Positions 1-64,000 of a stretch of 64,000 bases of DNA are shown piece by piece (the first letter of the stretch is position 1; every line of letters starts with the position of its first letter). The translations under genes and the position numbers were made by a program. Source of the stretch: Candidatus Woesearchaeota archaeon. GTDB taxonomy: Archaea > Nanobdellota > Nanobdellia > Woesearchaeales > UBA10216. Location: the NCBI GenBank assembly GCA_016185705.1, contig JACPMZ010000010.1, forward strand, positions 126,913 through 190,912, read 5' to 3'. The notes under the pieces were generated by a model that worked only from the letters and a program-made list of their open reading frames with translations, was not told the origin of the DNA and searched no databases.

Positions 1-2
1 GT

Positions 3-926
3 GTTGGCGTGGTTATTCTGTTCGCTTCCAGCATAATTGCTGATTCAGGCGGCATAGCAGAAGCCGCTGTTAAGGAATTAAAAAGCCGCTTTGGAGCTGC
101 TCCGCCTTATTTGAAGGAATTTATTGTGTTTAAGGACGGCGAGGATGCTGCCGGAGCTGCTTATGTTCTTGTTGGAAATTTTGACATGATTCGCGAGGTT
201 AAGGTTACAGATGTTGCCAGCAAAATGGCAGATGACATCCCGTCAGGAGCAGGAACAGCAGTTGATCAGTTTAGTCTTGCCAATGACAAAGACGCAGCCG
301 GCATTCTCAGGGAAAATTCCGGCTCAATAAGATTTGAGAGTCTTAAGAATCCTGTAAAGCCCTCGCCAGGGCTTCACCGCTATACCATTGAGGTTTTTCT
401 GAAGAACAGCGATGTTATATTTGACGATTACGTTGTTGGTTTTTACGATGAGGGCTACGTTGAACTTTACGAGAATGCAGTTGATGGCTGTCCTGGTCCT
501 GATAAATGCAAAGTTACTGAGTGCAAGAAGCAGCTTATTGCAAATGACGCAAAGAAACGGCTGTCCGACCTTGGCATTATGAAAGAAATAGCAGACAGTA
601 GTTGCGCTGATTTATCCAGTGAGGGTGTTTTTGATGTATCATCATGCAACTCAATTGGAATCGACAGAATAAACAGGGATTTTGCCGGGCTCAGGCTGCT
701 GCGGCTTGCCCGGGAAGACAAGTCAAAGTCGGTTGATACTGAGCTGGATTATTCGCAATTCAGTTGCGATGAGTTTGCTGATCTTAAGGATAAGGCAGTT
801 AAGGAGACTTTCAGCTGCGGTGATAATTTGAAAACATTCCTTAAGAGCAGGGGGTGGCTTGAATTAGGCAGCTTTGTACAGGAAAGCGAAATTAATAAAA
901 AGCTTGACTTGCCGGGGTGTTCATAA
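3..926 (+). CDS. Secreted or membrane-anchored protein of unknown function, 5' end outside window
   Basis: The frame is open to the window edge and begins inside a hydrophobic stretch (VVILFASSII), so this looks like the 3' part of a gene whose N-terminal membrane segment or prepilin-like signal starts upstream. GTG at 9 is the first possible start inside the window. The rest (about 290 residues) is soluble and contains scattered cysteines, including CPGPDKCKVTEC, probably disulfide-bonded outside the cell. The next gene starts 4 bp after the stop, so it belongs to the plus-strand run of anchored proteins ending at 4750. No family recognised. Confidence 0.7.
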   Translation, partial: VGVVILFASSIIADSGGIAEAAVKELKSRFGAAPPYLKEFIVFKDGEDAAGAAYVLVGNFDMIREVKVTDVASKMADDIPSGAGTAVDQFSLANDKDAAGILRENSGSIRFESLKNPVKPSPGLHRYTIEVFLKNSDVIFDDYVVGFYDEGYVELYENAVDGCPGPDKCKVTECKKQLIANDAKKRLSDLGIMKEIADSSCADLSSEGVFDVSSCNSIGIDRINRDFAGLRLLRLAREDKSKSVDTELDYSQFSCDEFADLKDKAVKETFSCGDNLKTFLKSRGWLELGSFVQESEINKKLDLPGCS

Positions 927-929
927 AAA

Positions 930-1193
930 ATGAAAAAAGCTGAAAGCTTAACCTTGAATACGATGGCGATTGCAGCCATTGTTCTGGTGGTTATTGCCAT
1001 CACAGTAGCCATATTTACGGGTGTTGTTGGCGATGTAGCACCTTTTTTCAAGGAGCGCACTGAATGCCAGTCGCAGCCGGCGAAGGAGACTCCTGAATGC
1101 ACGACTATTGATGAATGTGATGAAAAAGGCGGCTCAGCAGTTTACGGGCTTGGGTGCAAAGACACGACTCCTTACTGCTGCATCAGGAACTGA
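930..1193 (+). CDS. Small prepilin-like secreted protein with Cys-rich tail
   Basis: 87 residues. The N-terminus is MKKAES followed by one long hydrophobic helix (about residues 12-33), which resembles an archaeal class III (prepilin-like) signal peptide. The exported part is only about 50 residues and has six cysteines, ending in a CC pair, so it is probably a small disulfide-knotted domain. Starts 4 bp after the previous stop and is followed 3 bp later by the next gene, so it is co-transcribed. Function unknown; pilin-like subunit is an inference from the N-terminus. Confidence 0.7.
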   Translation: MKKAESLTLNTMAIAAIVLVVIAITVAIFTGVVGDVAPFFKERTECQSQPAKETPECTTIDECDEKGGSAVYGLGCKDTTPYCCIRN

Positions 1194-1195
1194 AA

Positions 1196-1756
1196 ATGAT
1201 TGATAAGAAAGGTGCGATAGAGTTTAATGTGATTACAGTAACCGAAGCAGTTATAGGTGCTTTGGCGGTCATAGTGGTTGTTGCGCTTATGCTTAAGGTT
1301 CCCGGTCTCTCAGGCACTGCCGAGGCATCTACCAAAAAGGCGTTTGACGACATTATTTTCAAGGTTAGCGAATTGGAAGAAGGCAAAACGCGAATTGCAA
1401 ACGGATACATTGATGCTGGCACGCTTATTGCCGGCTTTAGTCCTGACCAGCGCGAGATTCTTGACACAGACTTGTTCAGGCCAAGAGACTGCGCCTCTCC
1501 GGTTTTTGAGAATGCTGACTGCAACGCCAGATTGTTAAGGCCGCAGGTTTCAAGCTGCGCCTTGTCGGGCGCCTGCATTTGCGCCTGCAGGGATTTCTGC
1601 AGCGTGGCTTTGGTGTGCAAGGATTTTCCCAGAAGCAGGATTTCGCATATTAAAACTGCTGGCGGCTCTGAGTTCGTAGTGATGGGCGAAAAATCTTTTT
1701 CTGCCGAGTTCAAGCTTGAGGGCAGCGTTTTAACTGTTGAGGAGTTTGACCAGTAA
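1196..1756 (+). CDS. Prepilin-like anchored protein, Cys-rich
   Basis: 186 residues from ATG 1196, chosen because MIDKKGAIEF plus a hydrophobic helix (about residues 11-34) is a convincing class III signal-like start; the frame is open further upstream but overlaps the preceding gene. The N-terminus has the K-K-G-A-x-E pattern typical of archaeal pilins. The ectodomain has a cysteine cluster around residues 120-145 (SCALSGACICACRDFC). Neighbours on both sides are also single-span exported proteins. Exact role unknown. Confidence 0.75.
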   Translation: MIDKKGAIEFNVITVTEAVIGALAVIVVVALMLKVPGLSGTAEASTKKAFDDIIFKVSELEEGKTRIANGYIDAGTLIAGFSPDQREILDTDLFRPRDCASPVFENADCNARLLRPQVSSCALSGACICACRDFCSVALVCKDFPRSRISHIKTAGGSEFVVMGEKSFSAEFKLEGSVLTVEEFDQ

Positions 1757-1774
1757 TTTATAGGAATAATTTAT

Positions 1775-1893
1775 AGGAAATAACCTTGATTTTCGTATGT
1801 TTTGAAATGATTGTAAGGTTATTTCCTAATAAGAAAATCACTTATTCGTTAGGAACAAAATTCCGATTATTAAAGTGATTTGCTATAACATAC
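1775..1893. repeat. Interleaved inverted repeats in the gap 1757-2049
   Basis: Three inverted repeats share this stretch. AGGAAATAACCTT (1775-1787) pairs perfectly with 1815-1827, AAATCACTT (1835-1843) with 1873-1881, and GTATGTT (1796-1802), in the loop of the first, with AACATAC at 1887-1893, which would give a pseudoknot-like fold. It follows a gene end, so a terminator or a regulatory RNA is possible. The rest of the gap holds a weak member of the palindrome family (1923-1956) and a TATA-like box near 2026-2031. Confidence 0.6.
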
Positions 1894-2049
1894 TTTATTC
1901 GTGCACATGCCGGCTTCTTTATGCTTTGCCCTTCCTGACAATTTAAGGGTAAAAGCAGCAAGGGCAGCGGGCTGGCAGCAGTAAGCGAGTGGCTTTCAGC
2001 AGCCATGAGTAGCAAAACTAATTTATAGCTGTGATTCAGTAATTCTGTT

Positions 2050-2511
2050 ATGGCAAAAAGGGGTCAGTATTCCAATACAAAGATATGGTTCTTGGTCGCG
2101 GCTGTTCTGCTTGCTGCGGTTGCAGGGTTTGATTTGCTTAGCGACACCCAGCAGCGTTTGAGCGGGACTTTGCTTGAGAAAAATTTTATTGCGCGTGATG
2201 TTGCTCTTACAATAGAGGCTTTGTACGCTGCGCCGGGAGATGTTGCTTACGCTTATGATTTGAAGAAATATATGAATAAGTTTTTTCTTAATATCGGGGA
2301 TGGCAAGGTCTTTGTAGAAGCAGGCAGTGACGAAGGTGATGTGTCTTACAGGGTAGTCGGCAGCGATAAAGTAATTCTTAGCGCGTTTAAGATATATCGG
2401 GTTATTGACAGGGATAAACCTGTTCGCCTTATTATGTCCAAAAAGTTTAATGATGACGGCACTGCAATCATTTCATTTGAGGCAGAAAATGCAAGGGGAA
2501 CTAATGAATAA
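2050..2511 (+). CDS. Membrane-anchored protein of unknown function
   Basis: 153 residues. One N-terminal hydrophobic helix (about residues 11-29, KIWFLVAAVLLAAVAGF) is followed by a soluble domain with alternating strands. A TATA-like box (AATTTATAG) lies about 22 bp before the ATG, consistent with a leaderless transcript and the start of the second half of this gene run. The next gene starts inside its last codons (2504), so the two are translationally coupled. No family recognised. Confidence 0.75.
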   Translation: MAKRGQYSNTKIWFLVAAVLLAAVAGFDLLSDTQQRLSGTLLEKNFIARDVALTIEALYAAPGDVAYAYDLKKYMNKFFLNIGDGKVFVEAGSDEGDVSYRVVGSDKVILSAFKIYRVIDRDKPVRLIMSKKFNDDGTAIISFEAENARGTNE

Positions 2512-3037
2512 GAAAGCGCAGACAGTCTCTTTTGAGATGCTGATGTGGATTCCGAGGATTGTTTACCTTATTCTTATTATCATTGCGACCACAGGGATTA
2601 TTTATGCTTACATCGCTACCAATGTCAGTGTTGGCGCTGTTGAGTCGCATATTTTGCTTCACCGGCTGCAGCATTCGCCTGAAGGGATTGCTGAGTTTGA
2701 TGCAGAAACCAAAAGGGTCTATCCGGGGTTTGTTGACGCTGCTAAATTATCCGAGTCAAATCTCAAAGCTGCCTTAAATGCTGAGAACCGGGAATTTGCT
2801 GCAAGGTTTGTTATTTCAGATTTGAATGATGAAAACAAGGAAGTTGTGTATTTTGACCGGCAGGCTTACGGGGTTTGGGCTCCTGTTGCTGCTTTTGTGG
2901 GGATTCAGCAGGCGCAGAACGCTGAAACTTCTGGCAGCGGCAGAAAGTTTGCTCATTCGGAAGCGCGTTATACTTACATATCAGATTCCATGCAGCTTTC
3001 AAAACTTGAAACAGTGGTGATAACTCCAGATGAGTAA
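2504..3037 (+). CDS. Membrane-anchored protein, prepilin-like N-terminus
   Basis: 177 residues from ATG 2504, which overlaps the previous stop by 8 bp. I prefer this start over the longer open frame because MNKKAQTVSFEM followed by a hydrophobic helix (about residues 17-38) matches the N-termini of its neighbours. The ectodomain is mixed alpha/beta with no clear motif. It overlaps the next gene by 8 bp, a sign of a tightly coupled operon. Function unknown. Confidence 0.75.
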   Translation: MNKKAQTVSFEMLMWIPRIVYLILIIIATTGIIYAYIATNVSVGAVESHILLHRLQHSPEGIAEFDAETKRVYPGFVDAAKLSESNLKAALNAENREFAARFVISDLNDENKEVVYFDRQAYGVWAPVAAFVGIQQAQNAETSGSGRKFAHSEARYTYISDSMQLSKLETVVITPDE

Positions 3038-3713
3038 GGGAAGCTTGTTCGGCGTGGATACAATTGTCAGCTATCTGCTTTTTGGAGCTTTTTTGGTCTT
3101 TACGCTGATAGCGCTGAATATTGCAGGGTGCGGGGGGCAGGGGAAGGTTGCCAGCGAGCTGACTGTTGAAAAGCAGGGAATTGCAGGGCTGACTGCTTCT
3201 GAGCAGCTTTCCGCTTATCTGGCTACTGAAATCCCGGAAAATCTTCCTGAAACCGTTAATGGTTTGAACGGCGAAGGCAAGGAGATGCTTAGAAGCAATG
3301 TTGACATGCCTGCAGCAGTTAATTTTCTTGAGCGGCATCCGGAAGTGTATGTTGATAAGACGTATGGCGAGTTCATTACAGCGCTGTATGCATTAAGGCA
3401 GGAAGAGGGTTCCGGAAATGTTTTTGACGTTGTTACAAGGGCTGTTTTTCACCGCCGCTTATACCCGGAAAAAATTAGGGAGCTGAACAAAGGGCGCCTT
3501 GACAACGATTATTTTTCTCCATTTATAATCGTAAAGTATGGCAAATACAATTCCTTGGAATATGAGGACGGGAACTTAATTAGCTCGGTTGATTTAATGC
3601 GCAATTATAAAGCTGTTGGCTTAAAAATTCTTCCAACGCATGATAGCAAAGGGGTTACTGTTGGGCTGAGAATTTATCCGGAGGAGCTGCGTGATGCAGC
3701 GCCTATGCCATGA
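3030..3713 (+). CDS. Membrane-anchored protein of unknown function
   Basis: 227 residues with one N-terminal hydrophobic helix (about residues 13-32) and a soluble extracytoplasmic domain. It overlaps both neighbours by a few bases (start inside the previous gene, stop overlapping the ATG at 3710). The CGGQG just after the helix could be a lipid-attachment or disulfide cysteine, but no lipobox can be claimed. Belongs to the anchored-protein operon; no family recognised. Confidence 0.75.
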   Translation: MSKGSLFGVDTIVSYLLFGAFLVFTLIALNIAGCGGQGKVASELTVEKQGIAGLTASEQLSAYLATEIPENLPETVNGLNGEGKEMLRSNVDMPAAVNFLERHPEVYVDKTYGEFITALYALRQEEGSGNVFDVVTRAVFHRRLYPEKIRELNKGRLDNDYFSPFIIVKYGKYNSLEYEDGNLISSVDLMRNYKAVGLKILPTHDSKGVTVGLRIYPEELRDAAPMP

Positions 3714-4750
3714 AACTCGCCAGGAGCAAAAAGGGGGATGCTTTCACCATAATTCTGACTATTCTTGCAATCTCTATTTTAATGCTAATATTAGTTGGCG
3801 TGCTGGCCAAGCGCTCTGCGCTTAGCTCAGATCCTGTTGGCGCGGATGCTATTTACATCTTTCAGCAGTATGATAAAGCAGACACTGCCTTAACCTACCT
3901 CGACAATTCCGCCCGTCTTTCCGCTTACAAAGCATCCTCTGATTTTGCTGCAAACGGCTTTGACGTTTCAGGATGCGGTGTTTTCAAAAATCTTCAGGGC
4001 AGCGATTACAATGGCTGGAGCATGGGCTCTGCTGCCGCTGGAGTATGCACTGCCCAGATTGATAGCTGCATTCCCGGCAGTTTTGAAGCTGGTAAGCTCA
4101 ATGAAAGGGTTTTGCAGGAGCTCAACAGCTATATTGACTCTTACAACGAAGGCAGAACTACAGGCATTATCCCAAAAGGGCATGATATAACATTGTCAGA
4201 GGTTGATGGCAGCACAGAAATTTTGGGCATTCTTAAGCGTCCTTTGAGGATTGAATCTCAGGACATTGTTTATGACGTTGAGCCGTCTTTCAGGGAAAGC
4301 ATTGGCATTAACTTAATTTCCGACTTCAACAAGGTAGCTGCAAAAGCCCCTTCTTTGATTGGCGCTGATGACGCAAGCATTGAAAGTCAGGGTCTTAAGT
4401 GGGATATTGACGTGCAGAGCCAGTGCAGCAAAAGCTGCAGTCTTGGCAGGCAGTGCGATACAGCATGTGAAAGCGCAAAGCTTGACCCTGACTGCGATGA
4501 TTTGGTGCACATGGAGGATTTCGGAACCGGCTGCCCCCGCACTAAGAGCTGCAGCTCAGGCGCATTGCAAAGGCAGTACTGCGATGTTACTGCTTTTGTA
4601 ACCGTCAGGATTATTGACGACGCCCACAAGCTGCCCGGAGAGCGTATCGGACTTAAGAAAATTATTGATGCTAATGAAGTTAAGGATTTTGAATACAGAT
4701 TTGCCCTGAACTGGGTTGAGGTGGGTGATGAGGAGTGTGTTGCTGATTAA
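3710..4750 (+). CDS. Large anchored Cys-rich secreted protein
   Basis: 346 residues. The N-terminus MKLARSKKGDAF followed by a hydrophobic helix (about residues 13-33) again resembles a class III signal (K-K-G before the helix). The ectodomain has two cysteine-rich parts: scattered Cys around 85-125 and a dense run around 238-285 including CSKSCSLGRQCDTAC. Overlaps the previous gene by 4 bp and is the last gene of the run; its stop overlaps the end of the convergent gene at 4747. Possibly the largest subunit of a surface structure; this is inference. Confidence 0.75.
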   Translation: MKLARSKKGDAFTIILTILAISILMLILVGVLAKRSALSSDPVGADAIYIFQQYDKADTALTYLDNSARLSAYKASSDFAANGFDVSGCGVFKNLQGSDYNGWSMGSAAAGVCTAQIDSCIPGSFEAGKLNERVLQELNSYIDSYNEGRTTGIIPKGHDITLSEVDGSTEILGILKRPLRIESQDIVYDVEPSFRESIGINLISDFNKVAAKAPSLIGADDASIESQGLKWDIDVQSQCSKSCSLGRQCDTACESAKLDPDCDDLVHMEDFGTGCPRTKSCSSGALQRQYCDVTAFVTVRIIDDAHKLPGERIGLKKIIDANEVKDFEYRFALNWVEVGDEECVAD

Positions 4751-4953
4751 TGCTGGTCTTTGCCTTTATGCCATCCAATGTGCCCGGATAATTTTGAACT
4801 GATGTGGAAGGAGTATCCTAAATTTGCTATTAGCAATGCTATTGCCAGCTCTTCAAATCCCAAGCTGCCGCCGGATATTCTTCGCACAAGTTCAAAGGAC
4901 AGGTAAATGACAAATGTTGCCAGCAGCATTGCCAAGAAAAATCTCAACCTCAT
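4747..4953 (-). CDS. Small two-helix membrane protein
   Basis: 68 residues with two hydrophobic segments (about residues 4-21 and 32-48) and a polar His-containing tail. ATG 4953 lies one base after the stop of an even smaller membrane ORF, so the two form a minus-strand pair transcribed toward the plus-strand run. No family recognised. Confidence 0.6.
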   Translation of the reverse strand: MRLRFFLAMLLATFVIYLSFELVRRISGGSLGFEELAIALLIANLGYSFHISSKLSGHIGWHKGKDQH

Positions 4954-4954
4954 T

Positions 4955-5068
4955 TTACCCTCTTAGCAACATGCTAATAAACCAAAGTATTAGCAATGCT
5001 AGTAAAACCATCATAGCCCAGTCTACAAATGCATATTCCCTGAAGATTTTGTTGTAAAAGTATGACAT
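4955..5068 (-). CDS. Very small single-span membrane protein (37 aa)
   Basis: A 37-residue ORF: MSYFYNKIFREYAFVDWAMM followed by a leucine-rich helix and a short basic end. It is supported by a good TATA-like box (5088-5097) about 25 bp before its ATG, which would give a leaderless mRNA, and by sitting one base upstream of the next membrane gene. One hydrophobic helix occupies about residues 17-35. Function unknown; it may be a small partner of its neighbour. Confidence 0.55.
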   Translation of the reverse strand: MSYFYNKIFREYAFVDWAMMVLLALLILWFISMLLRG

Positions 5069-5087
5069 ATGGGTTATGCGGTTCAGT

Positions 5088-5097
5088 TAATATAAAA
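5088..5097 (-). promoter_or_regulatory. TATA-like promoter of the small membrane gene pair
   Basis: Reads TTTTTATATT on the minus strand and lies about 25 bp from the ATG at 5068, the spacing expected for an archaeal leaderless promoter. Confidence 0.55.
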
Positions 5098-5173
5098 AGT
5101 TAATCCGTTATCCGCGGAGAATTTCCTTTGCTATTTCTGTTGCTTTTTCTCATCTTTCATTCACCGGATGCTG

Positions 5174-5221
5174 CGCTGCTTTTTTCCATCCACTTAAATT
5201 TAAGGGGGGAAAAAAGCAGCG
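5174..5221. repeat. Palindromic element (family member)
   Basis: CGCTGCTTTTTTCC (5174-5187) pairs perfectly with 5208-5221 around the core ATCCACTTAAATTTAAGGGG. A weaker outer pair GCTTTTT (5142-5148) / AAAAAGC (5231-5237) surrounds it. Lies in the gap between the divergent genes at 5068 and 5314, so a plain terminator role does not fit its position. Confidence 0.75.
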
Positions 5222-5313
5222 GGCGTTTGTAAAAAGCGAGTAGGTAGTGGGATGGGGAAGGTTGCCTTTGCCGCAAGACAATATTTTTATAACCCCTGAT
5301 ATTCGCGTTTTGC

Positions 5314-5610
5314 ATGGCGTTTTCCAAGCGTTTTCCGAAGCGAGCTGAGGGCTCTGTTTATCCCAAGTGGGTTGAGGTTTCCCTTACTGCAGATGAGGAA
5401 AGGGAGGTTGAGCATCACGGCAGGCAGGAGCATATTGCTTTGTTCAAGGAGTGCATTGAGGATGCCAAGCGCATAATCGGCGAGCGCGACCTGAAGCCGT
5501 ATCAGTCAGACATTATAGGCATTGCTTCCAGTCTGTTCGACAAGCGCGTCAGCCACATGGTTTACCTGAAGGAGAAGAAGTGCAGGGAAAAGTTTGATGC
5601 TTCAAATTAG
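5314..5610 (+). CDS. Conserved-looking small soluble protein, unknown
   Basis: 98 residues, charged, probably helical, no membrane segment and no clear motif. A TATA-like box (ATATTTTTATAAC, about 5281-5293) lies roughly 25 bp before the ATG. It converges with the NMD3-like gene, 3 bp between stops. No function can be given. Confidence 0.7.
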   Translation: MAFSKRFPKRAEGSVYPKWVEVSLTADEEREVEHHGRQEHIALFKECIEDAKRIIGERDLKPYQSDIIGIASSLFDKRVSHMVYLKEKKCREKFDASN

Positions 5611-5613
5611 CGG

Positions 5614-6189
5614 TTAATCAACTAAATAAGCTGCGCCGCTGTGCAGCACAACCTTAACCTTGTGCTCAGACGTTTTCCTGGGATTCATAACCTTAATGCT
5701 CTGGTAATCAACAGGGTCTATTACCTCCAAAGGCTCATTTTTGGAAACAACCGCATAGTGCTTGTCAAGTTTCCTGGCATTCTCGCCAACCCTTCCGGAT
5801 TTTCCTGTAATAAGATTCCTGCCTATGACATCTTTGCCGGTTGAAGTCACCTGAATGACGTTATTGGCGTATTCAACAACATCGCCCCTGATGAACGGAT
5901 GCAGCCTGTACAAAACAGCAGAGCGGTAAACAATCTGGCCTCGCTTCCTGCTTCTGCCGAATATCTTCCTTGAAACAGAAGTCCTGCCTCCAAACCGGGA
6001 AACAAGCAATCTTCCCAGTGCAGAAGCATACTGCCACGAGCTTATATAATAATCCGCTCCGCCCTTCAGCAACTTCTTCTTGGACAACAAAGACCTGCCA
6101 TTTTTTTCTATGCTGGCTTCAATAAACCTTTCAACCTCAGCCCTCCTTGGCCTGAGCTGCAGAATAGACTCATAATAGCTGCTGTGCAT
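5614..6189 (-). CDS. NMD3-like protein lacking the N-terminal zinc domain
   Basis: 191 residues. The sequence resembles the C-terminal part of archaeal/eukaryotic NMD3, a large-subunit ribosome biogenesis factor: YYESILQLRPRR at the start, then a basic middle and small beta-rich domains ending in a KVVLHSGAAYLVD-like tail. Typical family members begin with cysteine-rich zinc motifs; none is present here, and the frame has no room upstream because a TATA-like box lies about 25 bp before ATG 6189. So it appears to be a naturally short version. Divergent from the signal peptidase gene. Confidence 0.6.
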   Translation of the reverse strand: MHSSYYESILQLRPRRAEVERFIEASIEKNGRSLLSKKKLLKGGADYYISSWQYASALGRLLVSRFGGRTSVSRKIFGRSRKRGQIVYRSAVLYRLHPFIRGDVVEYANNVIQVTSTGKDVIGRNLITGKSGRVGENARKLDKHYAVVSKNEPLEVIDPVDYQSIKVMNPRKTSEHKVKVVLHSGAAYLVD

Positions 6190-6301
6190 GAATATGCTAA
6201 AACCGATACATTTTTATTTCTTTGCAGGATTTTGCCATTTGCCCATCGCTGCCTGCCTTTCCGCCCATGAGGGTGAAGAATGGCAGGTAGCCCGCACAAA
6301 C

Positions 6302-6871
6302 ATGAAAAAAACGCTAAAAAGAATCTGGCACTTCATATGGGAGGACAACAGCGCCCTGAGCTGGGCAGTCAACATAATACTGGCATTCATACTCATAAAA
6401 TTCCTGGTGTATCCTGGGCTTGGGCTGGCCGTTTCAACGCCAAGCCCGGTAGTTGCAGTTGTCAGCGGCAGCATGGAGCACGACGCAGCTTTCAACGATT
6501 GGTGGGCTTCGCATTCAGCTTTCTACGAAAGCCTGAACATAACCAAAGCAGAATTTTCCTCATACAGGTTCAGCAACGGATTCAACAAGGGAGACCTTAT
6601 GCTGCTCAGAGGTAAGCCGCCGGCTGAGCTGAGGGTTGGGGACACCATTGTGTTTATAGGCAACAGCGAACCCATAATCCACCGCCTCGTATCAAAAACT
6701 GAGAAAAACGGCAGATATTACTTGTCAACCAAAGGAGATAACAACGAAAAACAGCACCCCTATGAAATTGCCTTCCCGGAGGACAAGCTGATTGGACAGG
6801 CGGTAATACGAATTCCTCTTCTGGGGTATGTTAAAATAGCTGTAACCGAAGCGCTCAGCCTTGCAAAATGA
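6302..6871 (+). CDS. Signal peptidase I (S26, archaeal/ER type)
   Basis: 189 residues from ATG 6302 (MKKTLKRIWHF); the frame is open upstream but that part overlaps the promoter region of the divergent gene. One transmembrane helix (about 20-42) anchors the catalytic domain outside. VSGSMEH carries the nucleophile Ser; IIHRLV supplies the His that replaces Lys in the archaeal/ER class; TKGDNN supplies the Asp. It would cleave Sec signal peptides, not prepilin-type signals. The stop overlaps the start of the TFS gene (ATGA). Confidence 0.88.
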   Translation: MKKTLKRIWHFIWEDNSALSWAVNIILAFILIKFLVYPGLGLAVSTPSPVVAVVSGSMEHDAAFNDWWASHSAFYESLNITKAEFSSYRFSNGFNKGDLMLLRGKPPAELRVGDTIVFIGNSEPIIHRLVSKTEKNGRYYLSTKGDNNEKQHPYEIAFPEDKLIGQAVIRIPLLGYVKIAVTEALSLAK

Positions 6872-7158
6872 AATTTTGTCCCAAATGCAAATCAATGATG
6901 CTGTCTGCTAAATGCAGCTGCGGCTACAGAAGCAGGGAAAAGCCGGCAAAGCTAAGGGAGGAAATAAAAAAGACATCCGCAAAAATTGAAGTGCTTGCAG
7001 ATGAAGCAGAAACACTGCCTGTCACAAAAGCTGACTGCCCAAAATGCGGGAGCGAAGAAGCATATTACTGGATGCAGCAGACCAGGGCAGCTGATGAGGG
7101 CGAGACAAAATTCCTGAAATGCAAAAAGTGCGGCCACACGTGGCGGGACTACAGCTAG
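6868..7158 (+). CDS. tfs: Transcription factor S (TFS, TFIIS/Rpo9-like)
   Basis: 96 residues. Two zinc ribbons: N-terminal CPKCKSMM..CSCG and C-terminal CPKCGSEEAYYWMQQ...CKKCGHTW, joined by a linker. The acidic hairpin RAADEGE, which reaches into the RNA polymerase active site to stimulate transcript cleavage, is intact, so this should be a cleavage factor rather than only an Rpo9-like subunit. Overlaps the signal peptidase stop by 4 bp and converges with the coiled-coil gene, also by 4 bp. Confidence 0.93.
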   Translation: MKFCPKCKSMMLSAKCSCGYRSREKPAKLREEIKKTSAKIEVLADEAETLPVTKADCPKCGSEEAYYWMQQTRAADEGETKFLKCKKCGHTWRDYS

Positions 7159-8774
7159 TTTTTCTTCTCAAAGAAGCCCTCTAAATCAATGCCGTTCTCG
7201 TCCTTAGGGGGCTTCTCCTCACCCCTGGAAAGAATAAAGTAAACGACAGCCAGCACTGCCAAAATCATTCCGCCGCCTATCAGATAATACAGGCTGCCAA
7301 CCAAAGGCTCTCCTGACTCTTCCGCAGGCTCTGCAATGCCGCATCCGGCAGCATCAGTAACAAAGCACCTGCACCCCCCTTCTTCAGCAACATAGCAGTT
7401 AAACCAGTACTCGCCCTGAGCCCTCAGCTTGCACTCAAACTCAATGCACTCAGCAGCAGAGCCTGAAACCGCTTCGCCGGCATCTTCCGAAAGCTTCGGC
7501 ACATCCTGATTTGGTTCGCCTGCTGTAAAGTAAAATAAAAAGCCGGCGCCGGCGAGAAGCAGCAGCAGGGCGCCAGCCGCATATTTCCAGTAGCTGCTCC
7601 TTGCAGCCTTTTTCTCCTCGCTCTTCAAAAACTCTGAAACGCTGAACTCTGATTTCTTCTCCTTCTTTGGGCTTTCAGGCAGCTCTTCCTTAAAAAAATC
7701 CGCAAAGCCATCGCTCAGCTTTGCAAAAAAACCCTTGCCTTTCTTTCCATTTGCAGCTGCCTTAACCTTGCCCAAATCCTTTTCAAATTTTGAAGCTGCC
7801 TGCCTCAGCGAGCGCTCAACCCTTTCCCGGCTTGCCTCGTCAAACTTCTGAATAGCCGATTTCAGGACATCAATTGACTTGGAAATGCCCCTGACTTCAT
7901 CTCCAATCCTGCCAACATCTTCAAGGGTGGCAGCTTTTTTCTGCAGCTGCTTAAAGTTTTCCTCAACCGCAGACAGCCCCTGGGAAATCCTGTTAACATC
8001 CCTGCTGACGCCATCCATCTTTGAAACCGCAGCATCAAAATCCTTTTTGGTTACGTAATCGTTCAAATCAACATCGCTCACAGACCTGTCCAGCGTGCTG
8101 TTAATCGAGGAAACTTGCTTGTTGACGTCAGCGAGCTTCTTGTCAAAAACCTCTTTCCTGACCATGTTGTCGCTTACAGAAGCCATCTCCGCCTTCAAGC
8201 CCTGCTCTGCAGCGTCAAGGGATTTTTTGCTTTCGCCAATTGCCGCGTCAAAAGCTTTTTTGCCTTCAGAGATGTCAGCTGCAAGCTTCTCAGCCATCTG
8301 CAAAAGCTCAGTTTTGAGCCTGGCAGCGTCCTTAACATTAACAGCTCTGCTATCAGCCTGGGAAATCCTGTCTGTCAAAGAGCGAATCTCCTCACCGAAC
8401 TTCTTGGATGAAACAGACGTGCTTTGAAGTTCATCAATCTGCGACTTGAGCTTCCTGACAGTCCTTAACTCGGCTGCCAGGTCATCCCTGCGGGAAATCC
8501 TCCTTGCAACAGCAGCAACCTTGGCATCAACTTCCTTAATGCTGTCCTCAGCGCCGGAATAGCGCTCGATGCTTGCCTCAATCTTATCAAGCCGCTCGCC
8601 AAGGCGCTTGATAAAGCTGTAGAACTCCTCCTTTAAAACAGCCGACTGGAACCTGCCTCCAAGCTCCTCAATGGCATGAAGCTCCCGGTTCACAGAGCGC
8701 TTCAAATTAAGAATGTCATCCTTCACCTTTGAGAACGCATCCTTTACACCTTTATCAAACGCTATACAGACCAC
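7155..8774 (-). CDS. Long coiled-coil membrane protein with Cys-rich extracellular loop
   Basis: 539 residues from GTG 8774. About residues 10-330 are almost continuous heptad-like helix rich in Lys, Asp, Ser and Ala, predicted coiled coil. Then come two transmembrane helices (roughly 392-415 and 492-514) separated by a loop with seven cysteines (CIEFECK...CRCF...C), and a short acidic tail. The topology suggests a cytoplasmic rod and tail with a disulfide-bonded loop outside. TATA-like box CTTTATATAT near 8808-8817. No family recognised; a structural or tethering role is a guess. Confidence 0.75.
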   Translation of the reverse strand: MVCIAFDKGVKDAFSKVKDDILNLKRSVNRELHAIEELGGRFQSAVLKEEFYSFIKRLGERLDKIEASIERYSGAEDSIKEVDAKVAAVARRISRRDDLAAELRTVRKLKSQIDELQSTSVSSKKFGEEIRSLTDRISQADSRAVNVKDAARLKTELLQMAEKLAADISEGKKAFDAAIGESKKSLDAAEQGLKAEMASVSDNMVRKEVFDKKLADVNKQVSSINSTLDRSVSDVDLNDYVTKKDFDAAVSKMDGVSRDVNRISQGLSAVEENFKQLQKKAATLEDVGRIGDEVRGISKSIDVLKSAIQKFDEASRERVERSLRQAASKFEKDLGKVKAAANGKKGKGFFAKLSDGFADFFKEELPESPKKEKKSEFSVSEFLKSEEKKAARSSYWKYAAGALLLLLAGAGFLFYFTAGEPNQDVPKLSEDAGEAVSGSAAECIEFECKLRAQGEYWFNCYVAEEGGCRCFVTDAAGCGIAEPAEESGEPLVGSLYYLIGGGMILAVLAVVYFILSRGEEKPPKDENGIDLEGFFEKKN

Positions 8775-8825
8775 CCCGTGTATTTATTTAAAAGTAGCAA
8801 CAGAGATATATAAAGTTTTTGGTGG

Positions 8826-10007
8826 CTAATTATAATTCCCGCTAAGATTCTCCAATGCCGCAATCCCGGGGAGCTTTTTGCCTTCAAGAACCATAAGCAT
8901 AGCTCCTCCCCCGCTTGAGGTGTGAGAGAATTTTCCTTCCACACCTGCCTTTTTAGCTGCAGCAATAGTGTCCCCTCCCCCTATAAGGGTTGTGGCTTTG
9001 GATTTTGCTATGAACCTTGCTATCTCATTAGTACCGTTAGCGAACTTATCCATCTCAAACACTCCCATCGGGCCATTCCAAACAATGGAAGATGCCTCGT
9101 TAAGCTCTTTCTTGAATGTCTCGACAGTTTTTGGCCCTATGTCCAGGCCCAACCACCCCTTTTCAAACTTATCTGCACTGATAATTTTTGTATTAGCGCC
9201 TTCGTCAAACTTATCGGCAGCAACAGCATCACTCTGCAATACAATTTTGCCGCTTTTCATAAATTCTTTTGCTTGGCTTACAAAATCCTTCTCAAATTTG
9301 TTATCGCCTACTGAATAACCTTCTGCCCTGAGGAATGTGAAAGCCATAGCACCTCCTATGAGAATCTTATCTACGACCTTCAAAAGATTTTCTATCATTC
9401 TTATCTTATCAGAAACTTTTGCGCCGCCAAGAACAGCAATAAACGGCCGCTTTGGGCTTTCCAACAGTTCCGTTTGAATCCTCATTTCCTTTTCCAGCAA
9501 AAAACCGGCATACGAAGGAAGCAATTTCGGCAGCATAGTTATAGATACTGTATCCCGGTGTGAACTTGAAAATGCGTCATTAACATAAATTTCAGCGTAA
9601 CCTGCCAGGTCTTTGGCAAAGGCAGTGTCCTTTGCTTCCTCCTCCTTATGAAACAAAACATTTTCAAGAAAAATTATTTCGCCCTCCTTTAAGCTCTTTA
9701 CAGCTGCCCTAACTTTGCTGCCAACACATTCATCAAAAGCCTTAACAGGAACTCCAATAAGCTCAGAAAGTCTGGCAGCAGTTTTCTTAACGCTCAATTT
9801 CTCGACCCTCTTGCCTTTAGGCCTTCCTATCTTGGTAAGAAGAATTATCTTGGCCTTTTTCCTTAGGAGACGCTTAATAGTAGGCAAACCTTCCAAAATT
9901 CTGGTGTCATCCGTAATATTTCCTGAGTCATCAACAGGAACGTCCATACCAACCCGTACAATAACACGTTTCCCATCCAAGTCAGCGTCCTTCAATGTCT
10001 TAAACAT
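8826..10007 (-). CDS. pgk: Phosphoglycerate kinase
   Basis: 393 residues from ATG 10007 (MFKTLKDADLDGKRV). Catalyses the reversible transfer of phosphate between 1,3-bisphosphoglycerate and ADP. Characteristic segments: RVGMDVPVDDSG near the N-terminus, IGRPKGKR, GGAKVSDKI in the middle, and GGGDTIAAAKKAG with SSGGGAMLMVLEGKKLPG at the C-terminus (nucleotide site). It overlaps gatA by 8 bp, so it is translated from the aspS-gatA transcript. With gap at 13265 it forms the lower-glycolysis pair of this window. Confidence 0.95.
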   Translation of the reverse strand: MFKTLKDADLDGKRVIVRVGMDVPVDDSGNITDDTRILEGLPTIKRLLRKKAKIILLTKIGRPKGKRVEKLSVKKTAARLSELIGVPVKAFDECVGSKVRAAVKSLKEGEIIFLENVLFHKEEEAKDTAFAKDLAGYAEIYVNDAFSSSHRDTVSITMLPKLLPSYAGFLLEKEMRIQTELLESPKRPFIAVLGGAKVSDKIRMIENLLKVVDKILIGGAMAFTFLRAEGYSVGDNKFEKDFVSQAKEFMKSGKIVLQSDAVAADKFDEGANTKIISADKFEKGWLGLDIGPKTVETFKKELNEASSIVWNGPMGVFEMDKFANGTNEIARFIAKSKATTLIGGGDTIAAAKKAGVEGKFSHTSSGGGAMLMVLEGKKLPGIAALENLSGNYN

Positions 10008-11370
10008 TTGTGCCCTCAAAAGCTTTCATAACCCGCAACAGCAACTCCTCCTTAAACGCAGGCGCCATTACCTGCAGGCCAACCGGAATGCCGTCTATCC
10101 TTCCGCATCCAACAACCCCTGCGCAGATGCCTGCAAGATTTGCAGGAATCGTAAAGGCATCGTAAGCATACATAATTTTAGGGTCGGAAATGTGTCCGCC
10201 AATCTTGTGGGGAAGCATCGGAGTAACCGGAGATACGAGGACATCAACTTTTTTGAAAGCAGCGTCAAAATCCCTCTCAATCAGCTTGCGCACAGCAAGC
10301 GCCTTCCTGTAGTATTTTCCTGCATGCTCTGCCCTGGAAATTTCTTTGCCGCCCAGGATTCTGCGGAGAACTTCCTCGCCGCAGGCATCCTCAATTTTCT
10401 TTCCGTATTTCCTGCCGTCAAACTTCCTTGTGCTGGAAAAAAACTCCACGTACACCAGCGGATAGTAAGTTTGTATCGCCAGATGAATGTATTTCAAATT
10501 TGCGTTCAGGATTTTGGAATTGTTCTGACTGGCAAAAGCAGAGGCAGCAGCTTTAACTTTTTCATAAATCCTTTTATCAGCGCACAGTTTCTCAAAATCG
10601 CTGCTAAGCCCGATTTTCAGATTGGTTGATCTTTTTGCGAGGGAAGCAGTGTAGGAGGGAACCGGATGCTCAAAAGTCGTGGCATCATAGTTACTTCTGC
10701 CGCAAATTACTTCCATCAAAAGCGCAGAGCCGAAAACATCGCTGCTCAGCGGCCCAATCTGCTCCAGGCTCATGGACAAATCAACCAGGCCAAACCTGCT
10801 CACCCTTCCATAGCTCGGCTTAACGCCAGCAATGCCGCAATGCGAGGCCGGATTCCTGATTGAGCCGCCGGTGTCTGCGCCTAACGCAAGGTCGCACATG
10901 CCGGCAGCGACAGCTGCTGCGCTGCCGCTGCTTGAGCCGCCCGGAATTCTGCCCGGAGCAGCAGGATTGTCAGTAGCGCCGAACGCACTGCTCTCGCCTG
11001 AGCTGCCGCATGCAAACTCATCCATGTTTGCCATGCCGATGATTACGCCTCCTTCTGCCTTAATCCGCCTTATAACATCAGCGTCAAAAGTTCCGTAATA
11101 ATTTTCCAGAGTCTGTGAAGCGCAGCTCACCTGCATGTCCAACGCAGAAATATTGGCCTTGACAGCAACAGCAAGGCCAGCAAGCTTGCCAGCTTTCTTC
11201 CTTTTAATGCTGCGGTCAACCTCCTCAGCATCCCTCAGGGCGTTCTCATTAACATTAAGGATGGCATTAATTTCAGGATTTTCAGCTTTAATCACTCTGA
11301 GAAAATTCCTGACATTATCGGCAGCAGAAAGCTCGCCTTTTTTAATCTTAAGCAATTTATCCTTAATCAT
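10000..11370 (-). CDS. gatA: Asp-tRNA(Asn)/Glu-tRNA(Gln) amidotransferase subunit A
   Basis: 456 residues from ATG 11370, chosen because GGAG lies 6 bp upstream; open frame extends a few codons further. Amidase-signature enzyme that releases ammonia from glutamine or asparagine for tRNA-bound Asp or Glu. The Ser-cisSer-Lys catalytic set is visible: Lys in VAVKANIS, Ser in GGSSSGSAAAVAAG, and Ser in GADTGGSIRNPA. Lies directly downstream of aspS, which fits the indirect route to Asn-tRNA. GatB is not in the window; a GatC-like gene is at 29848. Confidence 0.92.
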   Translation of the reverse strand: MIKDKLLKIKKGELSAADNVRNFLRVIKAENPEINAILNVNENALRDAEEVDRSIKRKKAGKLAGLAVAVKANISALDMQVSCASQTLENYYGTFDADVIRRIKAEGGVIIGMANMDEFACGSSGESSAFGATDNPAAPGRIPGGSSSGSAAAVAAGMCDLALGADTGGSIRNPASHCGIAGVKPSYGRVSRFGLVDLSMSLEQIGPLSSDVFGSALLMEVICGRSNYDATTFEHPVPSYTASLAKRSTNLKIGLSSDFEKLCADKRIYEKVKAAASAFASQNNSKILNANLKYIHLAIQTYYPLVYVEFFSSTRKFDGRKYGKKIEDACGEEVLRRILGGKEISRAEHAGKYYRKALAVRKLIERDFDAAFKKVDVLVSPVTPMLPHKIGGHISDPKIMYAYDAFTIPANLAGICAGVVGCGRIDGIPVGLQVMAPAFKEELLLRVMKAFEGTNV

Positions 11371-11431
11371 TGCCATCTCCACAACCAACTTTTATCCTGT
11401 GCCAGCAACCACCGGAAAAACCAGGGCGTAT

Positions 11432-13177
11432 TTACTTCAAAACATCAGTCTTCAAATGCAGTTCCTTCATCTGCCTTTCATCAATGCTGCCTGGCGAGCC
11501 GTCCATCGGGCACTGTGCAGCTTTGTTCTTCGGGAAAGCGATAACCTCCCTGATGTCGTTAAACCCAAGCATCAGGGCAACTGTCCTGTCAAAGCCCCAG
11601 CCAATGCCGCCATGGACAGGAGCGCCGTATCTGTAGGCATTCAGCAGGAATCCGAATTTTTCATCAGCTTCCTGCTCTGAGATGCCAATCCTTTTCAAGA
11701 CCTTCTTCTGCAATTCAGGTTCAGTAATCCTGATAGAGCCTGAGCCGAGCTCAACGCCGTTCAAAACCAGGTCATACAGTTGGGCGTAAACTTTCTCAGG
11801 ACTATTCTCAATGTATTTGATGTGGTCATGAACAGGCATTACAAAAGGGTGGTGCGAATAAGTCCACTTATTCTCGTCCTCGTTAAACTCAAACAAAGGA
11901 AAATCCACAACCCAGCAGAACCTGAACTCGCCCGGCTTAATCAGGTTTAAGCGGTGCGCCAGCTCCAGCCGCAGCCTGCCAAGCACGCCAGCAACAACCT
12001 TTGGGGCATCTGCAACAAAAAACAAAACACTTCCTCTCTTTGCTTTGGTTTTCTGCAGAATCTGCTTCTGCACGCTCTTGTCAAAAAACTTTACAATTGA
12101 AGATTCCAGGCCGGAAGCAGTAACTTTCATCCACGCCAGTCCTTTAGCTCCGTTTTCCTGCGCCCAGGAAATAAGCGAATCAATCTCATTCCTGCTGAAA
12201 TCTTTTTCTGCAACTATGCACTTAACCTGCTCTGCTCCGGAAAAAACCTTGAAGCCGGACTTTTTAACAGCGTCTGTAACATCAATAAGCTCCATGCCAA
12301 ACCTTAAGTCCGGCTTGTCGCTGCCGTACCTGCTTATTGCTTCATTATAAGTGAGTTTAGGAAAAGGGCTTGCATACTTTTTGCCGGTAACAACCTGAAG
12401 AAGGTGCTTGCAGCAGCCCTCCACAACCCCCATGATATCAGCGGGCTCAGCAAAGCTCATTTCCAAATCAATCTGCGTGTGCTCAGGCTGCCTGTCTTGG
12501 CGGAGGTCCTCATCACGCAAACAGCGAGCCATCTGGTAGTACCTGTCAAACCCTGCAATCATCAGAATCTGCTTGTAAAGCTGCGGGCTCTGAGGCAAAG
12601 CGTAAAACCTGCCGGGATTAACCCTTGAAGGAACAATATAGTCGCGAGCGCCTTCAGGAGTGCTTTTGATAAGCATAGGAGTCTCAATCTCAACAAATCC
12701 GAGCTTGTTAAGGTATTCGCGGGCAGCCTGCGCTGCCTTATGGCGCACAATCAGATTATGCTGCATTTTCGGTCTGCGCAGGTCAAGATAGCGGTACTTC
12801 AGCCGGGTTTCCTCGCTTGCCTCAGCATTGTCATCAATCTCAATTGGAGGAACCTCTGCCCTGGCAACAACATCAAGCTTATCTGCTAAAATCTCAACCT
12901 CTCCTGTCTTCATCTTTTTGTTGACCATATTCTTGGGGCGGTGCCTTACCTTTCCTTCAGCAGCAATCACCCACTCCCTGCCAATGTGCTCGGCAGCTTT
13001 ATGCACATCCTTGTTATGGGAAGGGTCAAAGACAATCTGGCTTATGCCGTAACGGTCGCGAAGGTCAATAAAGATAACCCCGCCGTGGTCGCGGCGCGCA
13101 TTAGTCCAGCCGGCAACCTTAACCTTCCTGCCTATGTCTTTGGCAGTAAGCTCACCGCATGTATGAGTCCTGAGCAT
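11432..13177 (-). CDS. aspS: Aspartyl-tRNA synthetase, bacterial type with GAD domain
   Basis: 581 residues, the length of bacterial AspRS; archaeal AspRS is about 430. Order: N-terminal OB fold binding the anticodon (about 1-105), class II core, a GAD insertion (about 290-400), and the core's end with motif 3 GIGWGFDRTVALMLG. Attaches Asp to tRNA-Asp; if non-discriminating, also to tRNA-Asn, for GatCAB to amidate. Followed by gatA and pgk on the same strand. A TATA-like box at about 13197-13206 lies 25 bp before the ATG. Bacterial origin by transfer is inferred from domain architecture. Confidence 0.95.
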   Translation of the reverse strand: MLRTHTCGELTAKDIGRKVKVAGWTNARRDHGGVIFIDLRDRYGISQIVFDPSHNKDVHKAAEHIGREWVIAAEGKVRHRPKNMVNKKMKTGEVEILADKLDVVARAEVPPIEIDDNAEASEETRLKYRYLDLRRPKMQHNLIVRHKAAQAAREYLNKLGFVEIETPMLIKSTPEGARDYIVPSRVNPGRFYALPQSPQLYKQILMIAGFDRYYQMARCLRDEDLRQDRQPEHTQIDLEMSFAEPADIMGVVEGCCKHLLQVVTGKKYASPFPKLTYNEAISRYGSDKPDLRFGMELIDVTDAVKKSGFKVFSGAEQVKCIVAEKDFSRNEIDSLISWAQENGAKGLAWMKVTASGLESSIVKFFDKSVQKQILQKTKAKRGSVLFFVADAPKVVAGVLGRLRLELAHRLNLIKPGEFRFCWVVDFPLFEFNEDENKWTYSHHPFVMPVHDHIKYIENSPEKVYAQLYDLVLNGVELGSGSIRITEPELQKKVLKRIGISEQEADEKFGFLLNAYRYGAPVHGGIGWGFDRTVALMLGFNDIREVIAFPKNKAAQCPMDGSPGSIDERQMKELHLKTDVLK

Positions 13178-13196
13178 GTCCAGAAGAATTGGATGT

Positions 13197-13234
13197 TATT
13201 TTATAAAGCTTGCGACTCCAAAAACTATATAAAC
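13197..13234. promoter_or_regulatory. Divergent promoters of aspS and gap
   Basis: Two TATA-like boxes: 13197-13206 (minus strand, about 25 bp before the aspS ATG) and CTATATAAAC at 13225-13234 (plus strand, 30-40 bp before the gap start). The 87-bp gap between the two start codons leaves room for little else. Confidence 0.55.
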
Positions 13235-13264
13235 TTCCAAAATGAAATAGCAGCTGTGGTGCAA

Positions 13265-14257
13265 GTGTTAAGAGTTGCTATCAACGGCTTCGGAAGGATT
13301 GGCAGGCAGGTTCTGCAGGCAGGCATCGGGGAAAAGGGCATTGAGTGGGTGGCGGTGAATGATTTGGCCACTCCTGAAACACTGGCATACCTTCTGAAGT
13401 ACGATTCTGTTCATGGAAGAAGCCCTGTTCCGGTAATTGCAGGCAAAGACCACATAATTGTTGCAGGCAGGAAAATAAAGGTTCTTTCAGAAAAAGAGCC
13501 TGAAAAGCTTCCGTGGAAGCAGCTGAAAATAGACGTTGTAGTTGAAAGCACAGGCATTTTCAGCAAGCGCGAAGACGCTGAAAAGCATCTGCAGGCAGGC
13601 GCAAAAAAAGTGTTGATAACAGCTCCTGGCAAGGGGCCTATGTTTACTGTGGTGAAGGGCGTAAATGACGGCAAATACAACAAAAAAACAGATCATATTG
13701 TTTCCAATGCGAGCTGCACAACTAACTGCCTCGCTCCCATAGCAAGGGTTCTGGCAGACAGCTTCGGCATAAAGCACGGTGCAATGACAACCGTGCACAG
13801 CTACACAGCAGACCAGCGGCTTGTTGACGCTCCGCACAGAGACCCGAGGCGCGGCAGGTCAGCGGCAATAAACATTGTTCCCACTTCCACAGGAGCTGCA
13901 AAGGCCGTAACTGAAACAATACCTGAGCTTCGCGACAAGCTTAACGGGCACGCATTAAGGGTTCCGACTCCTGACGGCAGCTTGACAGACTTTGTATGCA
14001 TAGTGAAGAAGCCGACCACAGTTGACAGGGTGAATGATGCCTTCAGGCAGGCAGCAAAGGGTTACATGAAGGGCATAATAGAATACACTGACGAGCCCAT
14101 AGTAAGCTCAGACATCATAGGAAACCCGGCATCAGCAGTGTTTGACAGCCAGATGACAATGGTGATAGACAGCGTGCTGGTAAAGGTAATGGCATGGTAT
14201 GACAACGAAATCGGCTACAGCAGAAGAACCGTTGACATCCTGAAAACCCTGATTTGA
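13265..14257 (+). CDS. gap: Glyceraldehyde-3-phosphate dehydrogenase, class I (bacterial type)
   Basis: 330 residues if it starts at GTG 13265 (MLRVAINGFGRIGR); GTG codons at 13256 and 13259 are alternatives and the frame runs further upstream inside aspS antisense. Rossmann GFGRIGR at the N-terminus, catalytic Cys in SNASCTTNCLAP, and RVPTPDGS, WYDNEIGYS in the C-terminal domain. This is the phosphorylating class I enzyme of bacteria and eukaryotes rather than the archaeal class II form, suggesting transfer. Divergent from aspS and followed by a palindromic element. Confidence 0.93.
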   Translation: MLRVAINGFGRIGRQVLQAGIGEKGIEWVAVNDLATPETLAYLLKYDSVHGRSPVPVIAGKDHIIVAGRKIKVLSEKEPEKLPWKQLKIDVVVESTGIFSKREDAEKHLQAGAKKVLITAPGKGPMFTVVKGVNDGKYNKKTDHIVSNASCTTNCLAPIARVLADSFGIKHGAMTTVHSYTADQRLVDAPHRDPRRGRSAAINIVPTSTGAAKAVTETIPELRDKLNGHALRVPTPDGSLTDFVCIVKKPTTVDRVNDAFRQAAKGYMKGIIEYTDEPIVSSDIIGNPASAVFDSQMTMVIDSVLVKVMAWYDNEIGYSRRTVDILKTLI

Positions 14258-14292
14258 AAAGGTTTTTAAAGCTTGCACATTAATAAACAGCA

Positions 14293-14378
14293 GGCGCACA
14301 TTGCTCATATCATTGTCGCTATTTCCTTTTTCCCTCCCAAAAGGTTAAGGAGAAGAAAAGGAAATGAATGATGGGCGC
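14293..14378. repeat. Nested palindromic element downstream of gap
   Basis: Inner arms ATTTCCTTTT (14321-14330) / AAAAGGAAAT (14356-14365) and outer arms GGCGC (14293-14297) / GCGCC (14374-14378) enclose a core TTCCCTCCCAAAAGGTTAAGGAG. Lies 35 bp after the gap stop, in the short space before the next gene on the same strand. Confidence 0.55.
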
Positions 14379-14392
14379 CGGGAGTTGGCAAA

Positions 14393-14647
14393 ATGAAAAA
14401 GAGGGCAAAAGCAGCAAAAACAAGGCGCATCCCGGGATACCGCACAGTCCCTGTATCAGGCGGTTTTATGTTAACGTCAATGCTCGGCTTTCTCGTGGTG
14501 ACTGTTTACACCATATATGGCAAAATAGGCCTGCCATACGGCTTTGCCATGGACCTGATATTTGTAATAATGTTCATCGCTTCTGTAGTATCAATAACTC
14601 CGGCTTTTCCTGCAGAGCTGGGCAAGCAGAGATATTATAGCAAATGA
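14393..14647 (+). CDS. Small two-helix membrane protein
   Basis: 84 residues: a strongly basic N-terminus (KKRAKAAKTRR), then two hydrophobic helices (about residues 24-44 and 49-70) and a short tail. No motif or family recognised. Its neighbours are gap upstream and a noncoding palindromic region downstream. Confidence 0.6.
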   Translation: MKKRAKAAKTRRIPGYRTVPVSGGFMLTSMLGFLVVTVYTIYGKIGLPYGFAMDLIFVIMFIASVVSITPAFPAELGKQRYYSK

Positions 14648-14781
14648 CACAAATCTTTATACATGGATATGTCATTTGCTTATTACGAACGGGCAACTAT
14701 CTGTATGAAAACCATTGTCCGTGAGTATAGGAAAAAATCGCTTTGCATCTGCCTCTTTCTGCTTTCTCTTGGCGTCGGTGT

Positions 14782-14887
14782 CTCCGCAAAAGGACTTTTT
14801 CTTCCGCGCCCTGTTTGCACTTCCCTTAATTTTCGATGGAGGTGGAAACAGGGCGCTGTTGCCAGAGCAGATTATCTGCTTGCGGAG
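14782..14887. repeat. Nested palindromic element
   Basis: Inner arms GCGCCCTGTTT (14806-14816) / AAACAGGGCGC (14846-14856), perfect 11 bp, around CACTTCCCTTAATTTTCGAT; outer arms CTCCGCAA (14782-14789) / TTGCGGAG (14880-14887). Same architecture as the other family members. It fills most of the 14648-14933 gap, which also has a TATA-like box near 14652-14662; the ORF running through the palindrome is probably not a gene. Confidence 0.7.
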
Positions 14888-14933
14888 GTGCTGAAGGTGG
14901 AGCGGATAAGGGTGGTTGCAGGAAGAAAACCGG

Positions 14934-15422
14934 CTACGGGGATGCGATTAGTTTGTTGTTAAGAAATGTGGTTGCTCCTATTCCTGTTAACACCATGGTG
15001 GTTACTATTATGCCTGCTATTACCACTCCCATTGATATTGCCACCATTGCCTTTTTTCTTTCCATGCCAAACAGCCATGCTGCCAGTGTTCCTGTGTATG
15101 CGCCTGTTACGGGAAGCGGTACTGCAACGAATATGGCCAGCCCCAGGTATCCGTATTTGGATATGTGGCTGTGGGTTTTGCGGTGTGTGCGCTCGATAAA
15201 TCTGTTTATTGTTTTTTTGTATAAGCCAAAGTGCATCAGGTGGTGGTGGATGTTGTCGAGGAACAGGAATATTATTGGGATGACCATGACATTGGCTGCT
15301 ACAGCGATGAAGAATACCATGTTGGGATTTAACCCGGATATTATGCCGTATGGTATTGCGCCTCTCAGCTCAGATATGGGAAGCATGCTTAAGAAAATGG
15401 TTGTTATTATTTCTAATTCCAT
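14934..15422 (-). CDS. Membrane protein of the small multidrug export family (COG2426)
   Basis: 162 residues with four or five hydrophobic segments. The N-terminal pattern LSMLPISELRGAIPYGI and the later GYLGLAIFVAVPLPVTGAYTG are hallmarks of COG2426 (Sm_multidrug_ex). The transport name is historical and substrate is not known. It overlaps the end of the CCA-adding enzyme gene by 10 bp on the same strand, so it is the downstream gene of that operon. Confidence 0.8.
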   Translation of the reverse strand: MELEIITTIFLSMLPISELRGAIPYGIISGLNPNMVFFIAVAANVMVIPIIFLFLDNIHHHLMHFGLYKKTINRFIERTHRKTHSHISKYGYLGLAIFVAVPLPVTGAYTGTLAAWLFGMERKKAMVAISMGVVIAGIIVTTMVLTGIGATTFLNNKLIASP

Positions 15423-16669
15423 TCTGCTTTCGCAGATTTCAGCTTTCTTTTAAAGTTTTCCTGTCTGAGGATGTGCTTTACAAGCGCTTTTGGAGTGGGG
15501 AATCTTGTTTTTACGGAAGCATAAAGTCTGCCGTGCTTTTCTGCTGCTTTTGAATGCTTTTTCCTGAACCTTGCTGCATGCACCTCATTTTTGGCAGACG
15601 GGCCTTTGATGGTTGTGTATTTGCTTGGAAGCTGCTTGCTGATGTAAAACCACAGCATTGCCTCTTTGCGCCAGCTCCAGCCTGATTTCTTTATTTTAAA
15701 TCTGTTGCTAAGCAGCTCTTTCCTTATTGTTTCATATTTGTGCAGGATTGCTGCTCCCATTACGTCTTTTTTGTTTTCTTCAGGAACTGCTTTTATCGTT
15801 AGCAGCATGCAGTTTTTTGGAATTGAGCTTATTAGCTGCTGTCTGGTGGGGATTTGCCTTTCAAAAAATTTTCTGGACGGCTTTGAGAGGAATTTTTTTG
15901 CCGCATCTTTGAAAGTGTTGAAAGATTCTTCGCTTAAAGCTGCTGTAACGTTTCTGCTGGGCTGCACGGGGTCTATTAGGACTAAGCTGGATATTTTTGA
16001 CTTGTTCAGCTCAAGCAGCGCATTTTTTGACTTGTAGTGCTTTTCAGGGTCTATTACCTGCTTGGGATTCCACTTGGTTGCCGCTCTCAGCAAATTTAAG
16101 AAGGAGCTGTAGTGAATGGTCAGCACTTCTGCTGCATATCCTGAAAATCCCCTGATGTACGACTCTGCTCCGTAAATTCCCTGCGCATCAAGGAATGCTT
16201 TTGCCAGCCGTATATCTGGCAGTTTTTTTGCATGCTTGGAAACCCATTTTGCATGCAGGGGGGAAATGTCTGTTATGTTCTTTGCCTGCTTGTATGATGT
16301 TATGCCAAGGATTGGGATAATTTCAAAAACGTATTGCTTTGCATTGAGCTGAAAGTAGTCTCTGCTGCCGTGAAGCCTTGTGATTCTGTAAAGCTTTTTC
16401 AGCTTCCCTTCCAGAATGTCTGAAATTGAAGCGTTGCCAGCTGCATATTTTTTGTGGTTGAACAGGATGAAGACGTCTATCTCTTTTGTGTGCTTAAGCT
16501 GCGTGTTTTTCTTAAAGCTGCCTGCCACAGTCGCCCTTGCTCCTATTGGCTTTAACGCTTTGTTCAGGGCAGATATAACCGCTTTGGTTGCTTTGCGCAG
16601 CTTTGCTACTTCTTCAGGATCGGGTGTTATTTCTTCTGATACACTTTGCAGCAGCTTATCAAGGCGCAT
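15413..16669 (-). CDS. cca: CCA-adding tRNA nucleotidyltransferase, archaeal class I
   Basis: 418 residues. Adds CCA to tRNA 3' ends, needed here because the tRNA-Leu in this window does not encode CCA. The nucleotidyltransferase signature GSFKKNT...EIDVFI is at about residues 50-69, with the metal-binding acidic residues in EIDVF. Archaeal-type all the way (KYVFEIIPILGI, basic C-terminal tRNA-binding part). Start ATG 16669 has a TATA-like GTTATATAAAAG stretch about 25 bp upstream. Runs into the COG2426 gene. Confidence 0.92.
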   Translation of the reverse strand: MRLDKLLQSVSEEITPDPEEVAKLRKATKAVISALNKALKPIGARATVAGSFKKNTQLKHTKEIDVFILFNHKKYAAGNASISDILEGKLKKLYRITRLHGSRDYFQLNAKQYVFEIIPILGITSYKQAKNITDISPLHAKWVSKHAKKLPDIRLAKAFLDAQGIYGAESYIRGFSGYAAEVLTIHYSSFLNLLRAATKWNPKQVIDPEKHYKSKNALLELNKSKISSLVLIDPVQPSRNVTAALSEESFNTFKDAAKKFLSKPSRKFFERQIPTRQQLISSIPKNCMLLTIKAVPEENKKDVMGAAILHKYETIRKELLSNRFKIKKSGWSWRKEAMLWFYISKQLPSKYTTIKGPSAKNEVHAARFRKKHSKAAEKHGRLYASVKTRFPTPKALVKHILRQENFKRKLKSAKAEWN

Positions 16670-16750
16670 ACAGGAATTTAGAAGGATTGGTTATATAAAA
16701 GTTTGTGATTGCTGCATTTAAAATTTTACTTAAACTGTTTTTCAATTGTT

Positions 16751-17554
16751 TTACTCAAAATTCGCTTTCTTCATCCCAGCCCATGTTGCTGCAAACATCT
16801 TCTTGAGCGTTGATGCAAACAACAGGCTTTTAACCCAGATTGCCGAGTCATAGGTTTGGTGAACCTCATCGTCAGTTACCATAAATACCACTTCTTCTCC
16901 GTCAATTATGTAGAATCTGCCTTTTTCTGCGGTTTGTCTTATGTCAGCGTGTTTGGAAAGCTCCTTAGCTGCCTGCTTGTTTCTGCCTGTGATTGGCGCA
17001 GCAATCAGTATTTTAACGCTGTTGCTGTCTGCTTTCCTTATTGCTGATTTGAATGCCTCTGCTTCTGTAATGAGGCCGCTTTCGGTTGTGTGGATGACAA
17101 CGTGCTTCTTTGCGGTTTTTATGGCGCGTTCAACATGGCTGATTACGCTTTTTCTTCCCCTGAAGACGCCGGAATACTCGGATGGGTTTATCTTTCTTAT
17201 GCCTGTTTTGTGGAGCAGTTTCAGTTCGTTAAGAACATCGCTTCCTTCCAGGTTGTTTATAATTTGGGTTTGCACCTCAGCTTCTTCCATAATGCGCTTT
17301 CTCACCCTTTCCAGAACGTGCTCAGGGTCTACTGCAAGGTATTTTATCGGCTTTCCGATTTTCATCACTAAAAATCCTTTCTTTTCAAGGCTTTCCAGAA
17401 CATCATAAGCTCTTGATCTTGGAACATTTGCTATATCGCTCAGCTCGCCTGCTGTGGCTGCTCCCCTGGAAAGCAGCGCTGCCCAGAGCTTAGACTCGTA
17501 ACTGTTCAATCCAAAATCCCTTAACTGTGTTGGTGTGGTTTTCTGCATTAACAT
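16751..17554 (-). CDS. TrmB-family transcriptional regulator
   Basis: 267 residues from ATG 17554, supported by a TATA-like CATTTAAAAA about 25 bp upstream; longer starts run through that box. N-terminal winged helix (about residues 5-75: LRDFGLNSYESKLWAALLSRGAATAGELSDIANVPRSRAYDVLESLEKKGFL in outline) is typical TrmB, followed by a coiled segment and a PLD-like sensor domain. TrmB proteins usually respond to sugars; the ligand here cannot be told. It is divergent from orc1/cdc6, and the candidate origin lies between them. Confidence 0.85.
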   Translation of the reverse strand: MLMQKTTPTQLRDFGLNSYESKLWAALLSRGAATAGELSDIANVPRSRAYDVLESLEKKGFLVMKIGKPIKYLAVDPEHVLERVRKRIMEEAEVQTQIINNLEGSDVLNELKLLHKTGIRKINPSEYSGVFRGRKSVISHVERAIKTAKKHVVIHTTESGLITEAEAFKSAIRKADSNSVKILIAAPITGRNKQAAKELSKHADIRQTAEKGRFYIIDGEEVVFMVTDDEVHQTYDSAIWVKSLLFASTLKKMFAATWAGMKKANFE

Positions 17555-17635
17555 ACAATCCGGTATTTCTGCTGGCTTTTTAAATGTTTTGTTTTTTGTT
17601 ATTATGAAGTAACAACTCACCGCGGAGACCATGGC

Positions 17636-17853
17636 GTTTCCTGCGGACTTTGGTTTTTGTGGTTGCGCGACCCTGTCGTTTCCTGTGGAATTTTGTTTTT
17701 TGCTGTTGTGTTTGTTTTACATATCATTCATATCTTCAATATTGAAATAAATAAAATCAGAGTTAAAAACAGAGACCAGACCACCACCACCCATATTTTC
17801 CACCACATAAATGTTAATAAACCACATTGTTTTTTCCAAACGAAACAGGGGGG
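17636..17853. other. Candidate replication origin with ORB-like repeats
   Basis: The gap before orc1/cdc6 has two copies of a motif on the plus strand, GTTTCCTGCGGA (17636-17647) and GTTTCCTGTGGAA (17678-17690), and an oppositely oriented CCAAACGAAACAGGGGGG (17836-17853) inside or just before the gene start. On the other strand the first two read TTCCACAGGAAAC-like, the dyad of archaeal origin recognition boxes, and the third has the G-run that follows it. AT-rich DNA (17730-17780) lies between. Origin next to cdc6 is the usual archaeal arrangement; replication activity is inferred. Confidence 0.55.
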
Positions 17854-19064
17854 TTTTGCTATTGCAACAGGAATTGGTCAGGTTTCTTGAAGACTTTGCT
17901 TCAAAGCAAAGCGTATTTGTTAATAAGAAGGTTTTCACGCCATCTTATAAGCCTGAATTCATCCCCCATAGGAACAGTTTGATTGAGCAGATAGCCAAGA
18001 TTCTTGCTCCGATTTTGAAGTTTGAGAAGCCGTCCAATTTGTTTATTTACGGAAAGACTGGCTCTGGCAAGACTTTGTCTGTTTATGATGTCATTGCCAC
18101 ATTTAACTCTTTGTCTGCTGAAAAAAACATTCCGATTAAAACAGTTTATGTCAATTGCAAACTTCGCGGGAGCACGGATACTGAATATCGCCTCATTGCC
18201 CAGCTGGCAAGAGAGTTCGGCAAGGTCATTCCTGCTACAGGCCTTCCTACTGAAGAAGTTTACAAATTATTTTTTTCAGCAGTAGACTCTTCCAATACTG
18301 CAGTCATCCTTATCTTGGACGAGATTGATGAGCTTACGAAAAAGACTGGCAGCGAGGTTTTATACAACCTTACACGCATAAATGAGGAGCTGCAAAAATC
18401 TTTTATCACCCTTGTTGGTATCTCTAATAACCTGAATTTTGTTGAAACTCTTGATCCCAGAGTGCGCTCTTCTTTGTCAGAGGAGGAAATTCTGTTTCCG
18501 CCCTATGACGCTGCTCAGCTGCAGGATATTTTGTCTGGCCGTGCGGGTGAGGGATTTGCCAAAAACGCATTGGATGCAGGAGTGATTCCTAAGTGTGCTG
18601 CTTATGCAGCCCGCGAGCACGGCGATGCCCGCCGCGCTTTGGATCTGCTGCGCATTTCAGGCGAGCTTGCCGACAGGTCTAATGGAAAGAAGGTCACCGC
18701 AGTCCATGTTGATCTTGCAGAGGACAAGATAGACCGCGACCGCATTCTTGATGCCATCGCAGCTCAACCAAAGCAGGCGCAGGCAACTTTGTATTCAGTG
18801 ATATTTGCAAGCAGCGGCAGGCAATCTGCCGTTCTCACAGGGGGGGTTTACGAGTGTTACAAGGATATTTGCTCCGGCATTGGGCTGCGGCCATTAACCC
18901 AGCGAAGGATTTCTGACATTATTTCTGAGCTCGATATGCTTGGCATCATTACTGCCAGGGTTATTTCAAAGGGCAGGTATGGGCGCACCCGGGAGATTGT
19001 TGTGCCAAAGACATTGCAAACCCCTGTTGTAAAAAGTTTGCTGAATGACGCTCTTGGTATCTGA
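17811..19064 (+). CDS. Orc1/Cdc6 replication initiator
   Basis: 417 residues from ATG 17811; a TTG at 17856 is an alternative because the nearest TATA-like stretch (about 17803-17820) would start transcription near 17840. AAA+ ATPase that binds ORB sites and loads MCM. Walker A YGKTGSGKT, Walker B LILDEIDEL, sensor region GISNNLNF, and a C-terminal winged helix (about 320-417). Linked to PolD DP1 through a 34-bp tandem duplication. Neighbouring ORB-like repeats support an initiator role here. Confidence 0.92.
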   Translation: MLINHIVFSKRNRGVLLLQQELVRFLEDFASKQSVFVNKKVFTPSYKPEFIPHRNSLIEQIAKILAPILKFEKPSNLFIYGKTGSGKTLSVYDVIATFNSLSAEKNIPIKTVYVNCKLRGSTDTEYRLIAQLAREFGKVIPATGLPTEEVYKLFFSAVDSSNTAVILILDEIDELTKKTGSEVLYNLTRINEELQKSFITLVGISNNLNFVETLDPRVRSSLSEEEILFPPYDAAQLQDILSGRAGEGFAKNALDAGVIPKCAAYAAREHGDARRALDLLRISGELADRSNGKKVTAVHVDLAEDKIDRDRILDAIAAQPKQAQATLYSVIFASSGRQSAVLTGGVYECYKDICSGIGLRPLTQRRISDIISELDMLGIITARVISKGRYGRTREIVVPKTLQTPVVKSLLNDALGI

Positions 19065-19114
19065 TTATGCACGATAAGATGACGCTCTTGGTATCTGATG
19101 ATGAACGATAAGAA
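19047..19114 (+). repeat. 34-bp tandem duplication at the cdc6/DP1 junction
   Basis: Units 19047-19080 and 19081-19114 agree at 31 of 34 positions (GACGCTCTTGGTATCTGAT.ATG.ACGATAAGA.). The first carries the cdc6 stop, the second the DP1 start; a unique ancestral copy would have overlapped stop and start (TGATG). Confidence 0.9.
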
Positions 19115-20606
19115 AGAGAACGTGGCAGCTTTGCTTAAAAAAGGCATTCTTGTCAGTCCTGATTTTGTTGATGAGGCAAATTCCTCAATTCAGTCTTCAG
19201 AGGATCTGCTGGTTTTAAGCCGCGAGTCGCGGCAGCTTTTATCAAGGCCTGGAAGTGTTAATTGGATGGAGATTGAAAAGGTTAGGGCAATGCATGAGCG
19301 CGGCATGGCAGATTTGCCAAGTCTGGATGATATTGCTCCTGCTCCCGCTAAGCTGGCTGGCGTTGAAATAATCAATTCATATGAAATCACCAATCAAAAA
19401 ACCAATGTTTCCCACTTCACTGCTTATTTTAGCAGGCGTTTTCATCTGCTTGAGTCGCTTCTTCGCGGCAGGCCGGAGCTTAAGAATCTTACTTCTGTAA
19501 TGCGAATCGGAAGCTCACCTTCCAACGTGTCCATCATCGGCCTTGTTCAGGATAAGATTGAAACCAAAAATAAAAATATCATGCTTACTGTTGAGGATCC
19601 AACCGGGCAGCAGCGCGTTATTTTAAGCAGGAACAGGGCTGATTTATACCGCGAGGCCAGGGACATTGTGACTGATGAAGTCATCGGTATTAGCGGTTCG
19701 TGCAGGGATGGCGTGATGTTTGCCAATGCTGTTGTATTTCCTGACATACCTTCTGTTGATTTGAAGAAATCCCCTGAGGAAGAATACCTTGCGTGCATGT
19801 CTGACCTTCATTTTGGCTCTAAAAAGTTTATGGCTGATGAGTTTAACAGGTTCATCAGCTGGACTAATATGGAATCCGGCAATGCTAAGCAGAAGCGCAT
19901 GGCTGAGAAGCTGAAGTATATTCTGATTGCCGGCGATGTTGTAGATGGAATTGGCGTTTATGCTGACCAGTTTTCCGAGCTTTCCATTACAGACCTTAAG
20001 AAGCAGTACGATGCCTGCGCCAGGGCTTTGTCAGAGATTCCTGAGCGCATCACCATAATTATTAGCCCCGGCAACCATGATGCTGTGAGGATGGCAGAGC
20101 CGCAGCCCCCGTTGAGGAACGCTTTCACAGAATCACTGGCGAAACTGAAAAACGTGCTGCTGGTTTCCAATCCGGCAGCAGTAAGAATAGGCGCCAAGGA
20201 AAACTTTCCCGGCTTTAACTGCCTGCTTTATCACGGCTACAGCTTTGACCATTATGTTGCAAACGTTGATTCCATAAGGCTTAACGGCGGGTATGACCGC
20301 GCTGATTTAATCATGAATTTTCTTCTGAAGCGAAGGCATCTTGCGCCTGCGCACACCTCAACTTTGATAAGCCCGACTCCTGAGAACGATGCTTTGTTCA
20401 TTGACCCTGTGCCTGATTTCTTTGTTGCAGGCCACATTCACCGCACATCAATATCAAATTACAAGGCAACTACTCTGGTAAACAGCTCCTGCTGGCAGTC
20501 CATGACATCTTTTCAGGAGCGTTTAGGCCATAATCCGCAGCCTGCGCGCCTTCCTGTAATTAATTTAAAGACCCGTGATGCGTCCATAATTAATTTTAAC
20601 AAATAA
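19098..20606 (+). CDS. polB: DNA polymerase D small subunit DP1 (3'-5' exonuclease)
   Basis: 502 residues (ATG 19098 or 19101). Proofreading subunit of archaeal replicative PolD. An OB fold (about 155-225) precedes the calcineurin-like phosphoesterase domain with SDLHFGS, GDVVDGIG, SPGNHD and GHIHRT, all metal-binding motifs intact, so the nuclease should be active. The N-terminal part is the helical DP1 extension. DP2 follows 186 bp downstream with its own TATA-like box, and cdc6 precedes, forming a replication cluster. Confidence 0.94.
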   Translation: MMNDKKENVAALLKKGILVSPDFVDEANSSIQSSEDLLVLSRESRQLLSRPGSVNWMEIEKVRAMHERGMADLPSLDDIAPAPAKLAGVEIINSYEITNQKTNVSHFTAYFSRRFHLLESLLRGRPELKNLTSVMRIGSSPSNVSIIGLVQDKIETKNKNIMLTVEDPTGQQRVILSRNRADLYREARDIVTDEVIGISGSCRDGVMFANAVVFPDIPSVDLKKSPEEEYLACMSDLHFGSKKFMADEFNRFISWTNMESGNAKQKRMAEKLKYILIAGDVVDGIGVYADQFSELSITDLKKQYDACARALSEIPERITIIISPGNHDAVRMAEPQPPLRNAFTESLAKLKNVLLVSNPAAVRIGAKENFPGFNCLLYHGYSFDHYVANVDSIRLNGGYDRADLIMNFLLKRRHLAPAHTSTLISPTPENDALFIDPVPDFFVAGHIHRTSISNYKATTLVNSSCWQSMTSFQERLGHNPQPARLPVINLKTRDASIINFNK

Positions 20607-20650
20607 GCACACTCCCTTGCATGATTTATCTTCCCATACTCTTTCGCTGT

Positions 20651-20697
20651 CCGCCGCTCCCCCTTAATTTTCAGGGGAGGGAAAAAAGCAGCGGCGG
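20651..20697. repeat. Asymmetric palindromic element
   Basis: Outer CCGCCGCT (20651-20658) / AGCGGCGG (20690-20697) and CCCCCTT / AGGGG around TTAATTTTC. The right arm has an extra GAGGGAAAAAAGC with no partner, as if the left GCTTTTTTCCCTC had been deleted. Between DP1 and DP2. Confidence 0.65.
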
Positions 20698-20792
20698 TTA
20701 GGGCGTAATGGGGCATCGTCAAATATTGGGCGGATAGTTAAGAAGTTGGCTATCGCCACAACAAATAAATACCCTCTGCTAATCCTTCCTTC

Positions 20793-23700
20793 ATGCCAGA
20801 AGCTTCTCCTTCCATGGAAAAATATTTTCAGGATATTGATTCTAATCTTACGAAGCTGTACGAAGTTGCTAACCTGGCTCGCTCCAAGGGATATGATCCT
20901 GAAGACAAGGTTGATATTCCTCTCACTAAGAATATGGCTGAGCGTGTTGAAGGGCTGCTGAGCGCTGTTGTTCCAGGAATTATCGGCAGCGGCCTTGCTG
21001 GCCGCATTGAGGAGCTCGAGCAAAAGTACGGCGAGCTCGCCTTGGAGGTTGCTATGGTCATCGCTGATGAGGTTGCTGCCGGTAAGTTCTGCGCGTTTAA
21101 TTCAAGGCGTGAGTCGCTGGAAATCGGCATTCGCGCAGGGTTTGCTTACCTGACTATTGGTGTTGTTTCTGCGCCTCTGGAGGGATTTACTGAGCTTAAG
21201 CTGAAGAAAACCCTTGACGGCAGGGAGTATTTTGCTGCTTTTTTTTCCGGCCCTATTCGGGGTGCAGGCGGCACTGCTATGGGCATGTGCCTGCTGGTCG
21301 CAGACTACCTAAGGAAAAAGTATGGCTATGCTGCCTACGATGCGACTCCTGAAGAGCAGGCAAGGATTGCAATTGAGCTTGACGATTATCATGAGCGCGT
21401 TACAAACCTTCAGTACAAGCCAAGCGTTGAGGAGATTAAATTTCTTATTAAGAACTGTCCTGTTGAGATTGACGGCGATCCGACTGAGAAGCTTGAGGTT
21501 AGCCAGTTTAAGGATTTGCCAAGAGTTGAGACAAACAGGATTAGGGGAGGCGTTTGCCTGGTTGTCTCTATGCTGGCCCTCAAAGCGCCCAAGCTTGCCA
21601 AGGAATTGAACAGGGTCAAGAAAAGCTTTGACATGGGATGGGGGTTTCTTAATGATTTCATTGTGCTGCAGGTTCGCAAAAAGTCCAAGTCAGAGAGCGT
21701 TACTGCTAAATTGACTGCTGACTACACATTCATTTCAGATTTGGTTGCCGGAAGGCCTGTTTTGACTTATCCTTTGCAGGTTGGCGGCTTTAGGCTGCGT
21801 TATGGAAGGACTCGCATGAGCGGCTATTCTGCTGCTGCAATCAACCCTGCAACCTCAATCGTTTTGGACAGGTACATTGCTACAGCCACGCAGCTTAAAG
21901 TCGAGAGGCCTGGGAAGGCCGCTGCTGTTACTCCCTGCGAAACAATTGACGGGCCTATTGTCAAGCTTGCTGACGGCAGCGTTCTCCGATTTGATACAGC
22001 CATACAGGCTAAGGAGTATCATAAGGAAGTTGCCGAAATACTTTATTTGGGAGACCTTCTGGTGAGCTACGGCGATTTCTTTGACCGAAATCATTTTTTG
22101 GTGCCTGCCGGCTACTGCGATGAATGGCATGAGCGTGAGCTTGAAAAAGCAAGCGCAACGCTGACAGACCCGGAGATTAAGAAAATTTATCTTGAGTATT
22201 CGTACATAAAGTATCCTTCTTTTCCGAAGGCAAGCCAGGCGTTCTTTATTTCCAAAAAAATGGGCATACGCTTTCATCCGCGCTACACCTATTACTGGAA
22301 TGCCATCAATGCTGGAAATTTGTCCGGGCTTTTCGACTATCTCAGAAAAGCAAAGGTTTCCGGCTCTAAGCTGGTGCTTCCATTAACTGAGCATAAGCGG
22401 ACGCTCGAGTTGCTCGGCGTGCCTCATAAGGTGTCCGCAGACTTTGCAGTTATTGATGAGGATGATTCCTTTGCCTTGCTCGCTTCGCTGGGGCTTGATG
22501 GAAAATTATCCAACATTTCCTCGCAGAAGCAGATAGTTGACGCCAACATTGGCTTGCAGACAATTGATATTGTCAATAAGCTGTCTTCAGTTGCTCTTGG
22601 AGACAGGTGCGGCACGTTTATCGGCGCGAGAATGGGCAGGCCTGAAAAGGCAAAGATGCGCAAGCTCACAGGCAACCCGCATGCTTTGTTTCCTGTTGGC
22701 GAGGAGGGCGGCAGGCTGCGCTCGTTCCAGTCTGCGCTTGAAGCCGGGAAAGTCTACGCGGATTTTCCTGTTTACAGCTGCGCAAAGTGCAGTGCAGACA
22801 CAATCTACAAGGTTTGTGAGTCCTGCTCGTCAAGAACCATTAAGTACTTTGTCTGTTACATTTGCGGGAAGACCTCCAAATGCAGCCATAGTCCTTTGGC
22901 ATATTCTAAAAGAGCGCTTAATATCAGGCATTACTACGATTATGCCTGCAAAAAGCTTGGCGAGCCGTCGCCTGAGCTTGTCAAGGGCGTTCGCGGCACT
23001 TCCAACCGCGACCACATTCCTGAAAATCTGCTGAAAGGATTGCTTCGCAGCAAGCACGGCATTTCTGTGAATAAGGACGGCACAACCCGCTATGACATGA
23101 GCGAGCTTCCAATCACTCATTTTAGGCCTTCAGAGATTGGCACTTCGGTTGAGGCCTTGAGGAATCTTGGATATGAAACCGGTGTTGATGGCAGGCCGCT
23201 GACTTCTCCCGGGCAGCTTCTTGAGATTAAGCCTCAGGACGTTATTCTTCCTTCCAGTACTGAGTCAGTTGAAGACAGTGCTGATGCCATTCTTTTGAGG
23301 GTGGGGAATTTTGTTGATGAGCTGCTGGTTAAATTGTACGGCGCGCAGCCTTTTTATAACGCCAAATCAAGGAATGATTTAATCGGCCAGCTGGTAATCG
23401 CATTAGCCCCTCACATTTCTGCCGGCGTTGCCGGAAGAATTATTGGATTTTCAAAAACCCTTGGCTTCCTGGCGCATCCGCTTTTTCACGCTGCCATGAG
23501 GAGGGATGCTGACGGAGATGAGGCCTGCGTTATCCTTGCCCTTGACGCTCTGCTCAACTTTTCAAGGCAGTACCTTCCTGACTCGAGGGGCGCAAAGACA
23601 ATGGACAGCCCGCTTGTTCTGATTCCGCGCATAATCCCTGCTGAGGTGGATGACATGGCGCACAGGTTTGATGTTGCCTCAATCTATCCTTTGGAGCTTT

Positions 23701-24260
23701 ACGAGGCAGCTGCCCAGTACAAAATGCCTTCGCATGTCAACATTGAGCTCCTCGGCTCGCGCTTGGGCACTGAAGGGCAGTACGAAGGCATCGGCTTTAC
23801 ACACGAACTGAGCAGCATCAATTCAGGCGTTCTGCTCAGCGCTTACAAAACACTTCCTTCGATGGAAGAGAAACTGAAAGGCCAGATGATTCTTGCAGAG
23901 AAGATAAGGGCTGTGGATTCGCAGGACGTCGCCCGGCTTGTGGTGGAAAAGCACCTTCTTCGCGATATTCGCGGCAATCTGAGAAAATTCTCAAATCAGC
24001 AGTTTCGCTGCAATAAGTGCAACAAAAAGTTTCGACGCCCTCTTTTGGCTGGCAGCTGCGATAAATGCGGCGGAAATGTCATTTTTACTGTGTCCGAGGG
24101 CACTGTCATCAAGTACCTTGAGCCCGCCATCAGCCTGGCGGAAAATTACGCTGTCTCGCCTTATCTGATGCAGGTGCTTGAGCTTACAAAGCAGCGCATA
24201 GCAGAAGTCTTCGGCAAGGACAAGGACCGGCAGGAAGGGCTTGGCAAGTGGTTTGGTTAA
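20793..24260 (+). CDS. polC: DNA polymerase D large subunit DP2 (catalytic)
   Basis: 1155 residues, ordinary length, so no intein. Polymerising subunit of PolD. The catalytic RRDADGDEACVILALD motif with its paired acidic residues is present around residue 907. Zinc sites: CAKC..CESC..CYICG..C (about 660-695) and near the C-terminus CNKCNKKF...CDKCGG, which joins DP1. A TATA-like AAATAAATACC about 25 bp before ATG 20793 fits a separate leaderless transcript; ATG 20814 is a possible alternative start. Confidence 0.95.
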   Translation: MPEASPSMEKYFQDIDSNLTKLYEVANLARSKGYDPEDKVDIPLTKNMAERVEGLLSAVVPGIIGSGLAGRIEELEQKYGELALEVAMVIADEVAAGKFCAFNSRRESLEIGIRAGFAYLTIGVVSAPLEGFTELKLKKTLDGREYFAAFFSGPIRGAGGTAMGMCLLVADYLRKKYGYAAYDATPEEQARIAIELDDYHERVTNLQYKPSVEEIKFLIKNCPVEIDGDPTEKLEVSQFKDLPRVETNRIRGGVCLVVSMLALKAPKLAKELNRVKKSFDMGWGFLNDFIVLQVRKKSKSESVTAKLTADYTFISDLVAGRPVLTYPLQVGGFRLRYGRTRMSGYSAAAINPATSIVLDRYIATATQLKVERPGKAAAVTPCETIDGPIVKLADGSVLRFDTAIQAKEYHKEVAEILYLGDLLVSYGDFFDRNHFLVPAGYCDEWHERELEKASATLTDPEIKKIYLEYSYIKYPSFPKASQAFFISKKMGIRFHPRYTYYWNAINAGNLSGLFDYLRKAKVSGSKLVLPLTEHKRTLELLGVPHKVSADFAVIDEDDSFALLASLGLDGKLSNISSQKQIVDANIGLQTIDIVNKLSSVALGDRCGTFIGARMGRPEKAKMRKLTGNPHALFPVGEEGGRLRSFQSALEAGKVYADFPVYSCAKCSADTIYKVCESCSSRTIKYFVCYICGKTSKCSHSPLAYSKRALNIRHYYDYACKKLGEPSPELVKGVRGTSNRDHIPENLLKGLLRSKHGISVNKDGTTRYDMSELPITHFRPSEIGTSVEALRNLGYETGVDGRPLTSPGQLLEIKPQDVILPSSTESVEDSADAILLRVGNFVDELLVKLYGAQPFYNAKSRNDLIGQLVIALAPHISAGVAGRIIGFSKTLGFLAHPLFHAAMRRDADGDEACVILALDALLNFSRQYLPDSRGAKTMDSPLVLIPRIIPAEVDDMAHRFDVASIYPLELYEAAAQYKMPSHVNIELLGSRLGTEGQYEGIGFTHELSSINSGVLLSAYKTLPSMEEKLKGQMILAEKIRAVDSQDVARLVVEKHLLRDIRGNLRKFSNQQFRCNKCNKKFRRPLLAGSCDKCGGNVIFTVSEGTVIKYLEPAISLAENYAVSPYLMQVLELTKQRIAEVFGKDKDRQEGLGKWFG

Positions 24261-24357
24261 ATATTTATAAGAGAAAATAACATAGAGCCCAGAATTAGCT
24301 CTTTCTCAAATTTAAATAGTCTCATTTAGCCCTGATTAATTTTATGGTATTAACTCC

Positions 24358-24654
24358 TTACTCCAACGCAAACGTCTGCGCATTGGGTATCCCTGCAACA
24401 GTTAATACTTTTTCTTTCTGTATTATTCCTTTTTTTATTGCAAATTCAACAGCCTCCCTTCCGACAAAGTTTGCGGTAAACGCTCCTTTGAGAATTTCTG
24501 TTAGCTGCTGTTCGTTTACTTCCTGTCCTTTGTAGAATTCGCCTGTCAAATCAAGCTGCAAATCACCTTCCTCAAATTTTTTTCCCAGCAAATCGGAGTC
24601 GCATGCGGCAACTATTTTTTTTTCATTTATTATGTGCGCTTTTGCAAGAATCAT
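24358..24654 (-). CDS. DUF424 family protein
   Basis: 98 residues from ATG 24654, which overlaps the aIF2 beta stop as ATGA; longer starts would lie inside that gene. IVAACDSDLLGKKFEEGDLQLDL is the DUF424 (COG2412) signature. The family is archaeal and frequently sits beside translation initiation factor genes, as here; biochemical function is not known. Cotranslated with aIF2 beta. Confidence 0.85.
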   Translation of the reverse strand: MILAKAHIINEKKIVAACDSDLLGKKFEEGDLQLDLTGEFYKGQEVNEQQLTEILKGAFTANFVGREAVEFAIKKGIIQKEKVLTVAGIPNAQTFALE

Positions 24655-25058
24655 AGCTTCACTCTCACCGGCTCTTTTGCTCCGCATACGCTGCATTTGA
24701 TGAAGTTTATCTTGTCTTCCTTTACAAGCTTTGTGTCAGGCCTTTTGCATTCAGGGCACATTACAAAATCGTGCACATACTGCGATATTTTTTCATTTAT
24801 CCTTGATGCAGGTATCTTTGTGCCTATTATCAGCGCACTGGAGGTCAGGTCTCCCGGCGATGCCATTTCCCGCAGCACATACTTCAGCAGATGCTCAACC
24901 GGCCTGCCCACTGCCTGCGCTATCTGGTGGAAATTGCTGATAACGGTTCTGTTTCCCTGAATGTGCCCCTTTACTTTTGGAACTTCAAACCTCGCAATTT
25001 CCTCGCTTATTTCGGGCAGCTCTTTCCTTGCGCGTTCAAGCAATTCCTCGTATTCCAT
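24651..25058 (-). CDS. Translation initiation factor aIF2, beta subunit
   Basis: 135 residues. Component of the ternary complex that brings Met-tRNAi to the small subunit. Helical N-terminus contacting the gamma subunit, the alpha/beta core with RTVISNFHQIAQAVGRP...HLLKYVLREMA, and a C-terminal zinc ribbon CPECKRPD...CSVCGAKEPV. Followed with ATGA overlap by DUF424. Sits between the PolD and MCM genes. Confidence 0.94.
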   Translation of the reverse strand: MEYEELLERARKELPEISEEIARFEVPKVKGHIQGNRTVISNFHQIAQAVGRPVEHLLKYVLREMASPGDLTSSALIIGTKIPASRINEKISQYVHDFVMCPECKRPDTKLVKEDKINFIKCSVCGAKEPVRVKL

Positions 25059-25137
25059 ACTGTAAAAGAAACTTCAGGGGGTTTTTAAAGATTTGCTACC
25101 TGTAAAGTAAACCGCTATAGCTAATCTGCCCTGGCAA

Positions 25138-25254
25138 CCGCGCTCTATTTCCACCTCTGTCGTTACTACTTTGCGCTGCTTTTTTCCCTCTCCTTAATTT
25201 TTAGGGGAGGGAAAAAAGCAGCGGGCAGCTGTTGAAAAGGGAAATAGAGCGCGG
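25138..25254. repeat. Large nested palindromic element, best example
   Basis: Outer arms CCGCGCTCTATTTCC (25138-25152) and 25240-25254 pair over 15 bp. Inner arms CGCTGCTTTTTTCCCTC (25174-25190) and 25207-25223 pair over 17 bp around TCCTTAATTTTTAGGG. Together they can form a two-stage cruciform of 117 bp. Lies upstream of the aIF2 beta gene and downstream of mcm, occupying most of the gap 25059-25318. Confidence 0.85.
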
Positions 25255-25318
25255 AGGAAAAGCCCTTTTGCTGAGATGCTGAAAGGTTAAGGAGGTGGAA
25301 AATGAAAAACAGCAGATG

Positions 25319-27337
25319 TTAAACCCTGCTCAAAAATCCGTATCTCGGCTCAAATATGTCTCCTGACCGTTTGAGCTTTTCTATGATATCTCCAACTTCT
25401 GACGCTGCCATTCCTTTTTCTTCTGCCATTTTTTGTATGTCTTCCAGCGGTATTGATTTTCCTATCTGCGCTTCCAGGCTCTGGATTATTTCCCGGATCA
25501 GGTAGATTTTTTCGCGTTGCGATGCGCCTATTCCTGTTGTTATTCTGTCGATGTCTATCCTTCCTGTTTCCCTGTCCAGTCCGACTTGCAGCAGGCAGTA
25601 TGTCAGCAGCTCAATTGCTTTCCTTGCATCTTTCTTGGTTACTTTGTCCGCAAACCTTATTTTTGCATGAGCTTCTGACAGTCTTACCAGCGCTTCAAGC
25701 TGCCTTGCTGATATTGGTATTGCGCGGGCAGCGCGCTCGTCTGTGCTTTCCCGGTTTCGCATCTGGACGTAGAAGTCCTTTATTTCATTCACAGCAGAAT
25801 CTGTCAGCACCGGGAAGCTTTTTTGTCGTGCATATGCTATGTATTTTTTTAGTAGGTCTGATGCTATTTCTGCATCAACAGCTTCCGGTGTCTGGTGGAG
25901 CTGGAGTATGTGCCTTGCCAGGTTTTCGTCATTTGTCGGGTCTGGCACGTCTTTTATTGGAAAGATGAGGTCAAACCTGTTTATCAGGGTCGGGGGCATG
26001 TCTATTTGCTCTGCTATTATTCCGTGCGGGTCAAACCTTCCGAATTTTGGATTGGCTGCTGCCAGCACCGTGGTTTTGCACGACAGGCTTGCCTGGATGT
26101 TTGCCTTTGCAACGCTGATGCTCTGCTGCTCCAGCCCTTCATGCATCGCGCTCCTGTCTTCTTCACTCATCTTGTCTATCTCATCTACACAAACCACTCC
26201 GTTGTTGCTCAGCACCAGTGCCCCTGCTTCCAGGCTCCATCCTCCCAGGAATTCGTCCTTTACTACTGCTGCCGTCAGTCCAGCGCCTGATGCCCCCATT
26301 CCCGCCACATATCTCCCTTTCGGAGCTATCTGGCTGATTCTTTTGAGAATAGCGCTCTTTGCCGCGCCAGGATCTCCTACCAGCAGAATATGGCAGTCTC
26401 CCCGCGATACTGCTCCGTCGCTGCGCTTTTTGTGAACGCCCCCCAATAGCTGCAGCAGCAGTGCTTCCTTGACTCTGTTATAGCCATATATTGATGGCGT
26501 TAAGGAGCTGACCAGCTTTTCGAAAATCATGGGGTCCTGTGAGAGTTCAAGTATTGTTTCTTCCTCCTTCTTGCTTATCTCTATTTGGTAGAAGTCTTCT
26601 TCAATCGCCTCTATGTAGTTTGTTTCCAGCAGCAAATCAAATCTCGTGCTTTTAGTTCCTTTTATGACTATAGGCGTTTCTTTCAGCCATCCTACTACAA
26701 CCACTCTGTTGCCCGGGTTGGTTCGCTTGTCAGTTATCGGGCTTACAAGGTCCTCTTTCAGGAATACATTCAATCGTTTGGGCTGATCTCCTCCTTGCAG
26801 CTCGTCCGGGCTTTCTTCCAGCACCATTGCCTGCGCATCTACAAGCTGCTTGTCCACGAGCCTGAATTTGCCTTTTCTCCCGCATCCGCATTTGTCTGGC
26901 TCGCGGAAGCTGCTTTCCAGCTGCAGCACTGTTATTACGTTCCCGCAGTTTGGGCATTCAAACTTTGAGTTTGTTACCTGCGGCCTTACGTCTGATTTTT
27001 GCCTCACTATGCCTGTTACAGTCAGCAGTTTTCCTATGTTTGCGCTTCTTATGTCGCTCACCATTATTCTCTGCGTTTCCGGCAAATTTTTAAACCGAAC
27101 CCGGAATTTTTTTACTTCTGTTGGCAGGTCCAGGGATGCAATTGATGCTTCTGCGACCCTGACAATTTCTTCAGGCGTGTCAAGAAGCTCCTCGCAGATT
27201 TTGGTGTCAAACTGCAGCAAGTCCTTAAAATCCACGATTACAAAGTTTTTTCCCTTGCTTATGGACTCCAGAACCTTTTCCTTGTAGTGTTGGTCAAAGA
27301 ATTCTTCAAACCTCTTTATTTGCTCAGATTCGTCCAT
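25319..27337 (-). CDS. mcm: MCM replicative helicase
   Basis: 672 residues, standard length with no intein. Hexameric 3'-5' helicase loaded by Orc1/Cdc6. N-terminal domain with zinc site CPNCGNVI...CGCGRKG (about residues 135-165), AAA+ core with Walker A GDPGAAKSAIL, Walker B CVDEIDKM and arginine finger in LINRFDLIF, and a C-terminal winged helix (about 600-672). Upstream, TBP is transcribed in the same direction, 89 bp away. Confidence 0.96.
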   Translation of the reverse strand: MDESEQIKRFEEFFDQHYKEKVLESISKGKNFVIVDFKDLLQFDTKICEELLDTPEEIVRVAEASIASLDLPTEVKKFRVRFKNLPETQRIMVSDIRSANIGKLLTVTGIVRQKSDVRPQVTNSKFECPNCGNVITVLQLESSFREPDKCGCGRKGKFRLVDKQLVDAQAMVLEESPDELQGGDQPKRLNVFLKEDLVSPITDKRTNPGNRVVVVGWLKETPIVIKGTKSTRFDLLLETNYIEAIEEDFYQIEISKKEEETILELSQDPMIFEKLVSSLTPSIYGYNRVKEALLLQLLGGVHKKRSDGAVSRGDCHILLVGDPGAAKSAILKRISQIAPKGRYVAGMGASGAGLTAAVVKDEFLGGWSLEAGALVLSNNGVVCVDEIDKMSEEDRSAMHEGLEQQSISVAKANIQASLSCKTTVLAAANPKFGRFDPHGIIAEQIDMPPTLINRFDLIFPIKDVPDPTNDENLARHILQLHQTPEAVDAEIASDLLKKYIAYARQKSFPVLTDSAVNEIKDFYVQMRNRESTDERAARAIPISARQLEALVRLSEAHAKIRFADKVTKKDARKAIELLTYCLLQVGLDRETGRIDIDRITTGIGASQREKIYLIREIIQSLEAQIGKSIPLEDIQKMAEEKGMAASEVGDIIEKLKRSGDIFEPRYGFLSRV

Positions 27338-27426
27338 GTTTCATCATTTTTGGTCTCTCACTTTACTATCCCGGTGCGGGCTCATTGGGGCAAGCCTCTG
27401 CCGTCTATGAGTTAATGCAAAAATGA

Positions 27427-27972
27427 TTATTTTTTGACAGTCTTGAGGTTTTTTATCAGCCTGTCAAGCGCAGAATGCACTTCCTTCTCGCTTTTTGTTC
27501 CTGTGCACACTACCTTTCCGTTGCTGAACAATAAGAAAGTTGCTTTGGTGCCGCCTTCAACCAGCTTGTACACAAGTCCCGGAAACTGCTCTGGCTCATA
27601 TTCTGTATTGCGGAGCTTCATGGCAAGCGTGTTAAGGTTCAGGTCCATTCCAACTGTTCCAGAAGCTACAATGTTTTGGATGTTCACTACGGGCTTTATT
27701 TTGATCCGTATGCCGATTTTCGCCAAACTCTTTATTATCTTGCGTATGCTCTCATTGACTTTGTCCATTGACCTGGCGCCTGTGCACACCACTTTTCCGC
27801 TGCTGAAAATAAGCGCAGAAGTCTTTGGCTCCTTAATCCTTATAACAAGCCCGGGAAACTGCTCCGGATTGTACTCTGTGTTGGAGAGCGTAGCAGCCAT
27901 TTTCTCCAGCGGAATGTCGTGCTGCAAGGAAGTGCTTACAACAATGTTAACAACTCTTATATCCTGTTTCAT
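27427..27972 (-). CDS. tbp: TATA-binding protein
   Basis: 181 residues with the two direct repeats of TBP: VNIVVSTSLQHDIPLEKMA...FPGLVIRIKEPKTSALIFSSGKVVCTGA and a second VNIVASGTVGMDLNLNTLA...FPGLVYKLVEGGTKATFLLFSNGKVVCTGTK, given here in outline. Recognises the AT boxes seen across this window. Its own promoter has CGTATTTATAAAGG near 28002-28015, and a 14-bp palindrome at 27980-27993 covers the predicted transcription start, suggesting a bound regulator or autoregulation. Confidence 0.96.
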   Translation of the reverse strand: MKQDIRVVNIVVSTSLQHDIPLEKMAATLSNTEYNPEQFPGLVIRIKEPKTSALIFSSGKVVCTGARSMDKVNESIRKIIKSLAKIGIRIKIKPVVNIQNIVASGTVGMDLNLNTLAMKLRNTEYEPEQFPGLVYKLVEGGTKATFLLFSNGKVVCTGTKSEKEVHSALDRLIKNLKTVKK

Positions 27973-27979
27973 GTTACCA

Positions 27980-27993
27980 CCCTTTTAAAAGGG
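27980..27993. promoter_or_regulatory. Perfect 14-bp palindrome between TBP box and start codon
   Basis: CCCTTTTAAAAGGG lies 8 bp before the tbp ATG and about 25 bp from the TATA-like box, over the expected transcription start. Its centre TTTTAAAA could itself bind TBP and block initiation. An operator role is inference. Confidence 0.45.
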
Positions 27994-28052
27994 CACCCTT
28001 TCTCCTTTATAAATACGCTGCTTTTTAAATGCCTATTTTGCTGTTGTCAATA

Positions 28053-28072
28053 CCCCCCTGTTTCCTGTGGAG
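28053..28072 (-). other. ORB-like origin element upstream of tbp
   Basis: Minus strand reads CTCCACAGGAAACAGGGGGG: dyad plus G-run, the closest match to an archaeal origin recognition box in the window, and it shares CCACAGGAAAC with the repeats before cdc6 at 17678. Only one copy is seen here, in the gap between tbp and the toxin gene. Confidence 0.55.
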
Positions 28073-28244
28073 ATTTGGGCTTTCAGGCTCTGAAAAGCCT
28101 ATTTTTATCTATTTTACACTCTCCATGCAATTCCCTGCAGCATTTTATCATGTTTCATTCGCATCCCTGCAGCATTCTATCTGCAACTGTGCAGTAAATT
28201 TTGAGGTTTAAATACGCTATCGTCACATGTCCAGTGGCGAGTGG

Positions 28245-28604
28245 TCAGCGTTTTCGGTAGCCGAATTTTTTGTCATAGCTCGGATGATCAAGAATGTCCA
28301 TGATTAGAACTTCAATATCTGCAGCTCCGCCTCTCACCGTGTAAATCATCCGCCACCCTCCTGCTAAGTTGGCTTTCCAGAGATTGTTCACATAGTAAAT
28401 CGTTATATACTCTTTCGGAATCAAATTTCTCGGAATGTGTATTCCGTACTGCGGGTCATTTTTCAGAAATTCAATCTTCTGCTTTACTGCATTTAGAAGA
28501 CTCCTTTCGTTTTTTTTCAAAAAGCTGTTGGATGTCAGCTCCAGATGCATTTCCTTTGCCCGGCCGATGAGAACAACTCTTACCTGTCTGCCCTTGAAAC
28601 TCAT
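28245..28604 (-). CDS. RelE/ParE-superfamily toxin
   Basis: 119 residues. Pattern of a RelE-like mRNA interferase: helical N-terminus with a run of basic residues (LKKNERSLLNAVKQKIEFLKNDP), IPRNLIPKEYI, the strand-turn NLWKANLAGGWRMIYTV and a final DILDHPSYDKKFGYRKR. Overlaps its upstream partner by 4 bp. Target not known; RelE-type toxins cut ribosome-bound mRNA. Confidence 0.8.
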   Translation of the reverse strand: MSFKGRQVRVVLIGRAKEMHLELTSNSFLKKNERSLLNAVKQKIEFLKNDPQYGIHIPRNLIPKEYITIYYVNNLWKANLAGGWRMIYTVRGGAADIEVLIMDILDHPSYDKKFGYRKR

Positions 28605-28864
28605 GCCTCCACTCCTTCCCTTGACAACTTATCCAATTTCTTGCTTGTATTGTAAACCCACAAAATTCCTTTTCTCCCATCCAGAATCTTGCCGCTGTCC
28701 TCAAGATAGTTCAGTATAACGTTCAGCGTTTGGTGCATTACTTTCCTTTTCAGTTTGCTTTTTAGCTCCTCTCTGGTCAGCAGTCTGTCCGACTTTTTTA
28801 ATGCGTCCTCAACCATGAGCACTGTTTTCAGGTTTGGGTAATGCATAACTTGCGCTTCAAGCAT
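28601..28864 (-). CDS. Winged-helix antitoxin-like protein
   Basis: 87 residues. A compact helix-turn-helix with wing (RLLTREELKSKLKRKVMHQTLNVILNYLEDSGKI in outline) then a basic tail. It precedes and overlaps a RelE-like toxin gene, so it is probably the antitoxin and autorepressor. Two AT boxes (TTTATATAAACTT, TATATAAATATC) at about 28880-28925 supply the promoter. Confidence 0.7.
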   Translation of the reverse strand: MLEAQVMHYPNLKTVLMVEDALKKSDRLLTREELKSKLKRKVMHQTLNVILNYLEDSGKILDGRKGILWVYNTSKKLDKLSREGVEA

Positions 28865-29133
28865 TTTTCAACCTCTAATTTTATATAAACTTATACAACT
28901 AATTATACAAACTTATATAAATATCTTTCTGTTCGTTTAAAAGCGCAAAGCCGGTTTATATGTCCTATCATCCAATGTCCAGTGTCCAATGGAGGCAATG
29001 GCTGAATCAGCCGCATAAGTTTTATCGCCGCAGCAGTGGCTGCCACAATTAAGGCACCGCTTAAATTTTTTAGCTAAGCCTGATAACGCCAGTGCTGCAA
29101 ACTTTTATAAAAAGCACGGCATTGCCTGATTCC

Positions 29134-29328
29134 ATGCAGGTCTTCATAGAATCGCAAAGCAAAAACAGGAAGCTTTCTTTTTCCGGCACTGTTTCGCAGC
29201 TTCTGGAAAAGCTGAAAGTCAATCCCGAAACTGTTATTGTTGCAAAAAACAACGAGCTTGTTACTGAGGATGAGCTTCTTGAGGATTCTGATGAAATCAA
29301 ATTGCTCTCTGTTATTTCCGGAGGTTAG
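29134..29328 (+). CDS. Ubiquitin-like sulfur carrier (MoaD/ThiS/SAMP type)
   Basis: 64 residues from ATG 29134; a TATA-like CTTTTATAAAAAG (29099-29110) about 25 bp upstream supports this over an earlier ATG. Short beta-grasp protein, ending in the required Gly-Gly (VISGG). VSQLLEKLKVNPETVIVAKNNELVTEDELLED in outline matches the family. Could be a sulfur donor or protein modifier; an E1-like activating enzyme is not in the window. Its last bases overlap the convergent ITPase gene. Confidence 0.82.
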   Translation: MQVFIESQSKNRKLSFSGTVSQLLEKLKVNPETVIVAKNNELVTEDELLEDSDEIKLLSVISGG

Positions 29329-29854
29329 CTTTGAATTTATCAACTGCGTTTTTCCTGAACAAATGATACCCGTCAGGATGCCCGGTTTCTCCGTAAGTCT
29401 TACTGCTGCCTTTCGGTATGAAGATTGGGTCCTGCCCCCAGCCATTTTTGCCCCTGATTTTTTCCGCTATGCTGCCTTCCTCTGTTCCGAGGAAGCACAT
29501 CGGCTGCTTTCCCGGGCTGCATATTCCTATTGCTGACTTATAGTGTGCTTTCCTGTTCTTTATGCCCTTCATCAGTTTCAGCAGCCCTTTGTTCCCGACT
29601 CTATTATGCGTAAATTTTGTCATTATTCCTGGAAATCCGTTAAGCCCGTCAATAAAACATCCGGAATCTTCAACCATAACCGTTTTCCTGAATTTTTCAG
29701 CCAGCATTTTTGCAGCTGCTTTGGAAATTTCGCAGGGGTCATCCAGCTTCAGTTCAGGATACTCAAATTCCATCACTTCTATTTTAGCAGGCGAAAGAAG
29801 CAGCGTTAATTCAGCTATTTTGCGCTGGTTGCTGCTTACTAACAGTATTACCAT
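29312..29854 (-). CDS. XTP/dITP diphosphatase (RdgB/HAM1 family)
   Basis: 180 residues. Removes deaminated purine nucleotides by hydrolysis to the monophosphate. SSNQRKIAEL at the N-terminus, VEDSGCFIDGLNGFPGI, and GWGQDPIFIPKGSSKTYGE are family motifs. The upstream gene (29848) overlaps its start by 7 bp. Converges with the sulfur carrier gene by 17 bp. Confidence 0.93.
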   Translation of the reverse strand: MVILLVSSNQRKIAELTLLLSPAKIEVMEFEYPELKLDDPCEISKAAAKMLAEKFRKTVMVEDSGCFIDGLNGFPGIMTKFTHNRVGNKGLLKLMKGIKNRKAHYKSAIGICSPGKQPMCFLGTEEGSIAEKIRGKNGWGQDPIFIPKGSSKTYGETGHPDGYHLFRKNAVDKFKANLRK

Positions 29855-30072
29855 TTTTTCTTTTCAGCAACTATGTATTTTCCTTTCTTGGAAGGTGCGT
29901 TCTTCAGCATTCGCTCAGGAAATCCTTCAGTCAGTTCGCATTCCTGCGCTGCCCGCGTAGAATGCTTTCTTTCCACCCCTGTTTCCTCTGCTTTTTCATC
30001 AACTGTTTCAAGCGCAGCCATGAACTCGTCCATCAGCGCTTTTGCTTCTTTCCTTATTTTTTCCTGGTTCAT
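29848..30072 (-). CDS. GatC-like small protein
   Basis: 74 residues, helical N-terminus (MNQEKIRKEAKALMDEFMAAL) and a C-terminal ML-KNAP-KKGKYIVAEKKKW. The NAP....G..V pattern near the end resembles GatC, the small scaffold subunit of the tRNA amidotransferase whose GatA is at 10000, and the size is right. Similarity is short, so this is tentative. A TATA-like ACTATATATAG lies about 30 bp upstream. Confidence 0.45.
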   Translation of the reverse strand: MNQEKIRKEAKALMDEFMAALETVDEKAEETGVERKHSTRAAQECELTEGFPERMLKNAPSKKGKYIVAEKKKW

Positions 30073-30146
30073 TGCAATGGGCTGAGCGCTGCTACTATAT
30101 ATAGTTTTAGAGGTAAGCCGCTGCTCACGCTTTTCTCAGTTGTTCG

Positions 30147-30198
30147 CCCGCTTATTTTATCTCCCTCTTTGAACGTATAGGGAGATAAAATAAGCGGG
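30147..30198. repeat. Perfect 20-bp-arm palindromic element
   Basis: CCCGCTTATTTTATCTCCCT (30147-30166) pairs with 30179-30198 with no mismatch, around the 12-bp loop CTTTGAACGTAT. Between the divergent GatC-like and HerA genes. Confidence 0.85.
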
Positions 30199-30272
30199 AT
30201 ATGGCGCATACGCATCAGAGTCCAGCAGCATTAGCGACAACTATTTATACCCGCAAAACATTTTTTGCCTTA

Positions 30273-31583
30273 ATGTACGAAATCATTGTAGGCAGGGATG
30301 CTGAGGATCTTCGTAAGTTCGGCACTAAGGGCACGTTTCTTTTTGGCAGGCATTATGTCAGGATGGGGCAGACCTCTTCTTTGTCGAATGATGTTTTGAT
30401 GGATGTTGCCCGTTCCCACGTTGTTTTTGTTACCGGCAAGCGCGGCTCCGGAAAAAGTTATTCGTTAATGTCAATGGCAGAGGGCATGATGACTTTGCCT
30501 GAGGAAATCACCTCAAAGCTGGCAGTTGTTATGTTTGACACCATGGGCATCTACTGGACGATGAAGTACGAAAACAAGCGCGATGAGGAGCTGATACGGG
30601 AGTGGAATCTTGACTTCAGGGAAATCAGCAACAAAGTTTATGTTCCTGAAGGCCATTACGAAGCGTCAAGGGAAAAGGGAATTCCTGTTGACGCTGCGTT
30701 TTCCATTAAGCCCTCTGAATTAACAGTTGAGGACTGGTGCATGGCCTTTAATGTTGAGCTGACAAGCGCTGTTGGCGCGTTGATTGGCCGTGTTTTGTCC
30801 AATTTGAAAAATAATTTTGGCGTTGATGACATCATTGCTGCGGTTCAGTCGGATGACCGCACTGACCACTTCACGCAGGCAGCTGCTGAAAATCTTTTCC
30901 TTACTGCCAAATCGTGGGGATTGTTCAGCAGGCACGGCATTCTTTTTTCTGAGCTTGTGCAGCCCGGCCAGATTACCATCATAGATGTCAGCGGCTATGC
31001 TTCTGCTGTCAACAGGGCAAGTGTCAGGGCTTTGGTTATTGGCTTGATAAGCAAAAAGCTTTTCTCAGAGAGAATGCAGGCAAGGCGCTCTGAGGAATTT
31101 AAAGCTGTCAAATCCTTCACCCGCCTTATTGAAACCCGGGAAGAAAGCAAAGAGGTTCCCTTGATTTGGATATTTGTTGATGAGGCGCAGGAGTTCCTCC
31201 CTAAAACAGGGTCAACGCCTGCCACTGACGCGCTGCAAACTTTGTTAAGGGAGGGGCGGCAGCCGGGCATATCTCTCGTGCTTGCAACCCAGCAGCCAGG
31301 CCAGATTCATACTGATGTCATGACCCAGGCAGACATTGTGATTGCCCACCATATTACTGCCAAGCTGGATGTTGACGCGCTTGGCAGCCTGATGCAGAGC
31401 TATATGAAAACAGGGCTTGACAAAGCTCTTCAGGACCTGCCTGACGTTAAAGGCGCTGCTATTCTGTTTGATGATACAAACGAGCGCTTATATCCAATCA
31501 GAGTAAGGCCGCGAATCACATGGCACGGCGGCTCAAGCCCAAATCTGCTCAGGGAGGAAAAAGGTTTGTTTAGTCTTGGGTAG
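30273..31583 (+). CDS. herA: HerA-like ATPase (DUF87)
   Basis: 436 residues from ATG 30273 (MYEIIVGRDAEDL), with CTATTTATACC about 25 bp upstream. HerA is a hexameric DNA translocase that works with NurA nuclease in end resection. Small beta-barrel N-terminus, Walker A GKRGSGKSYS, Walker B IWIFVDEAQEF, and LATQQPGQIHTDVMTQADIVIAHH sensor region. nurA is not adjacent. It converges with mgtC with 14 bp of overlap. Confidence 0.88.
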   Translation: MYEIIVGRDAEDLRKFGTKGTFLFGRHYVRMGQTSSLSNDVLMDVARSHVVFVTGKRGSGKSYSLMSMAEGMMTLPEEITSKLAVVMFDTMGIYWTMKYENKRDEELIREWNLDFREISNKVYVPEGHYEASREKGIPVDAAFSIKPSELTVEDWCMAFNVELTSAVGALIGRVLSNLKNNFGVDDIIAAVQSDDRTDHFTQAAAENLFLTAKSWGLFSRHGILFSELVQPGQITIIDVSGYASAVNRASVRALVIGLISKKLFSERMQARRSEEFKAVKSFTRLIETREESKEVPLIWIFVDEAQEFLPKTGSTPATDALQTLLREGRQPGISLVLATQQPGQIHTDVMTQADIVIAHHITAKLDVDALGSLMQSYMKTGLDKALQDLPDVKGAAILFDDTNERLYPIRVRPRITWHGGSSPNLLREEKGLFSLG

Positions 31584-31986
31584 TCTTTCTGTTCTTTTTG
31601 AGCTTGCTCATCTGGAGCGTTAATAACAGGATGGCGGTTGCAGTAACCGCAGCAAAATAATAGCCAACGCCTGCCGCTATTCCCAATCCCGATACTGCCC
31701 AGACGCTTGCAGCAGTCGTCAGGCCATGAACATGGTCCTTGTCCTTGAAAATAGTGCCTGCGCCAATGAATCCTATGCCTGTCACTATGCCCGCAGCGAT
31801 TCTTCCCGGATCTCCGCCTTCAATCGCGTCTATTGAAACAAGCGTTATCAGCGCTGCGCCGACAGAAACCAGCATATGTGTTCTTAATCCTGCAGGCCTG
31901 TGTATGTTTTCGCGCTCCCATCCAATCACTCCTGCCAGCACCGCAGCCAGAACAAGTCTTGTCACAATATCAGTCTGAGTTAGCAT
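31570..31986 (-). CDS. MgtC/SapB-family membrane protein
   Basis: 138 residues, about four transmembrane segments. The N-terminal half has the family pattern RLVLAAVLAGVIGWERE and RPAGLRTHMLVSVGAALITL, then GIVTGIGFIGAGTIFK. In bacteria the family is linked to Mg2+ starvation, but transport activity is not established. TATA-like AGTATAAATAT about 26 bp before the ATG. Convergent with herA. Confidence 0.88.
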   Translation of the reverse strand: MLTQTDIVTRLVLAAVLAGVIGWERENIHRPAGLRTHMLVSVGAALITLVSIDAIEGGDPGRIAAGIVTGIGFIGAGTIFKDKDHVHGLTTAASVWAVSGLGIAAGVGYYFAAVTATAILLLTLQMSKLKKNRKTTQD

Positions 31987-32035
31987 GGCATAATTAAGGG
32001 TTATCCATATTTATACTTTTCTGGAAGAGCGTATA

Positions 32036-32146
32036 GTTCAATCTGCGCGGGGCAGCTTTTTGACTGCAGCAGCGCCGTGGCAGTTGTAGCAGCTTGTTAT
32101 CGCTGCTGCTGCGAAATGCCCGCTGCTTGTTTTAGCAACGCCAGTG
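32036..32146. repeat. Structured repeat B, copy 1
   Basis: Begins with GTTCAATCT like copies at 46066 and 47041, and contains a hairpin GTAGCAGC...GCTGCTGC within GGCA...TGCC. This copy has diverged from the other two at the 3' end. Lies just upstream of the mgtC promoter. Confidence 0.45.
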
Positions 32147-32165
32147 CTGTAGAAAATAAGTCTTT

Positions 32166-32214
32166 CCCGCTTATTTTTTCTCCCCCTTATAATTTGAAGG
32201 GGGAGAAAAGCAGG
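32166..32214. repeat. Palindromic element upstream of topA 3' end
   Basis: TTTTCTCCCCCTT (32176-32188) / AAGGGGGAGAAAA (32197-32209), extended by CCCGC / GCAGGG with a small gap, around ATAATTTG. It lies 18 bp beyond the topA stop, in the shared gap with mgtC. Confidence 0.75.
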
Positions 32215-32226
32215 GTTGGAAATAAA

Positions 32227-34389
32227 TTAACCTTCGCCCTTCAGAATATTCCTGCACTTGGGAAATCTGTCGCATGCTATGAACTGCCCGTATACGCTTT
32301 TTCTTAATACCAGCGTTCCTTCCCCGCACTTCCCGCATTTTGTGTTTTCCTTGTCTGTCTTTATTCGTTTTGCCGGGCAGTCGAGGTTGATGCATGCTTC
32401 CTGCGGCTTGCGCCTTTTCTTTATCACCAGTATTTTTGGATGGCTGCATTGCTCGCATATTTTGTCAGTTGTCTTGACCAGCCCGTTTGACGGCAGCTTG
32501 AACGTAACTTTGCATTCCGGGTAATTGGTGCATGCGATGAACTTCCCGAATTTTCCGCGCTTTATCATCAGCGTTCCTTCGCAATTCAGGCATTTTCCCA
32601 CTGTGTTTTCTTTTGTTTCAGATTCTTTTGTCGCTTCAAAAAGCTCGCTGCCAAGCTGCTTTTCCTCTTTTTTGAATTTGTCCAGTATTGCTACAAGCAC
32701 TTCTTTTGCTTCTTCCAAAACAACTTTTTCTTCTTTTTTGCTTTCCATGACTTCTTCCATTTCCAATTCGAAATGCCTTGTCAGCTCCTCGTCAATTACT
32801 GTTGGGACGTGCTTCTGCAGGGTTTCAACTATTTTTATTCCTAAGTCTGTGGCTTTTATGGCTTTGTCGGTTGCGTAGCCGCGCCTGTACAATGTATCAA
32901 TCACTTCCGCTCTTGTTGATTTTGTTCCCAAATTTCGCTTCTCAAGCTCCCTTATTATAGAGGCAGGCGTGTACCTTGGAGGCGCTTTTGTTTCCAGTTC
33001 GTTTTTGCTGAGTTTTTCCTGCTTGACGTTTTCCCCTGTTTCAGCTGCCGGCAGCTCTTCCTCTTTCATCCTGGCGTATGGCGCATAGTATTTGTGCCAG
33101 CCGTCAAACGTTGTCCGCGTTCCTGATGCTATGAACAGCTCATCAGCCACGTCAATTGTTACACTCACTGTTTCCCTTGTCGCAGCTTCAGAGAACGTTG
33201 CCATGAACCTTTTTACTATCAAATCGTAAATCTTGTAATTGCGCTCTTCCAGCTTTGCCTTTATTCCAGTCGGAAATATGGAGGGGTGCGCCGGGTCTGT
33301 TTTTTTGCCGTTGTTTGGGCTAAGCTGGGGCTTCCTTAGCAGTTCAGCGCACAGTTCCTTGTAGATGCTGTTTTTCTGCAGCTCCATGAGAATCTTGTCA
33401 TAGCCGATGCTTGCCGGCAGCTGCTGTGAAGAAGTGCGGGGATAAGAAATCAAACCAGCGGTGTATAAGTCCTGCGCTATTGATAATGTTGCTTTTGGGC
33501 TTATTCCAAAGCATCTGTATGCTTCTGTTTGCAGCGTGGTAAGGTCAAACGGATAAGGCGCCTGCTGCTTGAATTCTTTCTTCCTTACGTCGCTAATCTT
33601 CCCGTCTTTTCCTTTGACTTTTTTGTATATTCTGTCAGCTTCTTTTTTGTCCCAGAATTTGTCAGTTTTATGCAGTGCTGTCAGCTGCCCGTTTTTTACT
33701 TTCCCCATCAGCTCAAGCTGCCAGTACTTAACCGGCTTGAACGCAGCTATTTCCTTTTCCCTGTCAACAATTATCTTAAGCGCAGGCCCCTGCACCCTTC
33801 CTATGCTCAGTATCTTGAACATTCCTGCTTTTTTGATTGATGCAGTCAGCGCCCGGCTTAGGTTGATTCCGTAATAATAGTCCAGATAGTGTCGCGTTTC
33901 TCCGGCTATGGCCTGGCCCCAGTCAAGGCTTTCTGATGCGTTTTCATATGCTTTTACCAAGTCCGGCTTTGTCAGGGTTGAGAATTTCATTCTCTTGGCG
34001 TCTTTCTGCTTGCAGATTAACTTGATGATGTTCATTCCTATGACGCTGCCTTCAACATCATAGTCGCAGCCAACCACGAATCCATCAGCTTCCCTGCTTA
34101 GCTTTTTTATCGTGTCAAAGTATTTCTTGGAAAAAGCAGCGTCCTTGTTCACTTCATACAACGGCTTCCATTCAACATCAAACACCGGATACTTCATTCC
34201 CTTCTTTTCCTTCTCTGCTATTCCGAAAAGGTGTCCGACTGCGCACGCAACAATTATGTCGGTGTTGCCGCGGGTTATCTCATAGTAATAAACTCCTTTA
34301 GCCCCTTTCTTCAGCGGCTTTCCGTCTGCGAGCGCTTCTGCTATCTTCTGCGCAGATTTCGGCTTCTCGGTTATGATAAGTTCGGTCAT
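32227..34389 (-). CDS. topA: DNA topoisomerase I (type IA)
   Basis: 720 residues. Relaxes negative supercoils through a Tyr-DNA intermediate. TOPRIM domain at the N-terminus (ITEKPKSAQKIAEAL; GCDYDVEGSVIG), the catalytic Tyr in GLISYPRTSSQ, and three C-terminal zinc fingers (CLNCEGTL...C, CEQCSHPK...C, CGKCGEGT...C) for DNA binding. TATA-like GTTTTTATAGC about 30 bp before the ATG. Confidence 0.95.
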   Translation of the reverse strand: MTELIITEKPKSAQKIAEALADGKPLKKGAKGVYYYEITRGNTDIIVACAVGHLFGIAEKEKKGMKYPVFDVEWKPLYEVNKDAAFSKKYFDTIKKLSREADGFVVGCDYDVEGSVIGMNIIKLICKQKDAKRMKFSTLTKPDLVKAYENASESLDWGQAIAGETRHYLDYYYGINLSRALTASIKKAGMFKILSIGRVQGPALKIIVDREKEIAAFKPVKYWQLELMGKVKNGQLTALHKTDKFWDKKEADRIYKKVKGKDGKISDVRKKEFKQQAPYPFDLTTLQTEAYRCFGISPKATLSIAQDLYTAGLISYPRTSSQQLPASIGYDKILMELQKNSIYKELCAELLRKPQLSPNNGKKTDPAHPSIFPTGIKAKLEERNYKIYDLIVKRFMATFSEAATRETVSVTIDVADELFIASGTRTTFDGWHKYYAPYARMKEEELPAAETGENVKQEKLSKNELETKAPPRYTPASIIRELEKRNLGTKSTRAEVIDTLYRRGYATDKAIKATDLGIKIVETLQKHVPTVIDEELTRHFELEMEEVMESKKEEKVVLEEAKEVLVAILDKFKKEEKQLGSELFEATKESETKENTVGKCLNCEGTLMIKRGKFGKFIACTNYPECKVTFKLPSNGLVKTTDKICEQCSHPKILVIKKRRKPQEACINLDCPAKRIKTDKENTKCGKCGEGTLVLRKSVYGQFIACDRFPKCRNILKGEG

Positions 34390-34427
34390 AAAAACTGGAA
34401 GAACTTGGCTGCGCTATAAAAACCCTT

Positions 34428-35546
34428 CTAATCTTTTATTATGTACTTGTCCAGCACTTTTCTTGCTTTTTCCCTGTTTGCCTGGTGTGCCTTAAGGAAC
34501 CTGCTTAGCTTTTCTATGAGTATCTCCTTCAATTCTCCGGTCAGTAGCCTGCCGCTTTTGTAGTCGCGATAAATCTTCTCAAGTTTTTTGTCATCTTCCT
34601 CAAAGAACCTCAGCCACTGGTACGAAACGTCAATTTCAGGATTTCCCCCTTTTTTGCGGTGCTCTGCAATTGTATCCCCTCCGCCGGAGAACGCGTATTT
34701 CCTTATTTTCTTCGCAACGACTTCCGGTGCATCTGTTGTGTAAACCGCGCTTTCTGCTATTGATGCAGACATCTTTCCTTTCGGCCCTGTCAGCGCCGGG
34801 AGGAACACGCAGTGCAGGATTCCCGGCTTGTAGTATCCAAGCTTTCCGATTATGTCCCGGGTTACCCGGAAGTGGGCGTCCTGGTCAATGGCCAGCGGAA
34901 TTAAGCAGGGAATGTTCTTCCCTGCCAATGCTGATGGGAGGAATGCGGGCACGCTCTGGACTGAAGTGAAAAAATGTTTGCCCACGCTGTCGCTGTCAGT
35001 CAAGCCAAACACTGCCTTTGTTGTTGATACATTGAGCTTTTTGGCAACTTTAATTGCTTCCCTGTAAAGTGTTTTCGCATAGTCTGTGTCCGCAAAAATC
35101 TTCGTTCTGCCTTTCTTAAAACCCAGGGCGATAACATCCAATGCGTTCTCATATGCCAGTTTGTTTGTTTCCTCAAGTTCCAGTTTGGGGTTGAAAATGA
35201 ATTTTTCGTCATCAGTCATCTGGAACCAGAGCTCTGCGTCAAACCTGTCCTGCAGCCATTTTGTGAATATCCACGGCACCAGGTGCCCGAGGTGCGTATT
35301 TCCTGAAGGGCCCCGGCCGGTATAAAGATAGAATTTGTTGCCCTTCTCATGCTCATCCAGAATGAAATTCATGTCCCTGTGAGAGAAGAAAATCTTCCTG
35401 CGTAGCATGTAATGCAGGTCTTTTGTGTGCTTTTTCAGTCTCTGAAGGAGCTTGTCATCAATGGCTTCTGTTCCGAAGTCTTTTATAAGCTTGTTATAAT
35501 CAACCTCGCCCTCAACCTTCCAAGGCGTTACGGTGTATTTTGGCAT
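34428..35546 (-). CDS. trpS: Tryptophanyl-tRNA synthetase
   Basis: 372 residues, archaeal/eukaryal type. Class I motifs: the HIGH-like GRGPSGNTHLGHL (about residues 77-89) and the KMSKS-like KGKMSAS. MTDDEKFIF and IDQDAHFRVTRD help bind ATP and Trp. Downstream of trpG by 24 bp on the same strand, so tryptophan charging and the first step of tryptophan-branch synthesis may be co-transcribed. Confidence 0.94.
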   Translation of the reverse strand: MPKYTVTPWKVEGEVDYNKLIKDFGTEAIDDKLLQRLKKHTKDLHYMLRRKIFFSHRDMNFILDEHEKGNKFYLYTGRGPSGNTHLGHLVPWIFTKWLQDRFDAELWFQMTDDEKFIFNPKLELEETNKLAYENALDVIALGFKKGRTKIFADTDYAKTLYREAIKVAKKLNVSTTKAVFGLTDSDSVGKHFFTSVQSVPAFLPSALAGKNIPCLIPLAIDQDAHFRVTRDIIGKLGYYKPGILHCVFLPALTGPKGKMSASIAESAVYTTDAPEVVAKKIRKYAFSGGGDTIAEHRKKGGNPEIDVSYQWLRFFEEDDKKLEKIYRDYKSGRLLTGELKEILIEKLSRFLKAHQANREKARKVLDKYIIKD

Positions 35547-35570
35547 GCTATCACCTTACTGCTTGGCTTT

Positions 35571-36179
35571 TTAAATCTTGTTCCCTGTCAGGTACCTTAC
35601 TCCACTTAATATTATTTTTTCTCCAACCCCCCCTCTCATGGTTAAAACTGATTCGGGGTGAAACTGAATTCCTTCAACTGGATGTTCCTTGTGGCGCACT
35701 CCCACGGCTATCTCTCTTCCGTTAGGCGCAGTGGTGTAGGCAGAAACTTCAAGAGGGTTTTTTACATCATCCGCGTAAGCTCCAAGGGAATGGTACCTTG
35801 TCCCTTGGAATCCCTGCAGCAGCCCTGCGAATATGGTCTTTCCATCGTGCATTATTGGGGTTGAGCCTCCGTGAACTATTTCGTCAAGTGACAGTTCTTT
35901 CAAATCTGTCCCGAAAAAAGCCAGCATCGCCTCCATCCCAAGGCATACGCCAAGCATTGGCACTTTTTTGTGGTATTGGCTAACCACTTCCATGCTCATT
36001 CCGGCGTTCTCCGGGCGGCTTGGTCCAGGGCTTATTACTATCAGCTGAGGTTTTTCCTTTTCAACCACTTGTAGCCCTGCATCGTTCCTGTAAGTGACAA
36101 CATCATTTCCCGTTTCCTCCAGAATCTGGACAAGGTTATACGTGAACGAGTCAGCATTGTCTATCATTAGTATTTTCAT
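35571..36179 (-). CDS. trpG: Anthranilate/aminodeoxychorismate synthase glutamine amidotransferase
   Basis: 202 residues, class I glutamine amidotransferase that feeds ammonia to TrpE or PabB. NADSFTYNLVQIL start, oxyanion-side PGPSRPENAG, nucleophile Cys in LGVCLGMEAM, and His-Glu in FHPESVLT. Starts 1 bp after trpE. TrpG and PabA cannot be separated from sequence; the name follows the neighbouring trpS. Confidence 0.88.
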   Translation of the reverse strand: MKILMIDNADSFTYNLVQILEETGNDVVTYRNDAGLQVVEKEKPQLIVISPGPSRPENAGMSMEVVSQYHKKVPMLGVCLGMEAMLAFFGTDLKELSLDEIVHGGSTPIMHDGKTIFAGLLQGFQGTRYHSLGAYADDVKNPLEVSAYTTAPNGREIAVGVRHKEHPVEGIQFHPESVLTMRGGVGEKIILSGVRYLTGNKI

Positions 36180-36180
36180 T

Positions 36181-37653
36181 TTATTTCCCTCCCCGCAAAG
36201 CTTTTAGCTGGTTTTCATTTTTCAGGTTGGTTTCCGCAAGTTCAGTTCCGGGTTTTGACAGAAGCACCACGCCTGCCCCTGCCCTCGCGTACCCATACCC
36301 ATTTCTTGTATGTACAGAACGTATTGTTATTGCCGTGTTGCAATCTCCATTAAACCCAATCATTCCAACGCATCCGCCATAATACCCCCTTCTTGAGCCT
36401 TCAAGCAACTCTATTTCCTGCATAGCCCTTACTTTCGGCGCCCCGCTAAGTGTTCCCTGAGGCAGTGTGCTGAGTATTGCATCCAGGGAGTCAAGCCCGC
36501 TCCTTATCCTTCCTGTCACCCTGCTCCCGATGTGGTAAAGATTCGGGAACTCAACAAGTTCCATGAACTCTGACACCCTTACATTAGTGCCAATCCTGCT
36601 AAGGTCGTTTCTGGCAAGGTCTACAAGCATTATGTGTTCCCCGATTTCCTTTGGGTCTGTCAGCAGCTCTTGTCTCATATAGTGGTCATCTACAGCGTTC
36701 CCTGTTCTCCTTCTCGTGCCTGCCAAGGGCCTTATTTCCACATTGCCTCCACTGACTTTTATGTGCATTTCAGGCGATGCCCCGAACAGGGCTTCATCAT
36801 TTCCCATGTTGTAAAAGAAGCAGTAAGGGGAAGGGTTAACTTCTGCAAGTCTCCTGTAGCTTTCAAAAGGGTGCTCTATGAGCCCCAGCTTTTCTGCTCT
36901 TGACATGACAACCTGTATCATCTCGCCTGCCGCAATTTCGCTTATTATCTTTTCAACAGCTTTGAGATATTGGTCGTCAGTCAAATCAGCGCTTGATTCT
37001 CCGGCATAGTTTCCAAACGAGAGTCGTGATTGTGTTGGCCCGGTTTGCACATTCCCAAACCTGTATGTTTTCCTTGTTGCCTGCTGGCGTATTTCATCAA
37101 ACACCACTAATTCGAGTGGAAGCAGCAGGTTCACATCCGAGCCCTCATGGCCTGCAAACCTGGTTCCTATTTCCTCTACTTGCCTGACGTAATCGTACGC
37201 AAATGCGCCGTAGAAACCTGCATCCTCATCCTTCACATGGAATATTGAAAGCACTTCCCTTATGACGCTGCCCAGCCCGGGCTGCTTTATGCGCAAATGC
37301 TCTGGCAGCTGCGCTCCGCTTCTTGATATTCTTCCCTGAATCATGTCTTCCAGGCACCTGATTTCAACCCCGTCAGCTGAAAATCTTTCAGCAGCAATTT
37401 CAAGAATCTGTCTTCCCGCCGGATTTAATGCTTTTAACTCAAAGCTGTTTCCTTTGCCTGTTAATTGAAGTCCCGGCTTTGTAACAGCAACTGCCTTGGT
37501 TCCGTAATTCAGGTCGCGCCTTCTTGATTCCATCAGCATTCCAAGATGCTGGCCCCCGTCTGTTTCCCTTTCGTAAAACTCCACGGGGCGTTCATATGGT
37601 ATGTCCTGCTGCTTTACTTCAATTTTTATCCCGTCTTTTGTTATCATTTTCAT
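36181..37653 (-). CDS. trpE: Anthranilate synthase component I-like (chorismate-binding)
   Basis: 490 residues. Converts chorismate with ammonia to anthranilate (or, if PabB-like, aminodeoxychorismate). Core motifs: GTRRRTGNAVDD, LVDLARNDLSRIG, GTLSGAPKVRAMQEIE and GGCVGMIGFNGDCNTAI. The N-terminal part, with MLMESRRRDLNYG and FYGAFAYDYVRQVEEIG, resembles bacterial TrpEG/phenazine-type enzymes rather than archaeal TrpE, hinting at transfer. Overlaps the winged-helix gene by 4 bp. No later trp genes are seen here. Confidence 0.88.
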   Translation of the reverse strand: MKMITKDGIKIEVKQQDIPYERPVEFYERETDGGQHLGMLMESRRRDLNYGTKAVAVTKPGLQLTGKGNSFELKALNPAGRQILEIAAERFSADGVEIRCLEDMIQGRISRSGAQLPEHLRIKQPGLGSVIREVLSIFHVKDEDAGFYGAFAYDYVRQVEEIGTRFAGHEGSDVNLLLPLELVVFDEIRQQATRKTYRFGNVQTGPTQSRLSFGNYAGESSADLTDDQYLKAVEKIISEIAAGEMIQVVMSRAEKLGLIEHPFESYRRLAEVNPSPYCFFYNMGNDEALFGASPEMHIKVSGGNVEIRPLAGTRRRTGNAVDDHYMRQELLTDPKEIGEHIMLVDLARNDLSRIGTNVRVSEFMELVEFPNLYHIGSRVTGRIRSGLDSLDAILSTLPQGTLSGAPKVRAMQEIELLEGSRRGYYGGCVGMIGFNGDCNTAITIRSVHTRNGYGYARAGAGVVLLSKPGTELAETNLKNENQLKALRGGK

Positions 37654-37889
37654 CCCTCCATTTTGTACTTTTTGCGCCTCATGTCGCTTATGAGAATCAG
37701 CTCGCCGACTAGACCGTTGGCTACAAGCTTCTTCAGAACACTCTTAATGCTCCTTGTAGAAAGCCCTGTCTTGTCAACAATTTCTTTCTGCGTCAATTCA
37801 GAATTGCAGCTGTTAAATGCTTTCAGAACTAATTCAGAACTCTTGCTCCCAAAGGCAACCAGCCGTTTTCCGGCTTGCCCCAAAGGCAA
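37650..37889 (-). CDS. Winged-helix regulator at the head of the trpE operon
   Basis: 79 residues from TTG 37889; the helix-turn-helix is about residues 17-70 (LTQKEIVDKTGLSTRSIKSVLKKLVANGLV). It overlaps trpE by 4 bp, so it probably regulates this operon. The start is odd: a nearby ATG at 37893 (MVAFG...) is thrown out of frame by a 31-bp-period duplication, leaving only TTG codons in frame. Promoter AAGTATATAAGG at 37942-37953. Could be translated from TTG, or weakened by the duplication. Confidence 0.6.
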   Translation of the reverse strand: MPLGQAGKRLVAFGSKSSELVLKAFNSCNSELTQKEIVDKTGLSTRSIKSVLKKLVANGLVGELILISDMRRKKYKMEG

Positions 37890-37891
37890 CC
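37842..37891 (-). repeat. Direct repeat with 31-bp period at the regulator start
   Basis: CTTGCTCCCAAAGGCAACC (37842-37860) and CTTGCCCCAAAGGCAACC (37874-37891) differ by one inserted base. On the coding strand both read TGGTTGCCTTTGGG..CAAG, so the likely original ATG is duplicated out of frame with the regulator. Confidence 0.8.
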
Positions 37892-37971
37892 ATCGCGGTT
37901 TGCATTACTCATTTCAATCACAAATATGGAAGGCGCAGCTTCCTTATATACTTTTGGATAGGTGCAAATGC

Positions 37972-38111
37972 GGTAATGTCAAGTTGTGTGTCCTGCAATC
38001 CTGAGCTTGCCGATGCCTGCTTGGCTGATTTTTTTCTCCCCCCTTATTTTTTAAGGGGGGGAAAAAATCAGAGCAGTGTGCGACAGTTTTGCCACTTAAC
38101 TTGAAATTACC
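37972..38111. mobile_element. 140-bp MITE-like element, copy 1
   Basis: Ends GGTAATGTCAAGTTGTGTG and (inverted) GGTAATTTCAAGTTAAGTG form imperfect terminal inverted repeats of about 19 bp. The centre is a hairpin TGATTTTTTTCTCCCCCC...GGGGGGGAAAAAATCA. Nearly identical to copies at 48685 and 55721. No transposase is present. Flanks here (GCAAATGC / GCAAAATAG) are only weakly alike, so the target duplication is decayed or absent. Confidence 0.85.
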
Positions 38112-38162
38112 GCAAAATAGTAATATTTATATAGTATTACGTATTACTTTAAAAGTATTACT

Positions 38163-38369
38163 ATGACTACCTTAACTCAGAAGTCTCAGGTAACCATTCC
38201 TAAGCAGTTCAGGCTGGCTTTGGGTCTGCGGCCAGGCGATGATGTGGATTTTGAGTGGGATAATGGGCAGGTTGTTTTGCGCAAGAAAGCCAGGAAGCTC
38301 CCTTTTGATAAGTGGCGAGGTGTTTTGAAAGGTTATACGTCCAAGAAGTTTAATGAGGAGTTTAGATGA
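38163..38369 (+). CDS. AbrB/MazE-fold antitoxin
   Basis: 68 residues with the swapped-hairpin AbrB fold: TLTQKSQVTIPKQFRLALGLRPGDDVDF, then VVLRKK and a toxin-binding tail. Pairs with the PIN-domain gene, overlapping it by 4 bp (ATGA). TATA-like ATTTATATA at 38124-38135. It should bind its own promoter as antitoxin-toxin complex. Confidence 0.88.
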   Translation: MTTLTQKSQVTIPKQFRLALGLRPGDDVDFEWDNGQVVLRKKARKLPFDKWRGVLKGYTSKKFNEEFR

Positions 38370-38851
38370 TCACGGCTGTTGATACAAATATACTCATGGA
38401 TGTTATAGGCGCTTATACTGGTTTGTATGCTGAAAGCTCAAACTTGCTTCAAAAGCATTCTTCTGAAGGCAGGCTGATAATGTCTCCGGTTGCTTATTCG
38501 GAGTTTTTGGCTGCTTTTTTCAACGGGTTTCCTGACTTTGAAGCTGCTGAAATGGCTAAGGATTTCCTTTCAGAGTTTGGCATTGAAATAGTGCCTTTTT
38601 CTGACGAGGATTTCATTTTGGCAGCTAAGGTTTGGCGGCTTTTTACCAAGAAAAAGCATTTGTTGTCCTGCCCTAAATGTGGAACTTTGAACAATTTTAG
38701 CTGCAAAAAGTGCGGTTTGCATATGTCCTGGCGAAACCATGTTATCACTGATTTTCTGATAGGCGCCCATGCCAAAAACAAGGCAGAAGTTTTGCTTTCA
38801 AGAGACAGGGCTTATTATAAGAAATATTTTAAGATAAATGTTTTACCCTGA
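38366..38851 (+). CDS. PIN-domain toxin (VapC-like) with inserted zinc ribbon
   Basis: 161 residues. PIN RNase: acidic residues in VDTNILMD (about 5-12), YSEFLAA, and near the end DFLIGAHAKNKAEVLLSRDR. Between the last two, about residues 98-120, sits CPKCGTLNNFSCKKCG, a four-cysteine zinc-ribbon-like insertion followed by HMSWRNH. Cleaves RNA when free from its AbrB-type antitoxin. Its end overlaps the convergent transketolase gene by 9 bp. Confidence 0.85.
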   Translation: MITAVDTNILMDVIGAYTGLYAESSNLLQKHSSEGRLIMSPVAYSEFLAAFFNGFPDFEAAEMAKDFLSEFGIEIVPFSDEDFILAAKVWRLFTKKKHLLSCPKCGTLNNFSCKKCGLHMSWRNHVITDFLIGAHAKNKAEVLLSRDRAYYKKYFKINVLP

Positions 38852-39772
38852 GACCGCTTTCCTTACAGCGTTTGCTATTGCTTCCGCATCCATTCCATAT
38901 TTCTTAAATAATTCTTCTTGGCTTCCTGATTCTGCGAATTGGTCTTTTATTCCGACGATGCCAAACCTGCAGTTTAAGCTTTCAGCTGCGATTACTTCTG
39001 CTACCGCGCTTCCCAATCCGCCGTATATGTTGTGGTCCTGGCAAGCAATGATTGTTCCTGTCTGCGCTGCCTGCCTTATCGCTTCCTTGTCTATTGGCTT
39101 TATAGATGACATGTTGATTACAGCCACTTCTGTGTTTTCCTGCTTCAGCATTTCAGCTGCTTTGAGCGATTCCTGCACCATTATTCCTGAAGCTATTATT
39201 GCTGCTGCATTTCCGTCCATTAGCTTGGTTGCCTGGCCCAATTCAAACGCATAGCTGTCGTCATATATTGTTTCAACTTCAGGCCTTCCGAGTCTTACGT
39301 ATGCAGGGCCCTTGTGCGAAACCAGGAATTCCACTACTTTCTCCGCTTCCACTGCATCAGCTGGCTCAACCACAATCATTGTCGGCATTGCCCTTGCCAT
39401 TCCAACGTCATTTTGCGCCTGCGCTGTTGGCCCGTCTTCTCCGACAGCCAGTCCTGTATGGGTGGCAATTAATTTGACATTGCTTTCAGAGTATGCTACA
39501 GAAACAAGCTGGTGGTCCTGCGTCCTGCCCATTAAGAACTCTGCAAAGCTTGTTGCAAAAACTATTTTGCCGCATTTTGCCAGGCCTGCAGCGGTTCCGA
39601 CCATGTCCTGCTCGCTTATGCCCATGTTGAAGAACCTTTCAGGATACTTTTCCTGGAATTTGTTGGTTCTGGTTGAATCAGACACGCCAGCGTCCAGCAC
39701 CACCACATTTTTGTTGCTGCCAACTTTTACTAATCCGCTTCCATAGCCATCTCTGGTAGCTGCCTTAGCCAT
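38843..39772 (-). CDS. Transketolase, C-terminal half
   Basis: 309 residues from ATG 39772. Carries the pyrimidine-binding and C-terminal domains of transketolase: GISEQDMVGTAAGLA with the catalytic Glu, THTGLAVGEDGPTAQ, and VRLGRPEV. Split transketolase is normal in archaea; partner is the overlapping upstream gene. Supplies pentose phosphates in cells without an oxidative pathway. Overlaps tktN by 8 bp. Confidence 0.93.
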   Translation of the reverse strand: MAKAATRDGYGSGLVKVGSNKNVVVLDAGVSDSTRTNKFQEKYPERFFNMGISEQDMVGTAAGLAKCGKIVFATSFAEFLMGRTQDHQLVSVAYSESNVKLIATHTGLAVGEDGPTAQAQNDVGMARAMPTMIVVEPADAVEAEKVVEFLVSHKGPAYVRLGRPEVETIYDDSYAFELGQATKLMDGNAAAIIASGIMVQESLKAAEMLKQENTEVAVINMSSIKPIDKEAIRQAAQTGTIIACQDHNIYGGLGSAVAEVIAAESLNCRFGIVGIKDQFAESGSQEELFKKYGMDAEAIANAVRKAVSG

Positions 39773-40574
39773 TCTCAATCTCCGCTATTGCTTTTTTAAG
39801 CTGCTCTGCATCAGGCGCTTTTCCGTGCCATTTCGGCTGGCCTTCCATGAACGACACTCCTTTTCCTTTTATTGTATCGGCTATGATGGCAGTCGGCTTT
39901 CCCTTGGCTTTTGCAGCTTCTTCCAGCGCATTTAGGATTGCAGCCATGTCGTGCCCGTCTATTCTGATGGCGTGCCACCCAAAGCTTTCAAATTTCCTTC
40001 CTAATGGCTCAACCCCTTTTAGTTCGGCAGTTATGCTGTCCTGCGCAACCTTATTGTTGTCCACTATCGCTATGAGATTGTCTGACTTAAAGTGCGCTGC
40101 GCTCATGGCCGCTTCCCATACTGAGCCTTCATTGAGTTCGCCGTCTCCCAGAAGAACATAGACGCGGTAATCTTTTCCATCCAGTCTTGCAGCGAGCGCC
40201 ATGCCGTGCCCTACTGACAGCCCCTGTCCCAAGGAGCCGGTTGCTATTTCCACTCCCGGCAGCTTCGGGTTTGGATGGCCTGTGAGCCGACCGATTTTTC
40301 TGTATGTTGCCAGCTCTTCTTTGGGAAAATATCCTACATCTGCGAATACGCTGTACAATAAAGGCGTGCAGTGCCCTTTGCTGAGTATGAATCTGTCCCT
40401 CTCAGCCCACTGCGGATTGGAAGCGTCGTATTTCATCTGGCGGTAGTACAGCGCAGTTAGAATGTCAGCTGCCGACAGGCTTCCTCCGGGATGCCCTGAG
40501 CCTGCCTGGTTTGTTAATTTTAGTGAGTCTATGCGCAGCTGTTTTGCTTTGGCTTTTAGCGCTTCAATGTCCAT
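39765..40574 (-). CDS. Transketolase, N-terminal half
   Basis: 269 residues, thiamine-diphosphate-binding half: GHPGGSLSAADILTALYY, GSLGQGLSVGHGMALAARL and the ThDP/Mg motif GDGELNEGSVWEAAMSAAHFKSDNLIAIVDNN in outline. Works with the C-terminal subunit encoded immediately downstream. TATA-like GATATAATATATTG about 25 bp before the ATG. Confidence 0.93.
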   Translation of the reverse strand: MDIEALKAKAKQLRIDSLKLTNQAGSGHPGGSLSAADILTALYYRQMKYDASNPQWAERDRFILSKGHCTPLLYSVFADVGYFPKEELATYRKIGRLTGHPNPKLPGVEIATGSLGQGLSVGHGMALAARLDGKDYRVYVLLGDGELNEGSVWEAAMSAAHFKSDNLIAIVDNNKVAQDSITAELKGVEPLGRKFESFGWHAIRIDGHDMAAILNALEEAAKAKGKPTAIIADTIKGKGVSFMEGQPKWHGKAPDAEQLKKAIAEIENG

Positions 40575-40657
40575 AAAAAGCTGGATTCTGCGATATAATA
40601 TATTGTTTTTGGTTTGTTCGGACTCTGCGTGGCTGTGAAGCGTCAGGCGAATTGAGA

Positions 40658-41101
40658 TTACTTCAAAAGCCGCCTTAATATTTCAACCGCCTTCTCCTTC
40701 CTTTTCGGGAAAGAAGCAATGTTTATTTTTATGTGGTAGCAGTTGCCCGCGTCTGTCAGCACGAATTTGTTTTTGAGCAGCATTTCCTTGTCCAGCCGCA
40801 GAAAGAAGTTTAAATCATCATCCAGTCTTGAGTCAATTTGCTCCAGCAGCGTTTTTTTCTCTTCTCCAAGGTTGTTCAGCAGGTTTTCAATAAAGGCGTT
40901 TATGTGCCTGTCTTTTGTCAGCGCAGCGCTGATTATGCTTATTCTTTTTTCCTGAAATCCTTCTGCTTTTTGCTCTTCCACCCTTATTTTTTCTTTTTCA
41001 AGGTCAAAAGGCAGCAGCATCCTGAGCTTCTCTGTTATGGTTTTTTTGTCTTCGTCTTCCCTGCAGAATACCCGTATGCTGGCGTTGTTTGCTGCTTTCA
41101 T
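40658..41101 (-). CDS. DUF54/COG1325 RNA-binding family protein
   Basis: 147 residues, alpha/beta. INAFIENLLNNLGEEKKTLLEQIDSRLDDDLNFFLRLDKEMLL, in outline, and IKINIASFPKRKEKAVEILRRLL match the archaeal COG1325 family, often called exosome-associated or predicted RNA-binding. Function is not established. The sequence before its start (TAGCTTTAATTTTGAAAG) resembles that before nrdR (57077). Confidence 0.75.
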   Translation of the reverse strand: MKAANNASIRVFCREDEDKKTITEKLRMLLPFDLEKEKIRVEEQKAEGFQEKRISIISAALTKDRHINAFIENLLNNLGEEKKTLLEQIDSRLDDDLNFFLRLDKEMLLKNKFVLTDAGNCYHIKINIASFPKRKEKAVEILRRLLK

Positions 41102-41220
41102 TTTGCTTGTTTATTCTTCATGGCTTTCAAAATTAAAGCTACGAACGACAGTGAGCCTGTTTTCACTTCACATAGCGTAACCGCAAATCTTTATATAGTT
41201 AACTCCAAAATTAGGGTTGC

Positions 41221-42081
41221 ATGAAACATCCGGCTTCTGTTGTTGTGACTCTGCTTGCCCTGTTTTTTTCTGCGCAGATTGTTGGCTTGCTGGTGCTTGG
41301 CAGCTACATTGACAGGGCGGCAACAGCAGATACTGGCATAACTACTTACAAGGAATTGCCTGCCGGCATAGAGCGGCCAGACATTGCTCCTAACTATGCT
41401 TTCATATTCATTGGGATGGTTGTATTGATAGGAACATTGGTTATGCTTGCAATAATTAAGTTCAGGAAAATGCGTCTGTGGAAGCTGTGGTATTTTTTTG
41501 CGGTGCTGCTTTCGCTGGCAGTTGCCTTCGCAGCTTTTATACCGCAGCTATATGCGTGGACTGCATCCCTCGCAGCTTCTTTGTGGAAAGTGCTCAAGCC
41601 AAATCCTGTAATTCATAATTTGACAGAGCTTTTCATTTACAGCGGGCTTGCAGCCATCTTTGTTCCGATTATGAGCGTTTTTTCAGCTTCAGTCCTGCTT
41701 GTGCTGATATCAATTTATGACATGTATGCTGTGTGGAAGAGCAAGCACATGGTTTCGCTTGCTAAGTTTCAGACTGCTTCCAGGATGTTTGCCGGCATTT
41801 CAATTCCGAAGAATGTTGTTAAATCGCCAGCTGGTAAAAAAATGGTGAAAGGCGAATCTTCAGCAATTGTTGGCGGCGGGGATATTGCTTTTCCGCTGCT
41901 TTTTGCGGGCACTTTGCTCCCGAATTTTTCTTTGCAGCAGATTTTGATAATTCCGGTTTTTGCAACAGCTGCATTGGCAATGCTTTTCCTCATAAGCAAA
42001 AAGGGCAAATTCTATCCTGCGATGCCGTTTGTTTCAGCAGGATGCTTTTTGGGGTATGCAGTTCTTGGAACCATTGCATAG
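41221..42081 (+). CDS. Presenilin-like intramembrane aspartyl protease (A22)
   Basis: 286 residues and about seven to nine hydrophobic helices. The catalytic pair is visible: Asp in ISIYDMYAVW (YD motif) and Asp in VGGGDIAFPLLF (GxGD motif); YPAMP near the C-terminus is in the place of the PAL motif. Would cut transmembrane segments such as leftover signal peptides. TATA-like TCTTTATATAG about 25 bp upstream. The SRP RNA gene follows, so membrane targeting and clean-up lie together. Confidence 0.85.
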   Translation: MKHPASVVVTLLALFFSAQIVGLLVLGSYIDRAATADTGITTYKELPAGIERPDIAPNYAFIFIGMVVLIGTLVMLAIIKFRKMRLWKLWYFFAVLLSLAVAFAAFIPQLYAWTASLAASLWKVLKPNPVIHNLTELFIYSGLAAIFVPIMSVFSASVLLVLISIYDMYAVWKSKHMVSLAKFQTASRMFAGISIPKNVVKSPAGKKMVKGESSAIVGGGDIAFPLLFAGTLLPNFSLQQILIIPVFATAALAMLFLISKKGKFYPAMPFVSAGCFLGYAVLGTIA

Positions 42082-42202
42082 CGTTGCGCTTTCTCAGCTT
42101 TTTCTCCCTTAACTTGGAGGGGTAAAAGGGAATCGCAGGGAAGCAGCAAATGTGATTTCAGCTAACCGCTACTTTTAAAAACCCCCGAATATTCCCTTTT
42201 CA

Positions 42203-42477
42203 CAGGCAGGATATGCTGGGAGGTTAGCCGTCTCTTGTTACCGCAAATCGGCTTTATGGCGGAGTGAAGCTTGTTTGCGGCTTAAGCTGCAGCCGGAGGT
42301 CTTGGCTCGTACGTTGACCTTCTGTCCTTCAGGGTTGTTGCTTTTGAAAACCACGTCAGGCTGGGAACAGAGCAGCGTTAATCTTTAGCAATGGCGCTTG
42401 AGGGGTTGCGGAAGCGAGGAAAAGCCAGGGTTCAGCCTTTGGCCAATGTTTAAGTCAATGGCAGGCGCGCCTGCCTA
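42203..42477 (+). ncRNA. Signal recognition particle (7S) RNA
   Basis: In the 462-bp space between the protease and NAD kinase genes. The helix 8 SRP54 site is recognisable as GTCAGGCTGGGAACAGAGCAGC (shown in pieces: GTCAGGC, GGAA, AGCAGC) at about 42347-42368. The Alu-domain core GGTTAGCCGTCTCTTGTTAC with CCGCAAATCGGC is near 42222. Terminal AGGCAGG (about 42204-42210) can pair with CCTGCCT (42471-42477). TATA-like CTTTTAAAAAC near 42170-42181 places the 5' end at about 42203. Length about 275 nt; ends are estimates. Confidence 0.85.
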
Positions 42478-42543
42478 CTTATGATATCCGGCTGCGTTGC
42501 TTTCAGATATAGCTGCGGCAGCTGCACTTGCATGGGAACAGCC

Positions 42544-43317
42544 TCAAACCTCAACGTAATTCAGTGGCTTCTTGGAGACTCCAACTTCCAGCTTCATCCC
42601 GTCTGTGAATTTGAATGTTTTTTCTGAAGAGTCTATTACGACTATTCCTTTATGCAATGATGATGTTATCCTGATTTTTTCTTTTGCTGACAGGTTTCCC
42701 TGCAGTAGTTTCGGTTTTGTCAGCCTTCCTCTGTATGGCTCCCTGACAACATATCCGAACCCGTTTTTCGGTATTTTAAGCGTTTTTTTGGCTGCGCTTT
42801 TCGCCCATCCGGTGCTCCCTTTTTTTGTTGTTATCAGGATTCCGCTGCTTTTCTGAAACTCTTTTCTGCCTTTTACCTGCAGCGTGTATCTGGACGTGTG
42901 GTATGGGTGCTTGTTTCCGACAAACATTTCGTTTACCGCAAGATATGGCAGCTTCTCGCCTCCAATCTTTGCTTCTAATCTTGGAAGCTTTCTTATTCTG
43001 TATTTTCCTTCCAGTATTTTTTTAAATTTCCTTGCAAAATCTTTCGGGGATGCCTGCGCGTAGAATGCTTCGTTGTATCTTGTGTCTGAGCTTACTGCAA
43101 GTATTGGTGTTTTGTCTGTGTGGTGCGCTGCCCTGAGGAATGTGCCGTCTCCTCCCACCACTATTATCAGCCCTTTGCCTGCGCACATCTTTCTTGTAAG
43201 ATGTATGCGTGGCGATGCCGTGTATTTTACTCTGTGATTCTGCAGCGTTTCCTCTACAAGCTGCAGCGTTTTGTAATTATGCACATAATATGCTACCAGA
43301 ATTTTTTTTATTTTCAT
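42544..43317 (-). CDS. nadK: NAD kinase
   Basis: 257 residues. Phosphorylates NAD to [18 protein letters not shown] (about residues 54-67) is the signature, with NEMFVG and STGWAKSAA further on, where the NE/D and GSTG-type substrate-binding residues lie. Overlaps leuS by 4 bp on the same strand. Length is normal. Confidence 0.92.
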
Positions 43318-46016
43318 TCTGCTATTATGGCCGGCTTGCCCGGCAGCGCCTGCTTCGCTTTTGGGTTTGTTGAATCTTTTTCTGCTGCAATCTCAGCTTC
43401 TGCTCCGTATTCCATTTTAATGGTTTCAGCTGCCGCGCCGTAAGCTTCTTTCTCCCTGCTTTCATCCAGCAGTATTTTGGGTATTTTGGTGTTGTCTTTG
43501 AGCAGCGCCTGTATTATTTTTGCAGCTTCCTCGGCATGGTTTTTTATTTCCCTTTCGTCCATGCATGTCTGCATTATTGCCTTGAAGTCCCTGCTTTCCT
43601 TCATCGTAGCTGTCAGCGTTTCCATTAGCTTGTGTTTCCATTCTGCTGCGGTTATTATGGTGACTTTCTGGGGCTTTTCAATCTTCGCCAGCTTAAGGAT
43701 TCTTTCTACGTCTGACAGCACCTGGTGGCTCATTTCCTCTGCGTATTCTGCTTCTTTGTCTATTCTGCTTTGGTCGTACTCAGGCCAGCTTTCTAAACTA
43801 ATCATTTTTTTGTTCCCTGTTTTTTCCCATATTTCCTCTGCGAGGTGCGGCGCGAAAGGCGCAGTGAGCAGCGCTAAATTCTTCACAGATTCCTGATAGG
43901 TTTTTTTGTGAACTGCGCTTTCCCTGTACTTGTGGATGTGGTTGACCAATTCTATTATTTTTCCGATAGCCATGCTTGGCTTTAGCTCTTCAGCATTTTC
44001 AGTTACTTGCTTTATTGTTTGGTGCGTCTTGCTTAGGATGTGTTTGTCTTTGTTGTTTATTTCTTTTCTATACCGCGGCTCTTCTGCTGCCAGCGCATAG
44101 ATTCTTTTCAGCAGTCTGTAGCTGCCCTCCACTCCCTTGTCGCTCCATTCAAGCTCTTTTTCCGGAAGCGCAATGAACAGTATGAACAGCCGCGCAGTGT
44201 CTGGCCCGTATTTTTGGATTATTTCCCTTGGGTCAACTACGTTTCCTTTGCTCTTGCTCATCACCATGCCGTCTTTGAGCACCATTCCCTGGTTGAGCAA
44301 ATTGGTAAATGGTTCATCCACTTTTGTCAGCCCTATGTCGCGCAGCGCTTTTGTGAAAAACCTTGCATACAATAAGTGCATTATTGCGTGCTCTATTCCG
44401 CCAATGTACTGGTCTACAGGCATCCAGTATTCTGCTTCTTTGCTGAATGGCAGTTTTTTTTCATTTGGGCTGCAGTATCTGAAGAAGTACCAGCTGCTGT
44501 CCACGAACGTGTCCATGGTGTCGGTGTCGCGCTTTGCTTTTCCGCCGCATTTTGGGCATTTTGCATTTACGAATTCTTCGCTTGTCTCAAGAGGGTTTCC
44601 TTCTCCTGTGAACTTGACTTTCTCAGGAGGGGGAAGCTCCACAGGCAGCTCTTTTTCAGGCACAGGAACCATTCCGCATTTTTCGCAGTAAACTACCGGT
44701 ATTGGCGTGCCCCAGTACCTCTGCCTTGATATGAGCCAGTCCCGCAGTTTGAACTGCACGTCTTTTCTTCCAGCTCCGCTTTTTTCAATGTATTTTATAA
44801 CGTCTTCCCTTGCTTCCCCCCATTTTCTTCCCTTGAAATCTGCCGGCTCTTCCAGTATCCCTTCCGGAGCTTTGAAGTAGCAGTATTCCAGATTCTTGAT
44901 TTTATTTGCTTCTTTTTCGTCAGCAGGGAACATGACAGGGTGCAGCGGTATGCTGTATTTCTTTGCGAATTCAAAATCCCTTTCATCATGTGCGCTGCAG
45001 TTCACTACGCCGCTTCCGTATTCTGCAACTACGAAGGACGCTACCCATATGGGCAGCTGCCTGTTCCCTATTGTGTAGTCAAGATACCTTCCGGTAAAGA
45101 TTCCTTCCATGTCTTTTTCTATGTCAAAGTCCCCGCTTTTCTTCTTTTTTCTGATGCGCTCTGCAAATTCAAGCACTTCCTTTTCATGCTTTGTTCCCTG
45201 AACCAGCTCTTTTAGCTTGGGATGCTCAGGCGCTATTACTGTGAATGTCTGCGCCATGAAAGTCTGCGGCACTGAATCAAAGGTTTCAAAGTATATGTCC
45301 GTGTCCTTTACCCTGAATCGTGTAGTAACTCCTTCGCTTTTTCCAATCCAGTTGCGCTGCATTATCTTTACTTTTTCAGCCCAGTTCTTTACGTCATCCA
45401 ATCCCTTAAGCAGCTCGTCTGCGTATGCTGTTATTTTGAAGAACCACTGCTCAAGCTCCTTTTCAGTAACTGGATTTCCGCATCTCCAGCAGTTTCCGTC
45501 ATGAACCTGCTCGTTCGCCAGTACAGTTCCGCAGTCATTGCACCAGTTCACTGGCGAAAGCTTCTTGTAAGCCAGCCCCCTTTTCAGGAATTGAAGAAAT
45601 ATCCACTGGTTCCATTTGTAGTATTCAGGGTAGCACGATGCTATTTCCCTGCTCCAATCGTAACTCAGTCCGAGCATGTTTTGCTGCTGCTTCATTAATG
45701 CCATGTTGTCTTCAGTCCATTTTCTCGGGTCAATTTTGTTTTTTATTGCTGCGTTCTCAGCAGGCAGCCCAAATGCGTCATACCCCATGGGGTATAGAAC
45801 GTTATAGCCGCGCATTCTTTTGTATCTTGCATAAGAATCGCCTATCGCATAGTTTCTTACATGCCCCATATGCAGGCCTGCTCCGGAAGGATACGGATAC
45901 ATCTCAAGGCAGTAGTATTTCTTTTTCTTTGCATCAGCTTTGACTTTGAATGCTTTCTTCTCCTGCCACCTTTTCTGCCATTTTTCAGCAATCTTGTTGA
46001 AGTCCACTTCTGCCAT
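43314..46016 (-). CDS. leuS: Leucyl-tRNA synthetase, bacterial type
   Basis: 900 residues. [18 protein letters not shown] (HMGH at 49-52) and [18 protein letters not shown] are typical of bacterial LeuRS, unlike the archaeal/eukaryal form. CP1 editing domain in the middle, KMSKS as [11 protein letters not shown], then the anticodon-binding helices. A four-cysteine zinc site CEKCGMV...CPKCGGK is present, as is CNDCGTV..CWRCG. TATA-like CAGTTTTTAAATG about 25 bp upstream. Upstream gene of the leuS-nadK pair; transfer from bacteria is inferred. Confidence 0.96.
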
Positions 46017-46065
46017 AGCTTTGCAGAACTAAGGCAGTTTTTAAATGCTTTGCGATTATCGTAGT

Positions 46066-46210
46066 GTTCAATCTGCTGCATGTTTTTTGAGATTCAGCAG
46101 TAGCTAACGAAGACTTCAGTTTTTCCGCAGAAGCGGCAGTCGCCACTGCTGCTGCTCCGAAACTGCATCTGCTTAAAAGTTTTAACAGCACCCGAAAACT
46201 CAACAACACG
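46066..46210. repeat. Structured repeat B, copy 2
   Basis: From GTTCAATCT to a 51-bp 3' block (46160-46210) that agrees at about 46 of 51 positions with 47129-47179. Contains hairpin AGCGGCAGT / ACTGCTGCT. Lies between the divergent leuS and secE-family (Sec61 beta) promoters. Confidence 0.65.
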
Positions 46211-46253
46211 CGCATAGAAGATTTTAAATACAGAGCATTCTTTCTGTTCTCTT

Positions 46254-46412
46254 ATGGCAGACGACCAGCGCATTTCATTGCCCTCCTCGCAGGGCGGCTT
46301 GGTAAGATATTACGATGAGTACAAGAGCAAAATCCAGATTAAGCCGGCTCATGTAATTGTTCTGGCTGTAGTTGTTATAGCTATTGAAGTTTTTTTGCAT
46401 GCGACTGGATAG
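46254..46412 (+). CDS. Protein translocase subunit Sec61 beta (SecG/SecBeta)
   Basis: 52 residues, short but clear: SSQGGLVRYYDEYKSKIQIKP then one hydrophobic helix (about 33-49) and a short end. This is the archaeal Sec61 beta pattern; the tail-anchored subunit of the SecYE channel. TATA-like GATTTTAAATAC at 46220-46231, about 25 bp before the ATG. It follows a family B repeat. Confidence 0.88.
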   Translation: MADDQRISLPSSQGGLVRYYDEYKSKIQIKPAHVIVLAVVVIAIEVFLHATG

Positions 46413-46448
46413 TTGCCTTTATGCGGCTTGCATCTTCTCCTGTTTTTC

Positions 46449-46523
46449 GCCCGCCCATGTCTTCCAAATTTCACCACCCCTGACTGGGAGGGTGAAATTT
46501 GGGAAGGTGTTATGGCGGGTGGC
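46449..46523. repeat. Nested palindromic element
   Basis: Inner arms CCAAATTTCACC (46464-46475) / GGTGAAATTTGG (46491-46502) around ACCCCTGACTGGGAG; outer arms GCCCGCCCAT / ATGGCGGGTGGC pair imperfectly. Core lacks TTAATTTT but architecture is as in the other members. Fills much of the gap between Sec61 beta and aNAC. Confidence 0.7.
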
Positions 46524-46606
46524 ATGACTAAAAGTGATGGTGGAGAACCGGCAGCCGGGCGAGTTCAGGATAAGCTTTAAATAATATTGGCAATTGGCTG
46601 ATCATT

Positions 46607-46939
46607 ATGATTCCCGGCATGAATCCTAAAGCCATTGAGCAGGCGATGAAGAAGATGGGCATTAAGCAGGTTGATGTGCCTGCTTCCGAAGTCATTATTA
46701 AATCTGATGGCAAGGACATTGTTATTGCTAATCCAAAGGTTGTCAAGGTCAATATGATGGGCCAGGACAGCTTTCAGGTAACCGGGGATGTTGAGGAGCG
46801 CGCTGCTGCGGTGGAGATTTCTGAGGATGACGTTAAGACTGTTGCTGAGCAGGCTGGTGTTTCGGAGGAAAAGGCCCGCGAGGCGCTTCGGAATTCCAAT
46901 GGTGATTTGGCTGCTGTTATTATGGAGCTGAAGAAGTAA
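46607..46939 (+). CDS. nac: Nascent polypeptide-associated complex protein (aNAC)
   Basis: 110 residues. NAC domain (about 25-65) with VIIKSDGKDIVIANPKVVKVNMMGQDSFQVTG in outline, and a C-terminal UBA domain (about 70-110, VKTVAEQAGVSEEKAREALRNSNGDLAAVIMELKK in outline). Homodimer on the ribosome, binding nascent chains. TATA-like GCTTTAAATAATA about 30 bp upstream. Near Sec61 beta and SRP RNA, a loose protein-targeting group. Confidence 0.93.
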   Translation: MIPGMNPKAIEQAMKKMGIKQVDVPASEVIIKSDGKDIVIANPKVVKVNMMGQDSFQVTGDVEERAAAVEISEDDVKTVAEQAGVSEEKAREALRNSNGDLAAVIMELKK

Positions 46940-47040
46940 CTTGCGGTATAGTGGATGTGGTTTGCCAATTAACCTGTATTTTTCTTCTGGTGAATAACTT
47001 TTACTCTCATTTGCCGTACAAAGAGATAGCAATGCGTATT

Positions 47041-47179
47041 GTTCAATCTACGGGTGGTAATGTTTGGCGTTTGACCATAGCGGCAGGGCAGTTGTAGCAG
47101 GCAGCGTTACAGTTGCTGCTACGCCGCTAAACTGCATTTGCTTAAATGTTTTAGCAGCACCCGAAAACTTAAGAACACG
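47041..47179. repeat. Structured repeat B, copy 3
   Basis: GTTCAATCT start, hairpin GCGGC...GTAGCAG...CTGCTAC GCCGC (about 47082-47127), and the 51-bp 3' block (47129-47179) shared with copy 2. Ends just before the TATA-like box of the antitoxin gene. The rest of the 46940-47233 gap shows nothing I can name. Confidence 0.65.
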
Positions 47180-47233
47180 GTTAAAGCAAAAAATTTATAT
47201 ATGTTGCGTATATAAGAAATCTAGGTGATGTAT

Positions 47234-47467
47234 ATGGTTCAGGCCATGGTGAATATTTCAGAGGATGCTAATCAAATACTGAACATTGTAAAAGCGAAGC
47301 ATAATCTTAAGGACAAATCTAAAGCGATGGAAAGGGTTATTCTTGAGTATGGTGCCGAAATGCTGGAGCCAGAACTAAAACCTGAATTTGTTGCAAAGAT
47401 GAAAAAGAGGCGGTCAGAGTCTACCGTGAAAATTAGCAATTTCAAAAAACATTTTAATTTAAACTAA
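47234..47467 (+). CDS. Antitoxin-like small protein
   Basis: 77 residues from ATG 47234, preceded by AGGTGAT at 4-bp spacing, which decides this start over the two codons before it. N-terminal part MVQAMVNISEDANQILNIVK resembles ribbon-helix-helix DNA-binding antitoxins; the tail KMKKRRSESTVKISNFKKHF would cover the toxin. Followed 1 bp later by a RelE-like toxin. Several overlapping AT boxes (47195-47216) make up the promoter. Confidence 0.75.
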   Translation: MVQAMVNISEDANQILNIVKAKHNLKDKSKAMERVILEYGAEMLEPELKPEFVAKMKKRRSESTVKISNFKKHFNLN

Positions 47468-47468
47468 G

Positions 47469-47732
47469 ATGTATTCTTATGAATTAAGAAAAAGTGTTGA
47501 GAAAATATTTTTTAAACTTGCCAAGAAAAATCCCAAACAACTCCTCATAATCGAAAACAAAATTCAAGAAATCAGGCATAATCCGCAACATTATAAGAAT
47601 TTAAGAAAACCGCTGCAGAATCTTAAAAGGGTTCATATTGACAAAAGTTTTGTTCTTTTATTCTCTGTTGATGAAAATAGACAATGTATAATAATCGAAG
47701 ATTATGCCCATCACGATAATATCTATTCATAA
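47469..47732 (+). CDS. RelE/ParE-family toxin
   Basis: 87 residues. MYSYELRKSVEKIFFKLAKKNPKQ, IRHNPQHYKNLRKPLQNLKRVHID, SFVLLFSVDE, IIIEDYAHHDNIYS are the order of elements expected for RelE/YoeB-like ribosome-dependent nucleases, including the basic and terminal His/Tyr residues. The codons are more AT-rich than those of the core genes nearby, as often in mobile modules. Partner antitoxin directly upstream. Confidence 0.85.
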   Translation: MYSYELRKSVEKIFFKLAKKNPKQLLIIENKIQEIRHNPQHYKNLRKPLQNLKRVHIDKSFVLLFSVDENRQCIIIEDYAHHDNIYS

Positions 47733-47734
47733 CG

Positions 47735-47749
47735 GCCGCCTTCGGCGGC
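47735..47749 (+). terminator. Hairpin just after the toxin gene
   Basis: GCCGCC-TTC-GGCGGC starts 3 bp after the stop. A second short hairpin GCCC...GGGC with an internal run of eight T (47771-47788) follows; the T run could act as the archaeal termination signal. Confidence 0.5.
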
Positions 47750-47878
47750 TTCGTCAAAGTCCTGTGTTATGCCCGATTTTTTTTGGGCAAAATACGAAAG
47801 GGCGAAAGTTAATTTACTACTATTATATGACTACAAAAACGCAAGATTTAAATAGTCATAGATATTGGCAGATATAAG

Positions 47879-48643
47879 ATGACCAGTGTTTTGCCTAATA
47901 GTTTTTTTGAACAGAAACCGAGAGATCGAGGACTGGACTTTTTTGATTCTTTGCTACCTCAATTAGCTGAATTATGTTATAAAGTTGCCCCATTAGACGA
48001 CAACGAATTGCCGAATAAAGATTTTCCCTCTGATTTAGCATATGGCTTGAGCCATTGGGGTAGTCATAGAAATGGATTAACACGTATACTTAATTTAGGT
48101 TCAGGAGAATCTACACTATCAGCTGATTTTGGGCACTCAAAGTTGGTGCAGGTTGTAGACGCAGATGTATACCCTCCATCAAGAACAAACCCCAACTATA
48201 TTGCCCAAGATGCAAATAAACCGTTTAGATTTGAAGATGAACAATTCGACCTTGTGTTAGCATCATATCTCTTCCGATATTTAGAAGATCCTATTAGGAC
48301 ATTAAACGAAATGGTAAGAGTATGTAAACCAGAGGGTTATGTCATATTTAATGGGGGGCGGAGAATATCACTTGATGAAATGAATTTTTTCGGAACTAGT
48401 GTCATGAATCAACATAATGTAATTTGTTATAACGACGAACGATGGGGAGATGGTGACTGGGTGATCTTGCATTTGAAAATCCCCAAAGTAAAATTTAATG
48501 TAAAATTAGATTTAGAAAAAAGTCAGACAGTCATAACACATGCGGATACCAGCATAAATATACCAGTTTATGCACATGGTTCACTAGTACTCGAAAAACG
48601 AGATATTGCATGTTTAGCACGATTTGTTTACCACAGGTTATAA
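47879..48643 (+). CDS. Class I SAM-dependent methyltransferase
   Basis: 254 residues. Motif I ILNLGSGESTLSADFG, acidic motif II VDADVYPP, motif IV FDLVLASYLFRYLEDP, and a typical VRVCKPEGYVIF post-motif. The C-terminal 80 residues are not recognised. Substrate unknown. Base composition is AT-rich and codon choice (many ATA, TTA, AAT) differs from neighbouring ribosomal genes, suggesting recent arrival; a toxin-antitoxin pair lies on one side and a MITE-like element on the other. Confidence 0.8.
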   Translation: MTSVLPNSFFEQKPRDRGLDFFDSLLPQLAELCYKVAPLDDNELPNKDFPSDLAYGLSHWGSHRNGLTRILNLGSGESTLSADFGHSKLVQVVDADVYPPSRTNPNYIAQDANKPFRFEDEQFDLVLASYLFRYLEDPIRTLNEMVRVCKPEGYVIFNGGRRISLDEMNFFGTSVMNQHNVICYNDERWGDGDWVILHLKIPKVKFNVKLDLEKSQTVITHADTSINIPVYAHGSLVLEKRDIACLARFVYHRL

Positions 48644-48684
48644 TTTACTTCTTATCTTTCTTCGCTAATTTGCCCAAATTTCAG

Positions 48685-48826
48685 GGTAATGTCAAGTTGT
48701 GTGTCCTGCAATCCTGAGCTTGCCGATGCCTGCTTGGCTGATTTTTTTTCCCCCCTTATTTTTTAAGGGGGGGAGAAAAAAATCAGGGAAGGATGCGACG
48801 GTTTTGCCACTTAACTTGAAATTACC
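48685..48826. mobile_element. MITE-like element, copy 2, with 9-bp target duplication
   Basis: 142 bp, same ends and centre as copy 1. It is bracketed by AAATTTCAG at 48676-48684 and 48827-48835, a perfect 9-bp direct repeat outside the inverted ends, showing that it inserted by transposition. It sits between the methyltransferase gene and rpsM, about 20 bp from the ribosomal operon promoter (TTTTATAAATAC). Confidence 0.9.
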
Positions 48827-48927
48827 AAATTTCAGTTAATTTTATAAATACCCCCTCAACACTCCTCTGTACAGCCCGAGTCATATGGCGCTTTTAGGGC
48901 GTTTTGTGTTCTTGGGTTATCAGTAAA

Positions 48928-49446
48928 ATGGATAAGCCGCAAGCAGCAGATTTTAAGCATCTTGTTAGAATCAGCAATACAGACCTTGACGGCAATAAGA
49001 AAATTGTTGACAGCATACGCAAGATTAAGGGCGTCGGCTTTGCTTTTGCCAAGGCTGTTTGCAATGTCGCCGGTATTGATAGAACCGCCAAGGCCGGCAA
49101 TCTGAGCGATGCTGATATCAGGAAGATTGAGGACATTATTCGGAATCCTGCGGTTCCTCAATGGCTTTTCAACCGCCGCAGAAACATTGAGGACAATTCC
49201 TCCAAGCATTTGGTTGCTGCCGAGCTAAACTTTGCGCAGGAGAATGACGTCAGGCAGATGCAGCGCATCCGCTCTTATCGCGGCGTTAGGCACATGCTGG
49301 GGCTGCCTGTCAGGGGTCAGCGCACCCGTTCAAATTTCAGGAAGAACAAGGGCAGAGTGCTTGGTGTTATTAAGGCCAAGGCAGTCGTTCCTGCTAAAGA
49401 AGAAAAGGGAGCTAAGGGCAAAAAGGGAGCTAAGGGCAATAAGTGA
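48928..49446 (+). CDS. rpsM: Ribosomal protein uS13
   Basis: 172 residues from ATG 48928 (MDKPQAADFKHLVRI). Head protein of the small subunit contacting tRNA and the bridge to the large subunit. LVRISNTDLDGNKKI, IKGVG motif, and RSYRGVRHMLGLPVRGQRTRSN are conserved. The C-terminal extension ends in a KGAKGKKGAKGNK repeat. First gene of the uS13-uS4-uS11-Rpo3 cluster; leader about 55 bp from a TATA-like box at 48840-48850. Confidence 0.96.
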   Translation: MDKPQAADFKHLVRISNTDLDGNKKIVDSIRKIKGVGFAFAKAVCNVAGIDRTAKAGNLSDADIRKIEDIIRNPAVPQWLFNRRRNIEDNSSKHLVAAELNFAQENDVRQMQRIRSYRGVRHMLGLPVRGQRTRSNFRKNKGRVLGVIKAKAVVPAKEEKGAKGKKGAKGNK

Positions 49447-49451
49447 TATTT

Positions 49452-49997
49452 ATGGGCAGTCCACGACATCCAAAGAAGCGGTATTCCAGGCCATTCAAGA
49501 TTTGGAACCGCACCCGTCTGGATAGCGAGAAGCCTATTGTTGAGGAATATGGCTTGAAGAATAAAAAGGAGCTGTGGCGCACTTCTTCATTGCTTAGAAA
49601 ATTTACAGCCCAGGGCAAGCGGCTGATTGCTTTGCGCGGATTACAGGCAGATGTTGAGAAGAAGCAGCTTATAGCCAAGCTTAGCTCGCTTGGCCTTATA
49701 TCGGCTGACGCTTCAATTGATGAGGTTCTTGGTTTGGATATCAAGGATTTTTTAAGGAGGCGCCTGCAGACTGTTGTTTTCAGCAAAAAATTGTCGCGCT
49801 CGATAAAGCAGTCCCGCCAGTTTATTGTGCAGCGCCATATCAGGGTGGGAAGCAGAATAATCACTTCTCCTTCGTTTCTTGTGCCAACGCAGCTTGAAAG
49901 CCAGGTTGAATTTTCAGAGGGCTCGTCTTTGTCAAAGCTGGATCATCCGGAAAGGGCTGCAGTAAAACCGGCAGAGGTGCCTGATGCCAAGGAATGA
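49452..49997 (+). CDS. rpsD: Ribosomal protein uS4
   Basis: 181 residues from ATG 49452 ([20 protein letters not shown]). Early-binding small-subunit protein. S4 RNA-binding domain (about 100-165, [32 protein letters not shown] in outline). Its end overlaps the uS11 start by 14 bp. Standard archaeal order. Confidence 0.96.
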
Positions 49998-50382
49998 TAT
50001 TAGGTGGGGAGTTGCGCATATTTATTCATCCTATAATAATACTATCATTCACATTACTGACATAACAGGGAAGGAAACGATTTCAAAGGCAAGCGGCGGC
50101 ATGGTTGTTAAGTCTGACCGCATGGAATCTTCTCCTACTGCAGCCATGGCCGCTGCAAAGAAAGCAGCTGAGGGTGCTATGGAGAAGAGAATCACAGGAA
50201 TTCATGTTAAGATTCGGGCGCCCGGCGGACACAACGGCCCTGCAAATCCGGGTCCTGGCGCGCAGGCAGCTGTACGCGCACTTTCAAGAGTGGGGCTGCG
50301 CATTGGCATTATTGAGGACGTTACTCCGATTCCTCATGACAGCTGCAGGAAAAAGGGGGGCAAGAGAGGCAGGAGAGTATGA
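49984..50382 (+). CDS. rpsK: Ribosomal protein uS11
   Basis: 132 residues. Platform protein of the small subunit. [66 protein letters not shown], and the basic end [13 protein letters not shown] are all typical, given here in pieces. Overlaps both neighbours (uS4 by 14 bp, Rpo3 by 4 bp). Confidence 0.96.
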
Positions 50383-51155
50383 TTAGCATCGATGTATTGG
50401 AGTCTGGAGAGAGGAAGCTGGTCTTTGTGCTTAAGGGCGCAAATGCTGCCTTGGCTAATTCGCTTAGGCGCTCTGTTTTGGAAGACGTTCCAACAGCTGC
50501 TATTGAAGATATTGAGTTCAGAAAGAATTCCTCTGTTTTGTATGATGAGATGCTGGCTCACAGGCTCGGCCTTGTTCCGCTTACAACAGACCTGCAGGGC
50601 TACAACATGCCTGCTGAGTGCAAGTGCAAGGGTGAGCGATGCGCCAGCTGTACGGTAAAGCTCACGCTTAAGGCAGAAGGCCCTGCTGTAGTTTATGCAT
50701 CTGATTTGAAATCCAAAGATCCGAAGGTGAAGCCTGCCTATCCCGGCATCCCGATTGTTAAGCTGCTTAAAGGGCAGAAACTGGAGCTGGAGGCAACAGC
50801 GATGCTTGGAACAGGAAAGGAGCATTCAAAGTGGGCGCCAGGACACATTTATTACAAGCAAAAGACCGCGCTGACAGGCAATGCCAAGGATCCTGAAAAG
50901 GTTGTTCAGGCCTGCCCTCCGGGCGTGTTTGAGGTTAAGGCAGGGAAGCTTGTTCCAAATGAATTGCTGCTGCTGAAGTATGACTTGGCTGGGGCAGTGG
51001 AAGAAGCTTCCGGCGGCGAGGCAAAGCTGGAGCCAACCGGAGAGTATGTTTTTTACTTGGAATCATTTGGCCAGCTGAGCTGCAGACAAATAATGGAGAA
51101 AGCAGCGGATGTGTTTGAGTCACAGCTCACACAGTTCATAAAGCTGCTCAAATAG
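50379..51155 (+). CDS. rpo3: RNA polymerase subunit Rpo3 (D)
   Basis: 258 residues, the alpha-like assembly subunit that dimerises with Rpo11. [28 protein letters not shown], in outline, and [11 protein letters not shown] are the dimerisation core. A four-cysteine group [11 protein letters not shown] (about 86-96) follows; the later iron-sulfur-like domain of some archaea is reduced here to a single [12 protein letters not shown] stretch, so it likely lacks that cluster. Starts with ATGA overlap on uS11. Confidence 0.94.
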
Positions 51156-51169
51156 CCGCGCATTCATAT

Positions 51170-51268
51170 GCGGGGGTGTCAGAGCCTGGTCAAATGAGCT
51201 ACCTTGAGGAAAATTTTCAGAAGGGTAGTCCCTTAGTGGGTGCGCGTGTTCGAATCACGTCCCCCGCA
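51170..51268 (+). tRNA. tRNA-Leu, most likely anticodon GAG, with a short intron
   Basis: Type II tRNA with 7-bp acceptor stem GCGGGGG / CCCCCGC plus discriminator A (51268), archaeal Leu D-loop AGCCTGGTCAAA, long variable arm (CCC TTAGT GGG), and T arm GCGTG TTCGAAT CACGT. The anticodon stem CTACC / GGTAG only closes if about 13 nt between position 37 and 38 are removed (AAAATTTTCAGAA as the canonical choice), leaving loop TTGAGGG. Exact splice points are ambiguous by one or two bases. CCA is not encoded. Lies inside the ribosomal protein operon. Confidence 0.85.
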
Positions 51269-51292
51269 TTATACTAAAAATGGAGAATAAAA

Positions 51293-51652
51293 ATGAGAAC
51301 CGGTCCAACAAACGAACAGCTGCAGGAGCTTTTAGTTGAGCTAAAGGACAAGGGGCATAGGGATAGCTCTCCATTGCTGCTTCGTCTGCAGAAAGACCTT
51401 AGTAGGGCAACGAGGCAGAGAAGGGTTGTTAACCTCTCCCGCATCAACAGGTTCACTAAGGATGGTGAAACAATTGTTGTTCCCGGAAAGGTGCTCGCAG
51501 CCGGTGAGCTTGACCACGCTGTTACAATTGCTGCCTGGAAGTTCTCGCAGCAGGCGCTTGATAAGATTCAGAAGTCAAAGTCAAAGGCAATGCAGATTTC
51601 AGAGCTGATTAAGGAGGAAATTAAGGGCAGAAAAATCAGGGTGATTGGATGA
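51293..51652 (+). CDS. rpl18e: Ribosomal protein eL18
   Basis: 119 residues. RTGPTNEQLQELLVELKDKG, KDLSRATRQRRVVNLSRINRF, VVPGKVLAAGELDHAVTIAAWKFS, and the basic end match archaeal L18e, given in pieces. GGAG lies about 8 bp before the ATG. Comes 24 bp after the tRNA and overlaps uL13 by 4 bp. Confidence 0.95.
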   Translation: MRTGPTNEQLQELLVELKDKGHRDSSPLLLRLQKDLSRATRQRRVVNLSRINRFTKDGETIVVPGKVLAAGELDHAVTIAAWKFSQQALDKIQKSKSKAMQISELIKEEIKGRKIRVIG

Positions 51653-52056
51653 TAATTAATGCAGAGAAGCTTGTTTTGGGAAGAATGGCGGCTCTTGCTG
51701 CCAAGAGGGCTTTGCTGGGCGAGGACGTGAGCATAGTAAACTCTGAGAAAGCTGTCATTACTGGCGAAAAAAACCTCGTTATCAGGCAGTACCTTGATCG
51801 GCTTGATCTCGGCCAGCCGCAGAAAGGCCCTTTCATCCAGCGCAGGCCTGATTTGTTTGTCAGGCGCGCTGTAAGAGGCATGCTGCCAAGAAAAAATGCT
51901 CGCGGCCGTGATGCGTTGTCAAGGGTAAAATGCTATATTGGTGTGCCTCCGGACATGAAAAATGCAGAAACCTTCAGGCAGGCGCAGCTTCAAAGAAAAA
52001 CAGCCAGTTACATAACGGTTGGCGAGCTGTGCATGCATTTGGGTGATACGCGATGA
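51649..52056 (+). CDS. rplM: Ribosomal protein uL13
   Basis: 135 residues. MIINAEKLVLGRMAALAAKRAL at the N-terminus, VNSEKAVITGEK, and RAVRGMLPRKNARGRDALSRVKCY are typical of archaeal L13. Starts inside the eL18 stop and ends over the uS9 start (4-bp overlaps on both sides). Confidence 0.95.
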   Translation: MIINAEKLVLGRMAALAAKRALLGEDVSIVNSEKAVITGEKNLVIRQYLDRLDLGQPQKGPFIQRRPDLFVRRAVRGMLPRKNARGRDALSRVKCYIGVPPDMKNAETFRQAQLQRKTASYITVGELCMHLGDTR

Positions 52057-52454
52057 AGTTTTTTATTACTTCAGGAAAGCGTAAGCGCGCAACAGCAAGG
52101 GCTGTTATAAAACCTGGAAATGGTGTTGTTAAGATTAACAATAAGCTGATTGATTATTATCAGCCTGGCGTTGCCCGGCTTAAGCTGCAGGAGCCGTTAA
52201 TGCTTGCCGCTGCTCAGGCTGGCTCAGTCAATATAAGCGTTAAAGTGTCAGGCGGCGGCATGATGAGCCAGGCTGAAGCTGCCCGGCTTGCGATTGCCCG
52301 CGCTTTGTCAGGCTTTGCTAAGGATAAGAAGCTGGAAAAAACATTTTTGGAGTACGACAGGCACTTGCTGGTGGCTGATGTCAGGAGAAGGGAAGTGCGC
52401 AAGCCGAATCACCACGGCAAAGCAAGGGCAACTCGCCAGAAGTCATACCGTTAG
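52053..52454 (+). CDS. rpsI: Ribosomal protein uS9
   Basis: 133 residues. TSGKRKRATARAVIKPGNGVV, VSGGGMMSQAEAARLAIARAL and the C-terminal RREVRKPNHHGKARATRQKSYR (in pieces), whose last Arg reaches the P-site tRNA. Overlaps uL13 by 4 bp. The next gene has its own TATA-like box, so this probably ends the operon's main unit. Confidence 0.95.
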   Translation: MKFFITSGKRKRATARAVIKPGNGVVKINNKLIDYYQPGVARLKLQEPLMLAAAQAGSVNISVKVSGGGMMSQAEAARLAIARALSGFAKDKKLEKTFLEYDRHLLVADVRRREVRKPNHHGKARATRQKSYR

Positions 52455-52486
52455 GCTTATATACAACACAAAATTAGCTGATTGCA

Positions 52487-52684
52487 ATGATAATACCCGT
52501 ACGCTGCTGGTCTGACCATAACGTCATCGGACACCTTTGGGAGGAGTTTGTTGAGAGAGTCCAAAAAGGCGAGGATAGGAAGAAGATTCTTGATGATTTC
52601 GGACTCACGCGTTACTGCTGCAGAGCAATGTTCCTTGGCCATGTGGACCTGCTTGACACTGCTGCCGAGTTCAAGAAGTTTTAG
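52487..52684 (+). CDS. rpo10: RNA polymerase subunit Rpo10 (N), unusual zinc site
   Basis: 65 residues. MIIPVRCWSDHNVIG and LDDFGLTRYCCRAMFLGHVDL give the family. The zinc site is normally C7, C10 and the CC pair near 44-45; here position 10 is Asp (CWSDH instead of CFTCG) with a His at 11. The CC pair and Cys7 remain. Zinc may be held by Asp or His, or lost. TATA-like CTTATATACAAC at 52456-52467, about 25 bp before the ATG. Confidence 0.9.
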   Translation: MIIPVRCWSDHNVIGHLWEEFVERVQKGEDRKKILDDFGLTRYCCRAMFLGHVDLLDTAAEFKKF

Positions 52685-52831
52685 TGCCTGCTAAGCCAGC
52701 TTCTATATACGCATACACTCCATCTCAGCCATATTCTCTTCAGCTTAGTCAGGTTTTCCCGCAGCTTTCTTCTACTTTAAGTTTCTTCGCGGCAGCGCAA
52801 TGGTTGCAGCAGTTTTCCGGGATAGCGCGGG

Positions 52832-53755
52832 CTACTGTGTTTTGGGTATGTTAAGCGCTATAAAGGAAGCTGAGAAATCCGATACTTTTGTTACAAAATC
52901 GTTTACCGAGCATAATACGGCAGTGTCTGCGCCTTTGCTTGTTTTCAAAAGCTTTTCCATTGATTTTCTGAAGTCGTTTCTCTGCTTGTTCAGCTTGGTC
53001 AGTTCGTTTATGTCAAATCTGTAAAACAATTCGTAGTAGCTGCTGAAGTACTCGTTGGCAAATTTAAGCATCTCAAGGGCTGTTTTGCTCACTTTTGGGT
53101 TGGCTGACAGGTAAACGCAGATATCCTTGTAGTGGTCGCATATTTTCTCAAGGTTCCAGGCAACGACGTACATGAAGCACGTTTTCTTATGCTCTTTGTA
53201 TCCTTTTTTGTTTAGTATTCTCTCGCAGAAGTTGGTAAGCTGGTTGTTGGTTTTTTCCAGCACCAGCAGTTCATTTAGCTGGCCAAATCTTCCTTCAGCC
53301 AGGTAGCTGTAAATGCTTTCTCCCATGTTTTTGGTTACGAGGAAAGCCCTTCTCAGCATTGTTTCAAATTCCTTTTCCTGCTCCTCAGCAACAATGCGCA
53401 TTACGCATCTGTTTTTGCCCTGCTCAACCACCGCAAATCCTATCAGCATGTCCCTTATTGTTTCCTGTATGACGTTGATAACCGAAGAATCCTTGTAGGT
53501 TATCTCTATTTCGTTGTATCCTGATTTGTGCAGGCTTGCCAGCACCCACCTTCTTAGCGCCTGCGTGTCCAGCGCTGACGCATCTATTTGTATGCGCTCT
53601 GCATCTGTCTGCATGCTGCTCGCATACACCATCTGCTGTCCTCGTTCCTCAACATCCAGCTCTGCGCCCTTTTTTATGCCATACTTTTTTGTCCACTTGC
53701 TGGGCAGCGATACTACCAGTGTTTTGTGTGCGAGCTGTATTACCTTGCGCTTCAT
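52832..53755 (-). CDS. PhoU-like regulator with N-terminal AbrB domain
   Basis: 307 residues. About 1-45 (RKVIQLAHKTLVVSLPSKWTKKYGIKKGAELDV, in outline) is an AbrB/SpoVT-like DNA-binding fold; the remainder is helical with two PhoU-like three-helix bundles (RRAFLVTKNMGESI; NLEKICDHYKDICVYL). Archaeal proteins of this type are annotated as phosphate uptake regulators. No phosphate transporter is near. Divergent from the Lrp-like gene; two AT-rich boxes (53775-53845) lie between. Confidence 0.8.
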   Translation of the reverse strand: MKRKVIQLAHKTLVVSLPSKWTKKYGIKKGAELDVEERGQQMVYASSMQTDAERIQIDASALDTQALRRWVLASLHKSGYNEIEITYKDSSVINVIQETIRDMLIGFAVVEQGKNRCVMRIVAEEQEKEFETMLRRAFLVTKNMGESIYSYLAEGRFGQLNELLVLEKTNNQLTNFCERILNKKGYKEHKKTCFMYVVAWNLEKICDHYKDICVYLSANPKVSKTALEMLKFANEYFSSYYELFYRFDINELTKLNKQRNDFRKSMEKLLKTSKGADTAVLCSVNDFVTKVSDFSASFIALNIPKTQ

Positions 53756-53894
53756 GGGGACAGCCAGTCAGCACACATATATAAATATTTCGTTATTATA
53801 TAATTATAAGGTAATATATAAGTCTTAAGGATAAATTATATATTTCTGTCTGTCCATGATGCATTATATCAGTATAAGGTTAGAGGTGATGCAT

Positions 53895-54359
53895 ATGCAT
53901 ACGCGAAAGGATTTTGCCATTATATCTTATCTGCGGCAGAATTCAAGGATTAAGCTGTCAAAGATTTTTGAGTCCAGCCGGATTCCCATATCAACCATTT
54001 ACGACAACCTGAAAGTCAGCAACAAGGAGACCATAACAAAGTACACCTGCCTGGTTGACTTTGCCAAGCTCGGCTTCAATGCAAGGGCAAAGCTGGTAAT
54101 TCATTCAAAGCTTTCCAGAAAGAAGGAGCTTCTTGACTTTCTTCTTAACCACCCGAACATCAATTCGGTTTATAAGATAAACAACGGCTACGACTTTCTG
54201 GCAGAAGCTATTTTTCCGACGATGAATGATTTGGAGGAGCTGATTGACACCATAAAGACCAGGTTCAGGGCCAAGCGCCTTGAATCGTATTATATCATAG
54301 GCGATTTGAAACGGGAGGCGTTTCTCAGCGATCCGAAGATGTTGAATCTTGTAATTTAG
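53895..54359 (+). CDS. Lrp/AsnC-like transcriptional regulator
   Basis: 154 residues from ATG 53895, chosen because GAGGTG lies 6 bp upstream. N-terminal winged helix (about 3-45: KDFAIISYLRQNSRIKLSKIFESSRIPISTIYDNLKV in outline) and a C-terminal RAM-like alpha/beta ligand domain (70-140: NPNINSVYKINNGYDFLAEAIFP). Usually amino-acid responsive. Pairs divergently with the PhoU-like gene. Confidence 0.75.
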   Translation: MHTRKDFAIISYLRQNSRIKLSKIFESSRIPISTIYDNLKVSNKETITKYTCLVDFAKLGFNARAKLVIHSKLSRKKELLDFLLNHPNINSVYKINNGYDFLAEAIFPTMNDLEELIDTIKTRFRAKRLESYYIIGDLKREAFLSDPKMLNLVI

Positions 54360-54444
54360 CATTTGCGCTGCCCATGGCGCAGCCGGCATAGCGGAAAAAC
54401 TTTAAATACCTATAGTTTCCTATAGAAAGATACGGGTGATGGTG

Positions 54445-54654
54445 ATGAAGATTACAACAATTCAATTGCACGAAAACACAAGAAGGGATTTGGAGCAGAG
54501 AAAGAAGCATCCCAAAGAAAGCTATGAAGAAGTAATTAGGAGAATCCTGAATTCTGATGATATTCCTTCTATGGAAGAGATGTTTAAGGAAGCTGCTAAG
54601 TTAAAGCACAGGCCTTATACAGCGGAAGAGCTAGTTAAGCTTTCACACAGTTGA
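54445..54654 (+). CDS. vapB: VapB-type antitoxin
   Basis: 69 residues from ATG 54445; GGGTGAT lies 4 bp upstream. MKITTIQLHENTRRDLEQRKKHPKESYEEVIRRIL, in outline, is the ribbon-helix-helix type of archaeal VapB, followed by a toxin-binding tail. The PIN toxin gene starts 10 bp after the stop. TATA-like CTTTAAATACC at 54402-54412. Confidence 0.8.
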   Translation: MKITTIQLHENTRRDLEQRKKHPKESYEEVIRRILNSDDIPSMEEMFKEAAKLKHRPYTAEELVKLSHS

Positions 54655-54664
54655 GGCATGAAAG

Positions 54665-55042
54665 ATGACATTTTTTGTTGATGCTAATGTTATAACAGGC
54701 GCCTTCACCAATAATGCGAATCGCATAAAATGCAGCGAACTTTTGAATCAGCAATTTGTTACAAATACGTTATGTTTGGTGGAATCCCGGGAGGCAATAT
54801 CGCTTGTCAGTCAAAATGCTGCGTATGCTGCCCGCTGCATTAAATCCTTGTTTAAAGGATCAGGTTTTATTGTGGATTTGGATAAGAATCTGCTGTTTGA
54901 GAGTCTTAAGATGGCAGGCACGCATAATCTCGACGCTTTTGACTTAATCCATTACATGACTGCTTTGCTTGAGAACTGCGCCGAAATTGTGTCGTATGAT
55001 AAAGATTTTGATAATCTGCCAATCAAGCGCACCATTCCTTAA
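54665..55042 (+). CDS. vapC: VapC PIN-domain toxin
   Basis: 125 residues. PIN acidic residues are visible: DANVITG at the N-terminus, VESREAIS in the middle, DAFDLIHYM and SYDKDFDN near the C-terminus. A ribonuclease paired with the VapB gene directly upstream. Overlaps the end of the convergent dUTPase gene by 4 bp. Confidence 0.87.
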   Translation: MTFFVDANVITGAFTNNANRIKCSELLNQQFVTNTLCLVESREAISLVSQNAAYAARCIKSLFKGSGFIVDLDKNLLFESLKMAGTHNLDAFDLIHYMTALLENCAEIVSYDKDFDNLPIKRTIP

Positions 55043-55464
55043 CCTGTGCTTCCGAATCCGCCCCTGCTTTGCCCCATTGATTCCTGCTCGTCCCATTCAA
55101 ACTTGTCTATTTTGACGAATATTCCCTGCGCTATCCGCTCGCCTTTTTCCACAGTAACTTCCTTGTCTGTGCTGTTGTACACCTGCACCTTTATTTCATC
55201 ATCCTCGCCGCAGTAATCGTTGTCTATGACTCCGATTCCATGGGGCTTGTGCAGCCCTTTTTTCTTCGGCGTTGAGCTGCGCAAAGCAAGCAGGAGCATG
55301 TATCCGGGCGGCGTTTCCACTATTATGTTTCCGGGTATCAGGGCGATGCTTCTTGGCGGGACTACTGTATCTTTCCGTGCAGAAATGTCAAAGCCAACGC
55401 TGCCGGACGTTTTGTAGACAGGCAGCTCAATGGATTTGTCAATTCTTTTGATTTTCACTTTCAT
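55039..55464 (-). CDS. dut: dUTP diphosphatase (trimeric)
   Basis: 141 residues from ATG 55464 (MKVKIKRID). All five motifs: GSVGFDISA, RSSTPKK, GVIDNDYCGE, GERIAQGI and the C-terminal SRGGFGSTG arm that closes over the site. Converts dUTP to dUMP. Divergent from the helical protein gene; the reductase operon begins about 1.2 kb away, so nucleotide metabolism genes cluster. Confidence 0.94.
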   Translation of the reverse strand: MKVKIKRIDKSIELPVYKTSGSVGFDISARKDTVVPPRSIALIPGNIIVETPPGYMLLLALRSSTPKKKGLHKPHGIGVIDNDYCGEDDEIKVQVYNSTDKEVTVEKGERIAQGIFVKIDKFEWDEQESMGQSRGGFGSTG

Positions 55465-55621
55465 GCTTATTAAGGTGTTTTCCATCTGTTTTTATAGTTT
55501 GCCGAATTATTGCCATCAGCGCCGACTCCCGGCAGCAAACCGCTGCAGACCGAATTAATCGGCAACTCTGTTTGTTTGGCGTCATTGACAATTTGCCTTC
55601 CAAACTGCCCTCACCGCGCTT

Positions 55622-55665
55622 CCTGATTTTCCCCTCCCTAAATATTAAGGGAGGGGAAAATCAGG
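55622..55665. repeat. 18-bp-arm palindromic element
   Basis: CCTGATTTTCCCCTCCCT (55622-55639) pairs perfectly with 55648-55665 around AAATATTA. The arm CTGATTTT matches the central hairpin of the MITE-like element that lies 55 bp away. With it, this explains the 423-bp gap between dut and the next gene. Confidence 0.85.
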
Positions 55666-55720
55666 GCAGCTTAGCAAAACATCGGGAGCGCATGAACTTT
55701 TCAATACGACCGTTTGTTCA

Positions 55721-55843
55721 GGTAATGTCAAGTTGTGTGTCCTGCAATCCTGAGCTTGCCGATGCCTGCTTGGCTGATTTTTTTCTCCCCCCTTATTTTT
55801 TAGGGAAGGATGCGACGGTTTTGCCACTTAACTTGAAATTACC
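55721..55843. mobile_element. MITE-like element, copy 3, half of its hairpin deleted, with 9-bp target duplication
   Basis: 123 bp. Same ends as copies 1 and 2, but the right arm of the central hairpin is missing. GTTTGTTCA occurs directly before (55712-55720) and after (55844-55852), a perfect 9-bp target duplication. The loss shows the hairpin arm can be deleted after insertion. Its right flank joins the promoter (GGTTTATAAGTC) of the next gene. Confidence 0.9.
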
Positions 55844-55887
55844 GTTTGTTCAGAAGGTTTATAAGTCAGGGTTGTTATAGCGCTTTG

Positions 55888-56613
55888 ATGGCAAATGATG
55901 CATTAATTGAGGAAATCGCCACTCTTGGCGGTTCCAGAGTGTTGCGCACTGATGCTGAGAGGCGTTTGAAGAGTCTTTTGGGGAAAATCAGGAATTCAAG
56001 AAAGTTTCTTAACGAGGTCCTGCAGGACGATGATTCCGCTTTTCTTGCAAGGGCTGAGAAAACCCTGAAGCAGGATTTCAAAAAGCTTGGCATGGTTTTT
56101 AAGGACCTCAGGACAGAGAAGGCAGCTTCCAGCGATTATGAGGAAGAATTGGCCAGTCTCAGGCAGAAAGCTGAAAAGGTTGTTGGTCTTATTTTGCAGT
56201 CAGAATCCGGTAAAGGCATTTCTGGAAAAGCCAGGATGCTTGAGGGCGATATCAGGCGGCAGGTTATGACTTCGTTAAGGGCATTGGATGGCGTATTGGC
56301 TCATCTGGTTGATTCGCTTAAAGCTGTGGACCGGGCCATCCTTAATATTGAAGTTGCTGCCGGGCTGTACGTTGGCAATAAGGATCCGTTCAGCAGCAGG
56401 TACGAGTTTGGTTCGGAAATTCTTTCCTTTGTGGAGGAAAACAGCGGCGCTATAAGGGAAACTCTTGCTCGTGCCCTGCGCTCTTTGGAGGAAGCTGAGG
56501 ATAATCTCGGCAGCGCTATGGACAGCATGAACTTATTCCAGAAATATCTGGATGCTGAGAATAGGAAGGCGAAGTCTGTTCGCGATTTTGAGCAGCGGGT
56601 TGGCGCTGCATAG
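55888..56613 (+). CDS. Helical coiled-coil protein of unknown function
   Basis: 241 residues from ATG 55888, with a TATA-like GGTTTATAAGTC about 25 bp upstream. Almost entirely helical, charged, no membrane segment and no metal motif; long heptad-like stretches around 20-60, 75-120 and 200-241. Converges with nrdR, 14 bp apart. No family recognised. Confidence 0.7.
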   Translation: MANDALIEEIATLGGSRVLRTDAERRLKSLLGKIRNSRKFLNEVLQDDDSAFLARAEKTLKQDFKKLGMVFKDLRTEKAASSDYEEELASLRQKAEKVVGLILQSESGKGISGKARMLEGDIRRQVMTSLRALDGVLAHLVDSLKAVDRAILNIEVAAGLYVGNKDPFSSRYEFGSEILSFVEENSGAIRETLARALRSLEEAEDNLGSAMDSMNLFQKYLDAENRKAKSVRDFEQRVGAA

Positions 56614-56627
56614 CTGCCATCATGTTT

Positions 56628-57077
56628 TTATCTTACCAGCTTGTTTATCTCTTCCTGGAATTCTTTTACGTCTTCTATTTCGCGGTAGACGGCAGCGAAT
56701 CTTATGTATGCTATTTTGTCAAGCTTCCTGAGTTTTCTCATGACCAGTTCGCCTATGGTTTTGCTTTTGACTTCCTGGCCATCCAGTCTTCTTAAGTCTG
56801 ATTCAATTGAGTCTACCAATGCGTCTATCTGCTCGATTGATATGGGCCGCTTTTCGCATGCCTTCTGCACCCCTGTTTTCAGCTTTTCCCGGTTGAACTG
56901 CTCTCGCCTGCCGTCTTTTTTCACGACTGTAAGCTCAAATTCTTCAACCCTTTCATAGGTTGTGAATCGCTTTTTGCAGCGGAGGCATTCCCTCCTTCTT
57001 CTTGTAACTGAGGCGTCCTGTGGCTCCCGCTTGTCCACTACTTTTGTGTCCCTTGACTCGCAGTATGTGCATTTCAT
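56628..57077 (-). CDS. nrdR: Transcriptional repressor NrdR
   Basis: 149 residues, full length. N-terminal zinc ribbon CTYCESRD...CLRCKKRFTTYERVE and an ATP-cone (about 50-135) that senses ATP/dATP; represses ribonucleotide reductase genes. Typical of bacteria. Last gene of the reductase operon, with the adenosyltransferase upstream. Two NrdR-box-like sites lie at the head of the operon, so the circuit looks complete. Confidence 0.95.
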   Translation of the reverse strand: MKCTYCESRDTKVVDKREPQDASVTRRRRECLRCKKRFTTYERVEEFELTVVKKDGRREQFNREKLKTGVQKACEKRPISIEQIDALVDSIESDLRRLDGQEVKSKTIGELVMRKLRKLDKIAYIRFAAVYREIEDVKEFQEEINKLVR

Positions 57078-57171
57078 TTTTGTTCACCAAAAATTAAGCT
57101 ACGAACGCAGTGAGTTTGTTTCATTTTTGTTCACCAAAAATTAAGCTACGAACGCAGTGAGTTTGCTTCAT
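57074..57171 (-). repeat. 47-bp tandem repeat at the adenosyltransferase/nrdR junction
   Basis: Two full units with a period of 47 bp (units begin at the CATTTTTG at 57075 and 57122; a third begins at 57169 and is cut short). Each contains CACCAAAAATTAAGCTACGA and ACGCAGTGAGTTTG. The unit includes the ribosome-binding GGTGA and start region of nrdR and the end of the adenosyltransferase gene. Confidence 0.9.
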
Positions 57172-57700
57172 TTTTGTAGTTGTACACGGGATTTTTTTCT
57201 TTTATGCTGCTTTGCTGGTTTTCGTATCTCATGAGCATGTAAAGCAGGGAGGATAGTCTGTTGGAATATTTTAGCAGCTGTTCATTCAGCTTGCTTTTCC
57301 TGTCGAGCTTTACAAGCACGCGTTCGGCGCGCCGCGCAATGGCTCTGGACATGTTTAGCATCATTGCTGCCTGCGTTCCCTGCGGTATTATGAATTTGCT
57401 TTGTGCAGGCAGTTGCTGCTGCAGTTTGTCTATGAGTTTTTCCGTGTTTTTTACGTGCTTTTCTTCTATTCCCACTTTTGCGGTGTTTGCGAGTTCTGCT
57501 CCGATGGTGAACATGTCATTTTGCACTTCCTGGATTATCAGCTTGGATGTTTTGTTCGCAGAGAAAGACGCTGCAGCTCCCAATGCCGCATTCAATTCGT
57601 CTATTGTGCCTATTGCTTCTATCCTGTCGTCGTGCTTGTCCACTTTTCCGCCGAATATGCACGTTTCCCCATTATCCCCTGTCCGGGTGTAGCATTTCAT
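57146..57700 (-). CDS. ATP:cob(I)alamin adenosyltransferase (PduO type)
   Basis: 184 residues from ATG 57700, overlapping the upstream stop as TGATG. YTRTGDNGETCIFGG at the N-terminus is the ATP-binding signature; EAIGTIDELNAALGAA and RAIARRAERVL are also typical. Makes adenosylcobalamin, the cofactor of the NrdJ reductase encoded just upstream in the same operon. The last residues (EANSLRS) come from the 47-bp repeat. Confidence 0.93.
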   Translation of the reverse strand: MKCYTRTGDNGETCIFGGKVDKHDDRIEAIGTIDELNAALGAAASFSANKTSKLIIQEVQNDMFTIGAELANTAKVGIEEKHVKNTEKLIDKLQQQLPAQSKFIIPQGTQAAMMLNMSRAIARRAERVLVKLDRKSKLNEQLLKYSNRLSSLLYMLMRYENQQSSIKEKNPVYNYKNEANSLRS

Positions 57701-57828
57701 CATACATCGCATTTGCTGAAGCCGCAATCCTCGTTGAGGCATGAGTGGCATCCGTTTTCTATTTTTAGCGTGCTTTGGCTGCATGACGGGCACTGCACGA
57801 GCTGCATGTCATTGGCTTTCAGCTCCAT
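57700..57828 (-). CDS. Separate Cys-rich C-terminal tail of NrdJ (42 aa)
   Basis: 42 residues: MELKANDMQLVQCPSCSQ, then C-x-x-C at CHSC, and a last DCGFSKC. It starts with ATG immediately after the in-frame TAA of nrdJ, so it is the same reading frame. Class II reductases normally end in such a cysteine-rich, zinc-ribbon-like segment that carries reducing equivalents to the active site. Here it is a free small protein, or is added by read-through of TAA. Overlaps the adenosyltransferase start. Confidence 0.75.
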   Translation of the reverse strand: MELKANDMQLVQCPSCSQSTLKIENGCHSCLNEDCGFSKCDV

Positions 57829-60800
57829 TTACTTCACCTCGGCCGTCACCGGCTCTTTCCGGACTGCTATCTTCTTTTCTTTCATTGCGTGATATACTGT
57901 GGTTAGCGTTCCGTCTGGCAGGGTTATTATGTCTGAGCCTTTTACCTGCACTTTTTCTCCGTTTACTTCAGTTTCGAAAAGTTTGTCTTTGTAGTCCTGG
58001 AAATCTGTTTTGGCTTCATCCGAGCTCAGTATCGGGTATCGTGACCCTGCCCTGTATATCGTAACGCCTTTGAGCCCGTTCTTCCATGCGTCCATGTATA
58101 TGCTTGATATTACTTCGGGATGTATGTCTTCCGGCAGGTTGATTGTTGAAGAGATGCTGTGGTCTATGTACTTTTGCCAAAGCCCCTGTATTTTGATGCG
58201 CTTCTCCGGGTTTATGTGGTGCGCTGTTCTGAAGAAGTGCTTTGGCAGGATTGCGACAAGCTCTTCAGATGATTCAGATTTCTGCGCTGTTTCCGACAGC
58301 CCGGTTTGCTGCAAATATGCATCTACGGTTGAGTGGAATACCTTGAATCTTTTGTTGCCGAACGACTCGGAGCGCCTTGTGTAGTAAAGCGCAAATATCG
58401 GCTCTATGCCGCCGCTTACTCCTATGAAGTTCTTTTCCCCTATATTGTATCCCAGAACTATGCTTGATATTGTGCCTGTTGGCGCTATTGAGAGTATGGC
58501 GATGTTTCTTAGCCCTTTGCTTCTGATGATTGCGCGAGTATCCCCGTCCAGTGCTTCCTGGAAGAACGCACCCCTGCTGTATTCTTCGTAGTTGAATATG
58601 GCTGACTGCCCTTTCTCCTCTGCAAGCTCTGCGCTTGCCATGTATGCTGTGTTTGCAATTACTCTGGCAACTTCTTCAAGTATTCCGATGCCTTCCTCAC
58701 TGTCATAGCCAATTCCGAGCTGGTTCAGCATGTCTGCTATGCCCATTACTCCTAAGCCCAGTCTCCTTGTTTCCAGCGCTGCTTTTCTCTGTTTTTCAAG
58801 CGGATTAAGCAGCTCGTTCCATATCACCACGCTGTCAAGGAATCTTGTTACCAGTGCAGTTGCCTCCCTCAAAGCTCCCCAGTTGATTTTCGCTTCTTTC
58901 GTGTAGCCGTCTATGACAAACCGCGACAGGTTAATTGAAGCCAGGTTGCATGCCCCGCCGTCTTCAAGAGGGACTTCTCCGCAATTATGCACGACTAAGC
59001 CGTTTGCTATGAATGAGTGTGTTTTAGGTTCTGTTATGTCCCACACTTCTTTTTTACCTACAAATTCCTTTGCTTTTACCTTATCAGCGAATGTTTCTTT
59101 GTAAAATTCAAACTGCTCAAGCAAATCCACTCTTTCTTTATGCCTTTGTTGAGCAAATATAATTCGACTGGTAAATTTAGGAATGTTTTCTTTGCTTATA
59201 TTAAGTTCGTAGTTTGTGCCAGATGTTCTGTACTTAATAATATCCCCTTTTTTATTTTCATATCGGAATGTCTTTGATTCTGTTGATCGGTCATAGAGCG
59301 TGCTCTTAATGCCAAGATTCAATAGAAGCAGCTGCACTTGCTTAATGAATTTCAAAGAACTTGAGTTTAATCTTATATAGTTTCTGCTTTTTGTTCCCAT
59401 GCCTATTGTTCCATCTGAAGAAAACAATCCTTCTAAGAAACCAACTACAGCTTCTTCTGTAGCCGTAAACAATGCTTCAGGCACTTCCCTTTCAACATTT
59501 GCATTTTTAACTCCTAATTTTTTAAAAAAGTCAATTACATACTTGCTGGAAGATCTTATTTGAACGCAGCCATTAGGATAATTTACCTCTCTTATTTCTC
59601 TGTTGCAATATTTTTCAAATATTGGTTGTATGATTTTCCTTGCTTCAAAATCTTGTTTCGCAAAAACAAGTCCAACTTTTTTATAAGAATCATTTAAGAA
59701 TCCGTCCCCGCATAGCCATCCAATTAATAGTCCCAATTCCCTGGTCCATTTTGTTGGCAGGTTTAGATTATAGGTTCTTCCATTTCTACCTATTATCCTA
59801 TTGTTTACTTCAATAGGCAGCTTAGAATCTCTGTTAAAGCTTCCCCTTCCCGATTGTATCAGTACTGAATCCTCTTCTGTTATTTCTGATAGTTCTTTCC
59901 ATCCTTGTTGTGTCAGCAACTTATGGTCTGGAGTGGTAACTATTTCGTATCCAGACACTGTTTCTAATTTATAGCAGTCCTTAAACCCAGTGATCATCCT
60001 GTTTGATGGCTCTACTAGTTCACAACCATACTGAACTGTTAACAGGTCTGAATCATAATTGTAAGTTCTTTTGTCAACAACTATCTTTTCAGCTTGTATA
60101 CTATCCACTCTTTCCAACCCTCTCGATGTGGATATTAAACTATCTGCAGAAACGCAAGGATTAGTGCTGAGTATCGGCTTTCCGACGTAGTTTGATGGCG
60201 AATACTTGGTCATTGTGCTCCAGAATATCAGCCCCGGCTCTGCTGTTTTGTAGTTTCCTTTCACAAATGAGTTCCATATTTCCCTTGCTTTCACCAGCCG
60301 CTTGATTTCTTTTGTTTGAGGGCTGTTGAAGTACAGCATGAAGTCTCCTGCCTTTTTGATTGCAAAATCATACTCGCTGACCTGGCTCTTCACCACAAGG
60401 TCGCCGAACATGTCTCTTGCTTCAGGGCTGTTCAGCTGTTCTTCTGTGACTGTTTTGGCATCGTTCTTTTCAAGGTATGAGTTGAGCTTTTCGATGCTGT
60501 CAAAGGATTCCATAAGCTGGTAGCGCTCTATTGGCTTGGAAGGTATGCCGTATGAGTAGTGGACTGAGCCGCCCTGCGCTACTCCCAGTCCTGAGACCTC
60601 GCGGTCCTTTCTGTAGAGAAGTATGTTGTCCTTGTGCTGGGCTTGCTCTTCAACTGCCTGCATGAACTCGTCAGACACCTTTATGCTTATGTTGGCAAAC
60701 CTTACCTGCGTGTTTTCCCTTACCTGCTGCTGGATTATGTCAAGCTGCTCGCGCGTAAAGTTTCCTGTCCATTTGCACTGCTCCACTATCTGGTTCGTCA

Positions 60801-61848
60801 CCCAGTTTGGAATGTTTTTTACATCAATAAACAGCGGACTGTCAGGGTGCTTGATGTCAATTGTCAGCATTAATGCGCCTCTCCTTCCGGACTGGCCTAT
60901 CAGCCCTGTTGTCAGCGAGAATATTTCCATGAACGAGACGCTGCCTGTTGAGCAGTCTGCTGCATTGTGCACGATTGAATCCTTCGGCCTTAAAACAGAA
61001 ATATCCACTCCTATGCCGCCTCCGTAAGAGTATGTTCTTGCGCATTCATACGCTGCTTTGTATATTGATTCTATGTTGTCATCCTCTATTATTGATACAA
61101 AGCAGTTTGCCATTGTTTTCAGCCGGTACAGGTCTCCGCCGCCTGCTATCACTCTCCCTCCCGGCAGGAACTGGCCTGCATATAAGCTCTGGTAGTAGTG
61201 CTCTGCCCATTCGCGCTGCTTTTCCTCTGTTGGCTCAACAGCAGCCATGAACGCAGCTAATCTTGCAAACGCGTCTTCCGGCTTTTTCTCTATGCGCTCG
61301 TTCTTCAAATCCTTGAGGTAGTATTTTTTTTCGTATATGTTCAGCGCAAGCTCATTGCTGTTCAGATAGTTCTTGTTTACAGGCAGCTTGCCTGCTTTCT
61401 GAAGCAGCTTGATGTGGAACAGCAGGTTTTTGTACGCTTCCAGCCGGTCATACCCTATTAATGATGCCAGTTTGCTTTTGTGCGCAAACATGTCCAGCAA
61501 CGCAGTTTTTTCATTGTCGCTTCCCTTTGCTGACTCAGCGGCTGCTGCCCGGAGCTCTGCCCTTTTGGCTCGGTAAAGAATGTATGCCTTGGCAGTTTTT
61601 GCATGCCCGTCTTTTATGAGCACTTCTTCAACTACGTTCTGCACATCCTCGACATTCGGTATTTTCTCGGTGAAGCGCTTTTCTATGATGTCAACAACCT
61701 TCTTGGACAGCTTTTCAGCAGTCTTTATGTCATCGCCGCCCATTGCCGCTGCTGCCTTGAAGATGGCTTTTGTTATCTTTTCTTCGTCAAAATCAGCGGT
61801 GCTGCCATCCCTCTTGATGATTTTTGCAATTTTCTGTTTGGATGCCGT
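57829..61848 (-). CDS. nrdJ: Adenosylcobalamin-dependent ribonucleotide reductase NrdJ with intein
   Basis: 1339 residues if read from ACG 61848; 1304 from the first ATG (61743). ATP-cone (KIIKRDGSTADFDEEKITKAIFKAAAA, in outline) lies before that ATG in the same frame, and AGGTGA sits 6 bp before the ACG, so ACG is the better start. Catalytic part: ANCFVSI (redox Cys), NP/CGE (radical Cys, interrupted by the intein), and GGACNLASINL (redox Cys). Without intein about 948 residues. The protein ends without the usual Cys-rich tail, which follows as a separate ORF. Reduces ribonucleotides to deoxyribonucleotides. Confidence 0.93.
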   Translation of the reverse strand, partial: TASKQKIAKIIKRDGSTADFDEEKITKAIFKAAAAMGGDDIKTAEKLSKKVVDIIEKRFTEKIPNVEDVQNVVEEVLIKDGHAKTAKAYILYRAKRAELRAAAAESAKGSDNEKTALLDMFAHKSKLASLIGYDRLEAYKNLLFHIKLLQKAGKLPVNKNYLNSNELALNIYEKKYYLKDLKNERIEKKPEDAFARLAAFMAAVEPTEEKQREWAEHYYQSLYAGQFLPGGRVIAGGGDLYRLKTMANCFVSIIEDDNIESIYKAAYECARTYSYGGGIGVDISVLRPKDSIVHNAADCSTGSVSFMEIFSLTTGLIGQSGRRGALMLTIDIKHPDSPLFIDVKNIPNWVTNQIVEQCKWTGNFTREQLDIIQQQVRENTQVRFANISIKVSDEFMQAVEEQAQHKDNILLYRKDREVSGLGVAQGGSVHYSYGIPSKPIERYQLMESFDSIEKLNSYLEKNDAKTVTEEQLNSPEARDMFGDLVVKSQVSEYDFAIKKAGDFMLYFNSPQTKEIKRLVKAREIWNSFVKGNYKTAEPGLIFWSTMTKYSPSNYVGKPILSTNPCVSADSLISTSRGLERVDSIQAEKIVVDKRTYNYDSDLLTVQYGCELVEPSNRMITGFKDCYKLETVSGYEIVTTPDHKLLTQQGWKELSEITEEDSVLIQSGRGSFNRDSKLPIEVNNRIIGRNGRTYNLNLPTKWTRELGLLIGWLCGDGFLNDSYKKVGLVFAKQDFEARKIIQPIFEKYCNREIREVNYPNGCVQIRSSSKYVIDFFKKLGVKNANVEREVPEALFTATEEAVVGFLEGLFSSDGTIGMGTKSRNYIRLNSSSLKFIKQVQLLLLNLGIKSTLYDRSTESKTFRYENKKGDIIKYRTSGTNYELNISKENIPKFTSRIIFAQQRHKERVDLLEQFEFYKETFADKVKAKEFVGKKEVWDITEPKTHSFIANGLVVHNCGEVPLEDGGACNLASINLSRFVIDGYTKEAKINWGALREATALVTRFLDSVVIWNELLNPLEKQRKAALETRRLGLGVMGIADMLNQLGIGYDSEEGIGILEEVARVIANTAYMASAELAEEKGQSAIFNYEEYSRGAFFQEALDGDTRAIIRSKGLRNIAILSIAPTGTISSIVLGYNIGEKNFIGVSGGIEPIFALYYTRRSESFGNKRFKVFHSTVDAYLQQTGLSETAQKSESSEELVAILPKHFFRTAHHINPEKRIKIQGLWQKYIDHSISSTINLPEDIHPEVISSIYMDAWKNGLKGVTIYRAGSRYPILSSDEAKTDFQDYKDKLFETEVNGEKVQVKGSDIITLPDGTLTTVYHAMKEKKIAVRKEPVTAEVK
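58984..60156 (-). other. Intein with LAGLIDADG endonuclease in NrdJ
   Basis: 391 residues from Cys (CVSADSLISTSRG) to His-Asn (VVHN), next extein residue Cys. Blocks A (start), B (ETVSGYEIVTTPDHKLLT), F and G (TEPKTHSFIANGLVVHN) are present, so self-splicing should work. Two LAGLIDADG-like helices, LGLLIGWLCGDGFL and VVGFLEGLFSSDGTI, keep their acidic residues, so the homing nuclease may be active. The DNA is visibly richer in A and T than the flanking extein. Insertion site is NP|CGE. Confidence 0.92.
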
Positions 61849-61868
61849 TTTTCTTCACCTTTGAGTCA

Positions 61869-61916
61869 ATACAACCTGTTGTGGCTCCTTTACCTTTAGA
61901 ACCCAATATCTTGTGG
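61869..61916. promoter_or_regulatory. Tandem NrdR-box-like operators of the reductase operon
   Basis: ACCCAATATCTTGTGG (61901-61916) matches the bacterial NrdR box ACACAATATATTGTGT at 13 of 16 positions and ATACAACCTGTTGTGG (61869-61884) at 11 of 16; they are 16 bp apart, the usual tandem spacing. A TATA-like box (61931-61944, CTTTAAATAG on the minus strand) puts the transcription start within the first box, so binding would block it. Confidence 0.65.
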
Positions 61917-62094
61917 TTTACTAACCAAGCAACTATTTAAAGATTTTGATGGTTAAAAATATAGGATTCGTAGATTGTTACCAAATATTTATCTGCCAAC
62001 ACAGCAGTTTCAGGACACACTTATGATTTTAACAACTACTTTTAGTTTTTTACTAAAAGGTTTTGGGAATCGGGCCATTGCAATCTCACGATTA

Positions 62095-62130
62095 TTTTTT
62101 CCTCCCCTAAATTGCGAGAGATGGAAAAAA
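62095..62130. repeat. Decayed palindromic element
   Basis: TTTTTTCC (62095-62102) / GGAAAAAA (62123-62130) around TCCCCTAAATTGCGAGAGAT. Same plan as the better members but with eroded core. Together with the nrdJ promoter it accounts for the 336-bp gap 61849-62184. Confidence 0.5.
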
Positions 62131-62184
62131 GAAGTGGAGAAGGATGGGGCTAAAAATGAGCGAATAATTTACAAAACTGCAGAG

Positions 62185-62642
62185 TTAGTCCTTCCACGCA
62201 ATCATTCCGATGATGACAATGTTTGCAATCGGAACCAGTGTCAGTAGTCCGTACCATCCGGGCTTCCCCCTTGCCTCAGCTATTTTCCACCAGAGCCATG
62301 TGTTTAATCCCATAAAAATTAGTGGCCCAATTAAAGGAACTACAGCCAGCAGAATTCCTGCAGTGACCCAGCCAGGAACTTTCCCTATCTGCGTCATTAA
62401 GTAAATGTTTGCTATTGGTATGAAAGCCAGCCATCCGTTTGGAGTGTTTGTTTTTTTGCTATGGTCATCAATGCAATGGATACGTAAATGTATGCTGCTA
62501 TTCCAACTATGATGATTGCTATCATAGCTGCTGCAAACGCAGCTAGGAATGCGCCTGTAGCGTCTCCCCCAACAGTATTCGCACTGGCAGCAGCAGCACT
62601 TAACAACATAGTCAGAAATGATATCGGAATTAGTTTGCTCAT
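62185..62642 (-). pseudogene. Frameshifted membrane protein gene (DUF5684-like)
   Basis: Two overlapping readings make one protein. From ATG 62642 a signal-like N-terminus and one helix run to SIALMTIAKK and then leave frame, ending at 62412. One base back, the frame continues TNTPNGWLAFIPIANIYLMTQIGK... to the stop at 62185, giving about 152 residues with four helices. The change happens at a run of seven A (62451-62457, read A-AAA-AAA-C), a classic slippery sequence, so it may be an indel, an assembly error or programmed -1 frameshifting. The GWLAFIPIAN and GWYGLLTLVPIAN repeats resemble DUF5684. Confidence 0.7.
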
Positions 62643-62658
62643 ACCATATAACTTTGAA

Positions 62659-64000
62659 TTAGCTGCTATTTAAAGTTTGTCTTTTTTCAGTCACAACCGG
62701 CCGCGAAAAAACATAAACATCCTTTATGCCAAGCTGCTGCGCAAATATCATTACAGCTTCTATTAACTGAGTTGCAATACCACTACTGCTAATTTTTATT
62801 TTCGCATCATATCCTATTTCGGGGTATTTCATGAGCATGTTGTAGCCTGCTGCGCGCTTGTCTTCCGGCCTGCTGTTCGGGATTATGCTTACCAGTTCAG
62901 CGCCTTTGTTAAAGCCGCCTTTTGGCTTTATGTGGAATTTGTATACAGGGTCGTTGTCTAACTGCTTTTTGACTTCTTCCTCGCTTACGCTGCGTTCTTT
63001 TATTGGCTGCGGCTTGTAGCTGCTGCTGCAGATGGATGTGCAGACTATTCTTCTGCCGTTGCTGTTGTGGCTGCTGAGAGTGTTGTTGGCAGTTATTTTT
63101 GCGTATGTTGTCTTTGATAAGCTTTTTTCATCCAAATCTGTCCTGATAAAAGTAACAAGCCCTCTGACGCAATTGTTGTCTGCTGCCACTATCACTATTC
63201 CGTTTTTCATTTGCTGCCTGAAAGTTCCAATGTCTGCTGACAGCGGCTGCCAGCAGTGGTTGTACAGCTTAAATGCCTGCTGCACATAGTCGGGATGGTA
63301 ATCTGTTAACCGGATGAATTTGTATTCGCTGCTTTCAGCCACTGAATCTATTGGCTCAAAGTGTAGGCCTTTCAGCAGCGCTCTCTGCACTTTGCCTGTT
63401 GATGTCAGCGGAATGTCTTTTGCTTCTATTGCTGCCATGTATCTTGGGGTTTCGTATCCTGACAGTTTTTCTGTGCCGCTGACCAGTTTGTTCTTAAGCT
63501 CTGCCGAGCTGTTTTTTTTCCAGCAGATTGCGGCAGCTACTTCTTCCCCGTATCTTTTGTCTGGAAAACCCACAGCATACACCTGCTCTATGTCAGCGCT
63601 TATCTGCTTCAGCTTGTCTTCAACTGCCGCCGGCGATATGTTTATTCCGCCTTTGATTATGATTTCTTTGGAGCGCCCTTTGAGAAAATAATATTTCTCC
63701 ATGTTGATTTCTTTGCAGTATCCTATGTCTCCTGTAAGAAAGTACCCGTTTCTGAACCCTTCGCTGCTGCCGATGTATGATTTCATCACCCCTGCGCTTT
63801 TTACTGCAAGCTCTCCTTCGCCCTTGTCATTCGCATCCATGATTTTTACTTCAATGCCCTTCAGTGGTTTGCCGATGCTGTTGCTTTCTATAAGCTGCTC
63901 ATACAATTTTTTGTCCAGGTCCAAAGGAACGCCCGTTACTCTGAGCGATGTTTCTGTCTGGCCGTATCCCTGATACACCGGAATTCCAAATTTTTGCATG
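62659..64000 (-). CDS. AMP-forming acyl-CoA-ligase-like enzyme fused to a GNAT-like domain, 5' end outside window
   Basis: 446 residues visible; the sequence begins inside the adenylate-forming domain (VYQGYGQTETS, motif A5), so the N-terminal half lies beyond the window. Later motifs: LTGDIGY, FLKGRSKEIIIKGGINISP (A8) and TSTGKVQRALL (A10 with catalytic Lys). About residues 225-446 are an added domain (FIRLTDYHPDYVQQAFKLYN...; GAELVSIIPNSRPEDKRAAGYN) resembling an N-acetyltransferase fold. Product and substrate unknown; a combined activation and transfer reaction is a guess. Confidence 0.8.
   Translation of the reverse strand, partial: MQKFGIPVYQGYGQTETSLRVTGVPLDLDKKLYEQLIESNSIGKPLKGIEVKIMDANDKGEGELAVKSAGVMKSYIGSSEGFRNGYFLTGDIGYCKEINMEKYYFLKGRSKEIIIKGGINISPAAVEDKLKQISADIEQVYAVGFPDKRYGEEVAAAICWKKNSSAELKNKLVSGTEKLSGYETPRYMAAIEAKDIPLTSTGKVQRALLKGLHFEPIDSVAESSEYKFIRLTDYHPDYVQQAFKLYNHCWQPLSADIGTFRQQMKNGIVIVAADNNCVRGLVTFIRTDLDEKSLSKTTYAKITANNTLSSHNSNGRRIVCTSICSSSYKPQPIKERSVSEEEVKKQLDNDPVYKFHIKPKGGFNKGAELVSIIPNSRPEDKRAAGYNMLMKYPEIGYDAKIKISSSGIATQLIEAVMIFAQQLGIKDVYVFSRPVVTEKRQTLNSS

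Follow-up and report, generated by a model that had tools for sequence, protein, structure and literature searches.

A split class II ribonucleotide reductase in a woesearchaeal genus, with a free 42-residue zinc ribbon as its probable redox subunit

How does a class II ribonucleotide reductase (RNR) obtain its electrons when the cysteine-rich tail expected at its end lies behind a stop codon? The question is raised by nrdJ in the window, a 64,000-nucleotide stretch of a Candidatus Woesearchaeota genome that is available as a draft assembly (14 contigs; 95.6% complete). All features of the window described below lie on the minus strand.

The nrdJ locus and its separate tail gene

The gene nrdJ (57829..61743) encodes the catalytic chain of a class II RNR. 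Its product matches PF02867, PF00317 and, in a profile search, TIGR02504 NrdJ_Z with 475 bits, passing the curated cut-off of 400, and a domain search places an ATP cone at its N-terminus. It is 1304 aa long with an intein and 913 aa without it. Once the intein is removed, the active-site motifs NCFVS, NPCGE and GACNL are all present, and their cysteines are invariant across the NrdJ alignment. By family model and motifs, this is a class II RNR, predicted to depend on adenosylcobalamin. We found no other RNR in the window genome, which holds one PF02867 locus and no NrdD; NrdJ is therefore probably essential, and so is the tail.

On inspection of the sequence, the last 85 residues of NrdJ hold no cysteine. 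The gene ends in TAA (57829..57831), which directly abuts an ATG, the junction reading ...GCC GAG GTG AAG TAA ATG GAG CTG... on the minus strand. The frame that starts there (57700..57828) encodes the 42-aa protein MELKANDMQLVQCPSCSQSTLKIENGCHSCLNEDCGFSKCDV, with cysteines at residues 13, 16, 27, 30, 35 and 40, and closes with TGA at 57702-57700. Both points of the sequence-only reading, that nrdJ ends in TAA with an immediate ATG and that 42 residues with six cysteines and a TGA follow, are borne out, the first by the minus-strand sequence and the second by the open reading frame 57828..57700. Homology, alignment and modelling lead us to annotate this frame as a free redox tail, a six-cysteine zinc ribbon that may be seen as a minimal NrdJb.

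In a scan of all six frames of the window, 766 stop-to-stop stretches had a length of 30-60 codons, and one of them carries the six-cysteine pattern; the tail is thus not a chance match. Alone, it aligns to the final 34 positions of PRK08665, an NrdJ model (E 2e-4). When the NrdJ end and the tail were joined into one query, fused NrdJ proteins were matched over the full length in the genomes G006 (7e-37), G007 (2e-26) and G010 (2e-24). By these matches, the tail is a homologue of the covalently attached NrdJ tail of other genera of the family. A PDB sequence search with the tail returned short CPxC matches alone, to Nop10 and similar proteins. As for a second tail elsewhere in the window genome, two weak matches were unconvincing; the one examined, L003, matches only in part and in a frame that holds no gene.

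Downstream, the ATG (57703 or 57700) of a PduO-type cob(I)alamin adenosyltransferase gene (57146..57703; PF01923, 5e-46; TIGR00636, 162 bits with a cut-off of 108) overlaps the tail stop. The product of this enzyme is the cofactor of NrdJ, and the overlap of its gene with the tail gene is in line with the predicted adenosylcobalamin dependence. Next comes nrdR (56628..57077; PF22811, PF03477), a regulator of ribonucleotide reductase genes. The order nrdJ, tail, adenosyltransferase, nrdR suggests a putative operon. A search near nrdJ with a bacterial-type consensus found no NrdR box.

A Shine-Dalgarno-like GAGGTGA (57834..57840) lies 5 nt before the tail ATG, within the last codons of nrdJ, and similar GGTGA motifs stand before several closely spaced genes of the window. 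The sequence-only reading mentioned neither this motif nor the intein. Shine-Dalgarno use in the window genome is modest, with such motifs before 11 of 60 first ATGs as against a background of 7.5% at internal ATGs, and this counts against a tail start aided by such a motif. The archaeal 16S rRNA gene (G000:C5:80520-81655) is incomplete in this assembly; it matches in three pieces and runs off the contig end.

A gene split shared by three species

A separate tail frame is found in all three species of the genus, namely the window species, L035 (genome G001) and L034 (genome G002). The nrdJ stop is TAA with the tail in frame 0 in the window genome, TAG with the tail in frame +2 in L035, and TGA with the tail in frame +1 in L034. 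The junctions read GAGGTGA-AGTAA-ATG in the window, GAGGTGA-GTAG-ATG in L034 and GAGGTG-TATGGA-ATG in L035, so that GAGGTG(A) and an ATG stand at the tail start in each of them. The spacing of GAGGTG(A) is kept relative to the tail ATG and varies relative to the nrdJ stop. Most simply, the three junctions would be read as translation starts at the tail ATG, whether coupled or independent. Reinitiation or coupling is a plausible source of the separate tail, given that the stop abuts the ATG in the window and that the motif lies inside the end of nrdJ.

These junctions also bear on whether the TAA is read through (recoding) to give a fused protein, alone or alongside the free tail, as the sequence-only reading had considered. 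Fused tails are known in other genera of the family and the tail is in the nrdJ frame and free of stops in the window genome, yet in the window genome only. Across the genus the tail occupies frames 0, +1 and +2, and since it is out of frame in L034 and L035, readthrough cannot give a fused protein there; the same frames speak against the proposed mixture of readthrough and reinitiation. The shared frame in the window genome thus appears to be a coincidence. The start codon and the Shine-Dalgarno-like motif at the junction in all three species argue against readthrough as well, and TAA is the stop codon least linked to natural readthrough. We consider readthrough very improbable.

Still less credible is a sequencing or assembly error that put a stop into a fused gene. 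In a draft assembly of 14 contigs one base change could indeed create a TAA, but the three genomes were assembled separately and show three different junctions, each with its own ATG, which one sequencing error cannot explain; the neat overlap of the tail with the next gene is also against it. Judged by these comparisons, the split is a real and conserved gene split and a property of the genus. The comparison with relatives that the sequence-only reading had proposed thus finds the tail separate in all three species and fused in other genera.

The tail is under purifying selection in the genus. Pairwise comparison of the 34 codons common to the three species gives 11-17 synonymous changes, whereas codons that differ in amino acid account for 0-4 changes; dN is 0.01-0.08, and dS is 1.1 and 1.5, with one pair saturated. 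The six cysteines are invariant in an alignment of 15 tails of the free, fused and NrdJb types. It might be supposed that the tail is a decaying relic and that NrdJ is reduced directly by another dithiol, and the fact that some related NrdJ proteins have a short C-x12-14-C end and no zinc ribbon shows that the ribbon is replaceable. Nonetheless, with dN far below dS, all six cysteines kept, no alternative terminal cysteine pair in the window NrdJ and no second RNR to take over, decay is hardly to be expected, and the earlier statement that the tail is not decaying holds. The earlier option of a free redox-tail protein is well supported by the same data, that is, by an own ATG, GAGGTG(A) and purifying selection in 3/3 species.

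Redox tails of related NrdJ proteins

We classified the tails of 60 NrdJ proteins whose identity to the core is 54% or more. The tail is fused to NrdJ via a linker in 15 of them. For most of the nearest relatives retrieved outside the family, the tail sits on a longer, separate protein that resembles NrdJb. NrdJ of relatives in Marinimicrobia, Ignavibacteria, Bacteroidota, Kiritimatiellae and some archaea ends at the same place as in the window, and the tail closes a second protein, about 200-330 residues long. The TSCPD domain was present in both such proteins tested (L018 and L058). The long form (L058, L053, L085, L018, L055 and others) is widespread and reaches beyond the Proteobacteria of the 2015 description (PMC4520616). 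In 11 of the 60 no zinc ribbon was within reach; seven of these end in C-x12-14-C, and the others are cut by contig ends or lie in low-quality sequence. The seven are archaeal (L020, L021, L023, L025, L027, L065 and L070; e.g. VCKIEYVNGQLVKSCGD), and they apparently combine the same core with a redox tail of another kind.

A short free tail was found in five of the 60: the three species of the genus, L087 from an Aenigmatarchaeota MAG (42 aa) and L050 from a Diapherotrites MAG (89 aa). A scan of 371 genomes from the phylum for frames of about 40-55 codons that match the tail strongly found them in the three species of the genus only, and L087 itself is the one short free tail in the 19 genomes of its family. 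In the NrdJ tree L087 groups with the genus, weakly (83/72), and L050 is placed elsewhere, so that by this tree a short free tail originated, or was retained, on at least two occasions. A tree constrained to group all fused NrdJ proteins of the family was not rejected (p-AU 0.10), and the change may have gone from fused to split or from split to fused.

According to the sequence-only reading, other class II enzymes carry the tail covalently attached. This stands in so far as fused forms exist; it does not stand as a general statement, since a separate NrdJb is known (PMC4520616, PMC5704485) and most near relatives outside the family have the tail separate. In Pseudomonas aeruginosa, NrdJb is a protein of 229 residues that acts in trans with NrdJa (PMC4520616, PMC5704485), with a stoichiometry near 1:1 and an apparent Kd of 54-690 nM depending on the ligand (PMC4520616). 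The window pair resembles NrdJa and NrdJb in having a catalytic chain without C-terminal redox cysteines and an adjacent gene for a six-cysteine zinc-finger protein, and thiol-disulfide exchange in trans is presumed for it as well; by this analogy the two pairs probably work alike. They differ in host, P. aeruginosa as against a DPANN archaeon, and in that the zinc finger of the P. aeruginosa NrdJb is preceded, in its subclass, by an IscU-like domain (PMC9669993) whereas the window tail has 42 residues and no TSCPD. A search for the TSCPD domain (PF12637) came up empty in all 19 genomes of the window family, including the rest of the window genome.

The long NrdJb group (L058, L053, L018 and L055) shares with the window the NrdJ end and the tail on a separate downstream protein, but that protein has about 200-330 residues as against 42. 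With the cysteine-rich domain (CRD) of the fused dimeric NrdJ of Stackebrandtia nassauensis and Thermotoga maritima the tail shares a six-cysteine array in the same order and with similar spacing; there, however, the domain is covalent and has 150-220 residues (PMC5704485), whereas the window has the terminal ribbon only, and free. The fused NrdJ proteins of the sister genera (L005/L046, L009/L044, L019/L036 and L037-L043) have a core 65-72% identical, the same tail and no TSCPD; in them a linker of about 30-56 residues joins tail and core. Since the two-gene layout and a six-cysteine second protein are found and TSCPD is absent, the window pair is best called a minimal NrdJb variant rather than a standard member.

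In 2015 the split class II RNR was described, among non-viral organisms, only from some Proteobacteria (PMC4520616); it is also found in phages (PMC3653736). Our comparison extends split class II enzymes to archaea and to relatives in Marinimicrobia and Ignavibacteria. A literature search, with subscription journals largely outside its reach, came upon neither an account of a redox tail pared down to a free zinc ribbon nor one of such a split in DPANN archaea.

Some arrangements of related genes are worth recording. In the genus g10 (L010-L014, L016, L017, L037, L038 and L040-L043) and in L039, the NrdJ tail with six cysteines is fused, and a second, free six-cysteine microprotein of about 38 residues, of the type CPNCGG...GTCFSC...CGWGIC, is encoded directly behind nrdJ, in the position that the free tail has in the window; it is possibly a second redox ribbon. 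Genome G006 carries two class II reductases in tandem (L046:698-3700, then a 722-codon frame from about 3690), the first being a relative of the window NrdJ with a fused tail, the second a divergent NrdJ with its own six-cysteine tail. The plasmid matches that we examined, L098 among them, are single long reductase genes.

Proposed function of the free tail

Modelling of the tail gave a ribbon of four strands (mean pLDDT 79.6); a structure search in the PDB gave no significant match, only weak zinc-ribbon look-alikes. For the fused relative L046, AlphaFold2 predicts a core and, after it, a small strand-rich segment (residues 895-949). Next come a linker that is disordered in the model (943-967; pLDDT about 26-46) and, last, the ribbon. 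Alignment places the gene split of the genus in this linker, so that both folded parts are predicted to stay whole. An extra C-terminal domain of NrdJa was suggested to aid NrdJb binding (Burnim et al., PMC9669993), and the strand-rich segment of L046 may be its counterpart.

In Stackebrandtia NrdJ, C920, C923, C936 and C939 are proposed zinc ligands and C933 and C945 the redox pair; turnover with TCEP needs all six cysteines, and DTT can bypass the tail (PMC5704485). By order of the cysteines in that enzyme, C13, C16, C30 and C35 of the free tail would be zinc ligands and C27 and C40 the redox pair.

Taken together, we regard it as quite probable that this is a split class II RNR whose redox subunit is a free 42-residue zinc ribbon that has a coupled start and reduces NrdJ in trans. 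Ribosomes would finish NrdJ at the TAA and restart at the abutting ATG, aided by GAGGTGA, releasing the tail as a separate protein. After each turnover C27 and C40, held close by zinc on C13, C16, C30 and C35, would re-reduce the active-site disulfide of NrdJ in trans, and the tail would then be recharged by a cellular dithiol, for example a glutaredoxin-like protein. Two such proteins are encoded in the window genome (G000 C14:220200-220379 and C7:21721-21900), where the thioredoxin matches all fall below the curated cut-off. Translation, coupling, zinc binding, docking, electron transfer in trans and the identity of the reductant are the inferred elements of this scheme. As the known trans-acting NrdJb has a TSCPD or IscU-like domain and the tail has none, docking of the tail is putative. 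A counterpoint is that the separately expressed Stackebrandtia CRD failed to restore TCEP-dependent activity (PMC5704485).

Perhaps the tail has been repurposed, for example for zinc delivery or as a general disulfide carrier or regulator, and does not reduce NrdJ at all. The microproteins of the second type that lie behind fused-tail nrdJ genes in g10 and L039 imply that free ribbons need not share this step. Against repurposing, the free tail is 68-74% identical to the fused tails of the family, as expected for the same job, and its gene stays beside nrdJ; we consider this change of role improbable, though less so than readthrough or decay. A bolder form of reduction in trans, which is possible but rather doubtful, would have the tail as a diffusible, minimal, self-folding redox carrier for NrdJ, thioredoxin-like and not tightly docked, with the free ribbon of g10 supplementing the attached one. 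If this is true, the covalent swinging tail of an RNR has been turned into a soluble mini-redoxin.

Returning to the reduction of NrdJ by a redox subunit encoded next to it, the tail bears on the docking of the C-terminal redox module in class II enzymes and on the question of which reductant serves it. Work with larger modules has met with the poor solubility of Pseudomonas NrdJb and the aggregation of the isolated Stackebrandtia CRD, for which thioredoxin and glutaredoxin both failed as reductant (PMC4520616, PMC5704485). The conservation of a 42-residue module as a separate protein points to the IscU-like domain being dispensable in this lineage, and a partner so small is amenable to synthesis, mutation and titration.

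Finally, the LAGLIDADG intein of nrdJ (58984..60156; 391 aa; PF14890 Intein_splicing, PF14528 LAGLIDADG_3) has the boundaries C...VVHN|C. In the sister species L034, nrdJ is free of it. The insertion site lies directly before the cysteine of NPCGE, the presumed thiyl-radical cysteine, and unspliced NrdJ should therefore be inactive.
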